Source: Sediminicola sp. YIK13 (GTDB lineage: Bacteria > Bacteroidota > Bacteroidia > Flavobacteriales > Flavobacteriaceae). From it: a stretch of 64,000 bases of DNA. Shown here in pieces: positions 1 to 64,000 of the stretch. A program made the translations under genes and the position numbers. Every line of letters begins with the position of its first letter. The first letter of the stretch is position 1. The notes beneath the pieces are model-generated. The model saw only the letters and a list, made by a program, of their open reading frames with translations, was not told where the DNA came from and did not search any database. The stretch spans positions 2,274,501 to 2,338,500 of the forward strand of contig NZ_CP010535.1 in the NCBI RefSeq assembly GCF_001430825.1. Direction: 5' to 3'.

Positions 1-1391
1 ATTCAATAGGTACCATTAATAAGGAAGGGAAGCGCTCTTGGATTTTTCCCAAAAAACCTAGTGGCAGGTACTATACCTATCGGAAATGGGTAAGTTATGT
101 TCTTTTATTGTTCCTGCTGTCGTCACCCTTTATAAAAATAAATGGGAATCAGTTCTTGATGTTCAATGTCTTAGAGCGCAGGTTCAATATTTTTGGATTT
201 CCATTTTGGCCACAAGATTTTCATCTGTTCGTCATTTCCATGATCACCGGTGTTATTTTTGTCGCCCTCTTTACGGTTGCTTTCGGCCGTATTTTCTGTG
301 GCTGGATATGCCCCCAAACTATTTTTATGGAGATGGTATTTCGCAGGATCGAGTTTTTAATTGACGGGGACAGGGGAGCACAGATAAAGTTGGACAAACA
401 ATCGTGGAATGCGGAGAAAATCAGAAAAAGGGTTTTAAAATGGACTGTGTTCCTGATTATTTCCTTTCTGATCGCCAATGTATTTTTGGCTTACCTGATA
501 GGGAGCGATAAATTATTTCAATACATCATTGATGGGCCCTTACAACACGTAAGCACCCTTATTTCCCTGATCATTTTTACAATGGTTTTCTATTTTGTAT
601 TTGCTTGGTTCAGAGAACAAGTATGTATCATAGCCTGCCCTTATGGACGTATGCAAGGCGTTTTATTGGACAACAAATCCATTATTGTCGCCTATGACCA
701 TAAAAGGGGGGAAAGAGAAAACGGAAGAAAGAAATTCAGAAAAAATGAAGACAGGGAAGCTTTGGGCCATGGAGACTGTATTGATTGTTTCCAATGTGTA
801 AATGTGTGTCCTACTGGGATCGATATCCGTAATGGCACCCAATTGGAATGCGTCAATTGCACTGCCTGTATAGATGAATGCGATCATATCATGGAAAAGG
901 TAAATCTTCCCAAAGGACTTATACGATATGCAAGTGAAGACAATATAGAACAAAAAGAAAAATTTAAGTTCACCCCTAGACTTAAAGGGTATTCGGCCAT
1001 TTTGGTCATATTGACTGGGGTCCTGATCGGCATGCTTTTTTTAAGAAATGACATAGAGGCCAATATCCTAAGACTACCAGGACAACTCTACGAGCATAAG
1101 GAAGGAAATATCATCAGCAATGTGTATACCTATAAATTACTGAATAAGACCACTTTGGACATAGCCGATGTACATTTTGAACTCATGTCGCACAAAGGCA
1201 ATATCAAGTTGGTAAGAAATCAGAACTTTAGTGTTCCAGCACAGCAATCATCAGAAGGCACTTTATTTATTGAAATAAATAATTCCGTGTTGAACGGGGA
1301 CAAGGACAAATTAAAAATAGGGATCTACAGCGGGAAAAATTTAATTGAATCAACTACCGCAAGATTCTTGGCACCTAGAAGTTATAAATAA
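1..1391 (+). CDS. ccoG: cbb3 oxidase accessory protein CcoG (5'-truncated by window)
   Basis: FixG/CcoG family membrane polyferredoxin needed for assembly of the cbb3-type cytochrome c oxidase, thought to reduce copper for the active site. The frame is already open at base 3, so the real start lies a short way upstream; 462 residues are visible. An ATG-less TTG at 108 would drop the conserved SWIFPKKPSGRYY stretch and is not the start. Hydrophobic helices carry CGWICPQ and CIIACPYGRMQG; two ferredoxin motifs follow (CIDCFQCVNVCP and CVNCTACIDECD, about nt 778-885), then another helix and the C-terminal Ig-like FixG domain. A ccoH-like gene begins 27 bases after the stop, so ccoN/O/P are expected just outside the window. 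Confidence 0.95.
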   Translation, partial: SIGTINKEGKRSWIFPKKPSGRYYTYRKWVSYVLLLFLLSSPFIKINGNQFLMFNVLERRFNIFGFPFWPQDFHLFVISMITGVIFVALFTVAFGRIFCGWICPQTIFMEMVFRRIEFLIDGDRGAQIKLDKQSWNAEKIRKRVLKWTVFLIISFLIANVFLAYLIGSDKLFQYIIDGPLQHVSTLISLIIFTMVFYFVFAWFREQVCIIACPYGRMQGVLLDNKSIIVAYDHKRGERENGRKKFRKNEDREALGHGDCIDCFQCVNVCPTGIDIRNGTQLECVNCTACIDECDHIMEKVNLPKGLIRYASEDNIEQKEKFKFTPRLKGYSAILVILTGVLIGMLFLRNDIEANILRLPGQLYEHKEGNIISNVYTYKLLNKTTLDIADVHFELMSHKGNIKLVRNQNFSVPAQQSSEGTLFIEINNSVLNGDKDKLKIGIYSGKNLIESTTARFLAPRSYK

Positions 1392-1418
1392 AGTGATTCA
1401 AATTAAAATACTATTATC

Positions 1419-1874
1419 ATGAAAATAAATTGGGGAACAGCAGTAGTCTTAGCCTTCATTGCCTTTATAAGCTTTATCCTATTTTTTGTGGTCAGGATGA
1501 CGATGGATAGTAACTCCAATCACGATCTGGTGACCGAAGGATATTATAAAGAAGAGCTGGGCTTTCAAAAAAAAATGGATGCCGAACACAATGCCAATAA
1601 TTTAAGCACAAAGATTAGCATTGAAAAGACCGATTTAGGTTGGGAAATAAGCTTTCCAGAAGCCATGGAACCACAAAAATTAATGGGAACAGTGTCCTTA
1701 TACAGACCATCTAATAAGCACTTGGATTTTGATTTACCTATCAATATATCCAATTCAAATTTGCTCATACCCGACAAACGCTTGTTGGATGGTCGATGGG
1801 ACATTACGATTTCCCTGGAATATGAAAACAAAAACTATTTACACAAGGAAAGCCTGACCTATATTAAAAATTAA
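1419..1874 (+). CDS. ccoH: FixH/CcoH family protein
   Basis: A 151-residue protein with one N-terminal membrane helix (about residues 7-28, AVVLAFIAFISFILFFVV) and a periplasmic domain of beta character. The position directly after ccoG, the size and the motif around YYKEELGFQKKMD match the FixH family, which takes part in cbb3 oxidase assembly or stability. Gaps to its neighbours are 27 and 32 bases, which suggests one transcript with ccoG and the next gene. The family call rests on context and general likeness as much as on strict motifs, since FixH is weakly conserved. Confidence 0.88.
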   Translation: MKINWGTAVVLAFIAFISFILFFVVRMTMDSNSNHDLVTEGYYKEELGFQKKMDAEHNANNLSTKISIEKTDLGWEISFPEAMEPQKLMGTVSLYRPSNKHLDFDLPINISNSNLLIPDKRLLDGRWDITISLEYENKNYLHKESLTYIKN

Positions 1875-1906
1875 TGAACAAAATTGCAAAAACCCTTTTC
1901 AAATAA

Positions 1907-2611
1907 ATGCTGATATCTGCTGTCATATTGGGACTCTTGGGCAGCTTGCACTGTGTAGGAATGTGCGGGCCCATTGCCTTTCTGTTGCCTGTGGATAGAA
2001 GCAATTCCTATAAGAAATTCTCCCAAATCCTCATGTATCATTTGGGAAGACTCTTGGCCTATGGCACCATGGGATTGGTGTTTGGTTTTTTGGGCAAGGG
2101 ACTCTATGTCTTTGGCATGCAGCAAAAACTATCAATTTTTATTGGCATCCTTATGATACTTGTGGTACTGCTTCCCTATAGAGCCTTTCAAAAGTACAAT
2201 TTATCCAAACCCTGGTTCAAGGTGATTTCAAGAGTAAAAAGTCGGTTGGGAAAAGAGCTCCAGAAAAAATCAGCGGACACGTTCTTGACCATCGGTTTAT
2301 TAAACGGGTTCCTTCCTTGCGGTTTGGTCTATATGTCACTTTTTGCTGCCATTGCCATGGGCAATCCTTGGCACGGTTCATTGTATATGATACTTTTTGG
2401 ATTGGGCACTATTCCGTTGATGACCTCAGCTATTTATTTAACGGGCATTTTAAAAGGCAGTGCACGTAAAAGGATACAAAAACTGATTCCGGTCTTTGTA
2501 ATTGTGATTGGTCTTCTTTTTATTGTTCGTGGCTTGGGACTGGGCATACCCTTTATATCGCCAGAGCCGGTTATAGAATTGGTCTCCAGCAACATTGATT
2601 GTGTTGATTAA
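1907..2611 (+). CDS. sulfite exporter TauE/SafE-type membrane protein (COG2836)
   Basis: A 234-residue polytopic membrane protein with about six helices. The N-terminal GSLHCVGMCGPIAF signature and the later NGFLPCGLVYMSL motif are typical of the COG2836 branch of the TauE/SafE superfamily, also described as an UreH-like transmembrane domain. Members are regularly found next to ccoG/ccoH in Bacteroidota and epsilonproteobacteria. The Cys/His residues in helix 1 make a role in copper handling during cbb3 maturation plausible, but that is inference. It is the last gene of the visible cco operon; a 16-bp palindrome and a separate short gene follow. Confidence 0.85.
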   Translation: MLISAVILGLLGSLHCVGMCGPIAFLLPVDRSNSYKKFSQILMYHLGRLLAYGTMGLVFGFLGKGLYVFGMQQKLSIFIGILMILVVLLPYRAFQKYNLSKPWFKVISRVKSRLGKELQKKSADTFLTIGLLNGFLPCGLVYMSLFAAIAMGNPWHGSLYMILFGLGTIPLMTSAIYLTGILKGSARKRIQKLIPVFVIVIGLLFIVRGLGLGIPFISPEPVIELVSSNIDCVD

Positions 2612-2631
2612 TTCTTTAAAAAAAAGCCCAC

Positions 2632-2647
2632 CCTGACCTAGGTCAGG
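2632..2647. promoter_or_regulatory. perfect 16-bp palindrome, candidate Crp/Fnr-family site
   Basis: CCTGACCTAGGTCAGG is its own reverse complement. Its TGAC-N4-GTCA core follows the TGA-N6-TCA pattern of Crp/Fnr regulators. A -7-like TAGAACTTTG lies at 2667-2676; a start about seven bases later would put the palindrome centre near -42, the usual position for class II activation. The downstream gene is the 61-residue ORF at 2725. The regulator itself is not in the window. Confidence 0.55.
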
Positions 2648-2724
2648 ATTATTATCTTGAAAACTTTAGAACTTTGGCACTATCAAGTTTATTATTTTTT
2701 ACAACCAAAATCAAAGTCACCGTT

Positions 2725-2910
2725 ATGAAAAAAAAAACAACTCAAGTATCCATAATAGGGAAGAACGATAACAACTACATGCTTAAGTTTCCTCATTTAC
2801 ATGTAAAGGTTTCTGTCAATGAAGAATTATACAAAAAAATGCTTAACAGCAGTTTATATGAGTTTAAACCTATTGAAAATAAAAAACTGGCCGAATCAAA
2901 ACATAGTTGA
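2725..2910 (+). CDS. small hypothetical protein, 61 aa
   Basis: I do not recognise a family. ATG at 2725 gives a protein starting MKKKTTQVSIIGKND that is basic at the start, soluble, and has a short beta-like middle (LKFPHLHVKVSVNEEL). The frame is open further upstream to 2674, but that part overlaps the candidate promoter and is AT-rich, so 2725 is preferred. It sits alone between the cco genes and the convergent usp gene and is preceded by the TGAC-N4-GTCA palindrome, so it may be induced at low oxygen together with its neighbours. Confidence 0.6.
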   Translation: MKKKTTQVSIIGKNDNNYMLKFPHLHVKVSVNEELYKKMLNSSLYEFKPIENKKLAESKHS

Positions 2911-3045
2911 CTTTAAAATTGGAATCATATGGGCTATTGACCGAAGTTTACACAATAATTGGCATGACCAAAATCTAGTATAGATTGGGTATATTGGGCA
3001 TATCTACCCCTAAAATACTTCTAAAATTGGACTTTTTATTGGCTT

Positions 3046-3867
3046 CTAGAGTTTGAAGGTCACTACCGGAATTTTGGAGTGGTTGGCAACATCCTCCCCT
3101 ATACTTCCCATAAAGAAATGCGTAAGACCCTTGCGACCATGGGTAGGAATTCCCAGAATATCTGCATTGATATCCTTACTGTAGTTCAATATTCCTTTTT
3201 CCACGGTGTAGTCATTATAAATTTCAACCTCCTTACCAACTTTTGCCTTTGCCAAGAACTGCGATACCCGTGCATAGATATCTGCCGTGCTCAAAAAGTC
3301 ATCTCCCGGAGTATTCACATACACCAAATGTAGCTCAGCAGAAAATTTATTTGCAAAATCCTTGGCCTTTTCTAAGGCTGGCAGATTATCTTCTTTAAAA
3401 TCACAAGCAAATACAAAATGATCTAGCTTAAAATCACTTATATCGTCTTTAATGACCAGTACAGGAACATTTGAGTTTCTTACCACCTTTTCGGCATTGG
3501 AACCAATAAATATTTCTTTTAATCCATCAGCGCCATGTGATCCCATAACCACTAAATCGGCCTGGTGCTTCTCAGCAACCTCATTTAATTCACTGAATAC
3601 CTTAAAGCGCTTAATTATTGGGGTTACCTTAATATCTTGAAGATAGGGTTTGTCTAAAAATTCGGAAAACCTCTTCTCTGAAAGTTTAATTAAAAATAGC
3701 ATCTGATCTTGCTGCATGCCTTCGGTTGTGGATAAAATTGCCGTGGAAAGTTCCAACATATGAACCGCGAAAATTTCAGATCCATATTTTTTAGCAATAG
3801 ACGCCGCTACTTTCAGGGCATATTCCGATTGTTCAGAAAAATCAACAGGTACGATAATTTTTTTCAT
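3046..3867 (-). CDS. tandem-domain universal stress protein
   Basis: A 273-residue cytoplasmic protein with two UspA domains (about 1-145 and 150-273). The first has the full nucleotide-binding signature G-x2-G-x9-G-S in GSHGADGLKEIFIGS. The second keeps the end of the motif (THGRKGLTHFFMGS) but its first Gly is replaced by Pro, so one domain may bind ATP less well. It starts 30 bases after hemN on the same strand with no terminator between, so both probably share the promoter that carries the Fnr-like box near 5316. Usp proteins are common members of anaerobic regulons in this phylum. Confidence 0.92.
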   Translation of the reverse strand: MKKIIVPVDFSEQSEYALKVAASIAKKYGSEIFAVHMLELSTAILSTTEGMQQDQMLFLIKLSEKRFSEFLDKPYLQDIKVTPIIKRFKVFSELNEVAEKHQADLVVMGSHGADGLKEIFIGSNAEKVVRNSNVPVLVIKDDISDFKLDHFVFACDFKEDNLPALEKAKDFANKFSAELHLVYVNTPGDDFLSTADIYARVSQFLAKAKVGKEVEIYNDYTVEKGILNYSKDINADILGIPTHGRKGLTHFFMGSIGEDVANHSKIPVVTFKL

Positions 3868-3897
3868 GATTTCAGATTTTGAGATTTATTAATATCA

Positions 3898-5268
3898 TTA
3901 AATAGTCATTGAAAACAAACGTGTATCAGGAGCCTTCCTGTGCAACAATATATCAAAGGCCATACTAATATTTCTAATGAATGGTCGGCCTTCTTCTGTT
4001 ACTCTTAAAACATTCCTCCCTATTTCCACCAGCCCGTCTGATTCCATTTCTTCCAATCGCTCCAACACCTCTAAAAGTTCCGGGAAATATTCCTCCTGAC
4101 CATACCATGAGGTTTCAAAGCGACACATTAAATTTAAAATGTGTTTTCTTATTATTTGTTCTTCTTCAGTTAATATATGACCTCTGTACACGGGAATGAT
4201 ATTATTGTCAATGAGATGATAATACTCTTCCAAGCCCTTTACATTTTGTGCAAATCCATACCAGCTATCACTGATACTTGAAACTCCCAGCCCCACCATC
4301 AATTGAGTCTTGGATGCGGTGTACCCCATGAAATTGCGATGTAACTCTGAAGATTCCATGGACTTAAAGAGCGCATCGGTAGGCAACGCAAAATGATCCA
4401 TTCCAATTTCTTTATAGCCTACTTTTGAAAGCATCAGCTTCCCCTTTTCATATTGTTCTCGTTTATCATCAGCTGAAGGCAAATCTGCATCATTATAACC
4501 ACGTTGTCCATTTCCTTTCAACCAGGGAACATGTGCATAGCTATAGAATGCCAAACGATCGGGCATCAATTCTTTGGTCTTTAAAATGGTCTGTTCTACA
4601 TGCTCCAGGGTCTGAAATGGTAATCCGAAAATGATGTCATGCCCTACAGAAGTATATCCTATTTCCCTGGCATATTCCGTGACCCGCTTTACATTTTCAA
4701 AAGGCTGGACCCTATTAATGGCCTTCTGTACCGTTTCATTATAATCCTGAACACCAAAGCTTACCCTTCTAAATCCAAGATGGTATAGCGTTTCCAAGTG
4801 CTTTTTAGTGGTGTTGTTGGGATGACCTTCAAAACTGAACTCAAAACCTTCGTCCTTGGTTGCGGTCTTAAAAATCCCTTCAATCAATATCTTGAGGTTT
4901 TCAGGCGAAAAAAAAGTGGGGGTTCCCCCTCCCAAATGCAGTTCTTTGATCCTAGGTCTGGAAGAAAACAAATTACAATACAACCACCATTCCTTAAGCA
5001 CTGCCTGTATATACGGACCTTCCTTATCATGTCGCTTGGTTATTCGCTTATGACATCCACAAAAGGTGCACATCTGCTCGCAAAAGGGCAAATGAATGTA
5101 CAGGCTTATCCCCTCCTCTACATTGCTCTCTTCAAAACTTTGGATTAAGGTTTGTTGCCATATTTTACCTGAAAATGAGTCCATATTCCAGTAGGGAACG
5201 GTAGGATAACTGGTATATCTGGGTCCTGCAATATTATACTTCTGAACTAATGTTGTCATATTTGGCAC
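3898..5268 (-). CDS. hemN: oxygen-independent coproporphyrinogen III dehydrogenase
   Basis: Radical-SAM enzyme that converts coproporphyrinogen III to protoporphyrinogen IX without oxygen, in heme biosynthesis. At 456 residues it has the usual HemN length. The cluster-binding residues are visible as C63-x3-C67-x2-C70-x-C72; the fourth Cys is the mark of true HemN as opposed to HemW (compare the gene at 47639). LHLGGGTPTFF and the YTSYPT N-terminus are also typical. It is the first gene of a two-gene unit with the universal stress protein. An Fnr-like palindrome and a TACTTTTG -7 element lie just upstream. Confidence 0.96.
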   Translation of the reverse strand: MPNMTTLVQKYNIAGPRYTSYPTVPYWNMDSFSGKIWQQTLIQSFEESNVEEGISLYIHLPFCEQMCTFCGCHKRITKRHDKEGPYIQAVLKEWWLYCNLFSSRPRIKELHLGGGTPTFFSPENLKILIEGIFKTATKDEGFEFSFEGHPNNTTKKHLETLYHLGFRRVSFGVQDYNETVQKAINRVQPFENVKRVTEYAREIGYTSVGHDIIFGLPFQTLEHVEQTILKTKELMPDRLAFYSYAHVPWLKGNGQRGYNDADLPSADDKREQYEKGKLMLSKVGYKEIGMDHFALPTDALFKSMESSELHRNFMGYTASKTQLMVGLGVSSISDSWYGFAQNVKGLEEYYHLIDNNIIPVYRGHILTEEEQIIRKHILNLMCRFETSWYGQEEYFPELLEVLERLEEMESDGLVEIGRNVLRVTEEGRPFIRNISMAFDILLHRKAPDTRLFSMTI

Positions 5269-5279
5269 TTAATTAGTTT

Positions 5280-5287
5280 CAAAAGTA
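5280..5287 (-). promoter_or_regulatory. -7 element of hemN promoter
   Basis: On the minus strand the bases read TACTTTTG, an exact match to the Bacteroidota TAnnTTTG element, 11 bases upstream of the hemN ATG. Transcription would start near 5276. No clear -33 TTTG is present, as expected for an activator-dependent promoter. Confidence 0.65.
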
Positions 5288-5307
5288 AAGGCACTACCGG
5301 AAAGAAT

Positions 5308-5325
5308 ATATGATATCTATCATAT
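5308..5325. promoter_or_regulatory. Fnr-like box upstream of hemN
   Basis: ATATGATA-TC-TATCATAT is an 8+8 inverted repeat with a 2-base centre. It contains TGAT-N4-ATCA, the inner part of the FNR consensus TTGAT-N4-ATCAA. The centre at 5316.5 is about 40.5 bases before the transcription start predicted from the -7 element, which is the class II activator position. Anaerobic control of hemN by FNR-type regulators is well known in other bacteria. Confidence 0.72.
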
Positions 5326-5350
5326 TTAAGGCAGATGTTCGCCCATACCT

Positions 5351-6712
5351 CTAATAGGTATCCTTTATCCAGTTATAGGGCGGCCGTTTGATCCATAACC
5401 CCCTTGTAAAATCTGGGAAATTTTGTGGTGCGCCATTATTTTCAATGGATACTTCCGATAAGGGGGTAATGGCACTCCAAGCTGCCGCATCATAGGCGTC
5501 CAGCGGCGGGGCTATATTTAATTTTGCCGATTCAACAAAGGAATTCAGCACAAAGAAATCCATTCCCCCATGTCCAGATCCTTCCGCATATTCTCCATAT
5601 TTCTTCCAAAGGGGATGATCGTATTCCTTAAGCCAGGCATCGGCAACATCCCATCTGTGGGGTTCCGATTTACCTTCTATGTAAATCCTATTTCCGTCTA
5701 CCTCCCAGAGGCCGTTAGCCCCTTGTACCCTAAATCCCAAAGAGTAGGGTCTTGGCAGGTTACAATCGTGGGTCACAATGATGGTTTCTCCATTAGCCGT
5801 CTCAATCGTAGAGGTAATGACATCACCCTGCTTAAATTTAACTTTGGCATTGGGATGGTCTTCCCCACCTTGTTTTACAATATGGTTGTGCAGGCCTATT
5901 CCTTTACTGGAGCTTGAAGTCATAGAAACAAACCTATTGCCCCTGTTGATATCGGCCATAACAGCAATGGGCCCAACTCCGTGGGTGGGATATACATCCG
6001 CATTTCGCTTTACTGAATGTTCTGTTCGCCAACGGGCTTCGGAATATCCCTTTTCACCAAACTCGACTCCCCCTCCGTACGGCTGACTCCCATTATTAAA
6101 TTTCACTTCCCTCAAATCGTGTTGATACCCACATCTAAAATGTACCAGTTCCCCAAATATATTTTGCCGGACCATATTAAGAATGGCCATTACATCCCTT
6201 CTATAATTCACATTTTCCAATATCATCATATGGGTGCCAGTGCGCTCGTGGGTATTTACCAAGTCCCAACATTCCTCTAGAGTATTCGCTGCAGAAACCT
6301 CAACCCCGGCATATTTACCGGCTTCCATGGCGTCAACTGTCATTCTCGTATGCCACAACCATGGCGTTGCTATAATAACCGCATCCACTTCTTTTAATTC
6401 CAAGAGGTTCCGGTAATCATGATCGTTGCTCCCATAGGTTTTAGGTGCCTTTTTACCCGCCTTGATCATCTTTTTCTTGGCTTCTTCAATCCTACTGGCA
6501 TCAATATCGCAGATGGCTGTAACATTTACATCCTTGCGCAAAAGAAGATTACTGAGATGGTTATTTCCCCTCTCCCCTACGCCTATAAGTCCAACATTTA
6601 ACTTTTGAGATTCAAAATTTCCAAAAAACCTGAGAGAAATACTTGGTGTCACCAGAATTCCCGCTCCCAATACACTCGTTTTTTTAATAAACTTTCTTCT
6701 AGTGGTCATCAA
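5351..6712 (-). CDS. Tat-exported Gfo/Idh/MocA oxidoreductase, GH109-like
   Basis: A 453-residue NAD-dependent oxidoreductase-fold protein. It begins with a twin-arginine signal (TTRRKFIKKTSVLGAG), then a Rossmann motif (GLIGVGERGNNHL) and the C-terminal MocA domain. The sequence around FRCGYQHDLREVKF, together with the Tat signal, matches my knowledge of glycoside hydrolase family 109, NAD-using alpha-N-acetylgalactosaminidases known from Elizabethkingia and other Bacteroidota. It is therefore likely a periplasmic glycosidase rather than a dehydrogenase. It is divergent from a nucleotidyltransferase and a NahK-like kinase, which fits a role in N-acetylhexosamine use. The family-109 assignment is likely but not proven here. 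Confidence 0.8.
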   Translation of the reverse strand: MMTTRRKFIKKTSVLGAGILVTPSISLRFFGNFESQKLNVGLIGVGERGNNHLSNLLLRKDVNVTAICDIDASRIEEAKKKMIKAGKKAPKTYGSNDHDYRNLLELKEVDAVIIATPWLWHTRMTVDAMEAGKYAGVEVSAANTLEECWDLVNTHERTGTHMMILENVNYRRDVMAILNMVRQNIFGELVHFRCGYQHDLREVKFNNGSQPYGGGVEFGEKGYSEARWRTEHSVKRNADVYPTHGVGPIAVMADINRGNRFVSMTSSSSKGIGLHNHIVKQGGEDHPNAKVKFKQGDVITSTIETANGETIIVTHDCNLPRPYSLGFRVQGANGLWEVDGNRIYIEGKSEPHRWDVADAWLKEYDHPLWKKYGEYAEGSGHGGMDFFVLNSFVESAKLNIAPPLDAYDAAAWSAITPLSEVSIENNGAPQNFPDFTRGLWIKRPPYNWIKDTY

Positions 6713-6833
6713 TTAAAATAAGTTGGTTATTGGTGGATTAAATTAAACATTTTGAAATTATATATGAAGCCTCTGCTTTTTAAAAATGGAATTCCTATCA
6801 AAAATCTTATTTTTACTACTGATGCAAAAAAGG

Positions 6834-7727
6834 ATGACACTGTTGTTAATGGCCGCCGGAAAAGGTAGCCGATATGGGAAACTAAAACAATTTGATGGTT
6901 TGGGTCCAAAAGAAGAATTCCTAATGGAGTTCAGTATTTACGATGCCATTGACGCAGGGTTTGACCATGTTGTCATCATCACCCAACGGGACCATGTTGC
7001 GTTTCTTAAGGATCATTTAATGGCGCGTATTCCAAAAAACATAAAACTGGATGTCCTTTCTCAGGAATTGGAGGAGCTCCCGCCAGGAACAGAGATTTTG
7101 GTGGAACGAAATAAACCCTGGGGCACGGCCCACGCCGTCTGGACCGCCAGAAACCAAATCAACTCCCCTTTTGTGGTATTGAATGCCGATGATTATTACG
7201 GAAGGGCTGCATTTGGTGAAGCAGCGTCATTTATAAAAAATCCAGTAACAACCTCCCCTTTTGCTATGGTAGGGTACACCCTAAAAGAAACACTATCACC
7301 AAATGGGTCTGTTTCCAGGGGAATATGTAGCATAAAAAATGGGAACCTCTTAAGTGTAGAGGAACGCTTAAAGATCATTTCCGAAAACGGAGAAATAGTA
7401 GACTTGGATTCTGGGAAACATTTCAGTGGGGAAGAAATGGTAAGCATGAACTTTTGGGTGTGCCACCCGTCCTTATTTTCGGAGATTGAAACGTATTTCT
7501 CTCAATTCCTTCAGGACAAGGAATTGATAAAAAACAGTGAAGTTTATCTCCCCTTTGTTATTCAGTATTTGATAGCAAAGCAAAAAACCACAGTAGCAGT
7601 TTTGCCGGCCAATGGAAAATGGTTTGGGGTCACCTATGCCAATGACCGGGAGCTGGCGGTAATGGAACTGGCTGAAATGACCCATGAGCAAATTTATCCA
7701 TCCCCACTATGGGGCAAGACAAACTAA
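6834..7727 (+). CDS. sugar-phosphate nucleotidyltransferase-like protein
   Basis: The N-terminal LLLMAAGKGSRYG matches the nucleotide-binding loop of NTP-transferases, followed by a region rich in typical features: GPKEEFLMEFSIYDA, NKPWGTAHAVW and FVVLNADDYYG (the metal-binding acidic pair). 297 residues from the ATG at 6834; in-frame ATGs at 6786 and 6822 are alternatives, but the conserved domain starts right after 6834. The stop is five bases before the NahK-like kinase, so the two are almost certainly co-transcribed. In this pairing it probably makes a UDP- or other NDP-activated N-acetylhexosamine from the sugar-1-phosphate. That substrate is inferred from context. Confidence 0.82.
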   Translation: MTLLLMAAGKGSRYGKLKQFDGLGPKEEFLMEFSIYDAIDAGFDHVVIITQRDHVAFLKDHLMARIPKNIKLDVLSQELEELPPGTEILVERNKPWGTAHAVWTARNQINSPFVVLNADDYYGRAAFGEAASFIKNPVTTSPFAMVGYTLKETLSPNGSVSRGICSIKNGNLLSVEERLKIISENGEIVDLDSGKHFSGEEMVSMNFWVCHPSLFSEIETYFSQFLQDKELIKNSEVYLPFVIQYLIAKQKTTVAVLPANGKWFGVTYANDRELAVMELAEMTHEQIYPSPLWGKTN

Positions 7728-7732
7728 GAAAT

Positions 7733-8803
7733 ATGGATAGTGCCAATACTAATTTAGATCTTCAAAAACTGTTAGGTACCTTTTCGGTTGAACAAGGCAC
7801 CTATACCTTTAATAGCATAGACCAAGGCTTTATCAACGACACCTATCTCGTATTAAAAAATGGGCACCCTTTTTATATACTTCAACGGATCAACAATAAG
7901 GTTTTTACGGATGTCCCTGGGGTTATGGCCAATATGACAAAGGCCCTATCGTATTTAACCGATACAGATTATAGTTTGGTAGCACTGGTCCCAACAATCA
8001 CCGGCCAGTCCTATTGTCAATTCAATAATCGTGGGTATTGGAGGCTTATGGAATATATCCCGAACAGCCTTGCTTACGATAGTACCAAAAACGCCGAAAT
8101 CGCATATGGGGCCGGCAAGATTCTGGGCAAGTTCCATTCTCTATTACAGAACGCCTCATCAGACCAATTTGTGGATACCATTCCCCACTTCCACGATTTG
8201 CAATTGCGGAAAGAGCAATTCCAAGAAGCCCTCAGCAAGTCTAGCCACGAAAGGCTGGATAAAGCCAAATTGACAATTCCTTTTGTATTGGAGACCTTGC
8301 CCCTTCTTTTAGACCTTTCCAGTTCAACATTGCCTGTACGCATCTGTCATAACGATACGAAATTAAACAACATCCTATTCTCCAAAAAAACCAACAAAGC
8401 TTTGTGCTTCATTGACCTGGATACCATAATGAAGGGTTATTTTTATAATGATTTTGGGGATTTGGTGCGTACCATTGCCAACACAGCTGTGGAGGATGAA
8501 AAGGACCACCATAAAATTACTTTCGACAGACCGTTATTTGAATCCTTTTTGGACGGACTGGCAACATTTTCTGCTTTCCTGACCGCCGAGGAATTGAAAT
8601 CGCTTCCCCTAGGAATAGTCTTTATGCCCTTTATCCACGGACTAAGGGCTCTGACGGACTTCCTGAACAATGATCAATACTACAAAGTCTCCTATGCCGA
8701 TCAAAACTTAGACAGGAGCCTTAGTTTATTTGATTTCAGTAAAAAAGCACTATCCGAAGTAAGTTATATACGGGAAATGGTCGCCAAAAAACTTATCCAA
8801 TAA
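7733..8803 (+). CDS. N-acetylhexosamine 1-kinase-like phosphotransferase
   Basis: APH-fold kinase of 356 residues. The catalytic loop HNDTKLNNILF, the IDLDTIM metal-binding motif, DFGDLVRT and the N-terminal GFINDTYLV/YILQRIN segments follow closely the NahK of bifidobacteria, which phosphorylates GlcNAc and GalNAc at C1. ATG at 7733 follows the preceding stop by five bases; an earlier ATG at 7709 would overlap it and add only eight residues. A strong terminator follows at 8812. With the nucleotidyltransferase this makes a two-step salvage route from free N-acetylhexosamine to a nucleotide sugar; the exact sugar is inference. Confidence 0.85.
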   Translation: MDSANTNLDLQKLLGTFSVEQGTYTFNSIDQGFINDTYLVLKNGHPFYILQRINNKVFTDVPGVMANMTKALSYLTDTDYSLVALVPTITGQSYCQFNNRGYWRLMEYIPNSLAYDSTKNAEIAYGAGKILGKFHSLLQNASSDQFVDTIPHFHDLQLRKEQFQEALSKSSHERLDKAKLTIPFVLETLPLLLDLSSSTLPVRICHNDTKLNNILFSKKTNKALCFIDLDTIMKGYFYNDFGDLVRTIANTAVEDEKDHHKITFDRPLFESFLDGLATFSAFLTAEELKSLPLGIVFMPFIHGLRALTDFLNNDQYYKVSYADQNLDRSLSLFDFSKKALSEVSYIREMVAKKLIQ

Positions 8804-8811
8804 ATAGTAAA

Positions 8812-8860
8812 AACACGATCACCTTCAATTATTGCTGAAGGTGATTGTGTTCAGGTTTTT
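8812..8860 (+). terminator. Rho-independent terminator after the kinase gene
   Basis: A 16-bp stem (AACACGATCACCTTCA with TGAAGGTGATTGTGTT, one G-T wobble) with an 8-base loop, followed by CAGGTTTTT. It separates the plus-strand salvage operon from the convergent nhaD gene. Confidence 0.85.
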
Positions 8861-8921
8861 ACAACCAAATATTTCCAATTTAGCACAAAATTAATGCGCA
8901 ATGGACTATCGTTCTATGCCA

Positions 8922-10187
8922 TTATTTCATTAAAATAAACACCACTATCCCGGCAAAATAACCAAGCAGGGCCAACCATGTTATGCGTTTAAGGTACCAA
9001 ATGAAATCTATCTTCAAAATACCCATAGCCGCAACACCAGCAGCAGAACCGATAATCAAGGCACTACCGCCCGTACCGGCACAGTAGGCCATAAAGTTCC
9101 AAAATTCATGGTCCTGCGGAAAACGTTCCAGGGAATACATCCCCATTGCCCCGGCCACTAACGGCACGTTATCCACAACAGATGACAATAGGCCCAACAG
9201 AATATTGGTGACATAGTAACTATCAAAGGAGTTGTCCAAAGATTTCCCTACAGCCCCCAGTACCCCATTGGTCTGCATTGCCGCAACAGCAAGTAAAATA
9301 CCCATGAAAAACAGGATGCTCGGGGTGTCTATGCGCCTAATGGTGTTGGCTACCGAATAGTGATGCTTTATCTCAAATGGTTTTTTACGGTGTATGATCT
9401 CCGTGGCTATCCAAAGTATTGACAAACTGAACAACATGCCCATAAATGGGGGCAGGTGCGTCATTGTTTTAAACACAGGCACGAACAATAAAGAAAGTAC
9501 CCCTAAAATGAGTACGAACATACTTTCGCCATCCCCGATCTGTTCATGATTTGTTTTATGTTCCAAAACCACACTTCGTACCTTACCTTTTAGAAAGAAC
9601 GACACTAAAATTAGAGGTGCCAGTAAGCAGGCTACACTTGGCCAAAAGACCTCCGTAATAATGGAGTGGGTAGAGACCTGTCCTCCGTTCCATAACATAA
9701 TGGTTGTAACATCCCCAATTGGAGACCATGCCCCACCAGCATTTGCCGCAATCACAATGAACCCTGCAAAATACCATAAGTCATTTTTAGTGTCCATGAA
9801 CTTTTTCAGCAGGGCAATCATGACGATGGTGGTAGTAAGGTTATCCAATACAGCGGATAGGAAGAACGTCAAAATAGTCAAAATCCATAAGAGCGCTCGT
9901 TTATCCGTTGTCTTAATCACCTTATGAATGACCTTGAACCCATCATGGGAATCTATAAGTTCCACAATGGTCATGGCCCCTAAAAGGAAGAAGAGGATTT
10001 CTGAGATTTCCTCAAAGTGCTCCTTGAGATGAACTATTGTTTCACTAAGTTCAGCTTGGTTAAAAACCAATAGCACCCACAACAATACTCCTGTAAAAAG
10101 AGCTGTTGCCGCCTTATCAAGCTTCACAACATGCTCCATGGCGATCAAAAAATAGCCAATAACGAAAACTATGATCGTAATTTCCAT
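8922..10187 (-). CDS. nhaD: NhaD-type Na+/H+ antiporter
   Basis: A 421-residue inner-membrane protein with about 12 helices, of the ion transporter superfamily that includes NhaD and ArsB. Visible signatures are LDNLTTTIVMIALL, AANAGGAWSPIGDVTTIMLW and VVDNVPLVAGAMGMY, with the paired DN motifs that hold the ion-binding acids in this family. It would expel sodium for protons, a common need in marine flavobacteria. The gene stands between a terminator and a small membrane-anchored protein on the same strand 85 bases upstream; a shared transcript is possible. Confidence 0.92.
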   Translation of the reverse strand: MEITIIVFVIGYFLIAMEHVVKLDKAATALFTGVLLWVLLVFNQAELSETIVHLKEHFEEISEILFFLLGAMTIVELIDSHDGFKVIHKVIKTTDKRALLWILTILTFFLSAVLDNLTTTIVMIALLKKFMDTKNDLWYFAGFIVIAANAGGAWSPIGDVTTIMLWNGGQVSTHSIITEVFWPSVACLLAPLILVSFFLKGKVRSVVLEHKTNHEQIGDGESMFVLILGVLSLLFVPVFKTMTHLPPFMGMLFSLSILWIATEIIHRKKPFEIKHHYSVANTIRRIDTPSILFFMGILLAVAAMQTNGVLGAVGKSLDNSFDSYYVTNILLGLLSSVVDNVPLVAGAMGMYSLERFPQDHEFWNFMAYCAGTGGSALIIGSAAGVAAMGILKIDFIWYLKRITWLALLGYFAGIVVFILMK

Positions 10188-10272
10188 GGTTAGCTACACT
10201 GGAGATTACTGATACACATCCCGCCTTTCAATTTTGCTTTCATTGGTTTATGATTTTAATTGGTTACTAAAG

Positions 10273-10782
10273 TTATGCTGCCTTCCTACCCGTGGCAATG
10301 GTATTCATATGCGCCTTAATGATGGTTTTCCATTTTTCAGCTCTGGCCATTTCAAAATCCTCGCCATAGATTCCTTCCCAATCGTAGAAATTTAGGATTA
10401 CTTCAGGATTTCTAGTATCTATGGGACTTATTTTAAGATTTAGTTGCTGTAAAATATTCTCCTTTTTGACTTTTGTTTTTACACTAGCTATTTTGCTGTC
10501 AATTTCACAAGCTTGAATTTTAGTTAAATCAATTATATGAACTCTGGGGTCTACTTCCGAAAACTTCATGAATAGCATTTTTTTCTGTTCTCTGTCAATA
10601 CCGATAAAAGTATTGCCCCAATTTTCCTGCTCGGTCAGTTTTAAATTGTTCTTGACCAGTTCCAATGTAAACAGCTTTTTCATTTGTGCGATTCCACTTT
10701 TACCGGAGAAATCAAGTATAAAAAAAGGGGCAAAAACACTTGCCACTAGTACTAATGATATAATTACTAATTCTAATTCCAT
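10273..10782 (-). CDS. hypothetical membrane-anchored protein, 169 aa
   Basis: No family recognised. Residues 4-26 (LELVIISLVLVASVFAPFFIL) form a single N-terminal membrane helix; the rest is a soluble, charged domain with alternating hydrophobic residues (KMLFMKFSEVDPRVHIIDLTKIQACEID), suggesting a small beta-rich fold. The C-terminal half has WEGIYGEDFEMARAEKWKTIIKAHM, probably helical. It lies 85 bases upstream of nhaD in the same direction. Codon use and composition look like the surrounding genome, so I treat it as a real gene of unknown function. Confidence 0.72.
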   Translation of the reverse strand: MELELVIISLVLVASVFAPFFILDFSGKSGIAQMKKLFTLELVKNNLKLTEQENWGNTFIGIDREQKKMLFMKFSEVDPRVHIIDLTKIQACEIDSKIASVKTKVKKENILQQLNLKISPIDTRNPEVILNFYDWEGIYGEDFEMARAEKWKTIIKAHMNTIATGRKAA

Positions 10783-10933
10783 GACTATATATTTTTAAAT
10801 GTTGAAATAAAATGATTGGTGTTTTTTAATGGTGCACTGCAATAAAAGCCAGTTTTGGGACAAATACAGGTGCGATCAAAATTCAGAGAAACAACGGGGC
10901 TCCTCCAAACAAGATTTGATTTACCAAACAATT

Positions 10934-11308
10934 TTAAATATAGGTATGGAAAGGGAATATCATCGTCAACGAATCCAACCCGGGTTCTATGGTATTGGAA
11001 TAAATAATATAATGAAGATCAAAACCACTAAGATTACATACGGTAGGGGCTGTCCTTTTTGAAACTAGCCAATACTCCGTATTTAGTTTGTCAAGGACTG
11101 AAAGTTGTAGAACAGTTTCAAATTCTTTTTGCTGGAAATTAAAAAGAACTCCTTGCTTATTTAAGAGTTTTTTTAATTTAATCTGATTACCAGCTGGTGA
11201 ATTCAGGGGAATAGAAGCTTGGGGCAATGCATACACCGCATTCCCGATACCCCAAAAAAGTATCAAAAGCAAAAGGCTTAAAAAGCCAAAGTGTTTCACT
11301 CGTTTCAC
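10934..11308 (-). CDS. hypothetical exported protein, 124 aa
   Basis: No family recognised. The N-terminus is a clear signal sequence (basic MKRVKHF, then a 16-residue hydrophobic core LSLLLLILFWGIGNAV, likely cleavage after VYA). The mature part of about 95 residues has no recognisable motif; a single Cys occurs in PTVCNLSG. Upstream it carries the sequence AACGTTTTATAATA (minus strand, 11321-11334), which is found again at 12228-12241. It could be a small periplasmic protein; function unknown. Confidence 0.6.
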   Translation of the reverse strand: MKRVKHFGFLSLLLLILFWGIGNAVYALPQASIPLNSPAGNQIKLKKLLNKQGVLFNFQQKEFETVLQLSVLDKLNTEYWLVSKRTAPTVCNLSGFDLHYIIYSNTIEPGLDSLTMIFPFHTYI

Positions 11309-11524
11309 AGAGTAAATGTATATTATAAAACGTTACCTAAATGTTAAATTATTCCGGTTTTGAAATTCATTCACCTCCCTCAACCTACACCATAAAAATC
11401 TGGCTGTAAGCTGTTTGTATCCCTAATAAAATTTCAATTAGAAACTAGGAATTGAATCCCATAAATTGAAAGGGCTAGTAATTTAAGCAAGTGAAGTTTA
11501 GGGAAAGGATATGCTAATTGTAGA

Positions 11525-12025
11525 TTAAAAGGTAAAGGTATATAGCAATCCAATGTTTATAGTAGTCCATGTTTTCCCATCCAGTTCAATGGCGGTATAG
11601 GAAAGGTTCAATTCGGCATTGGAGTCGACCAGGTATCCAATTTGGGGACGGTAGTAGAGACCTCCTTCATTGTCTTTATTTATGCCTAAAGCTTGTCCGC
11701 CATCCACACCAAAAGAAAAGGAATTACCCGCCCATATTCTTACTGAGGCAGCAAGAGGTACAAATTGGACATGAGGCAAATCTTCGCGTACTATATCTGA
11801 GTGGAAGGTTTCTGGAAAACCATTAATAAATCCCATCGTAATTCCGGCATCAACAACTTCACCTAGCGCCCACATATAACCCACATCCAAACCAAGGGTC
11901 AGAGACACGTCATCATTGAAGTCATCAAAGGGCATTCCGCCTTGTATACCTGCTTTTAATCCTTCCTGTGCGTAGGAGGCAACGGCAAAAAATAAACAAA
12001 TGAATACTAAAATTCTGTTTTTCAT
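11525..12025 (-). CDS. outer-membrane beta-barrel-like protein, 166 aa
   Basis: Starting at ATG 12025 the protein has a signal peptide (MKNRILVFICLFFAVASYAQ, cleavage after YAQ typical of this phylum) and then a series of alternating amphipathic strands ending in an aromatic terminal strand (NIGLLYTFTF), as in small outer-membrane barrels of the OmpA/OMP_b-brl type. Many Gly and aromatic residues support this. A longer frame to 12097 adds a non-signal N-terminus and is rejected. No specific function can be given. Confidence 0.78.
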   Translation of the reverse strand: MKNRILVFICLFFAVASYAQEGLKAGIQGGMPFDDFNDDVSLTLGLDVGYMWALGEVVDAGITMGFINGFPETFHSDIVREDLPHVQFVPLAASVRIWAGNSFSFGVDGGQALGINKDNEGGLYYRPQIGYLVDSNAELNLSYTAIELDGKTWTTINIGLLYTFTF

Positions 12026-12245
12026 GGGTTTGGACTTTAAATAATGTCCAAACAAAACTAGAACCTTTCCTATATCAGTCACTATTTTTGTTGCCAAACT
12101 AGATGAAAAGGTTGTCCACGTCTATATTATAGCTTTTTTGAGCAAAGATTCACCCTTCCCAATTACCAGGCGTCTACAAATGCTATGGCTATTTCATGCT
12201 GATTAAAAATCAGGAAATTGCACTAAATATTATAAAACGTTTATG

Positions 12246-12416
12246 TTAATCAAACGCATAACCGGTGACTACCCTAAAGATAAAGGCATACATTACTATG
12301 GCAAACATGATAAAGCTAAAGATGGCGAAACCTTTAAAATAATTTCTCACTATAATATTTCCAATATTCCTAAAGCCATCCAAATAAATATTTTTTACGA
12401 GTAATAATGTTTTCAT
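12246..12416 (-). CDS. small membrane protein, 56 aa
   Basis: A short open frame from ATG (12414-12416) to TAA (12246-12248) encodes MKTLLLVKNIYLDGFRNIGN, a basic amphipathic lead, then IVRNYFKGFAIFSFIMFAIV and a short polar end (VTGYAFD). One membrane helix with a positively charged N-side is evident. It looks like the short flavobacterial membrane proteins that automatic annotation often misses; I believe it belongs to a conserved DUF of this kind but cannot name it with confidence. The rest of 12026-12587 holds no other gene I can support. Confidence 0.55.
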   Translation of the reverse strand: MKTLLLVKNIYLDGFRNIGNIIVRNYFKGFAIFSFIMFAIVMYAFIFRVVTGYAFD

Positions 12417-12587
12417 ATTGTGGGGGATTTTTCTGTTTATTTGAAGGCAATCCTACAGGAATGCTCGCTATCCTCTTGCAAGATTGGCTAAACGGAATGG
12501 AAACATCGTTAAAGCCAAAAAATGAAACATTTAATCGAAGGAAACTGTATTTTAGGGAATGGGATATGTATTGAATTCCCTTTTGGA

Positions 12588-12893
12588 TTAATTATTTAGC
12601 TGATCGCCCAAAGCTCTATTTTTCTTAAGGCTATCCATTTCCTTTCTGAACCTTAAAATCATAAAGCTGTCCAATTGTAGTCCAATACTATCGCGCATGG
12701 TGTGCCAGTTGGTCTCATTGATTTCTCCTGTGAACCTGCGTATTTTATAAAACCGTTCCATATTGAACCTATTGGCCTTCCAGGCGGCTTCGGTACTTTC
12801 CTGATGTTTTAAATCCTGAAGATATATTCCTACCCCAAAGCCTACAATGACCACCACTAAGGCAATCCACAAAAGGGTAGTTGTTTTTTTCAT
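12588..12893 (-). CDS. hypothetical membrane-anchored protein, 101 aa
   Basis: No family recognised. From ATG 12893 the protein starts MKKTTTLLWIALVVVIVGFGVGIYL, one N-terminal membrane helix, followed by a mostly helical, charged region (WKANRFNMERFYKIRRFTGEINE, then RFRKEMDSLKKNRALGDQL) that could form a short coiled coil outside the membrane. An in-frame ATG seven codons upstream (12914) is possible but adds residues before the basic n-region. Function unknown. Confidence 0.65.
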   Translation of the reverse strand: MKKTTTLLWIALVVVIVGFGVGIYLQDLKHQESTEAAWKANRFNMERFYKIRRFTGEINETNWHTMRDSIGLQLDSFMILRFRKEMDSLKKNRALGDQLNN

Positions 12894-13182
12894 TGGAATT
12901 CTAGATTTTATCATCAGATATTAAATGCACAAGGTCCAGTATAAATAAATAAGCTCTAAAACCTACTAATTCAACTAGTTACATTTTTAATTAAAATTAA
13001 GTTGGTTTGCTCCACAAACAAAATTAATCTGTCCAACCTTCAAAATTGTGGGATTAACTACAAGTGTAGGATAATATAACATCGTTTATTAATTCAATTG
13101 ATATTAAAATAGACTCAAATTAATATTTAGGGATGTTTTATCGAGTGCAAGAGAAGATTCTAATATGCTTTTTAAATAAACG

Positions 13183-13215
13183 AAAAAAGCCTCCAACTTG
13201 CGTTGAAGGCTTTAA
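13183..13215 (-). terminator. terminator after tRNA-Asp
   Basis: Read on the minus strand: AAGCCTTCAAC-GCAA-GTTGGAGGCTT with one wobble pair, followed by a T-run. It begins a few bases after the 3' end of the tRNA. Confidence 0.85.
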
Positions 13216-13216
13216 G

Positions 13217-13290
13217 CGGTCCGGACGGGACTCGAACCCGCGACCCCCTGCGTGACAGGCAGGTATTCTAACCAACTGAACTACCGAACC
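13217..13290 (-). tRNA. tRNA-Asp (GTC)
   Basis: The minus strand folds as a full cloverleaf. The acceptor arms GGTTCGG and CCGGACC pair with one G-T wobble, the discriminator is G73 as usual for tRNA-Asp, and the anticodon arm is CCTGC-CTGTCAC-GCAGG with anticodon GTC. The T arm contains GGGTTCGAGTCCC. CCA is not encoded, as is common in this phylum. It has its own complete promoter upstream and a terminator downstream, so it is a single-gene unit. Confidence 0.97.
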
Positions 13291-13307
13291 GTGGCGTTTA
13301 GCGAGTG

Positions 13308-13338
13308 CAAATATACACCGCTTATTTAATTGCACAAA
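13308..13338 (-). promoter_or_regulatory. tRNA-Asp promoter, full -33/-7
   Basis: On the minus strand TTTG (13335-13338), 19 bases, then TATATTTG (13308-13315): an exact fit to the Bacteroidota TTTG-N19-TAnnTTTG promoter, with the start expected about 10 bases before the tRNA. Confidence 0.8.
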
Positions 13339-13364
13339 TAATTTAGCCTAAAAAATACGCATCT

Positions 13365-14294
13365 TCAAAGAAATTTTTGACGTTCCACCAAATAGGTATT
13401 CATAACTCTCGAGAAATCAGCATGTATGTCCACCTCAACATATTTGATTTTATATTGGGCACAGCGCAACTTTAACATTTCAAAATAAGCCTCCACCTCT
13501 TTTTCATATGATTCTTTGATCCCTTCTGCATAAAGATCGATATGCTCTCCTGTTTCCACATCGATAAAACGCTTCGGGGTATTCTCAAAATTGAAATGGA
13601 ATTCCTTGTCCTTATCCATCAAGTGAAACAATACCACTTCATGTTTATTGTATTTTAAATGTCTCAAGGCATCAAACAATTGGTCGTTGTCCGTACTATT
13701 CTGAAACATATCCGTAAATAAAAATATAAGGCTTCTACGTTTTATTTTTTCGGCAATCTGATGTAGGTAGGTATAGGTATCCGTTACCTTGGCCGGTTTG
13801 GATTCCAAACTGATCTCATTCAACTTGGCCAAAAGCATCTGATGATGTCGCTCACTACCTTTTTCAGGTGCATAGTATTGGTAGGCGTCGGAATACACGC
13901 TGAGGCCTACGGCATCTCTCTGTCTCTTCAGGATATTCATTAGGGCCGCAATGGCCAAGACACCAAAACCTATCTTGTTTAAATTGTCAACACTCAAATA
14001 GTCAACATCCGGATAGTACATGGAAGCCGAGTTGTCCAAGATCATATGACATCTCAGATTGGTTTCTTCTTCGTAGCGTTTGGTATACAGTTTGTCTGTT
14101 TTGGCAAAAAGTTTCCAATCTATATGCCTGGTACTTTCCCCGTTGTTATAAATTTTATGTTCTGCAAATTCAGCCGAAAATCCATGAAAGGGACTTTTAT
14201 GGATACCACTGATAAAACCTTCCACTACTTGATTGGCCAAAAGTTCCAGATTCTGGAACAAAGAAGCGTTGTTTAATTCGGATTGTAGATTCAT
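13365..14294 (-). CDS. DUF58 domain protein (VWA-like)
   Basis: A 309-residue cytoplasmic protein of the DUF58 family. The N-terminal part has the family signature YNNGESTRHIDWKLFAKTDKLYTKRYEEE. A von Willebrand A-like core follows with a metal-site DxSxS in LDNSASMYY and later LIFLFTDMF. Such proteins normally work with a MoxR-type AAA ATPase and Bat proteins, but none is adjacent here; it is flanked by tRNA-Asp and trxA. Its role is probably in envelope or stress functions of the MoxR system, with partners encoded elsewhere. Full length, no defects seen. Confidence 0.9.
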   Translation of the reverse strand: MNLQSELNNASLFQNLELLANQVVEGFISGIHKSPFHGFSAEFAEHKIYNNGESTRHIDWKLFAKTDKLYTKRYEEETNLRCHMILDNSASMYYPDVDYLSVDNLNKIGFGVLAIAALMNILKRQRDAVGLSVYSDAYQYYAPEKGSERHHQMLLAKLNEISLESKPAKVTDTYTYLHQIAEKIKRRSLIFLFTDMFQNSTDNDQLFDALRHLKYNKHEVVLFHLMDKDKEFHFNFENTPKRFIDVETGEHIDLYAEGIKESYEKEVEAYFEMLKLRCAQYKIKYVEVDIHADFSRVMNTYLVERQKFL

Positions 14295-14369
14295 ATCGTT
14301 ATGGATACCCTAAGATAACAAACATCCGTTGGGCCAAAAAATTAAGTTGTCTTGAAATCCTATTAAATT

Positions 14370-14401
14370 AAAAAAGGCCTGACGTGAGTCAAGCCTTTTT
14401 T
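14370..14401. terminator. bidirectional terminator after trxA
   Basis: AAAAAAGGCCTGAC-GTGA-GTCAAGCCTTTTTT forms a 14-bp stem with A- and T-runs at both ends, just after the trxA stop on the minus strand. Confidence 0.85.
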
Positions 14402-14418
14402 AATCTTATACTATTAGT

Positions 14419-14736
14419 TTATAATGCTGCTTCAATAGCATCGGTATACACCTTCTTAGGAGAAACTCCTACTTGTCTGTTAACAATTTCACCGTTTTTG
14501 AAAACCAAAACCGTTGGGATGTTACGTACCCCATATTTTGCCGCAAACTCTTGATTTGCATCAACATCTACCTTACCTACTACAGCCTTTCCCTCGTATT
14601 CAGCGCTTACTTCATCGATAATTGGACCGACCATTCTACAAGGTCCGCACCATGCTGCCCAGAAATCTACAACAACTGGTTTGTCACTTTTTAAAACTAC
14701 CTCATCAAAAGTAGCATCTGTTATTTCTAATGCCAT
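14419..14736 (-). CDS. trxA: thioredoxin
   Basis: A 105-residue cytoplasmic thioredoxin with the redox site WC30GPC33 and the conserved cis-Pro segment (VRNIPTVLVF). It reduces disulfides in ribonucleotide reductase and other targets, with thioredoxin reductase. Length is normal for TrxA. It lies directly downstream of dnaE on the same strand with 124 bases between; a TAAATTTG -7 element at 14760-14767 indicates that it has its own promoter, and the strong terminator at 14370 ends the unit. Confidence 0.97.
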   Translation of the reverse strand: MALEITDATFDEVVLKSDKPVVVDFWAAWCGPCRMVGPIIDEVSAEYEGKAVVGKVDVDANQEFAAKYGVRNIPTVLVFKNGEIVNRQVGVSPKKVYTDAIEAAL

Positions 14737-14759
14737 GTTTGTTTTATTTTTTAATTATG

Positions 14760-14767
14760 CAAATTTA
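14760..14767 (-). promoter_or_regulatory. -7 element of trxA promoter
   Basis: The minus strand reads TAAATTTG, an exact TAnnTTTG match 23 bases upstream of the trxA start codon. A good -33 partner is not evident. Confidence 0.6.
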
Positions 14768-14860
14768 GTCAATTATTCAACGTTTTCCTTACTAACGTTA
14801 TATTCGTTTTACCTATTGTAAGATAAGTAAAGTTTATGTGATAAAATATCCCAAATGCTA

Positions 14861-17800
14861 TTAATTCAACCTGAAATGCACATCCTTACTTTCCAATTCC
14901 AGCAATAGTTCCGTTGATATCTGTACTTTTTGCTTTCTACAATTTAAACTCACTTTGATCTCCTCTTCCATTTCATATACTACAAAACTCAAAGGATGAC
15001 TTCCCTGGTGGGATACCAAAGTATCCTTCAATTCATAGATCTGCTGCTCCTTGAGTTTTCCTATATCCAGTTTAATGGTCAGCTTACGGGCATAAGTTTC
15101 CATAACATCCTGAAGCATCATTACCGTGTTGTACTGCAAACGAGGATCACCTTTCTTCCCGGTATCCCTATTGGTCCAACCTTCCTTAACATACAACTTA
15201 AAAAAAGCAAAGGAATTGATCATTAAAAAGTGCCTGTACTTAAGGTATTCCTCCCCGAATATTCGAAACTCATAGGAATCTGTATAATCCTCCAGTATAA
15301 AGGAGGCCCAGCCCTTTCCATTTTTAGAGATCCTGTGCTGCACATCCGATATCACCCCTGCCAGGGCAAGTTCCCTACCCACAAAGGCTTCCATTTGATG
15401 TATATTGGAGATGGTGGCATTGCAAAACGAATTCATTTCGGTCCTAAAATCGTCCAAGGGGTGTCCGGAGATATAGATCCCGACCACCTCTTTTTCCCGT
15501 CTCAGCTTTTCCATGGTTCCCCATTCCTCACAGGGTGGAACCACGGGTTCAGGTATCTGTACCTCACTGGCCTCTCCAAAAAGACTGACTTGGGAGGAAT
15601 TCTCGCTTTCTTGAAATTTGGCACCATATTTTATGACCTTCTCCAAAAAGGTAATTCCGTCCCCGTCATCGTGAAAGTATTGAGCACGATGGGTGTCCCC
15701 AAAAGAATCAAATCCCCCTGCGAGTGTTAGGTTCTCAAAAGCTTTTTTATTTGCCGCCCTTAGATCTATTCGTTTGGTCAGGTCGAAGACCGACTTAAAC
15801 CTGCCTTCCTCTTTTCTGTTCTCCACGATGGTTTCAACAGCACCACGGCCCACACCTTTGATAGCACCCATCCCAAAACGCACTGCATTTTGGTCGTTCA
15901 CGGCAAACTTGTAGTAGGATTCGTTCACATCTGGGCCCAATACTTCCAAGCCCATTCGTTTACACTCCTCCATAAAGAAGGTCACCTGCTTAATGTCGTT
16001 CATGTTGTTGGACAGTACCGCCGCCATATATTCTGCAGGGTAATGCGCCTTTAAATAGGCCGTTTGATAGGCTATATAGGCATAACAAGTAGAGTGACTC
16101 TTGTTAAACGCATAAGAAGCAAATGCCTCCCAATCTTTCCAAATTTTTTCAAGAACATCCCTTGGATGGCCTTTCTTTTCACCACCGTCCAAAAACTGTG
16201 GTTTCAACTTTTCAAGTAAGGCAAAGATCTTTTTACCCATTGCTTTTCTCAGTACATCTGCATCACCTTTAGAGAAACCTGCCAATTTTTGAGACAACAA
16301 CATCACCTGCTCCTGGTAAACAGTAATACCGTAAGTTTCCTTTAGGTATTCCTCCATATCGGCCAGATCATAGGTGATCTCTTCCCGTCCGTGCTTACGG
16401 GCAATAAAACTGGGGATATATTCCATCGGCCCCGGTCTGTACAGGGCGTTCATGGCAATAAGGTCATCAAAAACCGTTGGCTTTAGGTCTTTCATATGTT
16501 TCTGCATTCCCACAGATTCATACTGGAAAACCCCTACCGTATCCCCTCTCTGGAAAAGCTCATAGGTCTTCTCATCATCCAAGGGAAAATCATCCGGGAC
16601 CAACGTTATCCCATGCTTGGCCTTGACAATTTTTACGGTATCCTTGATCAGGGTCAAGGTCTTCAGTCCCAAGAAATCCATCTTCAACAACCCTGCGCTT
16701 TCTACCACAGAGTTGTCAAATTGCGTCACATAAAGATCCGAGTCTTTTGCGGTGGCCACAGGAACGAACTTTGTAATATCATCAGGGGTAATGATTACCC
16801 CACAGGCATGGATTCCGGTATTCCGGACAGATCCTTCCAAAATACGGGCCATTTTCAGGGTCTGTGCCTCCAGATCATCCCCTTCGGCAATGTTCAAGAG
16901 CTCATGGACCTTCTCCAGTTCTTCTGCCCTAAATTTCTTTTTCAGATCAGCCTCGCTCACCCCGAATATCTTGCTCAACTTAGACATCGTAGGTATGAGC
17001 TTTGCTATCCTATCGGCATCCATCAATGGCAGATCCAGCACCCTTGCGGTATCACGGATAGAGGACTTTGCCGCCATGGTACCATAGGTGATGATCTGGG
17101 CCACTTGGTTGGCGCCATATTTATTGATTACATAGTCCATTACTCGCCCACGACCCTCATCATCAAAATCGATATCAATATCGGGCATGGACACCCTGTC
17201 TGGATTTAGGAACCGCTCAAAAAGCAGATCGTACTTTAATGGGTCAATATTGGTAATGGTCAGGCAGTAGGCCACTACAGATCCTGCTGCAGATCCACGA
17301 CCGGGCCCTACGGATACATCCATATTTCTTGCCTCACGGATAAAATCTTCCGTAATCAGGAAATATCCCGGATACCCAGAATTCTCTATGGTCTGCAACT
17401 CAAAATCTATCCTTTCCCGAATGACATCCGTTATTTCCGGGTATCTTTTTTTGGCCCCTTCATAGGTGATATGACGCAAATAGGCATTTTCACCCCTATT
17501 GCCCCCATCGGCCTCGTCCTCAGCTACTTTAAATTCGTCAGGAATACTGAACTTGGGCAAAAGAACATCCCTTGCCAATTCATAGGATTCTATTTTATTG
17601 ACTACTTCCTGTATGTTCAAAATGGTCTCCGGCAGATCCTTGAAGATTTCCTTCATTTCGTCGGACGACTTAAAATAGTACTCCTGATTAGGGAGTCCGT
17701 ATCTATAGCCCCTACCGCGACCTATAGGTGTTGCCTGTTTTTCTCCGTCTTTTACGCACAACAGAACATCATGGGCATCAGCATCTTCTTTGGCGCAATA

Positions 17801-19246
17801 ATAGGTGTTGTTGGTAGCTACCATTTTGACCTGATGTTTTCTGGCCAGCTCTACCAATACTTGGTTCACCCTATCCTCATCTTCTTGGCCATGGCGCATG
17901 ATTTCCATATACAGATCATCCCCAAATTGCTCCTTCCACCATACCAAAGCTTCTTCTGCCTGGTTCTCACCAACGTTCAATACCTTGGAGGGAACTTCTC
18001 CGTACAAGTTACCGGTTAGCACAATGATATCTTCTTTGTACTGTTCTATGACCTTTTTATCGATACGGGGCACGTAATAGAACCCATCGGTATAAGCGAT
18101 GGACGACATTTTTGACAGATTGTGGTAGCCGTTCTTGTTTTTCGCCAAGAGCACGATCTGGTATCCGTAGTCTTTTACATTTTTATTATTATGATCCTCA
18201 CAAACAAAAAATTCACACCCCAAAATAGGCTTCATTTCCCTTTCCAGCGCCGGCTCCCCATTTTCCAAGGCTTCAGCATTCTTGGCCTTAGCTTTGGTAT
18301 TTTGGGCCTTTACCTCCTTTACAAAATGAAAGGCCCCCATCATATTGGCATGATCCGTAAGGGCCACAGCAGGCATATTGTTGTCTGCGGCAGATCGCAC
18401 TAGATCGGCAATGGAGATGGTGGATTGAAGGACCGAGAACTGGGAATGGTTGTGCAGATGCACAAATTCGGTGTCCGAAAGGACCGCAATGTTTTCTTTT
18501 ATTTCCTCCTTGGAAATCTCCACCGTTTCATTGAGGCCCAATTGGTCCGCAATTTTCTTGGAGGCTTTTTTGAGGTTGATATGATTTAGGCCTATAAGTT
18601 GTATCTCCTTAGGGTTCGCCTCTGAGAAATTTTTAAAATAATTGGCGGGCACATCCAATTGCTCCACGGTGTACTCCTGCCTGCGGACCAACTCCAAAAA
18701 ACAACGGGTGGTAGCTTCCACATCCGCGGTGGCATTATGGGCTTCTCCAAAAGGCTCCCCAAAAAGATACTGATGAAGTTCTGTGAGGGTGGGCAGCTTA
18801 AATTTTCCTCCCCTACCTCCAGGAATCTGACATAATTTGGCCGTATGTTCGGTACAAGTATCTAGGACCGGCAGTTCCTGTAATGGGTTTTCCACCTGTA
18901 ACCTATGAAATTCTGCCCCCATGATGTTCAGGTCAAAACCTACATTTTGTCCTACAATAAACTTTGTTTTGGACATGGCCACATTGAATTTCCCCAATAC
19001 TTCCGCCAAAGAAATGCCTTTTTCCTGCGCCAATTCCGTGGATATCCCATGTATCTGTTCGGCATCATAAGGTATATTGAACCCATCTGGCCGAACCAAA
19101 TAATCCTGATGCTCCACCAGGTTCCCCATCTCATCATGCAATTGCCAAGCTATCTGTATGCAACGCGGCCAGTTATCCGTATCGGTTATTGGAGCGTTCC
19201 ATCGCTTGGGCAATCCGGTGGTTTCCGTATCAAAAATCAGGTACAT
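14861..19246 (-). CDS. dnaE: DNA polymerase III alpha with fused DnaQ exonuclease domain
   Basis: The replicative polymerase, 1461 residues, about 300 longer than E. coli DnaE. The extra N-terminus (about 1-215) is a DEDD exonuclease: FDTETTGLP, GQNVGFDLNIMG and HNATADVEATTRC supply the acidic residues. A PHP domain follows from about 265 (HLHNHSQFS, LTDHANMMG), though its later motif reads TNNTYY where the family has TND-x-HY, so its metal site may be incomplete. The palm carries the catalytic MPDIDIDFDD, and helix-hairpin-helix and OB parts follow. Proofreading in cis is usual for flavobacteria. A second, shorter DnaE lies at 38264. Confidence 0.96.
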   Translation of the reverse strand: MYLIFDTETTGLPKRWNAPITDTDNWPRCIQIAWQLHDEMGNLVEHQDYLVRPDGFNIPYDAEQIHGISTELAQEKGISLAEVLGKFNVAMSKTKFIVGQNVGFDLNIMGAEFHRLQVENPLQELPVLDTCTEHTAKLCQIPGGRGGKFKLPTLTELHQYLFGEPFGEAHNATADVEATTRCFLELVRRQEYTVEQLDVPANYFKNFSEANPKEIQLIGLNHINLKKASKKIADQLGLNETVEISKEEIKENIAVLSDTEFVHLHNHSQFSVLQSTISIADLVRSAADNNMPAVALTDHANMMGAFHFVKEVKAQNTKAKAKNAEALENGEPALEREMKPILGCEFFVCEDHNNKNVKDYGYQIVLLAKNKNGYHNLSKMSSIAYTDGFYYVPRIDKKVIEQYKEDIIVLTGNLYGEVPSKVLNVGENQAEEALVWWKEQFGDDLYMEIMRHGQEDEDRVNQVLVELARKHQVKMVATNNTYYCAKEDADAHDVLLCVKDGEKQATPIGRGRGYRYGLPNQEYYFKSSDEMKEIFKDLPETILNIQEVVNKIESYELARDVLLPKFSIPDEFKVAEDEADGGNRGENAYLRHITYEGAKKRYPEITDVIRERIDFELQTIENSGYPGYFLITEDFIREARNMDVSVGPGRGSAAGSVVAYCLTITNIDPLKYDLLFERFLNPDRVSMPDIDIDFDDEGRGRVMDYVINKYGANQVAQIITYGTMAAKSSIRDTARVLDLPLMDADRIAKLIPTMSKLSKIFGVSEADLKKKFRAEELEKVHELLNIAEGDDLEAQTLKMARILEGSVRNTGIHACGVIITPDDITKFVPVATAKDSDLYVTQFDNSVVESAGLLKMDFLGLKTLTLIKDTVKIVKAKHGITLVPDDFPLDDEKTYELFQRGDTVGVFQYESVGMQKHMKDLKPTVFDDLIAMNALYRPGPMEYIPSFIARKHGREEITYDLADMEEYLKETYGITVYQEQVMLLSQKLAGFSKGDADVLRKAMGKKIFALLEKLKPQFLDGGEKKGHPRDVLEKIWKDWEAFASYAFNKSHSTCYAYIAYQTAYLKAHYPAEYMAAVLSNNMNDIKQVTFFMEECKRMGLEVLGPDVNESYYKFAVNDQNAVRFGMGAIKGVGRGAVETIVENRKEEGRFKSVFDLTKRIDLRAANKKAFENLTLAGGFDSFGDTHRAQYFHDDGDGITFLEKVIKYGAKFQESENSSQVSLFGEASEVQIPEPVVPPCEEWGTMEKLRREKEVVGIYISGHPLDDFRTEMNSFCNATISNIHQMEAFVGRELALAGVISDVQHRISKNGKGWASFILEDYTDSYEFRIFGEEYLKYRHFLMINSFAFFKLYVKEGWTNRDTGKKGDPRLQYNTVMMLQDVMETYARKLTIKLDIGKLKEQQIYELKDTLVSHQGSHPLSFVVYEMEEEIKVSLNCRKQKVQISTELLLELESKDVHFRLN

Positions 19247-19344
19247 AGTGCGGGTTTATCTCATGGGCATTGAAGTGGTAAATTTAAGAAAATACAACCT
19301 AGTTATGAAGCCCATTTATTAGTAGTTATCAACGGTACAAATCA

Positions 19345-19377
19345 CAAAAAAAACAGATGTTGCCATCTGGTTTTTTT
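19345..19377. terminator. bidirectional terminator
   Basis: CAGATG-TTGC-CATCTG with a T-run on each strand (T7 on plus, T8 on minus). On the minus strand it ends the gene at 19403 and insulates dnaE from it. Confidence 0.8.
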
Positions 19378-19402
19378 ACTGGTTAAGATCTATGTTTTGT
19401 TC

Positions 19403-19870
19403 CTATGCCATATGTTCATGGATATTGGCCACAGTTAAGGACGATTCAATGGCATCCCTTTGACGCATCAACATACTTTCAGTGGAGGGTGGTAACCCCA
19501 TATCTTTATCTTTAATAATTTCATTATATTCCTCTAGACTAGCCCTTTCTCCTCGCTCAATTTCTTCCAACAGCTTTTCATTTTCGTTTGAGGAAATTGC
19601 AGATCTTAGATCCATCCATGCCCTGTGAAGGTTTCCTGAGATACTGCCTTCTTTGTTTGGCAATTCTCCATACTGTAATATTTCTTTCTTTAATTCGTGC
19701 CCAAATGCTGCACGCTGCTCGGCCCGGTCATTGAGAAATTTCTTGGTGGTTACATTATCAATTTTATCTTGGGCCAACTTAAATCCCTTCTCGGCATCGT
19801 ATGTCTTTTCCAATAAATCATTTAATCTGTTTGAAATTTTTTCTGAATACTTCATATTATCTCTCTTCAT
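19403..19870 (-). CDS. PA2169-type four-helix bundle protein (DUF2383)
   Basis: A 155-residue, fully helical protein with charged heptad-like spacing. ISNRLNDLLEKTYDAEKGF at the start, FLNDRAEQRAAFGHEL in the middle and ERGERASLEEYNEIIKD near the end match the ferritin-like PA2169/DUF2383 family found in stress-related clusters. No clear di-iron ligand set can be assigned by eye. ATG at 19855, five codons later, is an equally good start. It has its own terminator at 19345. Function unknown; members tend to occur with general stress genes. Confidence 0.82.
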   Translation of the reverse strand: MKRDNMKYSEKISNRLNDLLEKTYDAEKGFKLAQDKIDNVTTKKFLNDRAEQRAAFGHELKKEILQYGELPNKEGSISGNLHRAWMDLRSAISSNENEKLLEEIERGERASLEEYNEIIKDKDMGLPPSTESMLMRQRDAIESSLTVANIHEHMA

Positions 19871-20033
19871 TTTAAGTCAATTATTTATGTCAATGTCTTT
19901 CACTGACACTCCTCTCAAGTTAAAAGATAAAGACTCTTATCCAAGTAAAGTCATAGGTTTAGCCCAACTTTAACAAGATTTCTTAAAGCATGTTAAGAGT
20001 TTTGTCCCTAAAATTGAATTTTAGTTCAATTTC

Positions 20034-20066
20034 TTGATAACCACATAAAAAGAAATATTATATTTG
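20034..20066 (+). promoter_or_regulatory. rpsP promoter
   Basis: TTG at 20034-20036 and TATATTTG at 20059-20066 fit the -33/-7 pattern with a slightly long spacer of 22 bases. Transcription from about 20073 leaves a 5' leader of some 70 bases, which contains the direct-looking run CTAGCGAACAAAAGAATTAATAA but no regulatory structure that I can define. Confidence 0.7.
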
Positions 20067-20140
20067 CACCCGCTTAGGACAGACCTAGCGAACAAAAGAA
20101 TTAATAATCAAGGGTCGGGCACCCTACAAATTAATGTGAT

Positions 20141-20695
20141 ATGCCAGTAAAAATTAGATTACAAAGACACGGTAAAAAAGGAAAACCATTCTATTGGGTA
20201 GTAGCTGCGGATTCTCGCGCGAAGAGAGATGGTAAGTATTTGGAAAAATTGGGAATCTATAACCCAAACACCAACCCTGCAACAATTGAACTTAATGTAG
20301 ACAGCGCTGTAACCTGGTTACAGAATGGCGCACAACCAACTGAGACAGCTGGTAGAATCCTTTCTTACAAAGGAGCTCTCCTAAAAAATCATTTGGCTGG
20401 TGGTGTTCGTAAAGGTGCATTGACAGAAGAACAAGCTGAAGAAAAATTCAACGCTTGGTTGGCTCAAAAAGAAGAAATCGTTACAAACAAAGTAGGTGGC
20501 TTGGATAAAGCTAAAGAAGAAGCTAAGGCTAAGGCTTTGGAAGCTGAAAAAGCTGTAAGTGATAAGCGTGCTGCTGAAGCTGCTGCTGCACTTGCTCCAG
20601 AAGTTGAAGAAGTTGCTGAAGAAGAAGCTACTGAACCAGCTGCAGAAGAAACTGCTGCTCCTGCTTCTGACGAAGCTGCTACGGAAGAAAAATAA
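20141..20695 (+). CDS. rpsP: 30S ribosomal protein S16 with acidic Ala/Glu tail
   Basis: Component of the small subunit, needed for 30S assembly. Residues 1-80 are a standard S16 ([32 protein letters not shown]). The protein is 184 residues, about twice the usual bacterial length: from about residue 110 it becomes a Lys/Glu/Ala-rich segment, and the last 40 residues are nearly all Glu, Ala and Thr ([20 protein letters not shown]). Long S16 tails are known in Bacteroidota. rimM follows after 15 bases in one operon, the classical rpsP-rimM order. The L25 gene in this window has a similar tail. Confidence 0.97.
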
Positions 20696-20710
20696 GCTAA
20701 AGATAGAACG

Positions 20711-21238
20711 ATGACAAAGGAAGAGTGTTTCTACCTAGGTAAAATCGTTTCAAAATATAGCTACAAGGGTGAGGTATTGGTGAAAATTGATGCTGATGAA
20801 CCCGAAATTTACGAAAATATGGAATCAGTATTCGTTTCTTTAGGAAACAATCTGGTTCCATTTTTTATTGACAAATGCGTACTCCACAAATCCAGCCTTC
20901 TCCGTATCCGGTTTGAAGAAGTTCAGGATGAGTCCGCAGCAGATAATATCATGGGGTCCGAACTTTACCTTCCTTTAAAATTCCTTCCCAAACTAACCGG
21001 AAATAAATTTTATTACCACGACATTATTGGATTTCGTTTAGAGGATCATGTTCATGGGGACATAGGGATCATACAAGGGGTGAACGATTCTACCTCCCAA
21101 GCTTTGTTCATTGCGAAAAAAGGCAACAAAGAACTGCTCATTCCCATTAATGACGAGATCATCACCAAGGTGGACCGAGACACAAAAACCATCCATGTGA
21201 CTACCCCAGAGGGCTTGGTGGATCTTTATTTAAGTTAA
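20711..21238 (+). CDS. rimM: 16S rRNA processing protein RimM
   Basis: A 175-residue cytoplasmic 30S-maturation factor that binds S19 and the head of the small subunit. The N-terminal barrel (FYLGKIVSKYSYKGEVLVKID) and the C-terminal PRC-barrel (FYYHDIIGFRLEDHVHGDIG, LLIPINDEIITKVD) are in the usual order and length. It follows rpsP by 15 bases and is surely co-transcribed with it. A TATTTTTG -7 element after its stop shows that the next gene can be transcribed independently. Confidence 0.96.
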   Translation: MTKEECFYLGKIVSKYSYKGEVLVKIDADEPEIYENMESVFVSLGNNLVPFFIDKCVLHKSSLLRIRFEEVQDESAADNIMGSELYLPLKFLPKLTGNKFYYHDIIGFRLEDHVHGDIGIIQGVNDSTSQALFIAKKGNKELLIPINDEIITKVDRDTKTIHVTTPEGLVDLYLS

Positions 21239-21261
21239 AAACCCTTCCTTTCACTTTCAAA

Positions 21262-21269
21262 TATTTTTG
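21262..21269 (+). promoter_or_regulatory. -7 element before the SET-domain gene
   Basis: TATTTTTG is an exact TAnnTTTG match. It would give a leader of about 75-80 bases for the gene starting at 21354. Confidence 0.45.
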
Positions 21270-21353
21270 CAACGGTAACATTTGTACTTGTAAAATAATA
21301 GCGAAAACCTACTACTTTTATACTACCTTTAATGGGCTAATTGTTATCAACTA

Positions 21354-21941
21354 ATGATTCATCCTAAAACAGAACTCAGGTTCATCAATAATGAAATCGG
21401 TTATGGCGTAGTAGCCACTGAATTTATTCCAGCGGGCACCATTACTTGGGTTCTGGATAAATTGGATAGGGAATTCACCCAAGATCAGTTGACCGATATG
21501 GACCCCTTATATCAATCCATATTGGACACCTATACTTTTAGGGACAACCAAGGGAAATATATTTTGTGTTGGGACAATGCCCGTTATGTGAACCATAGTT
21601 TTAATTCCAATTGCCTTACCACCGCATATGATTTTGAGGTCGCTATAAGGGATATTCATGCAGGGGAACAGCTGACGGATGATTATGGGTATCTGAACAT
21701 TCCTGAACCATTTGAGGCAGCGGACGAGGGCACCGAAAGAAAGATAGTCTACCCAGACGATCTCTTGAGATACCATAAGACGTGGGACAAAAAACTAATT
21801 GAGGTCTTCCATAAGATCCCAATCATTGATCAACCTTTGCGACCCCTGATTACGCCCAAGCTATGGACGAAAGTAACAGCGATTGCCAATGGTAAAATTC
21901 AAATGGACTCCATTAAAAATAACTACTACAACGGGAAATGA
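21354..21941 (+). CDS. SET domain-containing protein
   Basis: A 195-residue protein with an almost free-standing SET domain, the fold of lysine methyltransferases. The substrate- and AdoMet-binding core is seen as ARYVNHSFNSNCLTT (the N-H-S-x-x-x-N-C motif) and GEQLTDDYGYL, where the Tyr of DDYG is the expected catalytic residue. The start FINNEIGYGVVATEFIPAG is the usual SET-N motif. The C-terminal about 70 residues have no zinc post-SET cysteines. It lies between rimM and trmN6, so ribosomal proteins or translation factors are possible substrates; this is inference from position only. Confidence 0.88.
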   Translation: MIHPKTELRFINNEIGYGVVATEFIPAGTITWVLDKLDREFTQDQLTDMDPLYQSILDTYTFRDNQGKYILCWDNARYVNHSFNSNCLTTAYDFEVAIRDIHAGEQLTDDYGYLNIPEPFEAADEGTERKIVYPDDLLRYHKTWDKKLIEVFHKIPIIDQPLRPLITPKLWTKVTAIANGKIQMDSIKNNYYNGK

Positions 21942-22074
21942 TTTCAAAGTAAAACCATTTATAGCTGTAGCACCTTAAGCATCAAACACCTTCGAATCAT
22001 TTTGGATTAGGAAACAGCACAAAACTTACTTTGAAAGAGCGACGATTATCACGTTTTAGCACGGCACTGTTGCT

Positions 22075-22082
22075 TATCTTTG
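22075..22082 (+). promoter_or_regulatory. -7 element of trmN6 promoter
   Basis: TATCTTTG, exact TAnnTTTG match, about 100 bases upstream of the trmN6 ATG. The gap 21942-22180 otherwise holds nothing I can identify. Confidence 0.5.
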
Positions 22083-22180
22083 CGGTGAAAACCAGCTTAA
22101 ATAGTTCCCTCTTTAAATCAGAATATCACCATTCCAAGCATTAAAAGAAGCACTTTTAGGCTAGGGCAAGGACCACTAAT

Positions 22181-22894
22181 ATGAGTAAACCCTTTCAGTT
22201 TAAACAATTCTCTGTACACCAAGATCAATGTGCCATGAAAATAGGCACAGATGGCGTACTTCTTGGGGCATGGAGCACTATTGATAAAAGGCCTTTTGCC
22301 ATTTTGGATATAGGTTCCGGCACTGGACTTATTGCTTTAATGATGGCCCAACGCAGCGATGCCGATATGATTGATGCCATTGAAATAGACGGGGACGCCT
22401 ATGAACAGAGTGTAGAGAACTTTGAACGTTCTCCCTGGGCAGATCGACTTTATTGTTATCACGCAGGTTTGGATGAATTTGTAGATGAATTGGATGAAAA
22501 GTATGATCTGATCATTTCCAACCCTCCTTTTTATAGTGAAGAGGTTCCGAGTGGCAATGAGGCCCGTGATATGGCCCGCCAAAACAGCTCTTTACCCTTT
22601 GAAGAATTACTGGATGGCGTCAGTAAATTACTGGAAGATGAAGGGCTGTTCTCCACGATCATTCCATTTAAAGAAGAGGAGACCTTCATAAAAATGGCCT
22701 CAAGTTTTAATCTTTACCCTAATAGGGTCACGCGGGTAAAAGGAAACCCAACCGCGGAAATAAAACGCAGTCTATTGGAATTTAGTTTCTCTGAAAATCA
22801 AATGGACATAGGCGAATTGACCATAGAAAAAGCACGCCATGAGTACACTGATGAATATATTGGGCTCACCAAAGATTTTTACCTTAAAATGTAA
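22181..22894 (+). CDS. trmN6: tRNA1(Val) (adenine37-N6)-methyltransferase
   Basis: AdoMet-dependent methyltransferase of the TrmN6/YfiC family, 237 residues. It has motif I (ILDIGSGTGLIALMMAQR), an acidic loop (DAIEIDGDAYEQS) and the N6-adenine signature SNPPFYSEE. The N-terminus FKQFSVHQDQCAMKIGTDGVLLGAW is the typical start of this family. It modifies A37 of tRNA-Val. It is convergent with the DDAH-like gene, whose stop is two bases away, so the two transcripts must overlap at their ends. Confidence 0.93.
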   Translation: MSKPFQFKQFSVHQDQCAMKIGTDGVLLGAWSTIDKRPFAILDIGSGTGLIALMMAQRSDADMIDAIEIDGDAYEQSVENFERSPWADRLYCYHAGLDEFVDELDEKYDLIISNPPFYSEEVPSGNEARDMARQNSSLPFEELLDGVSKLLEDEGLFSTIIPFKEEETFIKMASSFNLYPNRVTRVKGNPTAEIKRSLLEFSFSENQMDIGELTIEKARHEYTDEYIGLTKDFYLKM

Positions 22895-22895
22895 T

Positions 22896-23774
22896 TTAAA
22901 AGCGTCTGCGGAGTGGTCTTGTCAAACAGGTAGGTCCGCCGCCCCCTTTAACACTTATTTCCTCCCCAACATACGTATTTACCTTACAACCAGCATTTAT
23001 TAGCAGGGCTTCGGTTTTTGCATTGCCAGCAACCATAACACAATTTCTTGGGCTAATGGCCAATACATTGCATCCCATAGAATCGAATTCCAATTCAGGG
23101 ACTTCCAACAATTCAAAACCACGATTGAGTAGTTCCTTTCTAAAATGAATAGGAAGCAAAGGAGAATAGACAACGGCCAAATCCTTATCAACGGGGCTAA
23201 AGATCGACATCAAATGAAAAACATCCGATGGCCCCTTATAATGAGGAAGCTCCACTACCAAAACCTTGATCGAAAAAGGGGATAGTAGTTTTTTTAACTG
23301 TTGGATGCCCTCTTCATTGGTACGGTAGGAGTGGCCCACTGCCAAGGTGGACTCATCTAGCCAAGCCACATCACCTCCCTCTAGAGTGCCAGGAGCTTCG
23401 ATTTTTCCTAAAATTTGGATATTATTTTTTTGGTAGGTCGCTTCTTGTACTTTGGGTTCGTAAATTCTTCTTTCCTTTCCCATTCGACAAAGGATCATCC
23501 CAAAATTAGTAACTATGGCCGCATCCCGAGTATAAATAGCATCCATGGAAACATCAGAATCTCCAGGCTGTAACAGTACGGTTGCACAAGTAGACTTTAT
23601 AAGGCCTTCAAAATTGGAAAACTCAACTTCTGCCTTTAGATAATCTGGTTTGGAGAGATAATTAAGTGATTTCCATTCCCTTTCCAGTTTATGCTCATCA
23701 ACAAATGCATTTGATATTGAATTGATCAACACCATATCAAGTTCATGATATTCCGAATGACACGTATATTCCAT
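22896..23774 (-). CDS. dimethylarginine dimethylaminohydrolase/arginine deiminase-family enzyme
   Basis: A 292-residue guanidino-modifying enzyme of the DDAH/amidinotransferase fold. The pieces of the active site are present: APGTLEGGDVAWLD (acidic residues), PSDVFHLMSIF (general-base His) and the terminal GGGGPTC283LTRPL (nucleophilic Cys). The size fits DDAH, which turns methylated arginines into citrulline and dimethyl- or methylamine, better than arginine deiminase (about 400 aa). It starts 10 bases after the AdiC-like permease stop, so transporter and hydrolase form an operon. The exact guanidino substrate is not decided by the sequence. Confidence 0.85.
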   Translation of the reverse strand: MEYTCHSEYHELDMVLINSISNAFVDEHKLEREWKSLNYLSKPDYLKAEVEFSNFEGLIKSTCATVLLQPGDSDVSMDAIYTRDAAIVTNFGMILCRMGKERRIYEPKVQEATYQKNNIQILGKIEAPGTLEGGDVAWLDESTLAVGHSYRTNEEGIQQLKKLLSPFSIKVLVVELPHYKGPSDVFHLMSIFSPVDKDLAVVYSPLLPIHFRKELLNRGFELLEVPELEFDSMGCNVLAISPRNCVMVAGNAKTEALLINAGCKVNTYVGEEISVKGGGGPTCLTRPLRRRF

Positions 23775-23784
23775 ACAACAGTTG

Positions 23785-25101
23785 TTAATCCTTATCCTTA
23801 TTCCTTGTTTTCATCAATACATAAAATGGAATTCCGGACATTAACAGTATAAAACCATAGAAAACAGCAGGCTCCCCTGCTCCAAATATGGCCCAGAGTG
23901 AAAACAGAAAGGCCATTCCCCCTAAAGAAACGACACTAACGGTATTCTTAAAAGCTAATTTTTCTTGCAAGACAAGAAGAACATAAGCTGCAGTAGAAAA
24001 TAAATAAGGAATTAAACAACATAAAGTAGCCAGTAAAACTATAAATTTAAATTGCTCTACTAGACCATCAGTAAAGTTTAAAAGCATGATGACAGAAGTT
24101 AAAAAACTTCCAATAACCATTCCCAATACCGGGGCTCCATGTTTATTTTCCCTTTTAAATATGCGTGGAAACAAGTCGTCCTTTGCAGTAGCCATGGCCA
24201 CTTGCCCTTGTACCAGTATCCATCCGTTTAAGGCCCCAAAAGCGGCAATTACGGCACCTGCACCCACCAAATCACGTCCCCAATCACCACTCATAATTTC
24301 CATGGCATCTGCAAAAGGAGCGGGTGACTCGGATAGGATATTGGCAGGGATCATTCCCATAACCACAACGGTCCCTAAAAGATATACCACTGTTGTAATA
24401 ATAGTACCTATCATTGTCGCCTTAGGAATAGTTTTTTCCGGATTCTTAACATTCCCAGAGGGTACCGTAGCACTTTCTATCCCTAAAAAGGCGTATAGGG
24501 TCATGGTCGCAGTAATGGCGATGGCACTAAAATTTGATTTACCACTGATATTGAAAGGATAAAAATTTTCAGGATTGAAAAAGAAAAACCCACCAAGGAT
24601 AACAATAAATAGAGGGGATAATTTTAAAATGGTCGTAATCAATTGCATTTTTCCAGAAGCCCTTACACCTCTCGAGTTTAATGCCGTAAGCCCCCAAATG
24701 GCACTTAAACCAACCAATACCGCTATTATTGGGCTTTGGTCCAAAATAGGAAAAAAAACGCTTAAAGCACTAACAAATGCTATAGCGATGGCCGCGTTAC
24801 TTGTCCATACCGATATCCAATAGCCCCAGGCCACTAAAAACCCAGCAAAATCACCAAAGGCAGCTTTAGTGAAAGCGTAGGGACCTCCACTTTTGTTGGC
24901 CACAAGAACACTCAGTTTACTAAATACGCTAGCAAGTAAAAGTGCTCCAAAAGCAGAAAAAAGCCATCCAATGGTACTGATACCACCAAAAGATGCCAAT
25001 GCTGCTGGCATAAGAAATACACCTGCACCAATCATATTTCCAATTACCAAGGAAGTACTCGTCCATAGTCCTATTTTTTTTACTTCAACAGGTTCGGCCA
25101 T
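23785..25101 (-). CDS. AdiC-like amino acid antiporter (APC superfamily)
   Basis: A 438-residue, 12-helix inner-membrane transporter. Compared with the E. coli arginine/agmatine antiporter AdiC as I know it, SLVIGNMIGAGVFLMP keeps the substrate-binding Asn of helix 1 (the following Ser is Ala), the helix-3 Asn is kept in YWISVWTSNAA, and the proximal gate Trp293 is kept in LNGWILVQGQ. The middle gate Trp202 is replaced by Tyr (TMTLYAFLGIES). Substrates are thus likely guanidino compounds such as arginine, methylarginine or agmatine. It is the first gene of an operon with the DDAH-like hydrolase and is divergent from a Rieske oxygenase. Confidence 0.88.
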   Translation of the reverse strand: MAEPVEVKKIGLWTSTSLVIGNMIGAGVFLMPAALASFGGISTIGWLFSAFGALLLASVFSKLSVLVANKSGGPYAFTKAAFGDFAGFLVAWGYWISVWTSNAAIAIAFVSALSVFFPILDQSPIIAVLVGLSAIWGLTALNSRGVRASGKMQLITTILKLSPLFIVILGGFFFFNPENFYPFNISGKSNFSAIAITATMTLYAFLGIESATVPSGNVKNPEKTIPKATMIGTIITTVVYLLGTVVVMGMIPANILSESPAPFADAMEIMSGDWGRDLVGAGAVIAAFGALNGWILVQGQVAMATAKDDLFPRIFKRENKHGAPVLGMVIGSFLTSVIMLLNFTDGLVEQFKFIVLLATLCCLIPYLFSTAAYVLLVLQEKLAFKNTVSVVSLGGMAFLFSLWAIFGAGEPAVFYGFILLMSGIPFYVLMKTRNKDKD

Positions 25102-25138
25102 AAAAATAGATTAGTGTAAGATCTCATTATAAATTAAT

Positions 25139-25146
25139 TAAATTTG
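25139..25146 (+). promoter_or_regulatory. -7 element of Rieske oxygenase promoter
   Basis: TAAATTTG, exact TAnnTTTG match, 32 bases upstream of the ATG, inside the 77-base divergent region shared with the permease. Confidence 0.6.
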
Positions 25147-25178
25147 GGAAGAAATCCTTTGCCAAGTTACAATATAAT

Positions 25179-26273
25179 ATGATTAAGAACTTTTATATAG
25201 ATTCGGATATCACAAAAGCATCTACTTTGCCCGCCTCATTTTACAGAGACCCCGAAGTTTTTGAGTCAATTAAGAACGATATTTTTTATAAATCTTGGCA
25301 GTGGGTAGGGCACGAAAATTTAGTGGAATTGCCTCATCAACAATATCCTTTTACCCTTTTGGATGGTTTTTTGACAGAACCTGTAGTCTTGACAAGGGAC
25401 GAGGGGAATCGCATTCATTGTCTATCCAACGTATGCACGCATAGGGGGAATTTAGTGGTGGCCCAAAATTCCAATACAAAAAAATTGATCTGTGGGTATC
25501 ACGGAAGAAAATTTCAATTGGACGGTACCATGGAACATATGCCCGAATTTAAAGAGGCCCAGGATTTTCCCAAACCGTGCGATAACCTTTATAAATTTCC
25601 ATTGCGCCATTGGGGTCCGTTTTTGTTTATGGGTCTTAGCCCAACCTTTGATATCAATCCCGTTCTGGAAATCATGAATGAGCGTATTGGCTTTTTGCCC
25701 TTACATGATTTTAAATTGGATGAAAGTCGTTCTACAGAATATATGGTCCATGCCCATTGGGCACTCTATTGCGATAATTATTTGGAAGGCTTTCACATTC
25801 CTTTTGTCCATAATGACCTAAACGAGGTATTGGATTATGGCAATTACGAGACCCTCCTTTTTGATCATATGAGCCTTCAGATCGGTTATGCCCAAGGATC
25901 GGAGGAAATTTTTGAATTCCCTGAAAATCATATCGACCATGAAAAAAAAATAGCGGCCTATTACTTCTGGGTATTCCCCAATATGATGTTCAATTTCTAT
26001 CCTTGGGGTCTCTCGGTAAACATTGTACGCCCATTGGACCTTAAGAGCACCAAAGTTTCTTTTTACTCTTATGTCCATGACGATAGTAAATTGGACAGAG
26101 GGGCAGGTTCTGGGTTGGACAAGGTAGAATTGGAAGATGAGGAGGTGGTAGAAAGCGTTCAGAAGGGAGTCCGCTCAAAGTTCTATAAAGCAGGACGTTT
26201 TTCCCCAACAAGGGAAAAAGGCGTACATCATTTTCACCGTCTTTTGGCTCGTTTTATAAATGGTCAAAAATAA
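25179..26273 (+). CDS. Rieske-type ring-hydroxylating/demethylating oxygenase, alpha subunit
   Basis: A 364-residue oxygenase. The Rieske 2Fe-2S site is CTHRG...CGYHGRKF (Cys-x-His about 88-90, Cys-x2-His about 107-110). The mononuclear iron site appears as NYLEGFHIPFVH in the SRPBCC catalytic domain. The organisation is that of alpha-only oxygenases such as choline, carnitine or glycine-betaine monooxygenases and N-demethylases, which need a separate reductase; none is adjacent. Its location, divergent from the guanidino permease/DDAH operon with only 77 bases between, suggests an N-methylated substrate. That is inference. Confidence 0.88.
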   Translation: MIKNFYIDSDITKASTLPASFYRDPEVFESIKNDIFYKSWQWVGHENLVELPHQQYPFTLLDGFLTEPVVLTRDEGNRIHCLSNVCTHRGNLVVAQNSNTKKLICGYHGRKFQLDGTMEHMPEFKEAQDFPKPCDNLYKFPLRHWGPFLFMGLSPTFDINPVLEIMNERIGFLPLHDFKLDESRSTEYMVHAHWALYCDNYLEGFHIPFVHNDLNEVLDYGNYETLLFDHMSLQIGYAQGSEEIFEFPENHIDHEKKIAAYYFWVFPNMMFNFYPWGLSVNIVRPLDLKSTKVSFYSYVHDDSKLDRGAGSGLDKVELEDEEVVESVQKGVRSKFYKAGRFSPTREKGVHHFHRLLARFINGQK

Positions 26274-26319
26274 GGTTCCAAAATAAACAAAGGTTAGCCA
26301 ATAATGTAACACAGGAGTC

Positions 26320-26351
26320 TTGTTATGTTATATTCCTTTTAATTATCTTTG
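26320..26351 (+). promoter_or_regulatory. gcdH promoter
   Basis: TTG at 26320-26322, 21-base spacer, then TATCTTTG at 26344-26351. Because the -7 box covers the TTG at 26349, that codon cannot be the translation start, which favours ATG 26370. Confidence 0.7.
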
Positions 26352-26369
26352 AGACAAATAAAAGCCCGT

Positions 26370-27548
26370 ATGAAGCCAGATTTGTTTGAAGCTCCCGATT
26401 ATTACAATCTAGATGATCTATTATCAGAAGAACATAAATTGGTGCGTGATGCTGCCCGACAATGGGTAAAGCGAGATGTATCCCCAATAATAGAAGAATA
26501 CGCACAAAAAGCGGAGTTCCCAAAACAGATCATTGGTGGATTGGCAGAAATTGGTGCTTTTGGCCCATATATTCCTCATGAATATGGAGGCGCAGGTCTG
26601 GATCAAATTAGCTACGGACTTATCATGCAGGAGATTGAAAGAGGAGATAGCGGTGTTAGATCTACCGCTTCCGTACAATCATCCCTGGTAATGTATCCTA
26701 TTTATACCTATGGAACTGAGGCACAGCGAAAAAAATACTTACCTAAATTAGCAACTGGTGAGTTTATGGGCTGTTTTGGTCTTACCGAGCCCAATCACGG
26801 TTCTAACCCTGGAGGTATGGAAACCAGATTTAAGGATATGGGCGACCATTATCTTTTAAACGGCGCCAAGTTATGGATCTCCAATTCTCCCTTTGCGGAT
26901 ATTGCAGTGGTATGGGCCAAAAATGAAGAAGGACGTATCCACGGTCTAATCGTTGAACGTGGTATGGAAGGTTTTACTACTCCTGAAACCCATAACAAAT
27001 GGTCTTTAAGGGCTTCGGCAACCGGAGAGCTTATTTTTGACAATGTTAAAGTTCCAAAAGAGAATCTATTACCTGGCAAAAACGGTCTTGGAGCTCCCCT
27101 TGGATGTTTGGATTCTGCACGTTATGGAATTGCTTGGGGCGCCATCGGAGCCGCCATGGACTGTTATGATACGGCCCTTAGATATGCCAAAGAGCGTATT
27201 CAATTTGGTAAGCCCATTGCAGCCACACAACTACAGCAGAAGAAATTGGCTGAGATGATCACTGAAATTACCAAGGCCCAATTATTGGCCTTTAGATTGG
27301 GGCAATTGAAAAATCAAGGAAAAGCTACCACTGCTCAAATTTCGATGGCCAAGCGCAATAATGTGGAAATGGCCATAAAAATAGCCCGCGAAGCAAGACA
27401 GATATTGGGGGGGATGGGAATTTCCGGCGAATACAGCATTATGAGACATATGATGAACCTGGAAAGTGTAATCACTTATGAGGGCACACACGACATACAT
27501 CTTCTTATTACCGGAGCGGACATAACAGGAATTCAGGCCTTTCAGTAA
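26370..27548 (+). CDS. gcdH: glutaryl-CoA dehydrogenase
   Basis: FAD-dependent acyl-CoA dehydrogenase of 392 residues that oxidises and decarboxylates glutaryl-CoA to crotonyl-CoA in lysine and tryptophan breakdown. It is close to human GCDH in many places: SVQSSLVMYPIYTYG, GCFGLTEPNHGSNPGGMETR, the KWSLRASATGE substrate loop and the catalytic Glu in TYEGTHDIH. RSTASVQSS keeps the Arg used for the gamma-carboxylate. Start at ATG 26370, just after the promoter. The stop is three bases from the end of the convergent histidine kinase. Confidence 0.95.
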   Translation: MKPDLFEAPDYYNLDDLLSEEHKLVRDAARQWVKRDVSPIIEEYAQKAEFPKQIIGGLAEIGAFGPYIPHEYGGAGLDQISYGLIMQEIERGDSGVRSTASVQSSLVMYPIYTYGTEAQRKKYLPKLATGEFMGCFGLTEPNHGSNPGGMETRFKDMGDHYLLNGAKLWISNSPFADIAVVWAKNEEGRIHGLIVERGMEGFTTPETHNKWSLRASATGELIFDNVKVPKENLLPGKNGLGAPLGCLDSARYGIAWGAIGAAMDCYDTALRYAKERIQFGKPIAATQLQQKKLAEMITEITKAQLLAFRLGQLKNQGKATTAQISMAKRNNVEMAIKIAREARQILGGMGISGEYSIMRHMMNLESVITYEGTHDIHLLITGADITGIQAFQ

Positions 27549-27551
27549 TTA

Positions 27552-29612
27552 TTAGGATACTTTTGAGTTGACCAGATAAGTGGATAAATTTTGACGCAAT
27601 TTGTCCATGCAGATAGGCTTGGTAAAATAATCGTTCATACCTACTTCCAAGGCTGCTTCTATGGTCTCGCGTGTAACATCGGCAGAACAGCCCATGATCA
27701 CCAGATCCTTGTTGGTCTCTCTTATTACCTTGGTAGCCTCCAAACCATCCATTACGGGCATGTGAATATCCATAAACACCAAGTCGTACCTGTTTTTATG
27801 AACCTCTTCCACGGCCTGTTTCCCATCGGAAACCCATTGGGCTTTTATTCCCATCGTTTCCAATGCCTTTTTAAGAACAATGATGTTGATCTTATTGTCA
27901 TCTACTATCAAAACTGAGGCACTCCCTAAATCTACATTCTTTTCAGAGGTTAGGTCTATTACCTTTTGCTCTTCCTGTTTGCATTGCACTAAGGAGAATT
28001 TTAGCCTAACTTGAAACTCCGTACCGTTTTCCCTTGAACTTTCCACTTCAATTTGACCTCCCATCAATTTAACCAAATGATAGGTAATATAAAGTCCAAG
28101 TCCACTACCTTCATGTTTCTTGGTGATGCCCGAGTCTACCTGGGTGAATCGATCAAAAATGGTCTTCATTTTATTTTTAGGTATCCCAATTCCTGTATCC
28201 CTGATCACCAGATCTACCAAAAGATGGTTTTCAGAGACTCGTTCCCGGTATCCAACATGGATACCGCCATTTTCTGTAAATTTTAAAGAATTCCTTAAGA
28301 GGTTGGTAATGATCTGTCCAAATTTCCCCATATCACCAATTCCACAAATACTACTTTCTGGGGCATCCAAATACAGATAGAGTCCTTTTTGCTCTATACT
28401 TGGTTTATAGATGCTGATGATATTTGCAATTTCCTTGGAAGGTGAAAAAGGTTCACTTTTAAACGTGCTTTTCCCGGATTCAATCTTGTCTATCTCCAAA
28501 ATATCATCAACCAAAAGCAACAATTTTTTAGATGATATATCCATTAGGGAGAGGTATTCCTTTAGAGATTTCTGAATGTTGGACGCTTTTAACACTTCTA
28601 TGAAACCTAAAATAGCATTTAAAGGTGTCCTGATCTCATGGCTCATATTCGACACAAATTCCGTTTTCGCCCTATTGGCTTTATGGGCCTTTAATTGCTC
28701 CCTTTTTAGATCTCTGTTTAATTCCCTAAGTTTCAAAATGGACTCTTTGTACCGTTTATTTTCGGTCCTGGATGCCCTGTAAAAATACATAAGGGAACTA
28801 GTTAGTATAGACAATAACATACCAAAGATGAACGCTACGAACATAGTTTCCTTTCTGTCCGCCAAAATGTTAATTTGCTTGGGCATAAGAAAGAAACTCC
28901 ATTTTTGTTCATCCAGGGAATCTACCAAAAAGGAGGTGGTGTACAGGTATTCTTCATCGAAGTCTGATGTTCTGGGATTATTATAAGCATAAAACGTCGT
29001 TCCCGTCTCATCTTTGATTTCAACAGCGTAGGAGTCCAAATCGGCAGCCAATTGATTGAACGGATTGGTAAAATCCATTCCAGCGGTAATGGTTCCTTGA
29101 AGTCTTCCTTCAAAATAAACGGGTACATCTACCAAAAATGCATTCCCGCCCTGGGTCAATCTGACCCACGAAGTAACATTGGTTTTGCTGTTCTCGCTAT
29201 GTTCCCTCCATTCATCTGCCCTGTATAATTTTGAAATGTCCAGTCCCACAACTGCTTCATTCCCTTTTAATGGGGTAATCTTTCTAATGACCATGGAACT
29301 ATCTATCCATTCCACGAATTTAAATGAAGGGTTTTGATCTAAAATTAGTTGTGCATCCTCTTCCCAATACTGAAAATAATCACCATTGGTGATTTCAATA
29401 CGCTGCTTAAGATTCTCCAACGCCTTTATATTGTTCTCTATGGAATGATAAAATTCTTGTGATCTAAGATGACCTGAAGTTTGAATTTCATTTTTCAATA
29501 ATGATTCTTGTGTCTTTAAGGTTTTATTCCATAAAGCTACGACAACAACCATCAGGGTCATGAAAACCAAAAGGGGATATATTAATTCTTTCTTCGAAAA
29601 TTTAAATGACAT
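27552..29612 (-). CDS. CHASE-domain hybrid sensor histidine kinase/response regulator
   Basis: A 686-residue inner-membrane signalling protein. Order: N-terminal helix (about 12-28); periplasmic CHASE-like sensor (about 45-235, with EWIDSSMVIRKITPLKGNE and TSWVRLTQGGNAFLVDVPVYF); second helix (about 255-280, FVAFIFGMLLSILTSSLMYFY); coiled linker; HisKA with phosphorylated His in FVSNMSHEIRTPLNAI; HATPase with NLLRNSLKFTENGG and GIGIPKNKM, GSGLGLYI; C-terminal receiver with VLIVDDNKIN and phospho-Asp in VFMDIHMPVMDG. No output domain, so it needs an Hpt partner; note the Hpt homologue at 42835, which lacks its His. CHASE domains sense small extracellular ligands. Confidence 0.93.
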   Translation of the reverse strand: MSFKFSKKELIYPLLVFMTLMVVVVALWNKTLKTQESLLKNEIQTSGHLRSQEFYHSIENNIKALENLKQRIEITNGDYFQYWEEDAQLILDQNPSFKFVEWIDSSMVIRKITPLKGNEAVVGLDISKLYRADEWREHSENSKTNVTSWVRLTQGGNAFLVDVPVYFEGRLQGTITAGMDFTNPFNQLAADLDSYAVEIKDETGTTFYAYNNPRTSDFDEEYLYTTSFLVDSLDEQKWSFFLMPKQINILADRKETMFVAFIFGMLLSILTSSLMYFYRASRTENKRYKESILKLRELNRDLKREQLKAHKANRAKTEFVSNMSHEIRTPLNAILGFIEVLKASNIQKSLKEYLSLMDISSKKLLLLVDDILEIDKIESGKSTFKSEPFSPSKEIANIISIYKPSIEQKGLYLYLDAPESSICGIGDMGKFGQIITNLLRNSLKFTENGGIHVGYRERVSENHLLVDLVIRDTGIGIPKNKMKTIFDRFTQVDSGITKKHEGSGLGLYITYHLVKLMGGQIEVESSRENGTEFQVRLKFSLVQCKQEEQKVIDLTSEKNVDLGSASVLIVDDNKINIIVLKKALETMGIKAQWVSDGKQAVEEVHKNRYDLVFMDIHMPVMDGLEATKVIRETNKDLVIMGCSADVTRETIEAALEVGMNDYFTKPICMDKLRQNLSTYLVNSKVS

Positions 29613-29880
29613 ATTTTACTACTATTAGGGGGAACTAAGGGTAAAAAATCATTGCTAATATTATTTTTGTAACTAAAACTAAAACCGTCTGTAAGTAATT
29701 GATTACATAAACATAACGCATTAAACTTCAATTACACACTAAATATTGTAAATTATAAGAGTTTTGTTGTCAAATACACATATTTGTATGTCAGAAGAAT
29801 TCCTATCTTTCCTACAATCAAACTATTATAACCCAGTACTTAATCGTGAATTGTGCTACTTTTAAATGTACTGGATATAG
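29613..29880. other. intergenic region between the kinase gene and ppc
   Basis: About 270 AT-rich bases without an open frame that I can support. It must hold the promoter for the kinase on the minus strand, but no exact TAnnTTTG element is present, so the promoter may use another sigma factor. The ppc terminator follows at 29881. Confidence 0.5.
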
Positions 29881-29926
29881 AAAAAGTGAGAAAAGAGAAA
29901 CTATTGTTTTCCTTCCCCCACTTTTA
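29881..29926 (-). terminator. terminator after ppc
   Basis: On the minus strand AAAAGTGGGGGAAGGAAAAC can pair with GTTTCTCTTTTCTCACTTTT through many G-T wobbles, about 19 pairs with one mismatch and a short loop, followed by T residues, roughly 35 bases after the ppc stop. Confidence 0.65.
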
Positions 29927-29958
29927 TTGAACAACGCTCAGTAATTTATGCTATTCTA

Positions 29959-32508
29959 TTAGGCCGAGTTTCTACTCGCATTGATGTTTCCGTATAGGGA
30001 CCTTGTCACTATCTTTTCGTATAACTCCAAATGGTCTGATCCCTGACCAATTTTTTGTAGTGCATACTGTTGAATTACCAATAATGGCAGCACGATAGCT
30101 TCCCTAATTTTTATTGACTCCCTAGATACGGCCTCTTCTTCCATTAATATCTTGAAATCAGAAATCAAAAGAAGCATTTCTTTTGACAGCAAATACTCAT
30201 CATATAAGATATTCCAAAATTCGCCATATTCCTTATCATCCTTCATATAACTGGTCAGCTCAAAATAACATTTTGAAAGGGCCATCATACTGTTCAGCAT
30301 AAGCGCCTTGAAAAAAGGAACTTCCTGAAAGAGTCTTTTCATCTCATTAAGTTGCCCCCTATCCTTTAAGGTTTTGATAGCAGTTCCTATTCCAAAATAG
30401 CCCGGTACATTTTGTTTTAATTGGCTCCATGAGCCCACAAAGGATATGGCTCTAAGATCTGTAAGTTCCAGTTTCGCCTTGTTTCCTCTTTTGCCAGGTC
30501 TACTCCCTATGTTAGCTTTGTTATAATACTTTAAGGTGCTTTTTTCCTCCAAGTAGGGCATAAACTTGTCATGGTGTTTGAGGGCGTCATACTTGGCAAA
30601 ACTAAGTTCCGACAATTCCTCTATCAATTGGCGCATCTCCTTGGATATCGAGTTTTCTTTCCCAAACAGATCATTGGACAGACCTGCGGTTAGCAATTGC
30701 TGACAGTTGTGCATAAACAAGTCCTTTGTCCCATAGTTACTGGTAATGGTCTGGCCTTGAATGGTGAGCTGTATTTCATTATTGGCTATATTCTTGGTCT
30801 GTGCAGCATAAAAACGATGCGTTTTCCCACCTCCACGTGCCGGTGGTCCACCACGACCGTCAAAAAATATAGCTTTAATATCCCTTTGTCCGCATACGGC
30901 TGATAGATTTTCTTTGGTTTTAAAGATAGACCAGTTGGCCTTTACATAGCCTCCATCTTTGGTACCATCAGAAAAGCCCAGCATGATGGTCTGTTTATTA
31001 TCCCTAAATCTAACATGGGCTCTATATTCAGGTAAATCGAAGACCCCGTTCATGGTATTTTCTGAGGTCGCCATTCCATTCATGGTCTCAAACAAAGGCA
31101 CAATATCGAAAGGTATTTTACCTTCTTCCCAATCTCCGCACCATCTTAATAGGCCATAAACGAAAAGTACGGAAAAGATATCTTCGGAATTGCTTATAGC
31201 GTACCTGTTACAACCTTCCTCCCCATTTTTACTTTGAATATTTTTTAATTGGGCTATGTTCTCTATGGTATCCCGCACAAGATCATCCTCAAAATTTTCG
31301 TGTTGCAGTTTAAATTTTTTGTGCAACAGGTTATCTATAAGTTCAGCTTCACTCAACTCCTCCAGACTTTCCGTGATGACTCCTTGTTGCTTCAAAATAG
31401 CTTCCACGGTATTCCTGTGCACGCTATGGTCCTGTCTTATGTCCAAGGTCGCGAAATGTGTTTTGAATATTTTGACCTTATCGATAAGCTGATCCAAATC
31501 TTTTAGGTACAATGAATTGTATTCCCTAATCAATATTTCCCGAATCTGTAAAAGCGGACCAATGATTTCTTCATACCCCATGATCTTTTTCTCATTGAAC
31601 ATGGTAACATAAAGCTTATTCCTTAACCCATTGATCAACTCCTGCAAATCTGTGAAACTCAATTTTTGTTGCAGTGACTTTATATCATGGTAATAGCACT
31701 TCATTAAGGTTGTCCTAAGTTCATCAGCTACCTGGTTGGTCATCGAAGCCGTTACAAAAGGATTACCGTCCCTATCCCCACCGGGCCAGAACCCCAACTT
31801 CATAATATTATGGTTATCAAAGTCCTCCTTTTGTATATGTTCCTTTATATAGGAATATAGTTCGCCAATAGCATTGTAATACACATTCCTTAAAATATGG
31901 ATGATATTTTTGGCCTCTACCAAAGGAGTAGGCTTTTGGGCATTTATTAAGGAAGTAAGTCCCAACTGTTGCAGGGTAACATCTATCTCATTGATCTTAT
32001 TATCCACGATCAATGCCCTTAGGTTGTCCATGATATCCAGTACTGCAGGGGTATAAAACTGTGTAGGGTGGGCAGTCAATACAATTCGCGCACTAAAGGT
32101 TGACAATTTTTCAGATATTTCGTCCCAACTTTTATTTTTTTCCACCATTTGGGCGTAATCCTTTATCGTCAACGAATTACTATGCTCCTGGAGCTTTGGA
32201 AAAGCGGCATCTTCCACACTGTCGTATAAAACCACTTGGCGTTCCACATATTGAATAATACTGAACATAAAGTCGATCCTGTCCTTTTCCGATTCTATAT
32301 TTGCATAGTTCTGAAAAAAGGCATCCAGTATCTCCAATGGATTTTTACCCGATTTAAGTCCCTCATCTGCCTGGTGCATCAACAAAGGAATCAACATTCC
32401 CACGTTTTCTATATTTCTATAGGGCAAACTAAGAAATAGACTGTTGTATACATTGAATTTGTTATTGACCGATTTCCTAAACTCTTCTATTCTTTCCAAT
32501 TTTGGCAT
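29959..32508 (-). CDS. ppc: phosphoenolpyruvate carboxylase
   Basis: Anaplerotic enzyme that carboxylates PEP to oxaloacetate. 849 residues, a little shorter than E. coli PEPC (883). Catalytic motifs are present: VLTAHPTQ (active-site His), GFWPGGDRDGNPFV, MLGFSDGTKDGGY and the mobile loop FFDGRGGPPARGGG. The C-terminus reads ASRNSA; most PEPCs end in RNTG, with the Asn used in the aspartate-binding allosteric site, so inhibition by aspartate is probably retained. It is a single-gene unit with a terminator downstream. Confidence 0.95.
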   Translation of the reverse strand: MPKLERIEEFRKSVNNKFNVYNSLFLSLPYRNIENVGMLIPLLMHQADEGLKSGKNPLEILDAFFQNYANIESEKDRIDFMFSIIQYVERQVVLYDSVEDAAFPKLQEHSNSLTIKDYAQMVEKNKSWDEISEKLSTFSARIVLTAHPTQFYTPAVLDIMDNLRALIVDNKINEIDVTLQQLGLTSLINAQKPTPLVEAKNIIHILRNVYYNAIGELYSYIKEHIQKEDFDNHNIMKLGFWPGGDRDGNPFVTASMTNQVADELRTTLMKCYYHDIKSLQQKLSFTDLQELINGLRNKLYVTMFNEKKIMGYEEIIGPLLQIREILIREYNSLYLKDLDQLIDKVKIFKTHFATLDIRQDHSVHRNTVEAILKQQGVITESLEELSEAELIDNLLHKKFKLQHENFEDDLVRDTIENIAQLKNIQSKNGEEGCNRYAISNSEDIFSVLFVYGLLRWCGDWEEGKIPFDIVPLFETMNGMATSENTMNGVFDLPEYRAHVRFRDNKQTIMLGFSDGTKDGGYVKANWSIFKTKENLSAVCGQRDIKAIFFDGRGGPPARGGGKTHRFYAAQTKNIANNEIQLTIQGQTITSNYGTKDLFMHNCQQLLTAGLSNDLFGKENSISKEMRQLIEELSELSFAKYDALKHHDKFMPYLEEKSTLKYYNKANIGSRPGKRGNKAKLELTDLRAISFVGSWSQLKQNVPGYFGIGTAIKTLKDRGQLNEMKRLFQEVPFFKALMLNSMMALSKCYFELTSYMKDDKEYGEFWNILYDEYLLSKEMLLLISDFKILMEEEAVSRESIKIREAIVLPLLVIQQYALQKIGQGSDHLELYEKIVTRSLYGNINASRNSA

Positions 32509-32752
32509 AACTACTGTATTATGAATTGTGCATTGATTTACTCCATCAGGATGGAAAATAAATTTTGACTGTTAAATATCGTGATTATTCTAGTATAGGA
32601 TATGAAAATGATCGCAAATAACAAAATTGTACTGGGACACCACAAAACTAACGTACTTCACAACTATAATTTCCCTACTTCGAAAGATGGAAATATATTT
32701 ACTATGTATTGGTTAAAGAGTTAATTTTTTCATTTTCATATAGTGTTCTCGT

Positions 32753-32789
32753 AAAAGGGCCTTTGTCATTAAGATCAAGGCCCTTTTTT
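32753..32789. terminator. terminator after the CIA30 gene
   Basis: AAAAGGGCCTT and AAGGCCCTTTT form an 11-bp perfect stem with a 13-base loop, with T-runs on both strands, 15 bases after the CIA30 stop. The remaining 32509-32750 contains the ppc upstream region with no recognisable promoter element. Confidence 0.85.
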
Positions 32790-32803
32790 AATGGAAAATC
32801 TTT

Positions 32804-33334
32804 TTATCGTACTTCTATAGAATCTATTAACAACTTAAAATCTTCTTCTTTTTTATTACCGATAAGAAAACTGATGGATTCTATGGTAATTGCTGGATAA
32901 TTTGGCATATCTAGCCTTCTGCCCCTGAACCATGGCGACATATCCTCCATAGTTATTTCCATGGTCTGCCATTGGCCCGTGGTGCTGAATTTGGCAATGT
33001 AACTATAGTAGTCCTCGCTCTTGGATTTGATTCTAAACTGATAATTCTTTCCGTCTCCTTTAAGGCGGATCACACATTTGGAATAACCCTTAACACTTAT
33101 AGGTTTCATTAGATAGCGTACCGAGGAGAATCCGCCATTATTTTCCAGTGAAACATGACCTTCAAAAACACCATGACCATCTGAATTGAGATAAATTTTA
33201 CTTGAAGACCGTCCACCCATGACTACATCATCCAAAACGGTCCATTGGGAAAGGTTACTTTTAGTATTGAAATCAAAAATTACAATTGGGGTTATCATAA
33301 ACAATTGAACTATAACTATTAACGCGTGTATCAT
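32804..33334 (-). CDS. CIA30-family protein
   Basis: A 176-residue protein of the complex I intermediate-associated protein 30 family, a jelly-roll, carbohydrate-binding-like fold. FDFNTKSNLSQWTVLDDVVMGGRSSSK and FEGHVSLENNGGFSSVRY are the family signature. The N-terminus from ATG 33334 (MIHALIVIVQLFMITPIVI) looks like a signal sequence, so the protein is probably periplasmic; an ATG at 33367 is a less likely start because it puts charged residues before the hydrophobic core. The mitochondrial homologue assists complex I assembly, but in this phylum the role is unknown. Confidence 0.86.
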   Translation of the reverse strand: MIHALIVIVQLFMITPIVIFDFNTKSNLSQWTVLDDVVMGGRSSSKIYLNSDGHGVFEGHVSLENNGGFSSVRYLMKPISVKGYSKCVIRLKGDGKNYQFRIKSKSEDYYSYIAKFSTTGQWQTMEITMEDMSPWFRGRRLDMPNYPAITIESISFLIGNKKEEDFKLLIDSIEVR

Positions 33335-33423
33335 ATATCTATCTGTAAGTACTACCATCGTTGACACTCTGGAAATAGCTTTTCGGGATAGGGCTATCCT
33401 AATCTTCCCATAACTCCACTAGC

Positions 33424-34311
33424 TTATTTGAGTTTGTCCTTGAAAAATTTAATGGTTCTTTCCCAAGCCAATTTGGCAGCCGCCTCATCATACCTTGGGG
33501 TCGTATTATTGTGGAACCCATGGTTCACCTCGGGATAGAAATAGGCGACGTGTTCAATGTTGTTTTCCTTCAACACTTTCTCATAAGCAGGCCATCCGGC
33601 ATTGACCCTTTCGTCCAATCCTGCATATTGAAGCATCAATGGAGCGCTTATCATTGCAGCCTCTTCATTGGAAGGTTGTCCTCCATAAAAAGGGACTGCA
33701 GCCGAAAGGGAAGGAACTTTTACTGCCATCATATTGGCGATCCACCCTCCAAAACAAAACCCGACCACCCCAACTTTGCCATTGCAGTCATCCCGGGAAA
33801 TTAAATACTCATAGGCTGCAATAAAGTCCTCCAACATCTCATATCTGTCCCGCTCCCTCTGCATTGCCCTGCCTTCATCATCATTGCCAGGATAACCTCC
33901 CAAGGGTGACAAGGCATCCGGAGCCAAGGTGATGAATCCCTCCAAAGCTGCCCTTCGTCCTACATCTTCTATATAAGGGTTGAGGCCCCTATTTTCATGA
34001 ACAACGATAATCCCCGGTAATTTTTCTTTTGAATCTGTGGGCTTGGATAACAACCCTTTAATATCTCCCCCGCCTTTTGGTGAAGTATAGGTGATATAGT
34101 CCGACTGTATTCTTGGGTCATTTGGCTTTACCAATATAGAATCGATATAATTGGGCATCATAAAACTGAGAAGGGAAGGAATAGTTATTCCGCCTACTGC
34201 ATAAAGTGAAAGCTTCTCCATAAACTGCCTTCTTTCAATTTTATTATGGGCGTAATCATCGTACAGATCAAAGACCTCTTGATTGATATCCGCTTTTGTC
34301 AACTTTTTCAT
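33424..34311 (-). CDS. Tat-exported dienelactone hydrolase-family protein
   Basis: A 295-residue alpha/beta hydrolase. The nucleophile elbow VGFCFGGWIANM has Cys as in dienelactone hydrolase, and the His is in EVNHGFHN. Before the enzyme domain there is a 28-residue polar leader and then ERRQFMEKLSLYAVGG, a twin-arginine-like signal with a hydrophobic stretch, so the protein is likely moved to the periplasm folded. Such leader extensions before the Tat motif are seen in this subfamily. It lies 31 bases after the MscS gene on the same strand. The substrate is not known. Confidence 0.88.
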   Translation of the reverse strand: MKKLTKADINQEVFDLYDDYAHNKIERRQFMEKLSLYAVGGITIPSLLSFMMPNYIDSILVKPNDPRIQSDYITYTSPKGGGDIKGLLSKPTDSKEKLPGIIVVHENRGLNPYIEDVGRRAALEGFITLAPDALSPLGGYPGNDDEGRAMQRERDRYEMLEDFIAAYEYLISRDDCNGKVGVVGFCFGGWIANMMAVKVPSLSAAVPFYGGQPSNEEAAMISAPLMLQYAGLDERVNAGWPAYEKVLKENNIEHVAYFYPEVNHGFHNNTTPRYDEAAAKLAWERTIKFFKDKLK

Positions 34312-34342
34312 ATCCTTACTTTTTTAATATTAATTTGTTTAT

Positions 34343-35203
34343 TTATCCTTGGTCCAACCCTGAAGAAACTGGGGGGTTGGATTTAAGGTATACATCCATT
34401 TGAGGAAAGGGGATCGTAATATTATTCTCGTGAAACTTTCTATTGATAATTCTGCGAATATCGCTCTTGGCCTTCCCTATTCTAAATATACTCTGGCTAA
34501 AAAACAACAATTGGAAATCCAAGGAAGAGTTCCCAAAATTCATCAATCTTGCCTCTACCAATTCCCTGGCATACACATCAGGGTGCTCAAAAGCACTTTC
34601 TTCCAATATTTTTATCACCAGATCCACATCGCTTCCGTAGGCCACCCCAACATCAATTCTGAATCTGGACTTATCAGATTGATGGCTCCAATTGATCACC
34701 TTACTGTTCGTGATCAGGGAATTAGGCAGGATAATGGAAATATCATCCCTATTCAGGGCCTTTGAAGTTCGCAACCCAATACTTTGAATCATAACAACAT
34801 CCCCATCTACCTCCAAAACATCATCAACTTTAATGGAGCGTTCGGAGAGCAGAATAATACCCGACAAAATATCATTAAAAGTTTGCTGTAATCCCAGTCC
34901 AATACCAACTAGCAAGGCAGCGGAGCCCGCCAACAGAATGGTCACCTTTACACCAATGTTTTCCAGCATAAAGGCTATTGCTATGATCCAAATGATATAT
35001 TTCATCATCTGGTACAGGGCATAACTGCTCCCATAATCCAATTTATTCAACTTGGATTTTCGAGCGAGTCCTTTTTTAATAACCCAAAGGATTAGTCTCG
35101 CAATTACCAAGATCAAAAAAATAGTGACCAGTTTGGAAACTTTTACGGTGAAATCCCCAATGGTAAATAATTCAAATTCCAAAATTTTATTGATCGTCTC
35201 CAT
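34343..35203 (-). CDS. MscS-family mechanosensitive channel
   Basis: A 286-residue membrane protein with three N-terminal helices (about 22-42, 65-82, 85-105). The pore helix and beta domain are seen in LLAGSAALLVGIGLGLQQTFNDILSG and SERSIKVDDVLEVDG, the typical MscS pore sequence with Gly/Ala packing. The cytoplasmic vestibule follows (ISIILPNSLITNSKVINWSHQ). It would open on hypo-osmotic shock and release solutes. The next gene downstream starts 31 bases later. Length is normal for small-conductance channels. Confidence 0.93.
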   Translation of the reverse strand: METINKILEFELFTIGDFTVKVSKLVTIFLILVIARLILWVIKKGLARKSKLNKLDYGSSYALYQMMKYIIWIIAIAFMLENIGVKVTILLAGSAALLVGIGLGLQQTFNDILSGIILLSERSIKVDDVLEVDGDVVMIQSIGLRTSKALNRDDISIILPNSLITNSKVINWSHQSDKSRFRIDVGVAYGSDVDLVIKILEESAFEHPDVYARELVEARLMNFGNSSLDFQLLFFSQSIFRIGKAKSDIRRIINRKFHENNITIPFPQMDVYLKSNPPVSSGLDQG

Positions 35204-35359
35204 TTGGTCCTTTTCTGATAAAACCTGATTATAACATTAATTTGAATTACAGGTAATACTACTTATAAATATAGGAAATTAACGAAAGAGATCCTTTATT
35301 AATTAGTAGCTCCTGAAAAATACTACGCAATTTAATTTTGAATATTTGTCTTGAAACCC

Positions 35360-37750
35360 TTATTCAACAAAAGGCTCCAAAATCGTTTTGCCTACGGAAA
35401 CGGAATCAATCTTACTCCGTGAATAAAGAACAGGGAAATACTGATCCTTGGCCCATGGTTCGAACAAATTTCGATAGAAAGGGCTTTCAGGATCACCCGA
35501 TTGACCAGGACCGTTGGTGCCAATGGCTGCATCCCAATCTCCAGTATTAACAATCATCCTAAAGGAAGCACCACTACTCTGCCTATTATTTGCCCCGGTA
35601 GATCCGGGGGTAAACGAATTGCCCCCTCTTGGCAGGGGACCTAGATCTAACTTTGCTTTTATTTCTTCATTGACCACACCGCCTAAGGCATGAGCCATAT
35701 ATGTATGTTTAAATTTTTCCTGTCCATATTGCCATTGCGTCATATCATCCCCTAAGGTCGACTCCAAATAAGCAATTCCTTCGTTAAGGGCCTTTAGGAG
35801 AAATAAATTTCTACCTATCATGGGATTGGCACCAAACCTGCTATCCGGGTTCACCACCCAATCGACTACCTTTTTCATTTGAATATTATCAATCAGTCCT
35901 TCCCCTCCCATGGGAATAAAGGATTCATTGGCAAGTTTTCTAAGTTCGTTTTCGAAGGCCACATAAATGGCAGCTGCGACAGACGAGGCTTCCAACCTGT
36001 AATCCCACTGTATAAGTTTATCCCTTGCTTCCTTGGCCTTCCCTCCTATAGGCAATACGGCCAGCAAGGGCACTAAGGTTCTGGCTGGGATAGAAAGGTA
36101 GTCTACCTGCAAGTTCTTCATATCCTCCATGGTCATATTGGTTCCCGATGCCAACACTTCATTTACCCTATCCCCCCTGTAAGGATCGGCCCAAGAAAAA
36201 CCTATGGCATTCCAATGTTCATAAGTATCGGGCGTAACACTTTGGTTGGCTGTTGCGATAAAACCGTTGGCTGGATTTAGGGCATTTGGTTTTTGAACGA
36301 TGGGCAAATATCCATCCCATTCATAACGACCATCCCCAGGTACAGGTACCATGCCACTAAAATTATTTCGAATTGGAGCTATTCCCACGACCTGCCACCC
36401 TATATTTCCTTTTTTGTCGGCCCAGATCATGTTCTCTCCTGGAATATGGCTATAATTACAGGCTTCCTTAAATTCCTCCCATGTTTTGGCCTGGTCCATT
36501 CGCAAGGAAGCCAAATAAGGTGACCCTCCAGGCTCCAGCCATGCACAGCGTACCGCATAGGCCGTATTTTTATTTTCATCAGAAAAAACTACTGGCCCGT
36601 GCCTGGTATATTTTAGTTCGATTTCTACTTCTTTTTGTCCCTTCACTTTAATGATCTCCGAAATAATGGTCATGTCCTCCCATTGACCTTGGTATCTGTA
36701 CTGGTTGGGGTTTTCAGGATTTAGTTCATAGACGTACAGGTCCTCTCCATCGGTTTCAAAAACCGTAAGGCCCCATGAGCCATACTCATTGTGTCCTATG
36801 GAAATCCCTGGAATTTCGGGCTCTCCCCCTCCAATTACATTCCACCCTGGTGCGACCAAATGGGTCATATACCTCAATGAAGGCACTGCGATGGTCCTAT
36901 GGGGGTCATTGGCCATATAGGTGTTTCCGTCCGCCATTAACTTTCCGCTCACTACCCAATTGTTGCTCCCAAAGGAACGTGGATCTTCTTTTTCCATTTT
37001 TGGGTTCAGCATTGCCGTTTCATAAGCCTTACTTTTATAAGCCTCTTGTACATCACTTTCTTGAAAGGCAACAGGTTTTCTGTAAGCTTTGTAGAGTTCC
37101 AGAATATCTTGAAAAAGGAGTTCCTCATCCACGGCGGGATCCAAATCTATAAGTGGATCCTTGGGGTGGAACCAAGAAAGATCCTTTACTGTGGCCGACC
37201 CTAGTTTGGCTACGGCGCGCCCAATCTGCAACTCTTCTTCAATATTACCCAAAAGGCCTTGATGTCTAGAAATTACGACATCTGGAGTCCATTTCCCGGG
37301 TCTTAAATTTAGAATTTTAAATTCCAAAGGCAATTGCTCTGGTGTTTTTAGTATTTCTTCAATGTAGGCATTCACCCCATTGGTATAGGCGGTAATAATT
37401 TCTGTCCCATCGTTGTGATAATGGTTCATTTCTTGGGTCATATCCCCACGATATTTGAAGAGGCGGGTCCCAATATCTCGTTTCAATTCCCTCTCGCCCA
37501 ATATTTCTGCAACGGTCCCTGTGGCTTGTCGTCTCCAAATCTCAAATTGAAAAAGACGGTCTTTGGCTGCAGCATACCCTTGGGCAAAAAACAGATCGTG
37601 CTGGTTTTTGGCATAAATGTGATTGATACCCCATTCATCCCTGACCAATTCTACGGGTTCTTTGAGACCTGGAACAATTAATTTATCCTGATCAGAGGAA
37701 GTACATGAAAAAAAGAGGAGTGTAATTAAAAGAAATGAAAGGATTCTCAT
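35360..37750 (-). CDS. penicillin acylase-family lipoprotein
   Basis: A 796-residue Ntn-hydrolase precursor. The N-terminus has a lipoprotein signal (LLFFSC16), so it is tethered to the envelope. The alpha chain contains the QGYAAAKDRLFQFEIWRR motif. Autoprocessing is expected before Ser262 in FGS262NNWVVSG, which becomes the nucleophile of the beta chain; MANDPHR and GGGEPEIPGISIGHN are further family motifs, and NRQSSGASFRMI is near the end. Substrates of such enzymes include acyl-homoserine lactones, penicillins and lipopeptides; the natural one here is not known. Confidence 0.92.
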   Translation of the reverse strand: MRILSFLLITLLFFSCTSSDQDKLIVPGLKEPVELVRDEWGINHIYAKNQHDLFFAQGYAAAKDRLFQFEIWRRQATGTVAEILGERELKRDIGTRLFKYRGDMTQEMNHYHNDGTEIITAYTNGVNAYIEEILKTPEQLPLEFKILNLRPGKWTPDVVISRHQGLLGNIEEELQIGRAVAKLGSATVKDLSWFHPKDPLIDLDPAVDEELLFQDILELYKAYRKPVAFQESDVQEAYKSKAYETAMLNPKMEKEDPRSFGSNNWVVSGKLMADGNTYMANDPHRTIAVPSLRYMTHLVAPGWNVIGGGEPEIPGISIGHNEYGSWGLTVFETDGEDLYVYELNPENPNQYRYQGQWEDMTIISEIIKVKGQKEVEIELKYTRHGPVVFSDENKNTAYAVRCAWLEPGGSPYLASLRMDQAKTWEEFKEACNYSHIPGENMIWADKKGNIGWQVVGIAPIRNNFSGMVPVPGDGRYEWDGYLPIVQKPNALNPANGFIATANQSVTPDTYEHWNAIGFSWADPYRGDRVNEVLASGTNMTMEDMKNLQVDYLSIPARTLVPLLAVLPIGGKAKEARDKLIQWDYRLEASSVAAAIYVAFENELRKLANESFIPMGGEGLIDNIQMKKVVDWVVNPDSRFGANPMIGRNLFLLKALNEGIAYLESTLGDDMTQWQYGQEKFKHTYMAHALGGVVNEEIKAKLDLGPLPRGGNSFTPGSTGANNRQSSGASFRMIVNTGDWDAAIGTNGPGQSGDPESPFYRNLFEPWAKDQYFPVLYSRSKIDSVSVGKTILEPFVE

Positions 37751-38006
37751 ATGTATAACTTGGAATTGGTTTGGTTCTTAATTTAATGGGTATGCCATTA
37801 CCTCTTAAAGTTACTTAATTTTCCAAACCTAAAACACATATGGAATGTAAAGATCCAATTTATTGCCTTCTATTTTTTTTTAAGGTAAGCTCCTTAAATA
37901 ATTTTGTACTTAAACTTGGATTATCAGGCAATGCCATTTTTAAACTACAATTGGTCATCATGTAATAAATACTACTTTGCGCACTATTTCCGGGTCGTTT
38001 GGAAGG

Positions 38007-38165
38007 CTATTTTTTAAAAGACCCTATTTTCCCGATGAGAATAATTCCTACACCAAATCCTATCATTGCCGCTCCCAGCAAACTCCAATTGGTGCTGTTA
38101 AAAGCATAAAATAGGCAAATACCTATGACTAATAGTCCAATACCTAAGATTCTGGTTTTACTCAT
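38007..38165 (-). CDS. small two-helix membrane protein, 52 aa
   Basis: An open frame from ATG (38163-38165) to TAG (38007-38009), within an otherwise empty 513-base gap between dnaE2 and the acylase gene. It encodes MSKTRILGIGLLVIGICLFY, a short polar turn (AFNSTNWS) and LLGAAMIGFGVGIILIGKIG, ending SFKK: two hydrophobic helices with basic ends, i.e. a hairpin in the membrane. Third-position composition looks coding. No name can be given. The stretch 37751-38006 shows nothing else I can support. Confidence 0.6.
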   Translation of the reverse strand: MSKTRILGIGLLVIGICLFYAFNSTNWSLLGAAMIGFGVGIILIGKIGSFKK

Positions 38166-38263
38166 ATATACGTACTTCGCAGCACCCGTTTTAGTAATAA
38201 CACCTCCGGCACTCCCATAAATGTAGTAAAATTTCTATTATACGAGGTTTTCTGCAGAAATAT

Positions 38264-41263
38264 TTATTTTACTGGCGTACCTAATTTCTTGGAGGTTTTC
38301 ATGTCCGCATAACGCGGGTCCTGGATGTAATCCTGTTTTTGCATTTTTAGGACCTCTATGCTCAAAAAGCCAAATTCGCTCACCACCTTTCCGTAAAACC
38401 TATAGATTCCCCTCCCCCGGAATGGGTACTGGGCAGCTATGGGCGGGAACAGCACCGTATCGAACACCTCTCCATATTGATCCACCAAGGTGGCAAAGTT
38501 CATACGGGTACCCTTGTGGGTCTTGGTATTTTTGACCGTTACCAAATAGCCGTAGATATCTATGTATTTATCCAGATAAGCCTCCAAGTCTCGCTTACCG
38601 TTGGTATTCTTGGGAGGTTCGGCCAAGATATCGAACGGACTGCAGAGGCTAAAACCCAAGAGCTCCAATTGGGTAAAGGCCATTTCCAGATCGGTGGTGT
38701 GTAGTTTGGGGATGGTAAAATGCTGCGGCTTGGCGGGAAACAGTTTGGGGTGTTCCAATTTCGTATTTTTAGAGAGGGACAAGTGGGCTTCCCACAAGAG
38801 TTCATGTTTGTTCACTCTGGTAAACCTAAAAGCATCTATCCGGATCAGGATGCTCAATTGCTCTATGGAAATAGGCACCCGGTCCACAAAATCGGCCAAG
38901 GACAAAAAGGGACCGTTCGCCTTTCGTTCCTTTAAAAGGCGTTCCATGACCCTGGCCTCCAATTCCCTGAGGTACATATACCCCAAATAGAGCTCTTTCC
39001 CATAAATACAATTTACGGCAACACTTTTGTTGATGCAGGGCGGGTGTATGGTGGCCCCCAGCATCTGGGCCTCGTGGATATAGAATTCGGGGCTGTAGAA
39101 CCCACCTCCATTGTTGAGTACGGCAACCATATATTCCAATGGAAAATAGGCCTTTAGAAAAAGCGTCTGATAGCTTTCCACGGCATAGGAAGCAGAATGT
39201 CCTTTGGCAAAGGCATACCCTGCAAAGCTGGCCACCTGGTCCCATATTTCAAAGATCAGGGCATCGGTATACCCCTTTTTTCGGCAATTGTCCACAAACT
39301 TGTCCTTTACCTTTTGGAACTCCTCCCGGGAGCGGAACTTCCCGCTCATGCCCCTCCTCAGTACGTCTGCCTCTCCCAAGTCCAAATCTGCAAAATAATG
39401 TGCCACTTTAATGACATCTTCTTGGTAGACCATAACGCCATAGGTCTCCGGCATGATCTGCAACATCACGGGGTGTGCCTTTTCCTGTGCCCTGCCCTTC
39501 TCCCGGTGCCTTAAGATATATTCGCGCATCATCCCGCTTTTGGATACTCCGGGCCGAATGATGGAACTTGCCGCGACGAGTCCCAAATAAGTGTCTACCT
39601 CCAACTTTTTCAATAGCATTCGCATGGCAGGGGACTCCACATAAAAACAGCCCATACATTGGGCACTTTTCACCAAAGCGTTCACTACAGGGTCTGTCTT
39701 GAACCGTTTGATATCATGGATATCGAACGTCTCTATCTGTTCGGGTTGGTTGTAGGCCAAAATTTCCATGGTCTCCTTCATTTTTGCCAAGCCTCGCTGT
39801 GAAAGGATATCGAATTTAAAAAGTCCCACATCCTCGGCAATTACCATATCGAACTGGGTGGTAGGATATCCCTTGGGTGGGAGATGGGTAGCGGAAAAAT
39901 AATGGATGGGCCTTTCCGTGATCAAAATCCCCCCGGCATGGATACTCAGGTAATTGGGCATGCCCTTGATCAGCTCCCCATATTTCAGGACCAAAAGGGA
40001 CATCTCGTCCAATTGTGATGGATTGTATTTCCCGTCACAGAGCACGTCTATCTCTTCTTTGGGAAGGCCGAACACCTTTCCCAATTCCCGGATCACCCCC
40101 TTGACCTGAAAGGTGACATAGGTTCCCAAAAGGGAAACATGGGGAAAACGCCCAAAAATATATTGGGTCATGGCTTCCCGGTCCTTCCAAGAGAAGTCTA
40201 TATCAAAATCGGGCGGATTTACCCGGTACAGGTTGATGAAGCGCTCAAAATAAAGGTCGAGTTCAATGGGATCCACATCGGTGATCCTAAGCAGGTAGGC
40301 CACAATACTATTGGCGCCACTGCCCCGCCCCACATAAAAGAACCCTTGTTTACGTGCATGGGAAACAATATCCCAATTGATGAGAAAGTAGGACACAAAC
40401 CCCATTTTCTTGATCAGGCCCAGTTCTTTCTGCAAGCGCCCCAAGACCACCTCATTGGCTTCTGCATACCTATAGGGCAGGCCTTCCCTGCACAATTGTT
40501 CCAACAGGGCCTCATCGGCATCTGTATCCCCCAAATAGGTTTCCAGATTCTGTGGCTTTCGCCCCTCTGAAAAATCGAAATGGATACTACAGGAACGCAG
40601 TAGCCGTTCCGTGTTTTCTAAAATAAAACTGTATTCGGAAAAAGCCGCTGCCAAATTTTGTACCGGGAACATCTTTTCCTCTGGTCTGGCCTCCTCGGTC
40701 TGTGGCAGTTTGCTCAGCAGTACATTATTATCAATGGCGCGTAACAATCGGTGGGCATTGAAATCGCGTTTGTTCCGAAACGTAACCGGCTGCTGTACCA
40801 CCAACCTATCCTTTAACTCTATGATTTTAGAAAAGGGCAATCGCCTTAGATCTGCGATAGAAATACCTATGAACTCATGTTCCAAAAAAGTCTTTTGTTC
40901 GTGTAGCAACACTTTTTCGAACGGGTAGACCAAATAGGCATTTTTAAAGGAAGGAGCCCTTGGCGCAAACTTTTTTTCCTGATGGAGGTGGTCGGACAAA
41001 AAGGTGTTCAATTCCTGATATCCTTCATTATTTTTGGCGATACCCACAAAACACTGGTCCACCCCATTTCTAAAATCGATCCCCAAAATGGGCCGCACCC
41101 CATAATCTGGTGCCTTCCGCACAAAATTAAGGCAGGCCGAGGTATTGTTGATATCTGTGAGCACCAACTGTCCCACATGGTTCTCTTGCGCCAATTGCAA
41201 GAGCTCCAGCTCGGAAAGGGTTCCGAAACGCATGCTGTAGTAGGTGTGGCAGTTGATGTACAT
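38264..41263 (-). CDS. dnaE2: error-prone-type DNA polymerase III alpha (DnaE2-like)
   Basis: A second C-family polymerase of 999 residues, without the DnaQ domain of the dnaE at 14861. The palm has the catalytic PPDFDIDFSW. The N-terminal PHP domain is degenerate: the usual H-x-H is NCH (YINCHTYYS) and LTDH is LTDIN. An OB domain ends the protein (DIYGYLVTVKNTKTHKG). It starts 59 bases after dinB on the same strand, forming a damage-tolerance pair. The DNA is clearly GC-richer than its neighbours (52-58% in rows I counted against about 37-42% elsewhere), which suggests acquisition. Homologues work in induced mutagenesis; the assignment as DnaE2 is from context and length. Confidence 0.88.
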   Translation of the reverse strand: MYINCHTYYSMRFGTLSELELLQLAQENHVGQLVLTDINNTSACLNFVRKAPDYGVRPILGIDFRNGVDQCFVGIAKNNEGYQELNTFLSDHLHQEKKFAPRAPSFKNAYLVYPFEKVLLHEQKTFLEHEFIGISIADLRRLPFSKIIELKDRLVVQQPVTFRNKRDFNAHRLLRAIDNNVLLSKLPQTEEARPEEKMFPVQNLAAAFSEYSFILENTERLLRSCSIHFDFSEGRKPQNLETYLGDTDADEALLEQLCREGLPYRYAEANEVVLGRLQKELGLIKKMGFVSYFLINWDIVSHARKQGFFYVGRGSGANSIVAYLLRITDVDPIELDLYFERFINLYRVNPPDFDIDFSWKDREAMTQYIFGRFPHVSLLGTYVTFQVKGVIRELGKVFGLPKEEIDVLCDGKYNPSQLDEMSLLVLKYGELIKGMPNYLSIHAGGILITERPIHYFSATHLPPKGYPTTQFDMVIAEDVGLFKFDILSQRGLAKMKETMEILAYNQPEQIETFDIHDIKRFKTDPVVNALVKSAQCMGCFYVESPAMRMLLKKLEVDTYLGLVAASSIIRPGVSKSGMMREYILRHREKGRAQEKAHPVMLQIMPETYGVMVYQEDVIKVAHYFADLDLGEADVLRRGMSGKFRSREEFQKVKDKFVDNCRKKGYTDALIFEIWDQVASFAGYAFAKGHSASYAVESYQTLFLKAYFPLEYMVAVLNNGGGFYSPEFYIHEAQMLGATIHPPCINKSVAVNCIYGKELYLGYMYLRELEARVMERLLKERKANGPFLSLADFVDRVPISIEQLSILIRIDAFRFTRVNKHELLWEAHLSLSKNTKLEHPKLFPAKPQHFTIPKLHTTDLEMAFTQLELLGFSLCSPFDILAEPPKNTNGKRDLEAYLDKYIDIYGYLVTVKNTKTHKGTRMNFATLVDQYGEVFDTVLFPPIAAQYPFRGRGIYRFYGKVVSEFGFLSIEVLKMQKQDYIQDPRYADMKTSKKLGTPVK

Positions 41264-41322
41264 TGTGTTTGTTTTTCAATCAAAGAATTTCAATATTTGA
41301 GGCTAACGGTACGGAAGTCTTC

Positions 41323-42537
41323 CTACTGCTTTCGATGTGCCAGGATGATGGGCGGCTGTCCGTTAAATGGATTCTGCATCCTCCCAATGGTCTTTGCCCC
41401 CAATCCAGAGGCCCTAAGCACACTTTTGTCTCCAAAACGCTCCCTGATCTTATCCAAAGCGGCATATAGGTTCAGTGCCTCCTCGGTATCGTCGAACAAA
41501 TTGATCTGATAATTCCCCTGTACCAAATGGCTGAACCTGATCCCGATGAGCCGCACCAATAATCTTTTGTTATAAAGGGTGTTGAATAGTTCCAAAATTT
41601 TGGGAATCAGGATATGGTCTGCACTGGTAAAGGGGATTTTCAATTGCTTGGAATAGGTGTTAAAATCGGAGTAGCGAATCTTGACCGCAATGCAGGCCGT
41701 TAATTTATCACCCCTCCGCAGTTGGAAGGCGAGGTTCTCGGTCATGGCGACAAGGATTCCCCGAAGTTTAATGACATCTATGGTATCCTTGTCAAAAGTA
41801 CGTTCGGTGGAAATGGATTTGCGTTCCGAAAAAGGGATAACAGGGGTATTGTCTATCCCGTTGGCCCGTTTCCAAATAACGCCCCCATTGGCACCCAATA
41901 CCCGTTGCATCATATCCATGGGCATTTCCTGGATGGTCTTTACCTGCCGCAATCCCAAGTTCCGGAGTACCTGATAGGTCTTATCACCCACCATGGGTAT
42001 TTTTTTAATGGACAAAGGGGCCAGAAAAGGCTTCTCATAACCCAGATCTATCTTTAATTGATTATTGGGTTTTGCCTCATTGGTAGCCACTTTGGAAACC
42101 ACCTTATTGCCCGATAATCCGAAAGAAATGGGGAGACCAGTTTCTTTGATAATCCTATTTCGAAGTTCGGAGGCATAATGATAGCAACCAAAAAAACGAT
42201 CCATCCCGGTAAGGTCTGCATAAAACTCATCGATACTCGATTTTTCAAAAAGGGGCACCTGCTCTTTAATGATATCGGTAACCATATCCGAGTGCTTGCT
42301 ATAGGTCCCTGCATTGCCCTTGATGACCACTGCTTCCGGGCACAACTGCTTGGCCATTTTCATGGGCATTCCGGAGTGTACCCCAAACCCTCTGGTCTCA
42401 TAACTGCACGCGGCCACGACCCCCCTGTCACTGGTGCCTCCCACCAATAAGGGACGGTGCTTTAACCTACTGTCCTGCAGTCGTTCTACGGACACAAAAA
42501 ACGTGTCTAAATCTAAATGAAGTATCGTCTTATCCAT
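41323..42537 (-). CDS. dinB: Y-family DNA polymerase (DinB/Pol IV type)
   Basis: A 404-residue translesion polymerase. Catalytic carboxylates are present in LHLDLDTFFVSVE and SSIDEFYADL; the fingers have SYETRGFGVHSGMP, and the little finger follows. QINLF near residue 343 fits the QxxLF sliding-clamp-binding motif. All this marks it as an active polymerase, unlike the inactive ImuB of other cassettes. It is the first gene of the pair with dnaE2. Its GC content is also raised. Upstream are an inverted repeat two bases before the ATG and two copies of a TGGAATATTTCCA element, likely the damage-control region. Confidence 0.94.
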   Translation of the reverse strand: MDKTILHLDLDTFFVSVERLQDSRLKHRPLLVGGTSDRGVVAACSYETRGFGVHSGMPMKMAKQLCPEAVVIKGNAGTYSKHSDMVTDIIKEQVPLFEKSSIDEFYADLTGMDRFFGCYHYASELRNRIIKETGLPISFGLSGNKVVSKVATNEAKPNNQLKIDLGYEKPFLAPLSIKKIPMVGDKTYQVLRNLGLRQVKTIQEMPMDMMQRVLGANGGVIWKRANGIDNTPVIPFSERKSISTERTFDKDTIDVIKLRGILVAMTENLAFQLRRGDKLTACIAVKIRYSDFNTYSKQLKIPFTSADHILIPKILELFNTLYNKRLLVRLIGIRFSHLVQGNYQINLFDDTEEALNLYAALDKIRERFGDKSVLRASGLGAKTIGRMQNPFNGQPPIILAHRKQ

Positions 42538-42538
42538 T

Positions 42539-42559
42539 GCATACCAAAAAAGGGTATGC
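42539..42559. promoter_or_regulatory. inverted repeat at the dinB start codon
   Basis: GCATACC-AAAAAAG-GGTATGC, a perfect 7+7 inverted repeat whose end is one base from the dinB start codon. In the mRNA it forms a hairpin that would occlude the start site; as DNA it could be an operator. No regulator gene is near. Confidence 0.55.
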
Positions 42560-42566
42560 TAAATTA

Positions 42567-42600
42567 TGGAATATTTCCAAATTAATGGAATATTTCCAAA
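42567..42600. repeat. two direct copies of TGGAATATTTCCAAA, candidate operators
   Basis: Identical 15-mers at 42567-42581 and 42586-42600, 19 bases apart. Each contains TGGAA-TAT-TTCCA, an inverted repeat of five bases with a 3-base centre, so a dimeric regulator could bind each. They lie 30-63 bases upstream of dinB. A LexA-like damage repressor is the natural guess, but I know of no matching consensus. Confidence 0.5.
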
Positions 42601-42797
42601 GTATTAACATTGAAAATTATCCACCAAGCGTATCTCGTTGAATTTCAAGATGACCAAAAATAAGTATTGAAAAAGGGGCTTTTAAAAATGTGAACCGGTC
42701 AGATGATGTGGAATATAGGTATGTGTATTTGGACGCGTCCAATAAAAAGTCTTGGCTTCGTATGGACTTACCTCAAGCAAGAGAATTAACATTGTAG
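42585..42797 (+). pseudogene. possible frameshifted gene remnant divergent from dinB
   Basis: Three short open stretches follow one another on the plus strand in different frames: ATG 42585 (MEYFQSINIENYPPS, stop at the TGA before 42642), TTG 42610 to TAA 42663 (KIIHQAYLVEFQDDQK), and an ATG-less frame 42654-42797 reading ISIEKGAFKNVNRSDDVEYR and on to SWLRMDLPQARELTL. The last looks protein-like and joins the second by a shift of one base at a run of five A. This may be a decayed small gene, or chance. No family recognised. Confidence 0.25.
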
Positions 42798-42834
42798 GGG
42801 CAAACTCCCGAAAGGACCAATTTTTGCTGGTGTA

Positions 42835-43161
42835 TTATAGCGTATTGATATATGATTCTATACGTTCCAGAATCTCTAAAAACTCCTTTTGTAGTTTTGG
42901 GTCCTCGTATTGCAGGTCTTCTTCATAACGGAGGGCCAATCGATATCCTTCCTGCAGCCCCAAGAAGTTAAGTTTAGGTTTTAATTTCTGCACCATTTGC
43001 CTCGTATCCTTGTACTTTTTATCCTCAAGGTTTTCCAGGTAAATTTCTTTTTCTATGGGGAACTCATTCTTGATCAGCGCAATGAACTTTTTCTCGAGCA
43101 CCTCATCTCCTCCGGACAATTCCCTAATATAATTTAGATGTGGTACTTCTTTCATTTTCAT
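42835..43161 (-). CDS. Hpt-like protein lacking the phospho-accepting His
   Basis: A 108-residue, all-helical protein with the layout of a single histidine-phosphotransfer domain: LNYIRELSGGDEVLEKKFIAL, then the helix where Hpt proteins have V-H-K-L-K, here MVQ58KLKPKLNFLGLQEG, and a last helix pair. The His position is Gln (codon CAG, 42988-42990), so it cannot carry phosphate there. Otherwise the sequence is well kept and the frame intact, so it may act as a docking or blocking partner of receivers. Other His residues are only at H8. It stands alone between the dinB cassette and the MutS-like gene. Confidence 0.75.
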   Translation of the reverse strand: MKMKEVPHLNYIRELSGGDEVLEKKFIALIKNEFPIEKEIYLENLEDKKYKDTRQMVQKLKPKLNFLGLQEGYRLALRYEEDLQYEDPKLQKEFLEILERIESYINTL

Positions 43162-43521
43162 TTCTTAACACAAGAAGGAAGTCTATTTCTCTGAATTTCC
43201 TCTAAAATTCAACCTCAACTCTACTTGACAAAGCCAATCTATAGAATGTCCTATATAAAAAATATAAGGGCAAACCGTTTGGCGTAGTGTTCCTAATAAC
43301 ATTGACAACTCTACAAATGTAAGTAATTTCTTCTACTATGATGGTTTAGACCCTTACAGATGTGTATTATTTTCTAATGTCCCGATAAGTGTTAGAAAAT
43401 AATCTAAGCGTTGAGACCGTTAAATACTTTCGGTTACACAAAGGAGCGGAAAGTTCAATAGTAAGGCATTCTCCTTTCATATATAAAAACAGGGAATCCA
43501 TAAAAAATAATGATTGTTAGA
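43162..43521. other. intergenic region, 360 bp
   Basis: AT-rich gap between the Hpt-like gene and the MutS-like gene with no supportable open frame. It contains a 12+12 AT-rich inverted repeat (see separate entry). The promoter of the Hpt-like gene should be just above 43161, but no exact -7 element is seen. Confidence 0.5.
43366..43403. repeat. perfect 12-bp inverted repeat, 14-base spacer
   Basis: ATTATTTTCTAA (43366-43377) and TTAGAAAATAAT (43392-43403) are exact reverse complements. There is no T-run on either side, so it is not a standard terminator; it may be an operator, or a stem-loop in the 3' region of the MutS-like transcript or the leader of the Hpt-like gene. Confidence 0.6.
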
Positions 43522-45294
43522 TCAATCTACAATTTGCATTTTTTTCAATAGAAAGGAAGCATTCATATTCTGGCATACCCCCTCTTTGAACTTATAATCA
43601 AAATGAAGCTCCCCGTCCAAGATTTCGGCATCAAAATAGTGGTTTTCCACTTGGGGTAAGGTTTTGGATGCCTCGCATAGGCTTAAATCATGTGTAGCAA
43701 TAATACCAGTTGCTTTGGAGCCTATCAATTTTTCTACAAATTTTCTGGATCCAATGGCCTTGTCCGTACTATTGGTCCCCTTTAAAATTTCATCCAAAAC
43801 AATAAAGTAACGATCGGTTTGGATTTGATCCACAATAAATTTGAGTCGCTTTAACTCAGAGAAAAAATAGGATTCATCATCCGTCAATGAATCAGAGGTC
43901 CTCATGCTGGTAATCAATTTTATAGGGGAATAGGTTGCCTTACTGGCACAAACAGGTAATCCCATATTGGACATTACTATTTGAAGGGAAACTGTTCTTA
44001 GAAAGGTACTCTTTCCTGCCATATTGGCCCCTGTAATAATCAAAAACTGCTCTTTTTCAATTAGAAAATCATTGGTTACACTCTTTTTGGGATCCAATAA
44101 TGGGTGTGCGGCATCAGCAGCTTTCAGAACCACAGCATCATCGGTCAATTGAGGAAATGAATACTTGGGATGGTTAAAGGCAAAATTCCCCAAACTGTTA
44201 TAGGCATCAAAAAATGCAATTGTATCGAACCACTGGCCCACCTCCTGCCCATAGGTCTTGATCCATTGCTCTATTTTAAATGCTTGTTTCAGGTCCCACA
44301 ACAAAAATCCATTCCCTACAACACCAAAGAACATATTGTTGCGCTGATCCAAGGCCCCCAGCACCCGTGCAAAATCATTCAATACCAAAGAAGTTTTTCG
44401 ATCCTCCCTGGACACCATGGCTTTTTTGTTTCTTAAAAGTTCTGAGGTAAACTCTGTTCTTTCAATTTCTGAAATTAGCTTTTGATATTGTTGAAAAACG
44501 GTTTGGACCTTTCCTGTTTGTGCTGCCAAAGTATTGATCTTACCCAAAAAAGACCCGGAAATCCCCAAGCCCATAAAAAACCAAAAAGCCAACATATATC
44601 CTGACACGATATCCATAAAATAGAGAACCGCCACCAAAATTGACAGCGCGGAAAATACCATCGGGACATATTTCATCACCTTGGGAACAAAAAAGGTATA
44701 GGCATTCAGCCAACTGCTAATTGTCTTTGCCGCTATTTCAGTTTTTACTAAAGAAGCTTCGGCAGCATATTGTTGACGCCATTCCGCCATCTGTGACAAT
44801 TCTTTGATGCCCTCCTGATTTTCTGCGATGCCATCAATACTATTTTCAGTGAACAATTGTGCCAATTTCTCGGATCCCTGTTCCAATGCAGTCCTATTGG
44901 TATACTGAAAAAAAGAACCTTTCCCGAACAAATCGATATCCTGACTGAAATGGTGCATTGGGTCCGCAAACCTGCTTCCATCCGGCATCCCTTTGTAATC
45001 CCTGTTTAGGACTTTTAACTCCGTTTCGTTGATCTTAATTAAGGCTAAAATCTTATCCTTTTTATTTGCTAAATCGGCATGACGGGAGACCAGGTATACA
45101 AATACCATAATAGTTACAAGCACTATTGCTATTACTGCCTTGTTATTTCCCAAAAATAAATATATCCCTGTCAATGCTCCTAAGAATACAAGCAGACGCA
45201 ATATACTTGAAGCCAACAACAGCTTCTTTATATGGGATAATTCTGCAGTATGTGTTGAAATTAAATTCCTGTAAAAGGCAATTAGGTTTTCCAT
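43522..45294 (-). CDS. membrane-anchored MutS-like ATPase
   Basis: A 590-residue protein joining membrane helices to the MutS ATPase. Two N-terminal helices (about 26-70) and another pair (about 200-250, YVPMVFSALSILVAVLYF and GYMLAFWFFMGLGI) are separated by a soluble part; then a helical MutS core and domain V with Walker A GANMAGKST (about 422-430), the DDESYFFSEL signature and Walker B FIVLDE (about 498-502) with ATHD. No mismatch-binding or connector domain is present, so classical repair is unlikely. The family is common in Bacteroidota and is not well studied. It has its own -7 element at 45329. Confidence 0.87.
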   Translation of the reverse strand: MENLIAFYRNLISTHTAELSHIKKLLLASSILRLLVFLGALTGIYLFLGNNKAVIAIVLVTIMVFVYLVSRHADLANKKDKILALIKINETELKVLNRDYKGMPDGSRFADPMHHFSQDIDLFGKGSFFQYTNRTALEQGSEKLAQLFTENSIDGIAENQEGIKELSQMAEWRQQYAAEASLVKTEIAAKTISSWLNAYTFFVPKVMKYVPMVFSALSILVAVLYFMDIVSGYMLAFWFFMGLGISGSFLGKINTLAAQTGKVQTVFQQYQKLISEIERTEFTSELLRNKKAMVSREDRKTSLVLNDFARVLGALDQRNNMFFGVVGNGFLLWDLKQAFKIEQWIKTYGQEVGQWFDTIAFFDAYNSLGNFAFNHPKYSFPQLTDDAVVLKAADAAHPLLDPKKSVTNDFLIEKEQFLIITGANMAGKSTFLRTVSLQIVMSNMGLPVCASKATYSPIKLITSMRTSDSLTDDESYFFSELKRLKFIVDQIQTDRYFIVLDEILKGTNSTDKAIGSRKFVEKLIGSKATGIIATHDLSLCEASKTLPQVENHYFDAEILDGELHFDYKFKEGVCQNMNASFLLKKMQIVD

Positions 45295-45328
45295 TCTGGG
45301 ATTTGAAGTTTACTGTTCTCTAAGACGG

Positions 45329-45336
45329 CAAATATA
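45329..45336 (-). promoter_or_regulatory. -7 element of the MutS-like gene
   Basis: The minus strand reads TATATTTG, an exact TAnnTTTG match 34 bases before the ATG, between it and the end of the MmcQ/YjbR gene. Confidence 0.55.
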
Positions 45337-45352
45337 CCCATATTTAAGATGC

Positions 45353-45712
45353 TTACAGGGCATCCAATTCTGCCTTTAACTTTTTGGTAAGACCTGCAAC
45401 CACAAGATCATACGAATCATCTATCATCTCCATGATCAGGGAAGCAGGCAAATAATTTTCAATATAAATAGTATTCCAATGCGTTTTACTCATGTGGTAC
45501 CCGGGCATGATAATACCATCATGAATCTCCCTAAGTTCAATGGCCCTTTCAGGATCGCACTTTAAGTTAACTTGGGAAGGGATCCTTTCAAGGGGAGCCA
45601 ATGCAAACATTTTTCCCATGACTTTGAACACCAAAGTATCCGCATCAAAAGGGAATTCCTCTGTCACTCCTTTTTTGGCAATGCAATAGGCTCTAAACGC
45701 TTCAATATCCAT
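45353..45712 (-). CDS. MmcQ/YjbR family protein
   Basis: A 119-residue protein of the CyaY-like MmcQ/YjbR fold. Signatures are EEFPFDADTLVFKVMGKMFAL at the start, VNLKCDPERAIELRE in the middle and MSKTHWNTIYIENYLP near the end. The family is described as DNA-binding on the basis of structure, but a cellular role is not established. It is the last gene of a run of seven minus-strand genes from 49851 down; the gap to the previous gene is 58 bases. Confidence 0.9.
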   Translation of the reverse strand: MDIEAFRAYCIAKKGVTEEFPFDADTLVFKVMGKMFALAPLERIPSQVNLKCDPERAIELREIHDGIIMPGYHMSKTHWNTIYIENYLPASLIMEMIDDSYDLVVAGLTKKLKAELDAL

Positions 45713-45770
45713 ATCCTATAAATAAGTGGCCCTGACTGACCGGATGAATTAATTCTCTAGACAATTATTG

Positions 45771-46166
45771 CTATATTCCCATGGCATCATAAACAACCAC
45801 CTTGTCCCAAAGATCTTGGGATTCCTCTATAAATATTAAATGAGCTTCTTCCTTTTGATAGTTTTCTTGGGCTTCTGCCGATTCAAAACTCAGGACCAAG
45901 GAATAAGTAAAAGAATCATCAACTACATCTCGGGTCGCCTTGGGTGGCCTTCCAATGAATTGGGTCTTGGCATATTTGGAGCTATCCAAAAATTTTCTGA
46001 GAGAAACCTCAAACTTTTTATTGGCAACCTCATTTGCAGGGTCTTTCATCCAAAAGAAAACAGTGTGCACATAGTTGGGATCAAAATCTTGTACAATTCC
46101 ATTTTCCTGGGCCTTACCTACCATACTGACCAATACAAAGCCCAACAACAATATTATTTTTCGCAT
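45771..46166 (-). CDS. exported Dabb (stress-responsive A/B barrel) protein
   Basis: A 131-residue protein: signal peptide MRKIILLLGFVLVSMVGKAQ (cleavage after KAQ) and then a single dimeric alpha/beta-barrel domain of the Dabb family (YVHTVFFWMKDPANEV, FTYSLVLSFESAEAQENYQ). These barrels form dimers; the ligand is not known. The start codon is only one base after the stop of the DUF4230 gene, so translation is probably coupled. Some bacterial Dabb proteins are stress-induced, but nothing in the sequence shows that here. Confidence 0.85.
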   Translation of the reverse strand: MRKIILLLGFVLVSMVGKAQENGIVQDFDPNYVHTVFFWMKDPANEVANKKFEVSLRKFLDSSKYAKTQFIGRPPKATRDVVDDSFTYSLVLSFESAEAQENYQKEEAHLIFIEESQDLWDKVVVYDAMGI

Positions 46167-46167
46167 A

Positions 46168-46800
46168 TTATTTTTCTTTACTTTCTATTATCTGTTTTTC
46201 CCTATCACTCATCTGCAATGCGGAATAATCCAAGGACCAGCCAATTGTTTCCACAATTTTCTCTATCAAGAGAACAGCCTCCAATGCTTCCTTTCTCGCA
46301 GAATCCATTAATCCACTTTCTGGGATTTTCTCCCTGATATGTTTTTTCGCCTCTTTGTTCAAAGTGGTCAGGTCATCTGGAGAAAAGGAATTGAACAGTC
46401 CATTTTTAATATCATAAAATTGCAGATCGGGCTCTATGGACAATATTTCAGGTTGTGGAAAATTGATCAATATGATCTTTTTCTTTTGCGTGTCTGCGTG
46501 CATTTTCACCTTTTTAAGATCGTACCCAATATGGGCTTTTGCATTTATTACGATCAAGGCTTTCTTTTTACCGCTCCATAGACTTTTAAAGCCTCCTTTG
46601 GTATTTTCATACCTATAGATTTCGGCAAATTCCCCTTCTACGGAAACCAGTCTACAAACACTTTTGATCTTGTCTAAAAGCACTATGGACTGATGCTCTG
46701 TAAGATCTTTTCTGCTCTTCTTCCGGAAATAAGAAAACACCCAATAAGTTGCTATGGTTCCCAAAACCAGACCAAAAAATATTTCTAAAATATCATCCAT
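46168..46800 (-). CDS. DUF4230 membrane-anchored protein
   Basis: A 210-residue protein with one N-terminal helix (ILEIFFGLVLGTIATYWVFSY) and a DUF4230 domain: SVCRLVSVEGEFAEIYRYEN, ALIVINAKAHIGYDLKKV and IILINFPQPEILSIE, followed by a helical end. The domain resembles a repeated beta unit on the outer side of the inner membrane. Function is unknown, though the family is widespread in Bacteroidota. It is coupled to the Dabb gene (one-base gap) and follows the cyclase gene by 67 bases. Confidence 0.85.
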   Translation of the reverse strand: MDDILEIFFGLVLGTIATYWVFSYFRKKSRKDLTEHQSIVLLDKIKSVCRLVSVEGEFAEIYRYENTKGGFKSLWSGKKKALIVINAKAHIGYDLKKVKMHADTQKKKIILINFPQPEILSIEPDLQFYDIKNGLFNSFSPDDLTTLNKEAKKHIREKIPESGLMDSARKEALEAVLLIEKIVETIGWSLDYSALQMSDREKQIIESKEK

Positions 46801-46867
46801 ATATGCTATTGTTACTCTCTATTGGATTACTACCTCGGTATATATTGCAAGACCACTAATCCTTACT

Positions 46868-47626
46868 TCACCCCTCCTTGTCCAATATTTTATAGAGCAC
46901 TGGTCTACTGGGACTGGCATCATTTTCGAAGGGTGCTACCTGTAAGTTCAGAAAATATTTTCCATCCTGTATCGTATTCGCCACAAAAATAAATTCTGTG
47001 ATCGTAGCCTTATGCCTTATTGCACCCTTAACATTCCAAAAAGCCTTGTGTGCCAAGAGTTCCCCATTATCCTTTTCCTTATCCACGGATGGCAGATCTA
47101 CAAGTAAATGCTCAACCCCGCTTTCCACGAGAAATTCGGCTGCCTCTTCCTGCAGGTAGGGTGGATTGGTATTGGAATATTGCCTGGAAAGCTTATCCGA
47201 TAAATTTGGCAGGGTCCTGATAATAACGGCCTGCCTCCTTTTATTCCCTAGGGCGTACTTTAGTTGTTTCTTGGAAATAATAAAATCCCCTTTTTGCTTT
47301 TCTGGTGCAATAGTGATCACTTCCGCCATAAAGAAAAATTGATCAAACTTTTTGTTCAAGGAATGAAACTCTTCTGTAATATGCCCTACACACTCGGTAT
47401 GTGTTCCATGTGCGTGGGGGTTAAAGGAAATGTCATTGAAATTGGTTGAGGCGCCTTCCGTAATCTTTCCAATGAATTCACCTTCGGTATGGGGAACAAT
47501 TTTTGGCGGTCCTACATACCAAGCATTAACATTGGTAGCATTCCCACGTATTGGTATGGAAATATCCAATGGATTCAATAGATCAATATTGTAATTTTTA
47601 GTATTGTATGTAATTTTAGCTGTCAA
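46868..47626 (-). CDS. cyclase-family metal hydrolase (kynurenine formamidase-like)
   Basis: A 252-residue member of the cyclase/kynurenine formamidase family. The metal-binding motif usually written H-x-G-T-H-x-D appears as HAHGTHTECVGH, with Glu in place of Asp, a form I regard as usual in this phylum. PLDISIPIRG at the start and LLVDLPSVDKEKD later are also family-like. Kynurenine formamidase activity is possible but no other tryptophan-degradation gene is adjacent. It starts 12 bases after hemW, so they share a transcript. Confidence 0.85.
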   Translation of the reverse strand: MTAKITYNTKNYNIDLLNPLDISIPIRGNATNVNAWYVGPPKIVPHTEGEFIGKITEGASTNFNDISFNPHAHGTHTECVGHITEEFHSLNKKFDQFFFMAEVITIAPEKQKGDFIISKKQLKYALGNKRRQAVIIRTLPNLSDKLSRQYSNTNPPYLQEEAAEFLVESGVEHLLVDLPSVDKEKDNGELLAHKAFWNVKGAIRHKATITEFIFVANTIQDGKYFLNLQVAPFENDASPSRPVLYKILDKEG

Positions 47627-47638
47627 GTGTTTATTTTT

Positions 47639-48775
47639 TTATTGTTCTAAATTAATAAGAAACAGGTCACTGGCAATTCCATCGCTTAAAAACTTGCCTT
47701 TTTTGGATACCAAGAGGGTATCCCCTTCCAGGAACAACAACTTTTCCTGTATGTGCTTTTCCGCTTGTTGGAGGATATAATCATGATAACCCTCCCCAAA
47801 TTCGGTTTTGATGCGATTCAAGGACACTCCCCAAATGGTACGCAGGCCTGTCATTACATATTCATTGTAAGTATCGGTCGTGCTTAAAACCTCTACCTCC
47901 ATGGGCAGCACTTCCTCTTGTATCGATTTTATATATTTAGGGTTGTTGGCAATATTCCATCCCCGGCGTTGCCCATCAAAGGAGTGTGCAGACGGACCAA
48001 TACCCATATATTTTTTACCTTGCCAATAAGCCGTATTATTTTTGGAATAATACCCAGGTTTCCCAAAATTTGAGATCTCATAATTATCAAAGCCAGCATT
48101 GGCAAGCGTATCGGTCAAGATGGTATAATGTTCCTGTGCCTTTTCATCATCGATTGGTGGAACAACCCCTTGCTCTATAAACTTTTTTAGGGCCGTTTTG
48201 GGTTCTACCGTTAAGGCATAACTAGAGATATGGGGAATGTTGAACGATAATGCCTTTTTGATATTCTCTAGCCATCGTTCATTGGACATTTGGGGAACTC
48301 CATAAATGAGATCTATAGAGATATTATCGAAATATTTAGAAGCTTCCTTAATACAGTCCTCCGCCTCAGCGGCATTATGTGCCCTATTCATCAGCTTTAA
48401 ATCGGCCTCAAAAAAAGATTGGATCCCAATACTCAGCCTATTGATAGGGGAATCTGCCAGTTCTTTTATTTTTGAACTGTCAAGGTCATCCGGATTGGCC
48501 TCCAAGGTAATCTCCGGGTTTTCAATTACCTTATAATAATCGTATACAGTTTTTATGATTGTATTGATCTCAGGCGTGTTTAAGACGGATGGTGTGCCTC
48601 CGCCAAAATAAATAGTGCCTACTGTTTCTCCTTTAAACTCGTCCTTACGCAGCTCCAGTTCTTTCTGCAAGGCCTTGATCATGGCTTCCTTTTTTCCCAA
48701 ACTTGTGGAAAAATGGAAATCGCAATAATGGCATGCTTGTTTACAAAAAGGGATATGGATATATATTCCGCTCAT
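47639..48775 (-). CDS. hemW: radical SAM heme chaperone HemW
   Basis: A 378-residue radical-SAM protein that inserts heme into target proteins. The N-terminal cluster motif is C11KQAC15HYC18DF20: the fourth Cys of HemN (position 20) is Phe, which marks HemW, in contrast to the true HemN at 3898. TIYFGGGTPSVLN and NRLSIGIQSFFEADLKLMNRAH are the typical HemW/HemN motifs. It is in the run with ruvC upstream (40-base gap) and the cyclase gene downstream. Often mis-annotated as coproporphyrinogen oxidase. Confidence 0.94.
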   Translation of the reverse strand: MSGIYIHIPFCKQACHYCDFHFSTSLGKKEAMIKALQKELELRKDEFKGETVGTIYFGGGTPSVLNTPEINTIIKTVYDYYKVIENPEITLEANPDDLDSSKIKELADSPINRLSIGIQSFFEADLKLMNRAHNAAEAEDCIKEASKYFDNISIDLIYGVPQMSNERWLENIKKALSFNIPHISSYALTVEPKTALKKFIEQGVVPPIDDEKAQEHYTILTDTLANAGFDNYEISNFGKPGYYSKNNTAYWQGKKYMGIGPSAHSFDGQRRGWNIANNPKYIKSIQEEVLPMEVEVLSTTDTYNEYVMTGLRTIWGVSLNRIKTEFGEGYHDYILQQAEKHIQEKLLFLEGDTLLVSKKGKFLSDGIASDLFLINLEQ

Positions 48776-48815
48776 TTCATTCGATTGTAGCTTCGAGACG
48801 CTTTGGTGATAAGAT

Positions 48816-49370
48816 TTATTTTTTAACCCGTTTCTCGTTTTGTTTTACAAAAGCATCCCACCCCGAATAACTTTTCCCAATCTCTATTCTTCCCTCATTA
48901 TAGAAATGGCATACGGCAGCAGCGAGGCCGTCCGTACTATCTAAATTTTTCGGGAGGGATTTCAACCCCAAGGTACTTTGCAGCATCCGGGCAACTTGCT
49001 CCTTACTGGCGTTCCCGTTTCCGGTGATTGCCATTTTAATTTTTTTGGGGAGGTATTCTGTGATGGGAATCTGTCTGGAAAGTCCGGCTGCCATGGCCAC
49101 TCCCTGGGCCCTTCCCAATTTGAGCATGGATTGTACGTTTTTACCAAAAAAGGGTGCCTCGATGGCAATTTCATCGGGATGGTACGTATCGATGAGTTCT
49201 ATGGTGCGTTCAAAAATTAGTTTTAGTTTAATGTAGGGGTCGTCATACTTTTGAAGCAACAGTTCGTTCATCTGCAAAAACTCCATTTTCTTGTTCACCA
49301 CCTTGATCAGGCCAAAACCCATAATGGTGGTCCCAGGGTCTATTCCCAATATAATTTTCTCGTTCGCCAA
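48816..49370 (-). CDS. ruvC: crossover junction endodeoxyribonuclease RuvC
   Basis: Holliday-junction resolvase of 184 residues that acts with RuvAB. Catalytic acids are visible in LGIDPGTTIMGFG (first Asp), IAIEAPFFGKN (Glu) and LDSTDGLAAAVCHF (the C-terminal Asp pair region). Length is normal. It follows the TonB-like lipoprotein gene by four bases and precedes hemW by 40, so it is in a mixed operon; ruvAB are not nearby. Confidence 0.96.
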   Translation of the reverse strand: MANEKIILGIDPGTTIMGFGLIKVVNKKMEFLQMNELLLQKYDDPYIKLKLIFERTIELIDTYHPDEIAIEAPFFGKNVQSMLKLGRAQGVAMAAGLSRQIPITEYLPKKIKMAITGNGNASKEQVARMLQSTLGLKSLPKNLDSTDGLAAAVCHFYNEGRIEIGKSYSGWDAFVKQNEKRVKK

Positions 49371-49374
49371 AATT

Positions 49375-49851
49375 TTATTTTGTGTTCAATACAATGGGTA
49401 TCCTAAACTTTGTGCTTACAGGAATACCTCTTTTTAATGCAGGTGCCACAGGCGGCAGGGTCATCAAACTTCTGGTAATGATTATTTCAAATTCTGGGAT
49501 TTGATCCTCAACCCGGGCATTCTTGTCCATATGCAACAACGAAATGGCCCCCATTTTATCAATCTTGAAATCCACATGAACCGTATCGTGTACATCGCCT
49601 TCCAACTGATATTCAAATTCATTCAAGGTTGCGGAAAAATGTCTTAGCAATGTGGCTTCAAAACACTGTTTCTGACCTGTGATGCTTGCTACCTCATCAC
49701 AATTATCAAAAAGCGGGTACTGGTCCACCCCATTCCAATCAATGGTTTGCATTTCCTGATCCACCAGTCTTTTGGTTCTGACCTCCTTGGAAGGAAACCA
49801 GTCGCAAGCGGTTAAGATACACAGAAGACATAAAATTCCATACTTACGCAT
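49375..49851 (-). CDS. lipoprotein with TonB C-terminal-like domain
   Basis: A 158-residue lipoprotein from ATG 49851: MRKYGILCLLCILTAC with lipobox LTAC. The last 90 residues, with VHVDFKIDKMGAISLLHMD, then a helix and LPPVAPALKRGIPVSTKFRIPIVL, have the pattern of a TonB C-terminal domain. There is no transmembrane anchor or Pro-rich linker, so it is not an energy transducer itself; such proteins are frequent in flavobacteria. It is first in the run with ruvC, hemW and others. Role unknown. Confidence 0.75.
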   Translation of the reverse strand: MRKYGILCLLCILTACDWFPSKEVRTKRLVDQEMQTIDWNGVDQYPLFDNCDEVASITGQKQCFEATLLRHFSATLNEFEYQLEGDVHDTVHVDFKIDKMGAISLLHMDKNARVEDQIPEFEIIITRSLMTLPPVAPALKRGIPVSTKFRIPIVLNTK

Positions 49852-49954
49852 GTATATCAAATTCTTTGTGGAAAATTACAATTTTTTAGGCAAGTGGAAG
49901 GCATAATCCTTCACCTATCCGCCTTAACCAACGCCTACTTTAATCTACACCCCC

Positions 49955-51097
49955 CTATTCCTGTTTTTTTTGGTACCGAAAAAGCAATTGGGATACGGGG
50001 ATAAGCATCAAGCCTGCAAAAATAAACAATATAAAAGATATCCTCAGGTCAAAGGCATGGGCCAGGTACCCGATTAGTGGTGGACCAATGAACATGCCCA
50101 ATATCCCATATGTCCCAATGATGGAAATCACCATCCCTGCAGAATATTTCTTGGAGGTTCCCGCTAAGGTCATAGTCATTGGGAAAATAGATGCCGCCCC
50201 AAACCCTACGACACAGAAGCCAATCATAGCAGGCCAAAAGAAAGGAAACACGATGATCATTAAAACTCCAGAAGCTATCATTAATGCACTGAGCAAATAG
50301 GTTTTCTCTACCCCTATACGATCTATTATAAAATCTGAAAGAAATCTGGAAAGTGCCATGAAAATCATAAAAACTAAGTAGCCCAAGGTGAACACCTTCA
50401 CTCCTATGACTTCTTTGAAATATACCCCGCTCCAATCGTACATGCCGCCTTCACACAATGCCGCCAAAAAAATAAGGATACCCAAATTCAGAATAAACGG
50501 ATCGGGTTTCCCTATGATCAATTTATTGCCATGTGGGGATCTATCGTTTCTCAATAACAGCTTAAAGGCCATGATGGCCACCAACAAGACTACCAGGGAA
50601 ACAGCCATTAAATGGACCGCCATGGATACTTGTAGTTTCACTAAAAGAGAAGAGACACCAACCCCAGCTATTCCCCCTGTACTCCAAATACCATGAAAAC
50701 TACCGTTAATTTTTCTATTGAACAGCTTTTGTAAGGTAATGGCCTGGGTATTCATTGCGATATTCAGGATGCGCATACTAAAGGAGAACAAACATATCGC
50801 GACTACTAACATTAACGGCGTTTTAGCAACTCCAATAGCGGTAAGTCCCAGACTAAAAAAGAAGAAAGAGACCAATAAGGGAATCCTGCTATCAAATCTA
50901 GATACCAGCCATCCAGAAATGGGCAGACCTACTAATGAGCTTATGGGCATGGCCAGTAAAAGACTTCCCAATTCCGCTTCATTAAAATTAAAAATGGTCT
51001 TGATGGTGGGGATTCGGGAAGCCCAAGTTGCAAAGCAGAAGCCCGATAGAAAAAAATAAATACTTAACGTAATCCGCTGTTTGCTCTTTACATCCAT
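49955..51097 (-). CDS. MFS transporter
   Basis: A 380-residue major facilitator with 12 helices, beginning MDVKSKQRITLSIYFFLSGF. The helix 2-3 loop has the MFS signature in form GLPISGWLVSRFDSRIPLL. The sequence (FATWASRIPTIKTIFNFNEAELG, MYDWSGVYFKEVIG) is like the FucP/YbjJ branch of sugar-type transporters. An upstream in-frame ATG (51127) would include CAAATATC at 51115, a 7-of-8 match to a -7 element on the minus strand, so 51097 is preferred. Substrate unknown. Confidence 0.88.
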   Translation of the reverse strand: MDVKSKQRITLSIYFFLSGFCFATWASRIPTIKTIFNFNEAELGSLLLAMPISSLVGLPISGWLVSRFDSRIPLLVSFFFFSLGLTAIGVAKTPLMLVVAICLFSFSMRILNIAMNTQAITLQKLFNRKINGSFHGIWSTGGIAGVGVSSLLVKLQVSMAVHLMAVSLVVLLVAIMAFKLLLRNDRSPHGNKLIIGKPDPFILNLGILIFLAALCEGGMYDWSGVYFKEVIGVKVFTLGYLVFMIFMALSRFLSDFIIDRIGVEKTYLLSALMIASGVLMIIVFPFFWPAMIGFCVVGFGAASIFPMTMTLAGTSKKYSAGMVISIIGTYGILGMFIGPPLIGYLAHAFDLRISFILFIFAGLMLIPVSQLLFRYQKKQE

Positions 51098-51177
51098 CCC
51101 TGTCACAAAAAATGCAAATATCGCCAAGTATATTTGAAAAAAAGGTTCTTATGGGATCCAATTGAAAAAATTAATCG

Positions 51178-53412
51178 CTAGACAATGAACTTTGAGGTCA
51201 AGGTATTCACGAAAAGAATATTACCCACCTTATCATAGCCTTCAAACATTTCAATTCCTTGGTCAGATTTTATCATACCCTCGTGAAAGCCTATGAGGGT
51301 TAAGTCCGCATCGATGGAAATATCATTTACCAATTGCTTTATATTTACACCTTCCTCCATAGCAATGACCCGAATGTTCTTTGCGGAAATGGGCAATCGA
51401 CCACTGGAGGTGAGCTGAATGAGATTTTCCTCTTCTTCCTTTAATTTCTCCTTCGGAAAAGTGGCAAATATTTTTATCTCCCCCTTTTTCCAATCTGGAT
51501 GGCCCAAAATAATATAGGACAGCAATATCATAAGATTTGCATTCTCGTAATCGGCTCTCCTGATCCAAACATGGATATCCTTTTTGTACCCAAATCCCTT
51601 ATCCGAACTCGCCAATATGCACAGATCATATTTGGCCGTTTTTAGGACACTGTAATTATCCACAATAATGGAAAGCCAATCAATTTCGCCTTTTTTATAC
51701 TCAAAGAGCATCATATTGTTGGGCTGCCCAGAAATTCCTGGTTGCTGTATGGCCTGTATAATTGCCCCGGTATTGGAAGGGGATATCAGGGTCTCCAAAT
51801 AAACGTTGGATTTACTGTTGGAAGCTATGGTGATCAGTTTTTTCAATTTTTCCTCAGCCTTCAATTTGGACTCTTTTGAAAAATAGGCCTTTTCAAAATG
51901 GATATAGGTACCAAAGCCATATCGATGGGATATCCATTTCATCATTTCCAGGGCGCTATATCTTTCAAAACTGTCCTTGGACAAACAAAGCACCGCGGGG
52001 CGCCAATCTTCTTCTTCCTTGACCTTTTCAGATTTTTGAAGGAATACCTGTATTGTTCTACTGAACTGATGGATGACTCCTTGAAAGATACTGGCCATTC
52101 CCTTTTCGGTATCACTCTTTAAGGAAATGTAAAAATAAAGAGCCACCATTAAAAGTATGGCTGCAAAGGCATACGGTGTATTGATCTTGAACATTAAATA
52201 AACACACATGATGGCCCCTAATAGGGATAGGTACCATTTTGATTTAAAGGATGGCCTATAGGACGGATCAGCCGCAAAATGCTGCATAAAGGAAATTAGG
52301 CAGAGCGACCCATAGGTCACCATAAAAAACATGGAAATAATTTCTGCCACGGCATTGACATCACCCATTAAAACAAATATCAAGGCAATCCCACTTGTAA
52401 GTATGGTGGCATTCCTAGGCTCGTTCGTTTTCTTGACCCCTTTAGACACCCAAAAATTAACATACCTGTTATGAAAAACCTTATCCCCCCCTATGGCCTG
52501 CAAGGTCCTAGGGGCCACCATAAAAGATCCCAGGGCAGAGGAAATGGTAGCTGCCGCAAGACCTATGGGAATTATAGGACCCCAAAGGGCTATTTTACCC
52601 ATGACCAATTGATCGTTGACAAGATCTGCCGGACTAGCCGAACTGGCCAATTTATAGGCGATGAACACATAGACCACCATCCCAATAATAGTTGCAGCAA
52701 GGGTTCCCAAGGGAATGGATTTTTTAGGATCCCTCAAATCCCCGGACAGACCAACCCCTGCGGTCATTCCCGTAAATGCGGGAAAAATAATGGCAAATAC
52801 ATAGAAGAAACTTTTATCGGAAGTGACCCCTTTAAAGATCAAAGAGCTATCAAAAACATCGGAATACGCGGTAGAACCCATAAAAAACAGGATCAGGGAA
52901 ATGGCGAGGATGGCTGCGACCACATAAAGCGCCTTCATCCCCAAAGTGGCACCCTTGGTTACCATGAGCCAAATCAGTACCAGCAATGCGGGAATACTAA
53001 ACAGTCTATTATCATATAGCTCATAACCAAACTCGCTTATCACCCATGGTTTAATGGCCTCAAAAGCCTCGGCAAAGGCAATGACATAAAATGCAACACT
53101 TATGGCCTGTGACAAATAGAGGGCAATTCCAATGGCCGCACCAATATTTACCCCAAAAGATCGTGAAATGATAAAATATTCACCTCCCCCTTCCACTTTT
53201 TGATTGGTTGCAATTTCTGCAAGGGCCATGGCCGTAGGGATCGTTACCATATGACCAATAAGGATGATCATTAAAGTGCCTGCGAAACCGACAGAGCCCA
53301 CGGCAAAGCCGAATCTCAAGAACATCACTGCCCCCAAAATAGTTGAGATTGCCGTTAAAAATACCGGGAGTGTCCCAAAATTGGCTTTAGCTGAGGCAAG
53401 TGTTTTACTCAT
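51178..53412 (-). CDS. cation-chloride cotransporter-like APC permease with C-terminal domain
   Basis: A 744-residue protein. The first about 440 residues are a 12-helix APC-fold permease (ISTILGAVMFLRFGFAVGSVG, EGGGEYFIISRSFG, VGLSGDLRDPKKSIPLGT) with the G-D-L-x-x-P-x-x-S-I-P motif of SLC12 Na-K-Cl cotransporters and bacterial relatives. The last about 290 residues form a cytoplasmic domain (ERYSALEMMKWISHRYGFG, LMILLSYIILGHPDWKKGEIKIF) like that of the eukaryotic family. It probably co-transports Cl- with K+/Na+ or amino acids. The following MFS gene is separate. Confidence 0.85.
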   Translation of the reverse strand: MSKTLASAKANFGTLPVFLTAISTILGAVMFLRFGFAVGSVGFAGTLMIILIGHMVTIPTAMALAEIATNQKVEGGGEYFIISRSFGVNIGAAIGIALYLSQAISVAFYVIAFAEAFEAIKPWVISEFGYELYDNRLFSIPALLVLIWLMVTKGATLGMKALYVVAAILAISLILFFMGSTAYSDVFDSSLIFKGVTSDKSFFYVFAIIFPAFTGMTAGVGLSGDLRDPKKSIPLGTLAATIIGMVVYVFIAYKLASSASPADLVNDQLVMGKIALWGPIIPIGLAAATISSALGSFMVAPRTLQAIGGDKVFHNRYVNFWVSKGVKKTNEPRNATILTSGIALIFVLMGDVNAVAEIISMFFMVTYGSLCLISFMQHFAADPSYRPSFKSKWYLSLLGAIMCVYLMFKINTPYAFAAILLMVALYFYISLKSDTEKGMASIFQGVIHQFSRTIQVFLQKSEKVKEEEDWRPAVLCLSKDSFERYSALEMMKWISHRYGFGTYIHFEKAYFSKESKLKAEEKLKKLITIASNSKSNVYLETLISPSNTGAIIQAIQQPGISGQPNNMMLFEYKKGEIDWLSIIVDNYSVLKTAKYDLCILASSDKGFGYKKDIHVWIRRADYENANLMILLSYIILGHPDWKKGEIKIFATFPKEKLKEEEENLIQLTSSGRLPISAKNIRVIAMEEGVNIKQLVNDISIDADLTLIGFHEGMIKSDQGIEMFEGYDKVGNILFVNTLTSKFIV

Positions 53413-53605
53413 GATCCCATTTATTAAGTCGCTTACATGAAATAAGTTACATAATAATCAGAACATTTAAGTGAAATGGAGTATTATTATCTCCTATCAC
53501 AGCTCTAAGAATTTTGTACGACCATTAAAACAGCGGAAATCATATTTTAGTCCTTCTCCTGTACAGCAACACAGCTTTAAAAATCTTTCAGTAGGCATCC
53601 ATTTT

Positions 53606-54328
53606 TTAGGGCAATTGCATGGGCACTTCCATAACCAAAACCTTGGTATCCGAATCCGCTTTGAGCTGAATCCCGTCCACATCCCAAATACCAAAACCAT
53701 CCCGTTTGTTCAAGGCCTGCCCATTAACGGTGACGTCTCCTTCCAGGATAAAAACATAGACCCCATTTCCCGTCTTGTGAATTTTGTATTCCTGGGACAC
53801 CCCGCCCTCCAGATTTCCCATGAAAAACCAAGCATCCTGATGGATCCAAACTCCGGCATCTTCAGGATTAGGAGATAACACTTGATACAATTGATTCTTT
53901 TTTTCAAGGTCACCAATGGAAATTTGATCATACCTAGGGGTGACATTTTGTTTGTTGGGCATCACCCAGATCTGCAAAAATTTCACGGCACGATCCCTGT
54001 TCTTGTTTTGCTCGGAATGGGAAATACCAGTACCGGCACTCAAGACCTGCACATCACCCTGGCTAATGACCGCCACATTCCCCATACTATCCTTATGCTG
54101 TAAATCCCCTTCCAACGGAATGGAGATGATTTCCATATTACTATGGGGATGGGTTCCAAAACCCATTCCGCCGTCCACTATATCGTCATTTAGAACGCGT
54201 AGAACACCGAAATTCATACGTTCCCTATCGAAATAATTGGCAAAACTGAAGGTATGGTGGCTATCCAACCACCCGTGATTGGCATGACCCCTTGTATTGG
54301 CTTTATGAAGAACAGTATTTTTTTCCAT
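53606..54328 (-). CDS. pirin family protein
   Basis: A 240-residue bicupin of the pirin family. From ATG 54328 it begins MEKNTVLHKANTRGHANHGW, and the N-terminal cupin has the metal ligands in GFGTHPHSNMEIIS and GTGISHSEQNKN (His, His, His, Glu). The second cupin is shorter. Some bacterial pirins degrade quercetin, others regulate metabolism; no clue here decides. It is convergent with nothing and ends before the 193-base gap 53413-53605 which shows no feature. Confidence 0.92.
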   Translation of the reverse strand: MEKNTVLHKANTRGHANHGWLDSHHTFSFANYFDRERMNFGVLRVLNDDIVDGGMGFGTHPHSNMEIISIPLEGDLQHKDSMGNVAVISQGDVQVLSAGTGISHSEQNKNRDRAVKFLQIWVMPNKQNVTPRYDQISIGDLEKKNQLYQVLSPNPEDAGVWIHQDAWFFMGNLEGGVSQEYKIHKTGNGVYVFILEGDVTVNGQALNKRDGFGIWDVDGIQLKADSDTKVLVMEVPMQLP

Positions 54329-54448
54329 GACTAATTTTAGGAACAAAAATAAGCTCCAGTCCTTATAATGACTATTAAAATTGTCTTAAGATATCATCGT
54401 TGATGCCGATAATAAGACTCCTTTTAGAAAGAATGAAAAGCCTTTAAA

Positions 54449-54479
54449 CAAAAAAGCCCCACATTTCTGTGAGGCTTTG
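54449..54479 (-). terminator. terminator after tRNA-Leu
   Basis: On the minus strand AAAGCCTCACA-GAAA-TGTGGGGCTTT followed by TTT, an 11-bp stem with one G-T wobble directly after the tRNA 3' end. Confidence 0.85.
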
Positions 54480-54560
54480 TACCTTGGGTGGGAATCGAAC
54501 CCACACGTCAAAGACACTGGATTTTGAATCCAGCGCGTCTACCAATTCCGCCACCAAGGC
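54480..54560 (-). tRNA. tRNA-Leu (CAA)
   Basis: Minus strand cloverleaf of 81 bases with a class II variable arm (TGTCTTTGACGT). The acceptor arms GCCTTGG and CCAAGGT pair with a G-T pair at position 1-72; the discriminator is A. The anticodon arm is CTGGA-TTCAAAA-TCCAG with anticodon CAA, reading TTG. The T arm has GGGTTCGATTCCC. No CCA is encoded. Its own promoter lies directly upstream. Confidence 0.96.
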
Positions 54561-54573
54561 TAATTTTGGACTG

Positions 54574-54606
54574 CAAAAATAGAAATTATTTTCATTTTCA
54601 CACAAA
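54574..54606 (-). promoter_or_regulatory. tRNA-Leu promoter
   Basis: On the minus strand TTTG (54603-54606), 21-base spacer, then TATTTTTG (54574-54581), just upstream of the tRNA. Confidence 0.7.
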
Positions 54607-54645
54607 AAAAATCAATATTTATATCTGCTCAACCCAATTAATTTC

Positions 54646-54653
54646 TAAATTTG
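54646..54653 (+). promoter_or_regulatory. -7 element of prs promoter
   Basis: TAAATTTG, exact TAnnTTTG match, 41 bases upstream of the prs ATG and downstream of the divergent tRNA-Leu promoter. Confidence 0.65.
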
Positions 54654-54694
54654 CACCTCGTTTGATAAAAACGTTGAAAATAAACACTTTAAGC

Positions 54695-55636
54695 ATGTCC
54701 TATCAAGTACCTGAACCTAAAATTTTTGCTTGTACCCAAAGTACAAACCTTGCGGAAAGGATTGCAAAATCATTTGGATCCGATTTGGGAAAAGTGATCT
54801 TTTCCAGATATAGTGATGGAGAGTTCCAACCATCGTTTGAAGAATCGGTACGAGGGGCTAGGGTATTTATTGTAGGCTCTACGAATCCAAGTTCTGAAAA
54901 CTTAATGGAAATGCTGTTGATGTTGGATGCGGCCAAGCGTGCCTCAGCAAGACATATTACTGCGGTAATGCCTTATTTTGGTTGGGCCAGACAAGACAGA
55001 AAAGACAAGCCAAGAGTGCCGATTGCAGCAAAATTAGTGGCTAAAATGCTGGAAGTTGCCGGTGCAACGAGGATCATAACCATGGACCTTCACGCCGATC
55101 AGATCCAAGGATTTTTTGAAAAGCCGGTAGATCATTTGTTCGCTTCCACCTTGTTTTTGCCCTATCTCAGAAACCTAAATTTGGACAATCTGACTATAGC
55201 TTCTCCAGATATGGGCGGATCAAAAAGAGCCTATGCCTATTCCAAAGCCTTGGAATGTGATGTGGTCATCTGTTACAAACAAAGGGAAAAGGCAAACGTA
55301 ATTTCCCATATGGAACTTATCGGGGAGGTAAAAGGAAAAAATGTTGTGCTAGTGGATGATATGGTAGATACTGCAGGTACCTTGACAAAAGCAGCAGATT
55401 TAATGATGGAACGTGGTGCCTTAAGCGTAAGGGCAATTACCACCCATGCACTTCTTTCGGGAGATGCTTATGAAAAAATAGAGAGCTCGCAACTATTAGA
55501 ACTTATAGTAACCGACTCTATTCCCCTAAAAAAGGAAAGCAACAAAGTAAATGTGCTTAGTTGTGCAGAATTGTTCTCGGATGTGATGCAGCGCGTGCAC
55601 CAGAACACTTCCATAAGTTCAAAATTTTTAATGTAA
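54695..55636 (+). CDS. prs: ribose-phosphate pyrophosphokinase
   Basis: Makes PRPP from ribose 5-phosphate and ATP for nucleotide, His and Trp synthesis. 313 residues, standard length. Visible motifs: FSRYSDGEFQPSFEESVRG, the ARQDRKDKPR flexible loop, MDLHADQIQGFF and the PRPP-binding VVLVDDMVDTAGTL. The frame is open further upstream across the tRNA-Leu, but the start at ATG 54695 (MSYQVPEPKIFACTQ) fits the family. rplY follows after 55 bases without a terminator, the usual prs-rplY-pth order. Confidence 0.97.
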   Translation: MSYQVPEPKIFACTQSTNLAERIAKSFGSDLGKVIFSRYSDGEFQPSFEESVRGARVFIVGSTNPSSENLMEMLLMLDAAKRASARHITAVMPYFGWARQDRKDKPRVPIAAKLVAKMLEVAGATRIITMDLHADQIQGFFEKPVDHLFASTLFLPYLRNLNLDNLTIASPDMGGSKRAYAYSKALECDVVICYKQREKANVISHMELIGEVKGKNVVLVDDMVDTAGTLTKAADLMMERGALSVRAITTHALLSGDAYEKIESSQLLELIVTDSIPLKKESNKVNVLSCAELFSDVMQRVHQNTSISSKFLM

Positions 55637-55691
55637 CCCTAGGAAACACCTGGGTTAAGAAAGCGTATTTAATTAATAATTAATATATATA

Positions 55692-56333
55692 ATGAAGTCA
55701 ATTACAATTAAAGGATCAGAAAGAGAAAGCGTGGGCAAGAAGGCTAGTAAGGCTCTACGTAATGCTGGAAAGGTTCCTTGCGTGTTATACGGAGGGGATA
55801 AACCATTACACTTTACAGCAGATGAGTTGTCATTCAAGGAAATAGTGTACACCCCTAATGCACACACAGCTGTGATTGATTTGGGTGGAAAAAAATTAAA
55901 CGCGGTATTGCAGGATATCCAATTTCACCCTGTAACCGATAAAATTTTACACGTAGATTTTTACCAGTTGTTCAGTGACAAACTAGTTACTATGAACATC
56001 CCTGTAAACTTGGTAGGAAATTCTCCAGGGGTAAGAAACGGTGGTAGATTGTTATGGAGAAAAAGGAAACTTGCCATTAAGGCACTTCCGGACAACCTTC
56101 CAGATTTCTTTAATGTGGATATCTCTACATTGAAAATTGGTGGTTACATTACTGTTGCTTCCCTTTTAAATGACGATTTTACCATTTTACACCCAGACTC
56201 AACTTTGGTTGTACAGGTTAAATCTGCACGTAACGCCGTTCTTATTGATGAGGATGAAGAAGAAGGAGCAGAAGGAGCAGAAGCTGCTGAAGGAGCAGAA
56301 GCTGCTGAAGCATCTACTGAGGCTAAAGAATAG
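55692..56333 (+). CDS. rplY: 50S ribosomal protein L25/general stress protein Ctc
   Basis: 5S-rRNA-binding protein in the long, Ctc-like form (213 residues). Residues 1-90 are the L25 domain ([24 protein letters not shown]); the C-terminal beta domain ([36 protein letters not shown]) follows to about 190. The final 27 residues are a low-complexity Glu/Gly/Ala tail encoded by an 18-base tandem repeat. A similar acidic tail is on the S16 protein here. A terminator follows at 56354, so pth may be read from its own promoter. Confidence 0.96.
56262..56306 (+). repeat. 18-bp tandem repeat in the rplY tail
   Basis: GAAGGAGCAGAAGCTGCT occurs twice in a row (56271-56288, 56289-56306), preceded by a half copy at 56262-56270. 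It codes for EGAEAA units, so copy-number change would keep the frame. Confidence 0.85.
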
Positions 56334-56353
56334 TATCTCATACACAATACATG

Positions 56354-56388
56354 AAAGCATCCTAAGAAATTGGGATGCTTTTATATTT
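56354..56388 (+). terminator. terminator between rplY and pth
   Basis: AAAGCATCC (56354-56362) and GGATGCTTT (56373-56381) form a perfect 9-bp stem followed by a T-rich run (TTATATTTTT). Its position rules out a pth start at 56370. Confidence 0.8.
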
Positions 56389-56414
56389 TTACACCAAATT
56401 TACATGTCCTTGCT

Positions 56415-57044
56415 ATGTTTGGATTGTTTAAATCTTTTTTTACCAAAAATAAGACCCTATTAGAGGAAGTAGATACTATGAAAAAATTTTTAGTTGTCGG
56501 ATTGGGAAATATTGGGGATGAATACGCAAATACCAGACACAATATTGGCTTCAAAATTTTGGACGAAACCGCCAAAGCAGAAGGGCTTACGTTTGAGACC
56601 CAAAAGTTGGGTGACGTAACAACCCTAAAAGTAAAAGGTAGAAGCATTCTTCTTTTAAAACCATCTACCTATATGAATCGCAGTGGCAAAGCTATAAGAT
56701 ACTGGATGGAGAAGGAGAAAATTCCGTTGGAAAACCTTTTGGTCATCACTGATGACATCAACCTTCCTTTTGGAACCATCCGAGTAAAAACGAAGGGTAG
56801 CGATGGCGGCCATAATGGATTAAAGGATACACAGACCAGTTTGGAAACCACCAATTACAATCGCTTTAGGTTTGGAGTCGGGGCCAATTTCGGTCAAGGC
56901 AAACAAGTCGATTATGTTTTGGGAGAATGGAATGAAGACGAGCAAAAGGCGCTTCCGGAACGCTTCACCAAGGCCACAGAATTGATCAAATCATTTGTTC
57001 TATCGGGAATTAACCGAACCATGAACCAATTCAATAATTCTTAG
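56415..57044 (+). CDS. pth: peptidyl-tRNA hydrolase
   Basis: Releases tRNA from peptidyl-tRNA that has dropped off the ribosome. 209 residues from ATG 56415 (MFGLFKSFFTKNK), which adds a short hydrophobic-basic leader before the conserved domain at MKKFLVVGLGNIGDEY (ATG 56478 is the alternative start). The upstream ATG at 56370 lies in a terminator loop. Catalytic residues are in NTRHNIGF (His) and VITDDINLPFG (Asp), with STYMNRSGKAI. Third gene of the prs-rplY-pth group. Confidence 0.93.
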   Translation: MFGLFKSFFTKNKTLLEEVDTMKKFLVVGLGNIGDEYANTRHNIGFKILDETAKAEGLTFETQKLGDVTTLKVKGRSILLLKPSTYMNRSGKAIRYWMEKEKIPLENLLVITDDINLPFGTIRVKTKGSDGGHNGLKDTQTSLETTNYNRFRFGVGANFGQGKQVDYVLGEWNEDEQKALPERFTKATELIKSFVLSGINRTMNQFNNS

Positions 57045-57054
57045 GAAGGGTTTT

Positions 57055-57735
57055 TTAGAGGGATTTAAATTGGTATACCCCAGATTCCGAGGTGTTCCCT
57101 TCGCTATCCAACGTTTTAACACTCCAATAATATACCGTATCTGCCGCAACTGTAACGTTGACGTCCGTATCATTTGCAAATGGTGAAAACACTAGCGTTT
57201 CAGGCGGATTATTGATAGAAAAATAAACCTCATAGCTTATAATATCATTATCTACATCGGCACCGGACCAATTTAATACCACTTCGTTATTGGCACTCCT
57301 TAAAACTGAAGCCCCAGATTTGGGGGCGATTATTTCCGCGGGAAAAGGAGCGTAAGTGGTTTGAAATCCCGCATTATAAAAACGCCAAATCTCACTTGTT
57401 GCAGTTTCCGTTACATTGGTATTTTTAGAGGTTATAAACCAAGAATATGGAGCTCCTTTTTCCAATGGCAACTTCATAGAAGTAGCACTGGTATTCATAT
57501 TCTGACTGACATTTGTGACCAAATTTGTCACCCTTATCTGGTATGTTTCCGTAAAATCCGACGCTTGCCATTGAAATTCCACTTCGCTGGTAGCACTGGA
57601 AAGGCTTACTCCCGTGGTACATTCAGAATCCTTTAATGGGAATACCAACATACTACTTTCAGGGGCTCTCGGAGCATCCTTTCCCCCACAGCCAAACAGG
57701 AACAGTACCATCATCAATAGGATTAAATTTTTCAT
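57055..57735 (-). CDS. lipoprotein with two fibronectin III-like domains
   Basis: A 226-residue lipoprotein: signal MKNLILLMMVLFLFGC with lipobox LFGC and a following GGKD. Two Ig/FN3-like beta domains follow, about 35-125 (VEFQWQASDFTETYQIRVT...) and 130-226 (VVLNWSGADVDNDIISYEVYFS, DTVYYWSVKTLDSEGN). The start codon overlaps the stop of the T9SS metalloprotease gene in the form ATGA, so the two are translationally coupled. It may anchor or assist the protease at the cell surface. This is inference from the coupling. Confidence 0.87.
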   Translation of the reverse strand: MKNLILLMMVLFLFGCGGKDAPRAPESSMLVFPLKDSECTTGVSLSSATSEVEFQWQASDFTETYQIRVTNLVTNVSQNMNTSATSMKLPLEKGAPYSWFITSKNTNVTETATSEIWRFYNAGFQTTYAPFPAEIIAPKSGASVLRSANNEVVLNWSGADVDNDIISYEVYFSINNPPETLVFSPFANDTDVNVTVAADTVYYWSVKTLDSEGNTSESGVYQFKSL

Positions 57736-60700
57736 TTTTTAATTACTTTATAGGTTCCTTTGCTCTTCTCTGTGTCATAGGTTAAGATATAAATCCCAGA
57801 TGCCAGTCCACTGAGATCAATTTGCATTTCCCTTCCCGTTACCACCTGATCCATAGACCGCACCAAGGTTCCATCCAAGCTATATATCCTTATAGTGGCA
57901 CGCTCCATTACAGCACCAAAAAACAAGGTAGCCCGATCTACCACTGGGTTAGGATATAAAACAGCGTTAGCGGCCACAAATAACTCCTCCTCATACACTC
58001 CCTGACATGGAATATTGGTGTACACCTTAAGGATATTGGTTCCGTTTTTCAGATCTAGGGTTACTTCCGATTTTGAGGTCTGCTGCACCACACCGTTCAA
58101 TTCAATAGAATAAAGCGCCGACCCTTCCAAATCCAAGGTTACCCGTTTCCCATCAGCAGATATTTTGGAATAGACACTGAGGGGATCTGGTTCTGCCACC
58201 ACTACTTCAAAGCAATACTCTTCATAGGTTACAGTTTCCGAAGCACCTACAATGCAAACTTGGAATGTTCCTGAAGGCAATGTGGCTAAACCGTAAGTAG
58301 TTGTAAAATTATCTGCTTCATTTATTCCATTACCTACTATGGTTATAGCATAATCCAATGTTTGGTCAGCCGTTATATTTATGGCCCCGTCATTATTGTT
58401 TCTACATGACTCACTCTGTATTTCTACCAAGAAGTTATCTTTGGGCAATCTATAAATAGCACATCCATTGACATCAACTTCTAGCCCTTTTGGTGTACCA
58501 AGGCAAAGATCGTCTCCATCATCAAAGACTCCATCTTCATCGGCATCAGGCCTAAAGGTTCCTTCCACACAAATATCCAACGAAAATGCGTTCAAGGACC
58601 CTCCATCAGATGGGGCATTGTCCCTGATTTCCAAGGTCCATTCCCCGAACAACGATTCTCCATTAAAAGAAGAAAGCGACCCCAATGGCCTCACTACCCC
58701 ACTAATTGCCGGATTGTTCGAACAGGTGAAGGGCGATCCATCATCATCAAAAGTGGCGTTTATATTTCTTAGCGAACCACAAGAACTGGAAGTCAGAACT
58801 ACTTTGGTTCCTGCCGGTGATATTAAACTAATGACCAGATCCTCCAAATAGGTGTGGGTTATGTTCAAATTGACATTGACATCCGCTATTGGAAGGTCCT
58901 CAAAAAAAGTTATTTTGGATGTTACTACGGGGGTTCCAACAGAAGTGATTGATATTGGCAGGTCATTTGCCTCAAAACTCTGGCAATTGATCTGTTTGGT
59001 CGTAAAGCTGAATGCAGCCCCAAACGTACCTTCACCACAACTATTGCGCGGCTTTACCCTCCAATAATAAGTGGTATCCTGCTCCAGGGCAGCGGGTATG
59101 TAACTATTAAAAATAACAGTCCTAGAATCTACTATATCTACAAAGGATGCATCCCTTGCCACCTCTATGTCATAAGAATCATAGGCATCATCATTCTGCC
59201 AGGTCAATTGTGGTGCCAAACTCACACCAACAAGTCCATCTGCAGGAGCCGTTAAAGTTACATCAGGGAAAGTAGCATCGTACACCTTTAAAAGGAGCTG
59301 CACTTGTCTAGATGTACCACCCGAAGAGGTCGCAATGACTTCAATGGGATAACTACCTTCCGGGAGGTTTCCCGTATTGCTCAGGGTTAGTGTAACAGAT
59401 GTATTGTCGGCGGTCGCCGTAGTAGGTGAAAAATTTGTATTCAATACCACAGGTACACCCGATGTGCTAAATGTCACTTCCTCATTAAATCCTAAATAGG
59501 TCCTATAGGTAAATGGGATCACCCAGTCAAGGGGCTGACAGGTTGTGAATTCAAGTTGTCCAAATTCCAAAACAATAGGCGATTCCTGTATGGTAAAATT
59601 GGAGCTGTTGACTGCAAAAAATATGTTGTCATGGGCTTTTACCATTATTCTGGCGCTCGATGTGGCATTACCAGGCAAAAGAATAGGATGTAGGCCATCA
59701 TTGGGGACATCGCTTGCCAAGACAATGGGAAATGTGAGTCCGCCATCAGTGGACAATAAGATATCCACTGTATTGGCATTAACAGGTGCTGAATTGGTAT
59801 TGGCCACATCCCAAGTTATATCCTGTACAGACCCGGCGTCATAAACCTCATTTGAGGCCTGTGATGTCAAAATAAAAGGACCCGCACTATTGATCACCTC
59901 AACCTTTACCAGGTCGGCATTTACTTGTCCGCCACCCACGGCATTATCTCTGACGGTAAATGCGAAGTTCAATTCCCTCGCAACGTCAGAAACCGTTTCC
60001 CAAGCTGAATTAATTGTTGGGTTCACCTGTGTGAGGCTTCCCTGTATGACTCTTGACAGCTTTGGAAAATAACGTGTTGGGTCTGTTGAGGGCTTTAAAG
60101 ACCTAAAATTGGCCCCGCTCGGATTGGTCGGACCAAAGGTCACATTGGTCACCACGCCATCATCTATTTGCTCCCAAGTATAGGTAAGGACATCGGCCAC
60201 ATCCGCATCCGTTGCTGAACCAGTAAGCACAAAAGCCGTGGATTTAGGAATCACAAAATTCCCGACGGGCGCTATTGTCGGAGTCGCATTTGTCAGTGGA
60301 ATAATTTCGGCACAACTCGTGGTCTTCAAGTATTCTACGATCTGAAAAATACTGTAATAGTGGTAGTAGTCATCCCCATTGGAGGCAACATTGTTGGCTT
60401 CGGCAATTCCGGCATACCCCATTATTGTGGATCCACTCCCAGGTTCTGCCTGTACTCCCGTACCTTCGGACTCAAAAGACCAAGTGTGGTTCGCTCCAAA
60501 TTGATGTCCCAATTCATGGGCCACGAAATCAAGGTCGAATAAGTCTCCTTCCGGATTTACAGCTGAAGAATATCCACTTCCTTTTTTATTATTTTGGCAT
60601 ACGGCCCCAATAAAACCAGCATTACCACTATTTGAATCTTTGTGGAATAGATGTCCCACATCGTAATTGGCTTCACCTATATTAGTGGTCAGCGTATTCT

Positions 60701-61511
60701 GTACCTGATTGTTTAAATTACCATTATAGGGATCTGTAGCTGCATCGGTATAGATTACCAAATCATTATTGGCTATCAGTTCCAAAGTTACTCCCAAATC
60801 GGTCTCCATCACCTCATTGATCCTTGTGACGGTAGCGTTTATTGCCGCTAGCGCATCCGTCTTTGTTCCCCCATGGTACACCGTATATTCCCCTGTAGCT
60901 GAAATGGCCAATCTATATTTTCGCAATTGTTGATCATCAACCAACTTTTGAGTGACTCCCGAACCATTTTTTTCTAGAATAGCCGTAGTATTACAAATAA
61001 ACTCCGCTTTGGATGCTGCGTTCATTTCATTGGAATAAACCACATAGTCATTTCCATCTACCGATGCTTTTTGCATAAAAGTGGTCCTGTCGCTATCGCC
61101 ATGGACAATCATACTCTGCACCCCTTTATGGGATACACTAAAACGGATCCTATCTTCTGGATGTGAAAGACCTTGGCCCACAAAAGATTTAATCTGTGGA
61201 TATTTGGCGGCCAATTCTGGGGACATTATTGACCTTTCCACCACCTTAAAACCTTCCAATTCCCCCTTTTCATTTGGGAAATACAGAATTTTTGAGGGTG
61301 CACCTTGCTTTGCAGTCGGAAGTTCCTTGTTAAATTCGGTTTCCCTCAAAGAAAACATTGCTGCCTTCCCCATATCCAGTTGAGGCAACGATTTTGCAGA
61401 AACTGGTGCTCTTGAAGTCTCCCTTTCCCAGTAGTTGGTCTGTGCCGAACCGTAAAAGGAAAGAAATAATATGGTAATTGAAAAAACAAGATGTAATTTT
61501 GTATTCATCAA
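57732..61511 (-). CDS. T9SS-secreted reprolysin-like metalloprotease
   Basis: A 1259-residue secreted protein: signal peptide (MMNTKLHLVFSITILFLSFYGSAQ), propeptide to about 190, a metzincin domain with zinc motif HELGHQFGANH (332-342) and a Met-turn candidate (STIMGYAGI), then Ig-like/FN3 repeats (LEWQNDDAYDSYDIEVARD-type, around 810), a proprotein-convertase P-like domain (SFEANDLPISITSVG to DICVE) and a C-terminal type IX sorting domain (VLYPNPVVDRATLFF ... GIYILTYDTEKSKGTYKVIKK). It is thus exported and probably attached to the cell surface or released. An acidic D-x-D-x-D segment (FRPDADEDGVFDDGDD) binds calcium. A -7 element is at 61530. Confidence 0.94.
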   Translation of the reverse strand: MMNTKLHLVFSITILFLSFYGSAQTNYWERETSRAPVSAKSLPQLDMGKAAMFSLRETEFNKELPTAKQGAPSKILYFPNEKGELEGFKVVERSIMSPELAAKYPQIKSFVGQGLSHPEDRIRFSVSHKGVQSMIVHGDSDRTTFMQKASVDGNDYVVYSNEMNAASKAEFICNTTAILEKNGSGVTQKLVDDQQLRKYRLAISATGEYTVYHGGTKTDALAAINATVTRINEVMETDLGVTLELIANNDLVIYTDAATDPYNGNLNNQVQNTLTTNIGEANYDVGHLFHKDSNSGNAGFIGAVCQNNKKGSGYSSAVNPEGDLFDLDFVAHELGHQFGANHTWSFESEGTGVQAEPGSGSTIMGYAGIAEANNVASNGDDYYHYYSIFQIVEYLKTTSCAEIIPLTNATPTIAPVGNFVIPKSTAFVLTGSATDADVADVLTYTWEQIDDGVVTNVTFGPTNPSGANFRSLKPSTDPTRYFPKLSRVIQGSLTQVNPTINSAWETVSDVARELNFAFTVRDNAVGGGQVNADLVKVEVINSAGPFILTSQASNEVYDAGSVQDITWDVANTNSAPVNANTVDILLSTDGGLTFPIVLASDVPNDGLHPILLPGNATSSARIMVKAHDNIFFAVNSSNFTIQESPIVLEFGQLEFTTCQPLDWVIPFTYRTYLGFNEEVTFSTSGVPVVLNTNFSPTTATADNTSVTLTLSNTGNLPEGSYPIEVIATSSGGTSRQVQLLLKVYDATFPDVTLTAPADGLVGVSLAPQLTWQNDDAYDSYDIEVARDASFVDIVDSRTVIFNSYIPAALEQDTTYYWRVKPRNSCGEGTFGAAFSFTTKQINCQSFEANDLPISITSVGTPVVTSKITFFEDLPIADVNVNLNITHTYLEDLVISLISPAGTKVVLTSSSCGSLRNINATFDDDGSPFTCSNNPAISGVVRPLGSLSSFNGESLFGEWTLEIRDNAPSDGGSLNAFSLDICVEGTFRPDADEDGVFDDGDDLCLGTPKGLEVDVNGCAIYRLPKDNFLVEIQSESCRNNNDGAINITADQTLDYAITIVGNGINEADNFTTTYGLATLPSGTFQVCIVGASETVTYEEYCFEVVVAEPDPLSVYSKISADGKRVTLDLEGSALYSIELNGVVQQTSKSEVTLDLKNGTNILKVYTNIPCQGVYEEELFVAANAVLYPNPVVDRATLFFGAVMERATIRIYSLDGTLVRSMDQVVTGREMQIDLSGLASGIYILTYDTEKSKGTYKVIKK

Positions 61512-61529
61512 GAGGGTCAGTTATAGTTT

Positions 61530-61537
61530 CAAAAATA
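61530..61537 (-). promoter_or_regulatory. -7 element of the metalloprotease gene
   Basis: The minus strand reads TATTTTTG, an exact TAnnTTTG match 18 bases upstream of the protease ATG, in the 49-base divergent gap with ribF. Confidence 0.55.
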
Positions 61538-61560
61538 AGCCTTTTTATTATTTATTATTC

Positions 61561-62487
61561 GTGAATACAGTTCAAAGCATTTCCAAATACGACAAAAAAC
61601 ATCCTACGGCCATAACCATAGGTACTTTCGATGGAGTTCACATTGGTCACCGTAAGATACTGGAACGTCTCATAAATAATGCCAAATTATTAAATTTAAA
61701 ATCCACGGTACTTACTTTTTTCCCACACCCTAGGATGGTATTGCAGCAACATGCCGATATAAAACTGTTGAATACCATAGAGGAAAAAACTAAAATTTTA
61801 AAGGAAACCGGCCTTGACAATCTCATTATCCATCCCTTTACCAAAGAATTTTCCAGGCTATCGGCCACAGAATTCGTTCAGGATATTTTGGTCGATGCCC
61901 TTGGCACCAAAAAGATCATCATTGGATACGACCATCGCTTTGGAAGAAATAGAAATGCCAATATCACGGATTTGATCGAATTTGGCAAAACGATGGATTT
62001 TGATGTAGAGGAAATCCCGGCTCAAGAAATAGAAGATGTATCCGTCAGCTCCACAAAAATCAGAAATGCCCTTTTGGAGGGAGATATTGAAACTGCCAAC
62101 ATCTATTTAGGCTATCCCTATATGTTAACCGGGACCGTCTCCAAAGGTAAAGGGTTGGGAAGACAAATAAATTTCCCTACGGCCAATCTTCATATTCCCG
62201 AAGAGTACAAACTGATTCCAAAAAAAGGGGTTTATGTAGTAAAGAGTACCATTGCTGGGCGAACCGTTTACGGCATGATGAACATAGGGTACAACCCTAC
62301 GGTCTCGGGCACAGAAAAAAGTATTGAAATCCACTTTTTCGATTTTGAAAACGATTTGTACGACAAAAAATTACAGATTGATGTCCTGGAGCGCATCCGG
62401 GATGAACATAAATTTGATACTTTAGAGGAACTAAAGGCCCAGCTGCAGATTGATAAACAAACGTCCCTGGCCATAATATCAAAATAG
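61561..62487 (+). CDS. ribF: bifunctional riboflavin kinase/FAD synthetase
   Basis: Makes FMN and FAD. 308 residues from GTG 61561 (MNTVQSISKYDKKHPTAITIG). The N-terminal FAD-synthetase part has the GTFDGVHIGHRK nucleotide-binding motif and IIGYDHRFGRNRNAN; the riboflavin kinase domain has GKGLGRQINFPTANL and MMNIGYNPTVSG. An in-frame ATG at 61471 lies inside the divergent protease gene and is rejected; GTG is the likely start. The following HTTM gene begins on the base after the stop. Confidence 0.95.
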   Translation: MNTVQSISKYDKKHPTAITIGTFDGVHIGHRKILERLINNAKLLNLKSTVLTFFPHPRMVLQQHADIKLLNTIEEKTKILKETGLDNLIIHPFTKEFSRLSATEFVQDILVDALGTKKIIIGYDHRFGRNRNANITDLIEFGKTMDFDVEEIPAQEIEDVSVSSTKIRNALLEGDIETANIYLGYPYMLTGTVSKGKGLGRQINFPTANLHIPEEYKLIPKKGVYVVKSTIAGRTVYGMMNIGYNPTVSGTEKSIEIHFFDFENDLYDKKLQIDVLERIRDEHKFDTLEELKAQLQIDKQTSLAIISK

Positions 62488-63813
62488 ATGTGGGATAAAT
62501 TTCTTTTCAAAAGAATAGACAATAGCCCCTTACTCATCTTCCGTATATTTTTTGGTGTCCTAATCAGTTTGGAATGTTACGGAGCCATCATCACTGGATG
62601 GGTCAAAAGAACACTAATAGATCCACAATTTACCTTTACTTTCATAGGATTTGAATGGTTGCAACCCTTACCGGGTCTTGGCATGTACGTATATTTTTTT
62701 GCCATGGGTACCTTGGGGATTTTTATTGCCCTAGGCTATAGGTACAGATTTAGCATCATCTCCTTTACCCTATTGTGGACTGCCGTTTACCTAATGCAGA
62801 AGACATCTTACAACAATCATTACTATTTGTTGATTTTGATTTCTGCGATCATGATTTTTTTACCGGCAAATGCGGACTACGCTTTGGATGCTAAAAAAGA
62901 CCCCGTCAAGCGCACCCAAACCATGGCAGCTTATGTAAAATGGGTCATTGTATTTCAACTTTTTATAGTGTATACCTTTGCCGCCATCGCGAAAATGTAC
63001 GGGGATTGGTTAGACTTTGGTTTTATCAAGGTGCTGATGGCCCCTAAAGCCGATTATGCTATAATCGGTGGCCTGCTACAACAACATTGGGTTCATGTTA
63101 TTATTGGAAGTGTAGGTATTCTCTTCGATTTATTGATCGTACCGGCCCTTTTATGGAAACCAACGAGGAAAGTGGCCTTCGTTGCTGCCATTTTCTTCCA
63201 TCTCTTCAATTCCATAGTTTTTCAGATCGGTATTTTCCCCTATCTGTCCATTGCTTTTATGGTATTTTTCTTTGAAGAGGAGACCATTAGGCGCATATTC
63301 TTTAAAAAAAGAAGACCCCTTCAAACCGATGAAATTCAAATTCCCCAAAATAGGATGCTGCTCCTTTCAGTTATTGGGATTTATTTTCTGATACAATTGG
63401 CACTACCAATTAGGCACCATTTTATCAAGGAAGATGTGCTATGGACCGAGGAGGGCCATCGGATGAGCTGGAGGATGATGCTTAGATCCAGAACAGGGAC
63501 CATTAGTTTTAAGGTGGTCAACAAAGCAGATGGAAGCTTTAAAATTGCCAGCTTGGATGATTACCTTTCTAGATCCCAACAGCGTAAAATTGCGGCATAT
63601 CCAGATTTTATTTGGCAATTTGCCCAACATCTAAAAAAAGAAGCTGCGGAAAACGGGAAGGAAGTTTCTATATATATTACCTCTAGAGTTAGCATCAATG
63701 GAAAATCGCTCAGAACATTTATAGACCCCAAGGTAGATATGGCTGCTGAGCCATGGCATCATTTTTCCCATCATAGCTGGATTATGCCCGCTCCCAAGCA
63801 ACTTTCAAACTAA
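62488..63813 (+). CDS. HTTM (vitamin K-dependent carboxylase-like) membrane protein
   Basis: A 441-residue membrane protein with about 8-9 helices and a soluble C-terminal part. The N-terminal RIDNSPLLIFRIFFGVLISLE, the GYRYRFSIISFTLLWTAVYLMQKTSYNNHYYLL segment and KWVIVFQLFIVYTFAAIAKMYGDWL are hallmarks of the HTTM family related to gamma-glutamyl carboxylase. The conserved Lys-rich active-site region is only partly recognisable, so activity is unproven. It directly abuts ribF (no gap), so the two are coupled. The C-terminal domain (FKIASLDDYLSRSQQRKIA) is soluble. Confidence 0.87.
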   Translation: MWDKFLFKRIDNSPLLIFRIFFGVLISLECYGAIITGWVKRTLIDPQFTFTFIGFEWLQPLPGLGMYVYFFAMGTLGIFIALGYRYRFSIISFTLLWTAVYLMQKTSYNNHYYLLILISAIMIFLPANADYALDAKKDPVKRTQTMAAYVKWVIVFQLFIVYTFAAIAKMYGDWLDFGFIKVLMAPKADYAIIGGLLQQHWVHVIIGSVGILFDLLIVPALLWKPTRKVAFVAAIFFHLFNSIVFQIGIFPYLSIAFMVFFFEEETIRRIFFKKRRPLQTDEIQIPQNRMLLLSVIGIYFLIQLALPIRHHFIKEDVLWTEEGHRMSWRMMLRSRTGTISFKVVNKADGSFKIASLDDYLSRSQQRKIAAYPDFIWQFAQHLKKEAAENGKEVSIYITSRVSINGKSLRTFIDPKVDMAAEPWHHFSHHSWIMPAPKQLSN

Positions 63814-63891
63814 AGGGGAGCTTATTTTAACCTTCAGAAAACTTAAGCCTAAAACTCTGAAAGTAATTAAGAGTAATCCATTAAATTTGTG

Positions 63892-63899
63892 CCATCAAA
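63892..63899 (+). promoter_or_regulatory. -7 element of serS promoter
   Basis: TAAATTTG, exact TAnnTTTG match, 10 bases upstream of the serS ATG, giving a very short leader. Confidence 0.55.
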
Positions 63900-63909
63900 A
63901 TAATAATCA

Positions 63910-64000
63910 ATGTTACAGCTACAAGCTATACGTGAGAATACGGCCGGAATTGTTACCGCCCTTAAAAAAAGAAATATAGATGCGGCCCCGCTTTTAGACA
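63910..64000 (+). CDS. serS: seryl-tRNA synthetase (5' end only)
   Basis: Only 30 codons are in the window: MLQLQAIRENTAGIVTALKK and RNIDAAPLLD. This is the start of the N-terminal coiled-coil tRNA-binding arm of seryl-tRNA synthetases (typically ML-x-x-x-x-IREN). The gene runs off the right end. Confidence 0.85.
   Translation, partial: MLQLQAIRENTAGIVTALKKRNIDAAPLLD

What the first reader, a model, noticed from the sequence alone, without database searches (positions are those of the whole stretch)
22896..26273. AdiC-like permease and DDAH-like hydrolase operon, divergent from a Rieske oxygenase
Seen: permease and hydrolase 10 bases apart; the permease keeps the two substrate Asn and the Trp293 equivalent of AdiC, with Trp202 changed to Tyr; the hydrolase has the Cys-His-acid set of DDAH; an alpha-only Rieske oxygenase starts 77 bases away in the other direction. 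Inference: uptake and breakdown of methylated arginine or another methylated guanidine, with possible oxidative N-demethylation. I know of no described pathway with this set.
Basis: partly seen in the sequence, partly recalled or inferred. Interest (0 to 1): 0.62.

Follow-up and report, generated by a model that had tools for sequence, protein, structure and literature searches.

The report
Putative methylated-arginine salvage gene cassette
A bacterium carries a three-gene set, an uptake pump for arginine-like molecules, an enzyme that appears to cut modified arginine side chains, and an iron oxygenase, that related bacteria tend to keep or lose together, which points to an undescribed route for using methylated amino acids.

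Summary
The association is real. In 149 family genomes 15 of 16 hydrolase carriers and 22 of 23 permease carriers also have the Rieske. In 395 phylum genomes all 7 strong hydrolase carriers have the Rieske, two of them on other contigs. Of 29 genomes whose hydrolase locus lacks a Rieske, 18 carry one elsewhere. Seven of 10 chosen relatives without the genes show the empty site: a cassette. The acyl-CoA dehydrogenase and ferredoxin/reductase genes are ancestral neighbours. The hydrolase keeps the DDAH/ADI catalytic set and alpha-amino-acid ligands. The Asp of arginine deiminases (HxD; Lys in DDAH) is Met in every orthologue checked, including 23 of 23 found without using that motif. This argues against plain arginine deimination and for an N-substituted guanidine. 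The Rieske has the aromatic residue and bridging Glu of cation-oxidising group Va (100 of 100). No tested reductase co-varies. Best reading: uptake plus parallel hydrolytic and oxidative breakdown of methylated arginine-type amino acids. The gene link is strong; the substrate is inferred.

The parts
22896..23774 (-). DDAH/ADI-superfamily (pentein) hydrolase, 292 aa; Cys283-His187-Glu132, Asp84, Asp78, Arg103, Arg151; HxM motif (Met189)
23785..25101 (-). AdiC-like APC permease, 438 aa; same strand as and 10 bases before the hydrolase (the genes overlap in many relatives)
25179..26273 (+). Rieske non-haem iron oxygenase alpha subunit, 364 aa; C86/H88/C105/H108 cluster ligands, H206/H211/D320 iron ligands, bridging E203, aromatic Y201
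25102..25178 (.). 77-base divergent intergenic region; one TAnnTTTG-like element at 25139 (+), weak: this 8-mer occurs 83 times on the two strands of the window (motif recalled)

Best explanation
A small salvage cassette for methylated basic amino acids. The AdiC-like permease brings in a cationic alpha-amino acid, most likely a methylated arginine released by protein turnover. The hydrolase attacks its substituted guanidine carbon with Cys283 and releases an amine plus citrulline; the citrulline can go to ornithine through the genome's own CtlX. The Rieske oxygenase oxidises the same imported class of molecule at or next to the cationic nitrogen, by N-demethylation or C-N cleavage. It would open substrates that a DDAH-type enzyme does not cleave, for example symmetric dimethylarginine. 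Its electrons would come from a shared housekeeping reductase. Shown here: gene linkage, co-occurrence also without linkage, empty sites, catalytic and amino-acid-binding residues, the HxM change, and the Rieske cation signature. Inferred: the substrate, the direction of transport, the oxygenase product, and parallel rather than sequential action.
For: Co-occurrence in 149 family genomes: Rieske/permease 22 both, 7 Rieske only, 1 permease only; Rieske/hydrolase 15 both, 14 Rieske only, 1 hydrolase only (Fisher values there ignore kinship). Phylum, 395 genomes: 7 of 7 strong hydrolase carriers have a strong Rieske, which 34 of 395 have; in G270 and G289 the two genes are on different contigs. 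18 of 29 genomes with a hydrolase locus lacking a Rieske carry it elsewhere. Permease immediately upstream of the hydrolase, same strand, in 71 of 80 loci. Empty site in 7 of 10 chosen non-carriers. Hydrolase D78, D84, R103, E132, R151, H187, C283 and M189 in 74 of 74 (but one of the two search patterns behind this set held the HLM motif). M189 is also 14 of 14 in orthologues found by whole-protein search and in 11 of 11 loci found by the profile (9 of these new). Model pLDDT 94.9; Z 33.5 to ADI, 30.7 to DDAH. HxD versus HxK logic from PMC11659421 passages. Rieske Va signature 100 of 100 (PMC7948474 passages). The permease pocket is alike whether the partner is Rieske, hydrolase or both, and partners swap on the permease tree (14 label changes, quick tree). 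CtlX in the genome, 463.1 bits against cut-off 334.
Against: No substrate is shown by any computation. DDAH's Lys and Glu65 are replaced (Met189; Arg83, or His in 5 of the 6 weakest orthologues), so this is not DDAH itself. Clade Vb, not Va, holds the demethylases named in PMC7948474. 14 of 29 Rieske family genomes lack the hydrolase. 18 of 30 wider-phylum Rieske loci have no adjacent APC permease and 1 more is cut by a contig end. No co-varying reductase: PaaE-like in 138 of 149, FNR-like in 131 of 149. 9 of 29 hydrolase genomes gave no Rieske match and 2 only a weak one. Some Rieske relatives sit next to other transporters (GadC-like, LAT-like), so its substrate may differ there.
Confidence: 0.42

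Rival explanations
1. Split-substrate salvage: the permease imports several methylated basic amino acids; the hydrolase takes methylarginine, while the Rieske takes N-epsilon-trimethyllysine. It would hydroxylate the carbon next to the quaternary nitrogen and release trimethylamine and an amino-aldehyde, as CntA does with carnitine.
For: Rieske best PDB relative is CntA; the CntA Tyr203 cation-pi residue is Tyr/Phe and the bridging residue Glu in 100 of 100 orthologues, with Tyr225 and Asn270 also kept (PMC7948474 passages). The Rieske often occurs without the hydrolase (14 of 29). A glutaryl-CoA dehydrogenase-like gene of the kind used in lysine breakdown lies next door.
Against: The dehydrogenase is in 133 of 149 family genomes and is an ancestral neighbour at the empty site, so it says little. 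The CntA pocket is otherwise remodelled (Phe258->Ala, Phe319->Val, no Cys pair). In the family sample the hydrolase is nearly always accompanied by the Rieske (15 of 16), which suggests closer coupling.
Confidence: 0.22
2. Plain arginine catabolism: arginine uptake by the AdiC-like permease and deimination of unmodified arginine by the hydrolase; the Rieske oxidises arginine or a product.
For: AdiC is an arginine/agmatine antiporter by annotation; fold closest to arginine deiminase (Z 33.5); all alpha-amino-acid ligands kept.
Against: The second guanidine-binding Asp of arginine deiminases (HxD) is Met in 14 of 14, 74 of 74 and 11 of 11. The genome already has a separate HLD paralogue beside CtlX. 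Far below the ADI family cut-offs (73.1 of 489.1 and 83 of 414 bits).
Confidence: 0.15
3. Polyamine or agmatine chemistry: the permease moves agmatine or a polyamine and the Rieske hydroxylates it, as the Rieske putrescine 2-hydroxylase does (recalled, Li et al. 2016, not seen here).
For: In one genome (L109) the Rieske follows arginine decarboxylase-like, agmatinase and deoxyhypusine/homospermidine synthase-like genes. The permease is in the basic amino acid/polyamine antiporter family (362.8 bits, below its cut-off of 409.05).
Against: One locus of the 29 family Rieske loci only; the hydrolase keeps the two carboxylate Arg and the amine Asp that agmatine would not need.
Confidence: 0.1
4. 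No common pathway: the Rieske is an unrelated neighbour that shares the site.
For: The Rieske is found without the others in several lineages.
Against: Co-occurrence holds when the genes are unlinked, and Rieske plus APC permease recurs in many different surroundings.
Confidence: 0.08

Closest known systems
Dimethylarginine dimethylaminohydrolase (DDAH, P. aeruginosa 1h70/3rhy)
   Same: Pentein fold (Z 30.7, rmsd 2.1 over 254 residues), Cys-His-Glu triad, guanidine Asp, two carboxylate Arg, amine Asp
   Different: 25-26% identity; HxK is HxM, Glu65 is Arg (or His), Phe63 is Tyr; far below the dimethylargininase model cut-offs
Arginine deiminase (2a9g, 4bof)
   Same: Fold (Z 33.5, rmsd 2.4 over 285 residues), FTRD-like YTRD/YCRD motif
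   Different: Second guanidine Asp (HxD) replaced by Met; shorter (292 residues against 399-412 in the ADI chains listed)
CtlX citrulline hydrolase (NF046062)
   Same: Same superfamily; one is present elsewhere in this genome
   Different: CtlX has FPNN and HTN (PMC9007349 passages); here RD and HLM
AdiC arginine/agmatine antiporter
   Same: 278.7 bits over residues 4-431; N22, N101, E208, W293 kept
   Different: W202 is Tyr/Phe, S26 is Ala in 54 of 87, S203 is Ala in 84 of 87; below the AdiC equivalog cut-off (355.4 of 574 bits)
Carnitine monooxygenase CntA (group Va Rieske)
   Same: Alpha-only architecture, metal ligands, bridging Glu, Tyr203, Tyr225, Asn270
   Different: Low identity (28.8% to a plasmid-borne YeaW annotated as carnitine monooxygenase); no Cys pair, remodelled pocket, no reductase gene beside it

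Membership tests
DDAH (dimethylargininase) | Cys-His-Glu catalytic set and guanidine Asp | tested here: met
   C283, H187, E132, D84 in 74 of 74 and 11 of 11
DDAH (dimethylargininase) | Alpha-amino-acid ligands (two Arg, one Asp) | tested here: met
   R103, R151, D78 in 74 of 74 and 11 of 11, mapped by the alignment; roles from PMC11659421 passages, residue numbers recalled
DDAH (dimethylargininase) | HxK lysine that makes room for the dimethylamino group | tested here: not met
   Met189: 14 of 14, 74 of 74, 11 of 11
DDAH (dimethylargininase) | NCBIfam equivalog cut-off | tested here: not met
   75.9 of 340 and 65.7 of 450 bits
Arginine deiminase | Second guanidine Asp (HxD) | tested here: not met
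   Met189
Arginine deiminase | Arginine hydrolysis to citrulline | not testable with these tools
   needs an assay
AdiC | Substrate residues N22, N101, E208, W293 | tested here: met
   N22 82, N101 80, E208 87, W293 83 of 87 permeases; all four in the window protein; W202 changed to Tyr/Phe
AdiC | NCBIfam equivalog cut-off | tested here: not met
   355.4 of 574 bits
Rieske oxygenase group Va (quaternary-ammonium) | 2Fe-2S and mononuclear iron ligands, bridging Glu | tested here: met
   100 of 100 orthologues
Rieske oxygenase group Va (quaternary-ammonium) | Aromatic residue at CntA position 203 | tested here: met
   Tyr 97, Phe 3 of 100
Rieske oxygenase group Va (quaternary-ammonium) | Phylogenetic place within group V | not tested
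   no tree with reference members was built
Rieske oxygenase group Va (quaternary-ammonium) | Oxidation of a quaternary ammonium substrate | not testable with these tools
   needs an assay

The most novel reading that the evidence does not exclude
A new catabolic pathway of Bacteroidota for protein-derived methylated arginine (and perhaps lysine): one transporter, a new HxM class of guanidine hydrolase, and the first Rieske enzyme that oxidatively removes methyl groups from, or cleaves, free methylated basic amino acids, run by a shared housekeeping reductase.
Probability: 0.3. Interest if true: 0.75.

Novelty: new variant of a known kind. Interest (0 to 1): 0.52.

Why it matters
Methylated arginines and lysines are released when methylated proteins are broken down. 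If true, this gives Bacteroidota, many of them Flavobacteriaceae among the named loci, a dedicated route for such nitrogen. It adds a hydrolase class with an altered guanidine pocket, and puts a substrate guess on a large Rieske clade that reached no specific model cut-off in the NCBIfam search made here. It also makes a clean test possible: three genes, cultured carriers, cheap assays.

Tried and rejected
Glutaryl-CoA dehydrogenase-like gene as a fourth member: rejected; it is in 133 of 149 family genomes and lies at the empty site. Ferredoxin/TrxR-like FNR beside the block in relatives: not co-varying (131 of 149; no match in 6 of 29 Rieske carriers, among them the complete genomes G025 and G032). 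PaaE-like reductase (C1:2649552-2650598): in 138 of 149, so a possible donor but no evidence of pairing. The divergent promoter element is a single 8-mer, not significant. Riboswitch: no Rfam match at gathering score inside the cassette. Plasmid relatives: the closest annotated hydrolase relative (Rhizobium sp. AB2/73, 40.6%, also HLM) sits by an amino-acid-type ABC transporter and an aminotransferase, suggestive of amino-acid catabolism only; Shinella sp. PSBB067 (41.8%, HLM) has no annotation there; the more distant Kozakia and Shinella sumterensis proteins are HxD type. The Rieske structure model was weak (pLDDT 74.2) and was not used. The careful permease tree did not finish; the quick tree was used. 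Geometry of the predicted pocket could not be measured, as no model coordinates were in the Python box. Five paper searches for Rieske with putrescine, dimethylarginine, DDAH plus Bacteroidetes, trimethyllysine or agmatine (15 of 21, 15 of 23, 0, 8 of 13 and 8 of 8 papers listed) showed no paper that, by title or start of abstract, describes this set; two on bacterial methylarginine catabolism (3 and 1 listed) neither. The library holds open-licence papers only.
Full report
Observation. The window is part of a 3.57-Mb single-contig genome. Its family is Flavobacteriaceae by inference: a same-family handle, G037, has a contig of the same length (39,206) and with the same cassette proteins as a named Maribacter record, L176.

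Family assignments. The hydrolase matches Pfam ADI (6.6e-24) and DDAH_eukar (2.4e-14), and PaDDAH best in the PDB (1.4e-15). It stays far below every NCBIfam cut-off listed. The permease matches AdiC over nearly its whole length (8.2e-82), below the AdiC equivalog cut-off (355.4 of 574). The Rieske matches CntA best (6.8e-29; profile 9.5e-37) and reaches 90.3 of 670 bits for the glycine betaine monooxygenase model.

Do the genes belong together? In 149 family genomes I found the Rieske orthologue in 29, the permease in 23 (E up to 1e-60) and the hydrolase in 16. One weak Rieske match (29% identity, G081) and the distant hydrolase paralogues (24-30% identity) were dropped before counting; two hydrolases (G146, G065) are contig-end fragments and were kept. 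Pairs: Rieske with permease 22, Rieske only 7, permease only 1; Rieske with hydrolase 15, Rieske only 14, hydrolase only 1; permease with hydrolase 14, permease only 9, hydrolase only 2. Fisher values there (3.0e-19, 7.7e-12, 5.3e-12) ignore kinship. In 395 phylum genomes 13 carry the hydrolase at 1e-60. Seven score 499 bits or more, and all seven also have a strong Rieske (440 bits or more, 34 of 395). In G270 and G289 the two genes are on different contigs. Of the six weaker hydrolases, five genomes have the weaker, sister Rieske and one (G498) none at 1e-40.

Named loci. A scan of genome contigs found 384 hydrolase relatives and returned the best 80. The AdiC-like permease is in 75 of 80 loci, immediately upstream on the same strand in 71, with gaps of -112 to +92 (start codons were called automatically, so large overlaps may be wrong starts). 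The Rieske is in 43 of 80. Thirty-seven loci lack it; I searched the whole genomes of 29 of these (the other 8 loci are short or end near the genes). A strong Rieske (361 bits or more) lies elsewhere in 18, a weak one in 2, none in 9.

Site and cassette. I fetched 10 of the 119 family genomes with none of the three genes, chosen because the dehydrogenase and the FNR-like gene lie close together there. In 7 of 10 the glutaryl-CoA dehydrogenase-like gene abuts trmN; one other ORF intervenes in the other 3. In carriers at this site the Rieske, permease and hydrolase sit between these two genes. The block also occurs next to an rnpA-like gene, and between dnaE and a Mur-ligase-like gene (names by reading). 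Partial forms exist: permease and Rieske without hydrolase (L087, L090, L093, L235), permease and hydrolase without Rieske (L111, L112, L113), Rieske and hydrolase without permease (L091). The dehydrogenase (441.9 bits to a solved glutaryl-CoA dehydrogenase; 133 of 149 genomes) and the ferredoxin/FNR genes are ancestral neighbours. The dehydrogenase has its own promoter-like site at 26320 (motif recalled).

Partner swapping. A quick permease tree of 87 rows (7 contig-edge rows and 4 duplicate records left out) needs at least 14 changes of the label Rieske+hydrolase, Rieske only or hydrolase only (least possible 2; shuffled mean 31.4). Pocket residues are alike in the three groups: E208 87 of 87, W293 83, N22 82, N101 80. 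One permease type thus serves either enzyme, which suggests one substrate class. Rieske orthologues are often next to APC permeases: 21 of 29 family loci (19 AdiC-like, 2 GadC-like; 7 not, 1 contig end) and 11 of 30 wider loci (8 AdiC-like, 3 others; 18 not, 1 contig end). Of the 3 others, L245 and L250 match the L-type transporter model best; L249 was not scanned and resembles them.

Hydrolase mechanism. The AlphaFold model (pLDDT 94.9) matches arginine deiminase (Z 33.5) and DDAH (Z 30.7, rmsd 2.1). Mapping through the alignment gives PaDDAH D60=D78, D66=D84, R85=R103, E114=E132, R132=R151, H162=H187, C249=C283 (PaDDAH numbers recalled). All are 74 of 74. PMC11659421 (passages) says that arginine deiminases hold the guanidino group with the Asp of HxD, that DDAHs have Lys there, which lets the dimethylamino group fit, and names the Arg and Asp ligands of the amino-acid end. 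PMC9007349 (passages) describes the two Asp (FTRD, HLD) and their Asn replacements in CtlX. Here the first Asp is kept and the second is Met.

How far the Met is a fair count. The 74-row set is biased: one of the two search patterns that fetched it contained HLM (62 of 74 rows hold it; the other 12 hold only the other pattern, and those too have HLM). Sets found without that motif agree: 14 of 14 by whole-protein search and 11 of 11 by profile, of which 9 are new and 6 are the weakest members; so 23 of 23 different sequences. Alphaproteobacterial relatives at about 41% identity also have HLM. The simplest reading is an L-arginine-like substrate with a substituted, less polar guanidine end. That is an inference from residues, not a measurement.

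Rieske mechanism. All 100 orthologues compared (45% identity or more, 340 aa or more, a few records repeated) have the cluster and iron ligands, the bridging Glu and Tyr (97) or Phe (3) at the CntA Tyr203 position, plus Tyr225, Phe247 and Asn270 equivalents; Cys206/Cys209, Phe258 and Phe319 are not kept (CntA positions mapped by hand from the alignment). PMC7948474 (passages) uses the 203 residue to split group V: Va (aromatic; carnitine, choline, benzalkonium) and Vb (Asn; glycine betaine and stachydrine demethylation). PMC10952381 (passages) says the Cys pair is unique to some group V members. So a cationic substrate is likely; N-demethylation is possible but not favoured by the clade signature.

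Electron supply. The own genome has three NAD_binding_1 matches. One protein is PaaE-like with a C-terminal ferredoxin domain (344.6 bits, cut-off 420.8); I saw no other paa genes around it by reading the translations. It is in 138 of 149 genomes; the three Rieske carriers without a match (G094, G135, G146) are 73-84% complete. Neither it nor the FNR-like protein co-varies with the Rieske. A shared reductase is the likely donor.

Conclusion. The linkage is firm. The substrate reading, methylated arginine-type amino acids with a hydrolytic and an oxidative branch, is the best fit and is untested. That DDAH cannot use SDMA is recalled; PMC6273216 (passages) names ADMA and MMA as DDAH-1 substrates. 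PMC10256801 (passages) was looked at for DDAH residues and added only the DDAH1 catalytic triad.

Noticed in passing
window 21354-21941 (+): A 195-aa SET-domain protein (Pfam SET 2e-12), a protein-methyltransferase-type domain, lies between rimM and trmN; similar proteins (cluster d39) lie near the cassette in L152 and L176.
   Followed up: no
window 20100-20135 (+): S16-Flavobacteria ribosomal protein leader upstream of rpsP (Rfam RF03138, 49 bits).
   Followed up: no
own genome C1:1941369-1943576 (L280:5370-7577): Two more superfamily members: CtlX (463.1 bits, cut-off 334) and a 304-aa HLD-type paralogue, beside a citrate synthase-like gene by reading; likely an arginine/citrulline branch.
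   Followed up: partly
L110:7531-8523 (-), genome G138: Here the AdiC-like permease (47% identity) is divergent from a different Rieske-type protein (330 aa, CIHRG and CPYHAW motifs, read by eye), while the Rieske orthologue lies on another contig.
   Followed up: no
L109:8968-13448 (-), genome G138: Rieske orthologue directly after arginine decarboxylase-like, agmatinase and deoxyhypusine/homospermidine synthase-like genes.
   Followed up: partly
L256:7976-11433 and L257:6127-9412: The sister Rieske (37% identity) follows a pyridoxal-dependent decarboxylase and a short-chain dehydrogenase (the L257 proteins by Pfam).
   Followed up: no
window 38264-42537 (-): A second DnaE-type polymerase (999 aa) next to a DinB-like polymerase (404 aa), by reading the translations.
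   Followed up: no
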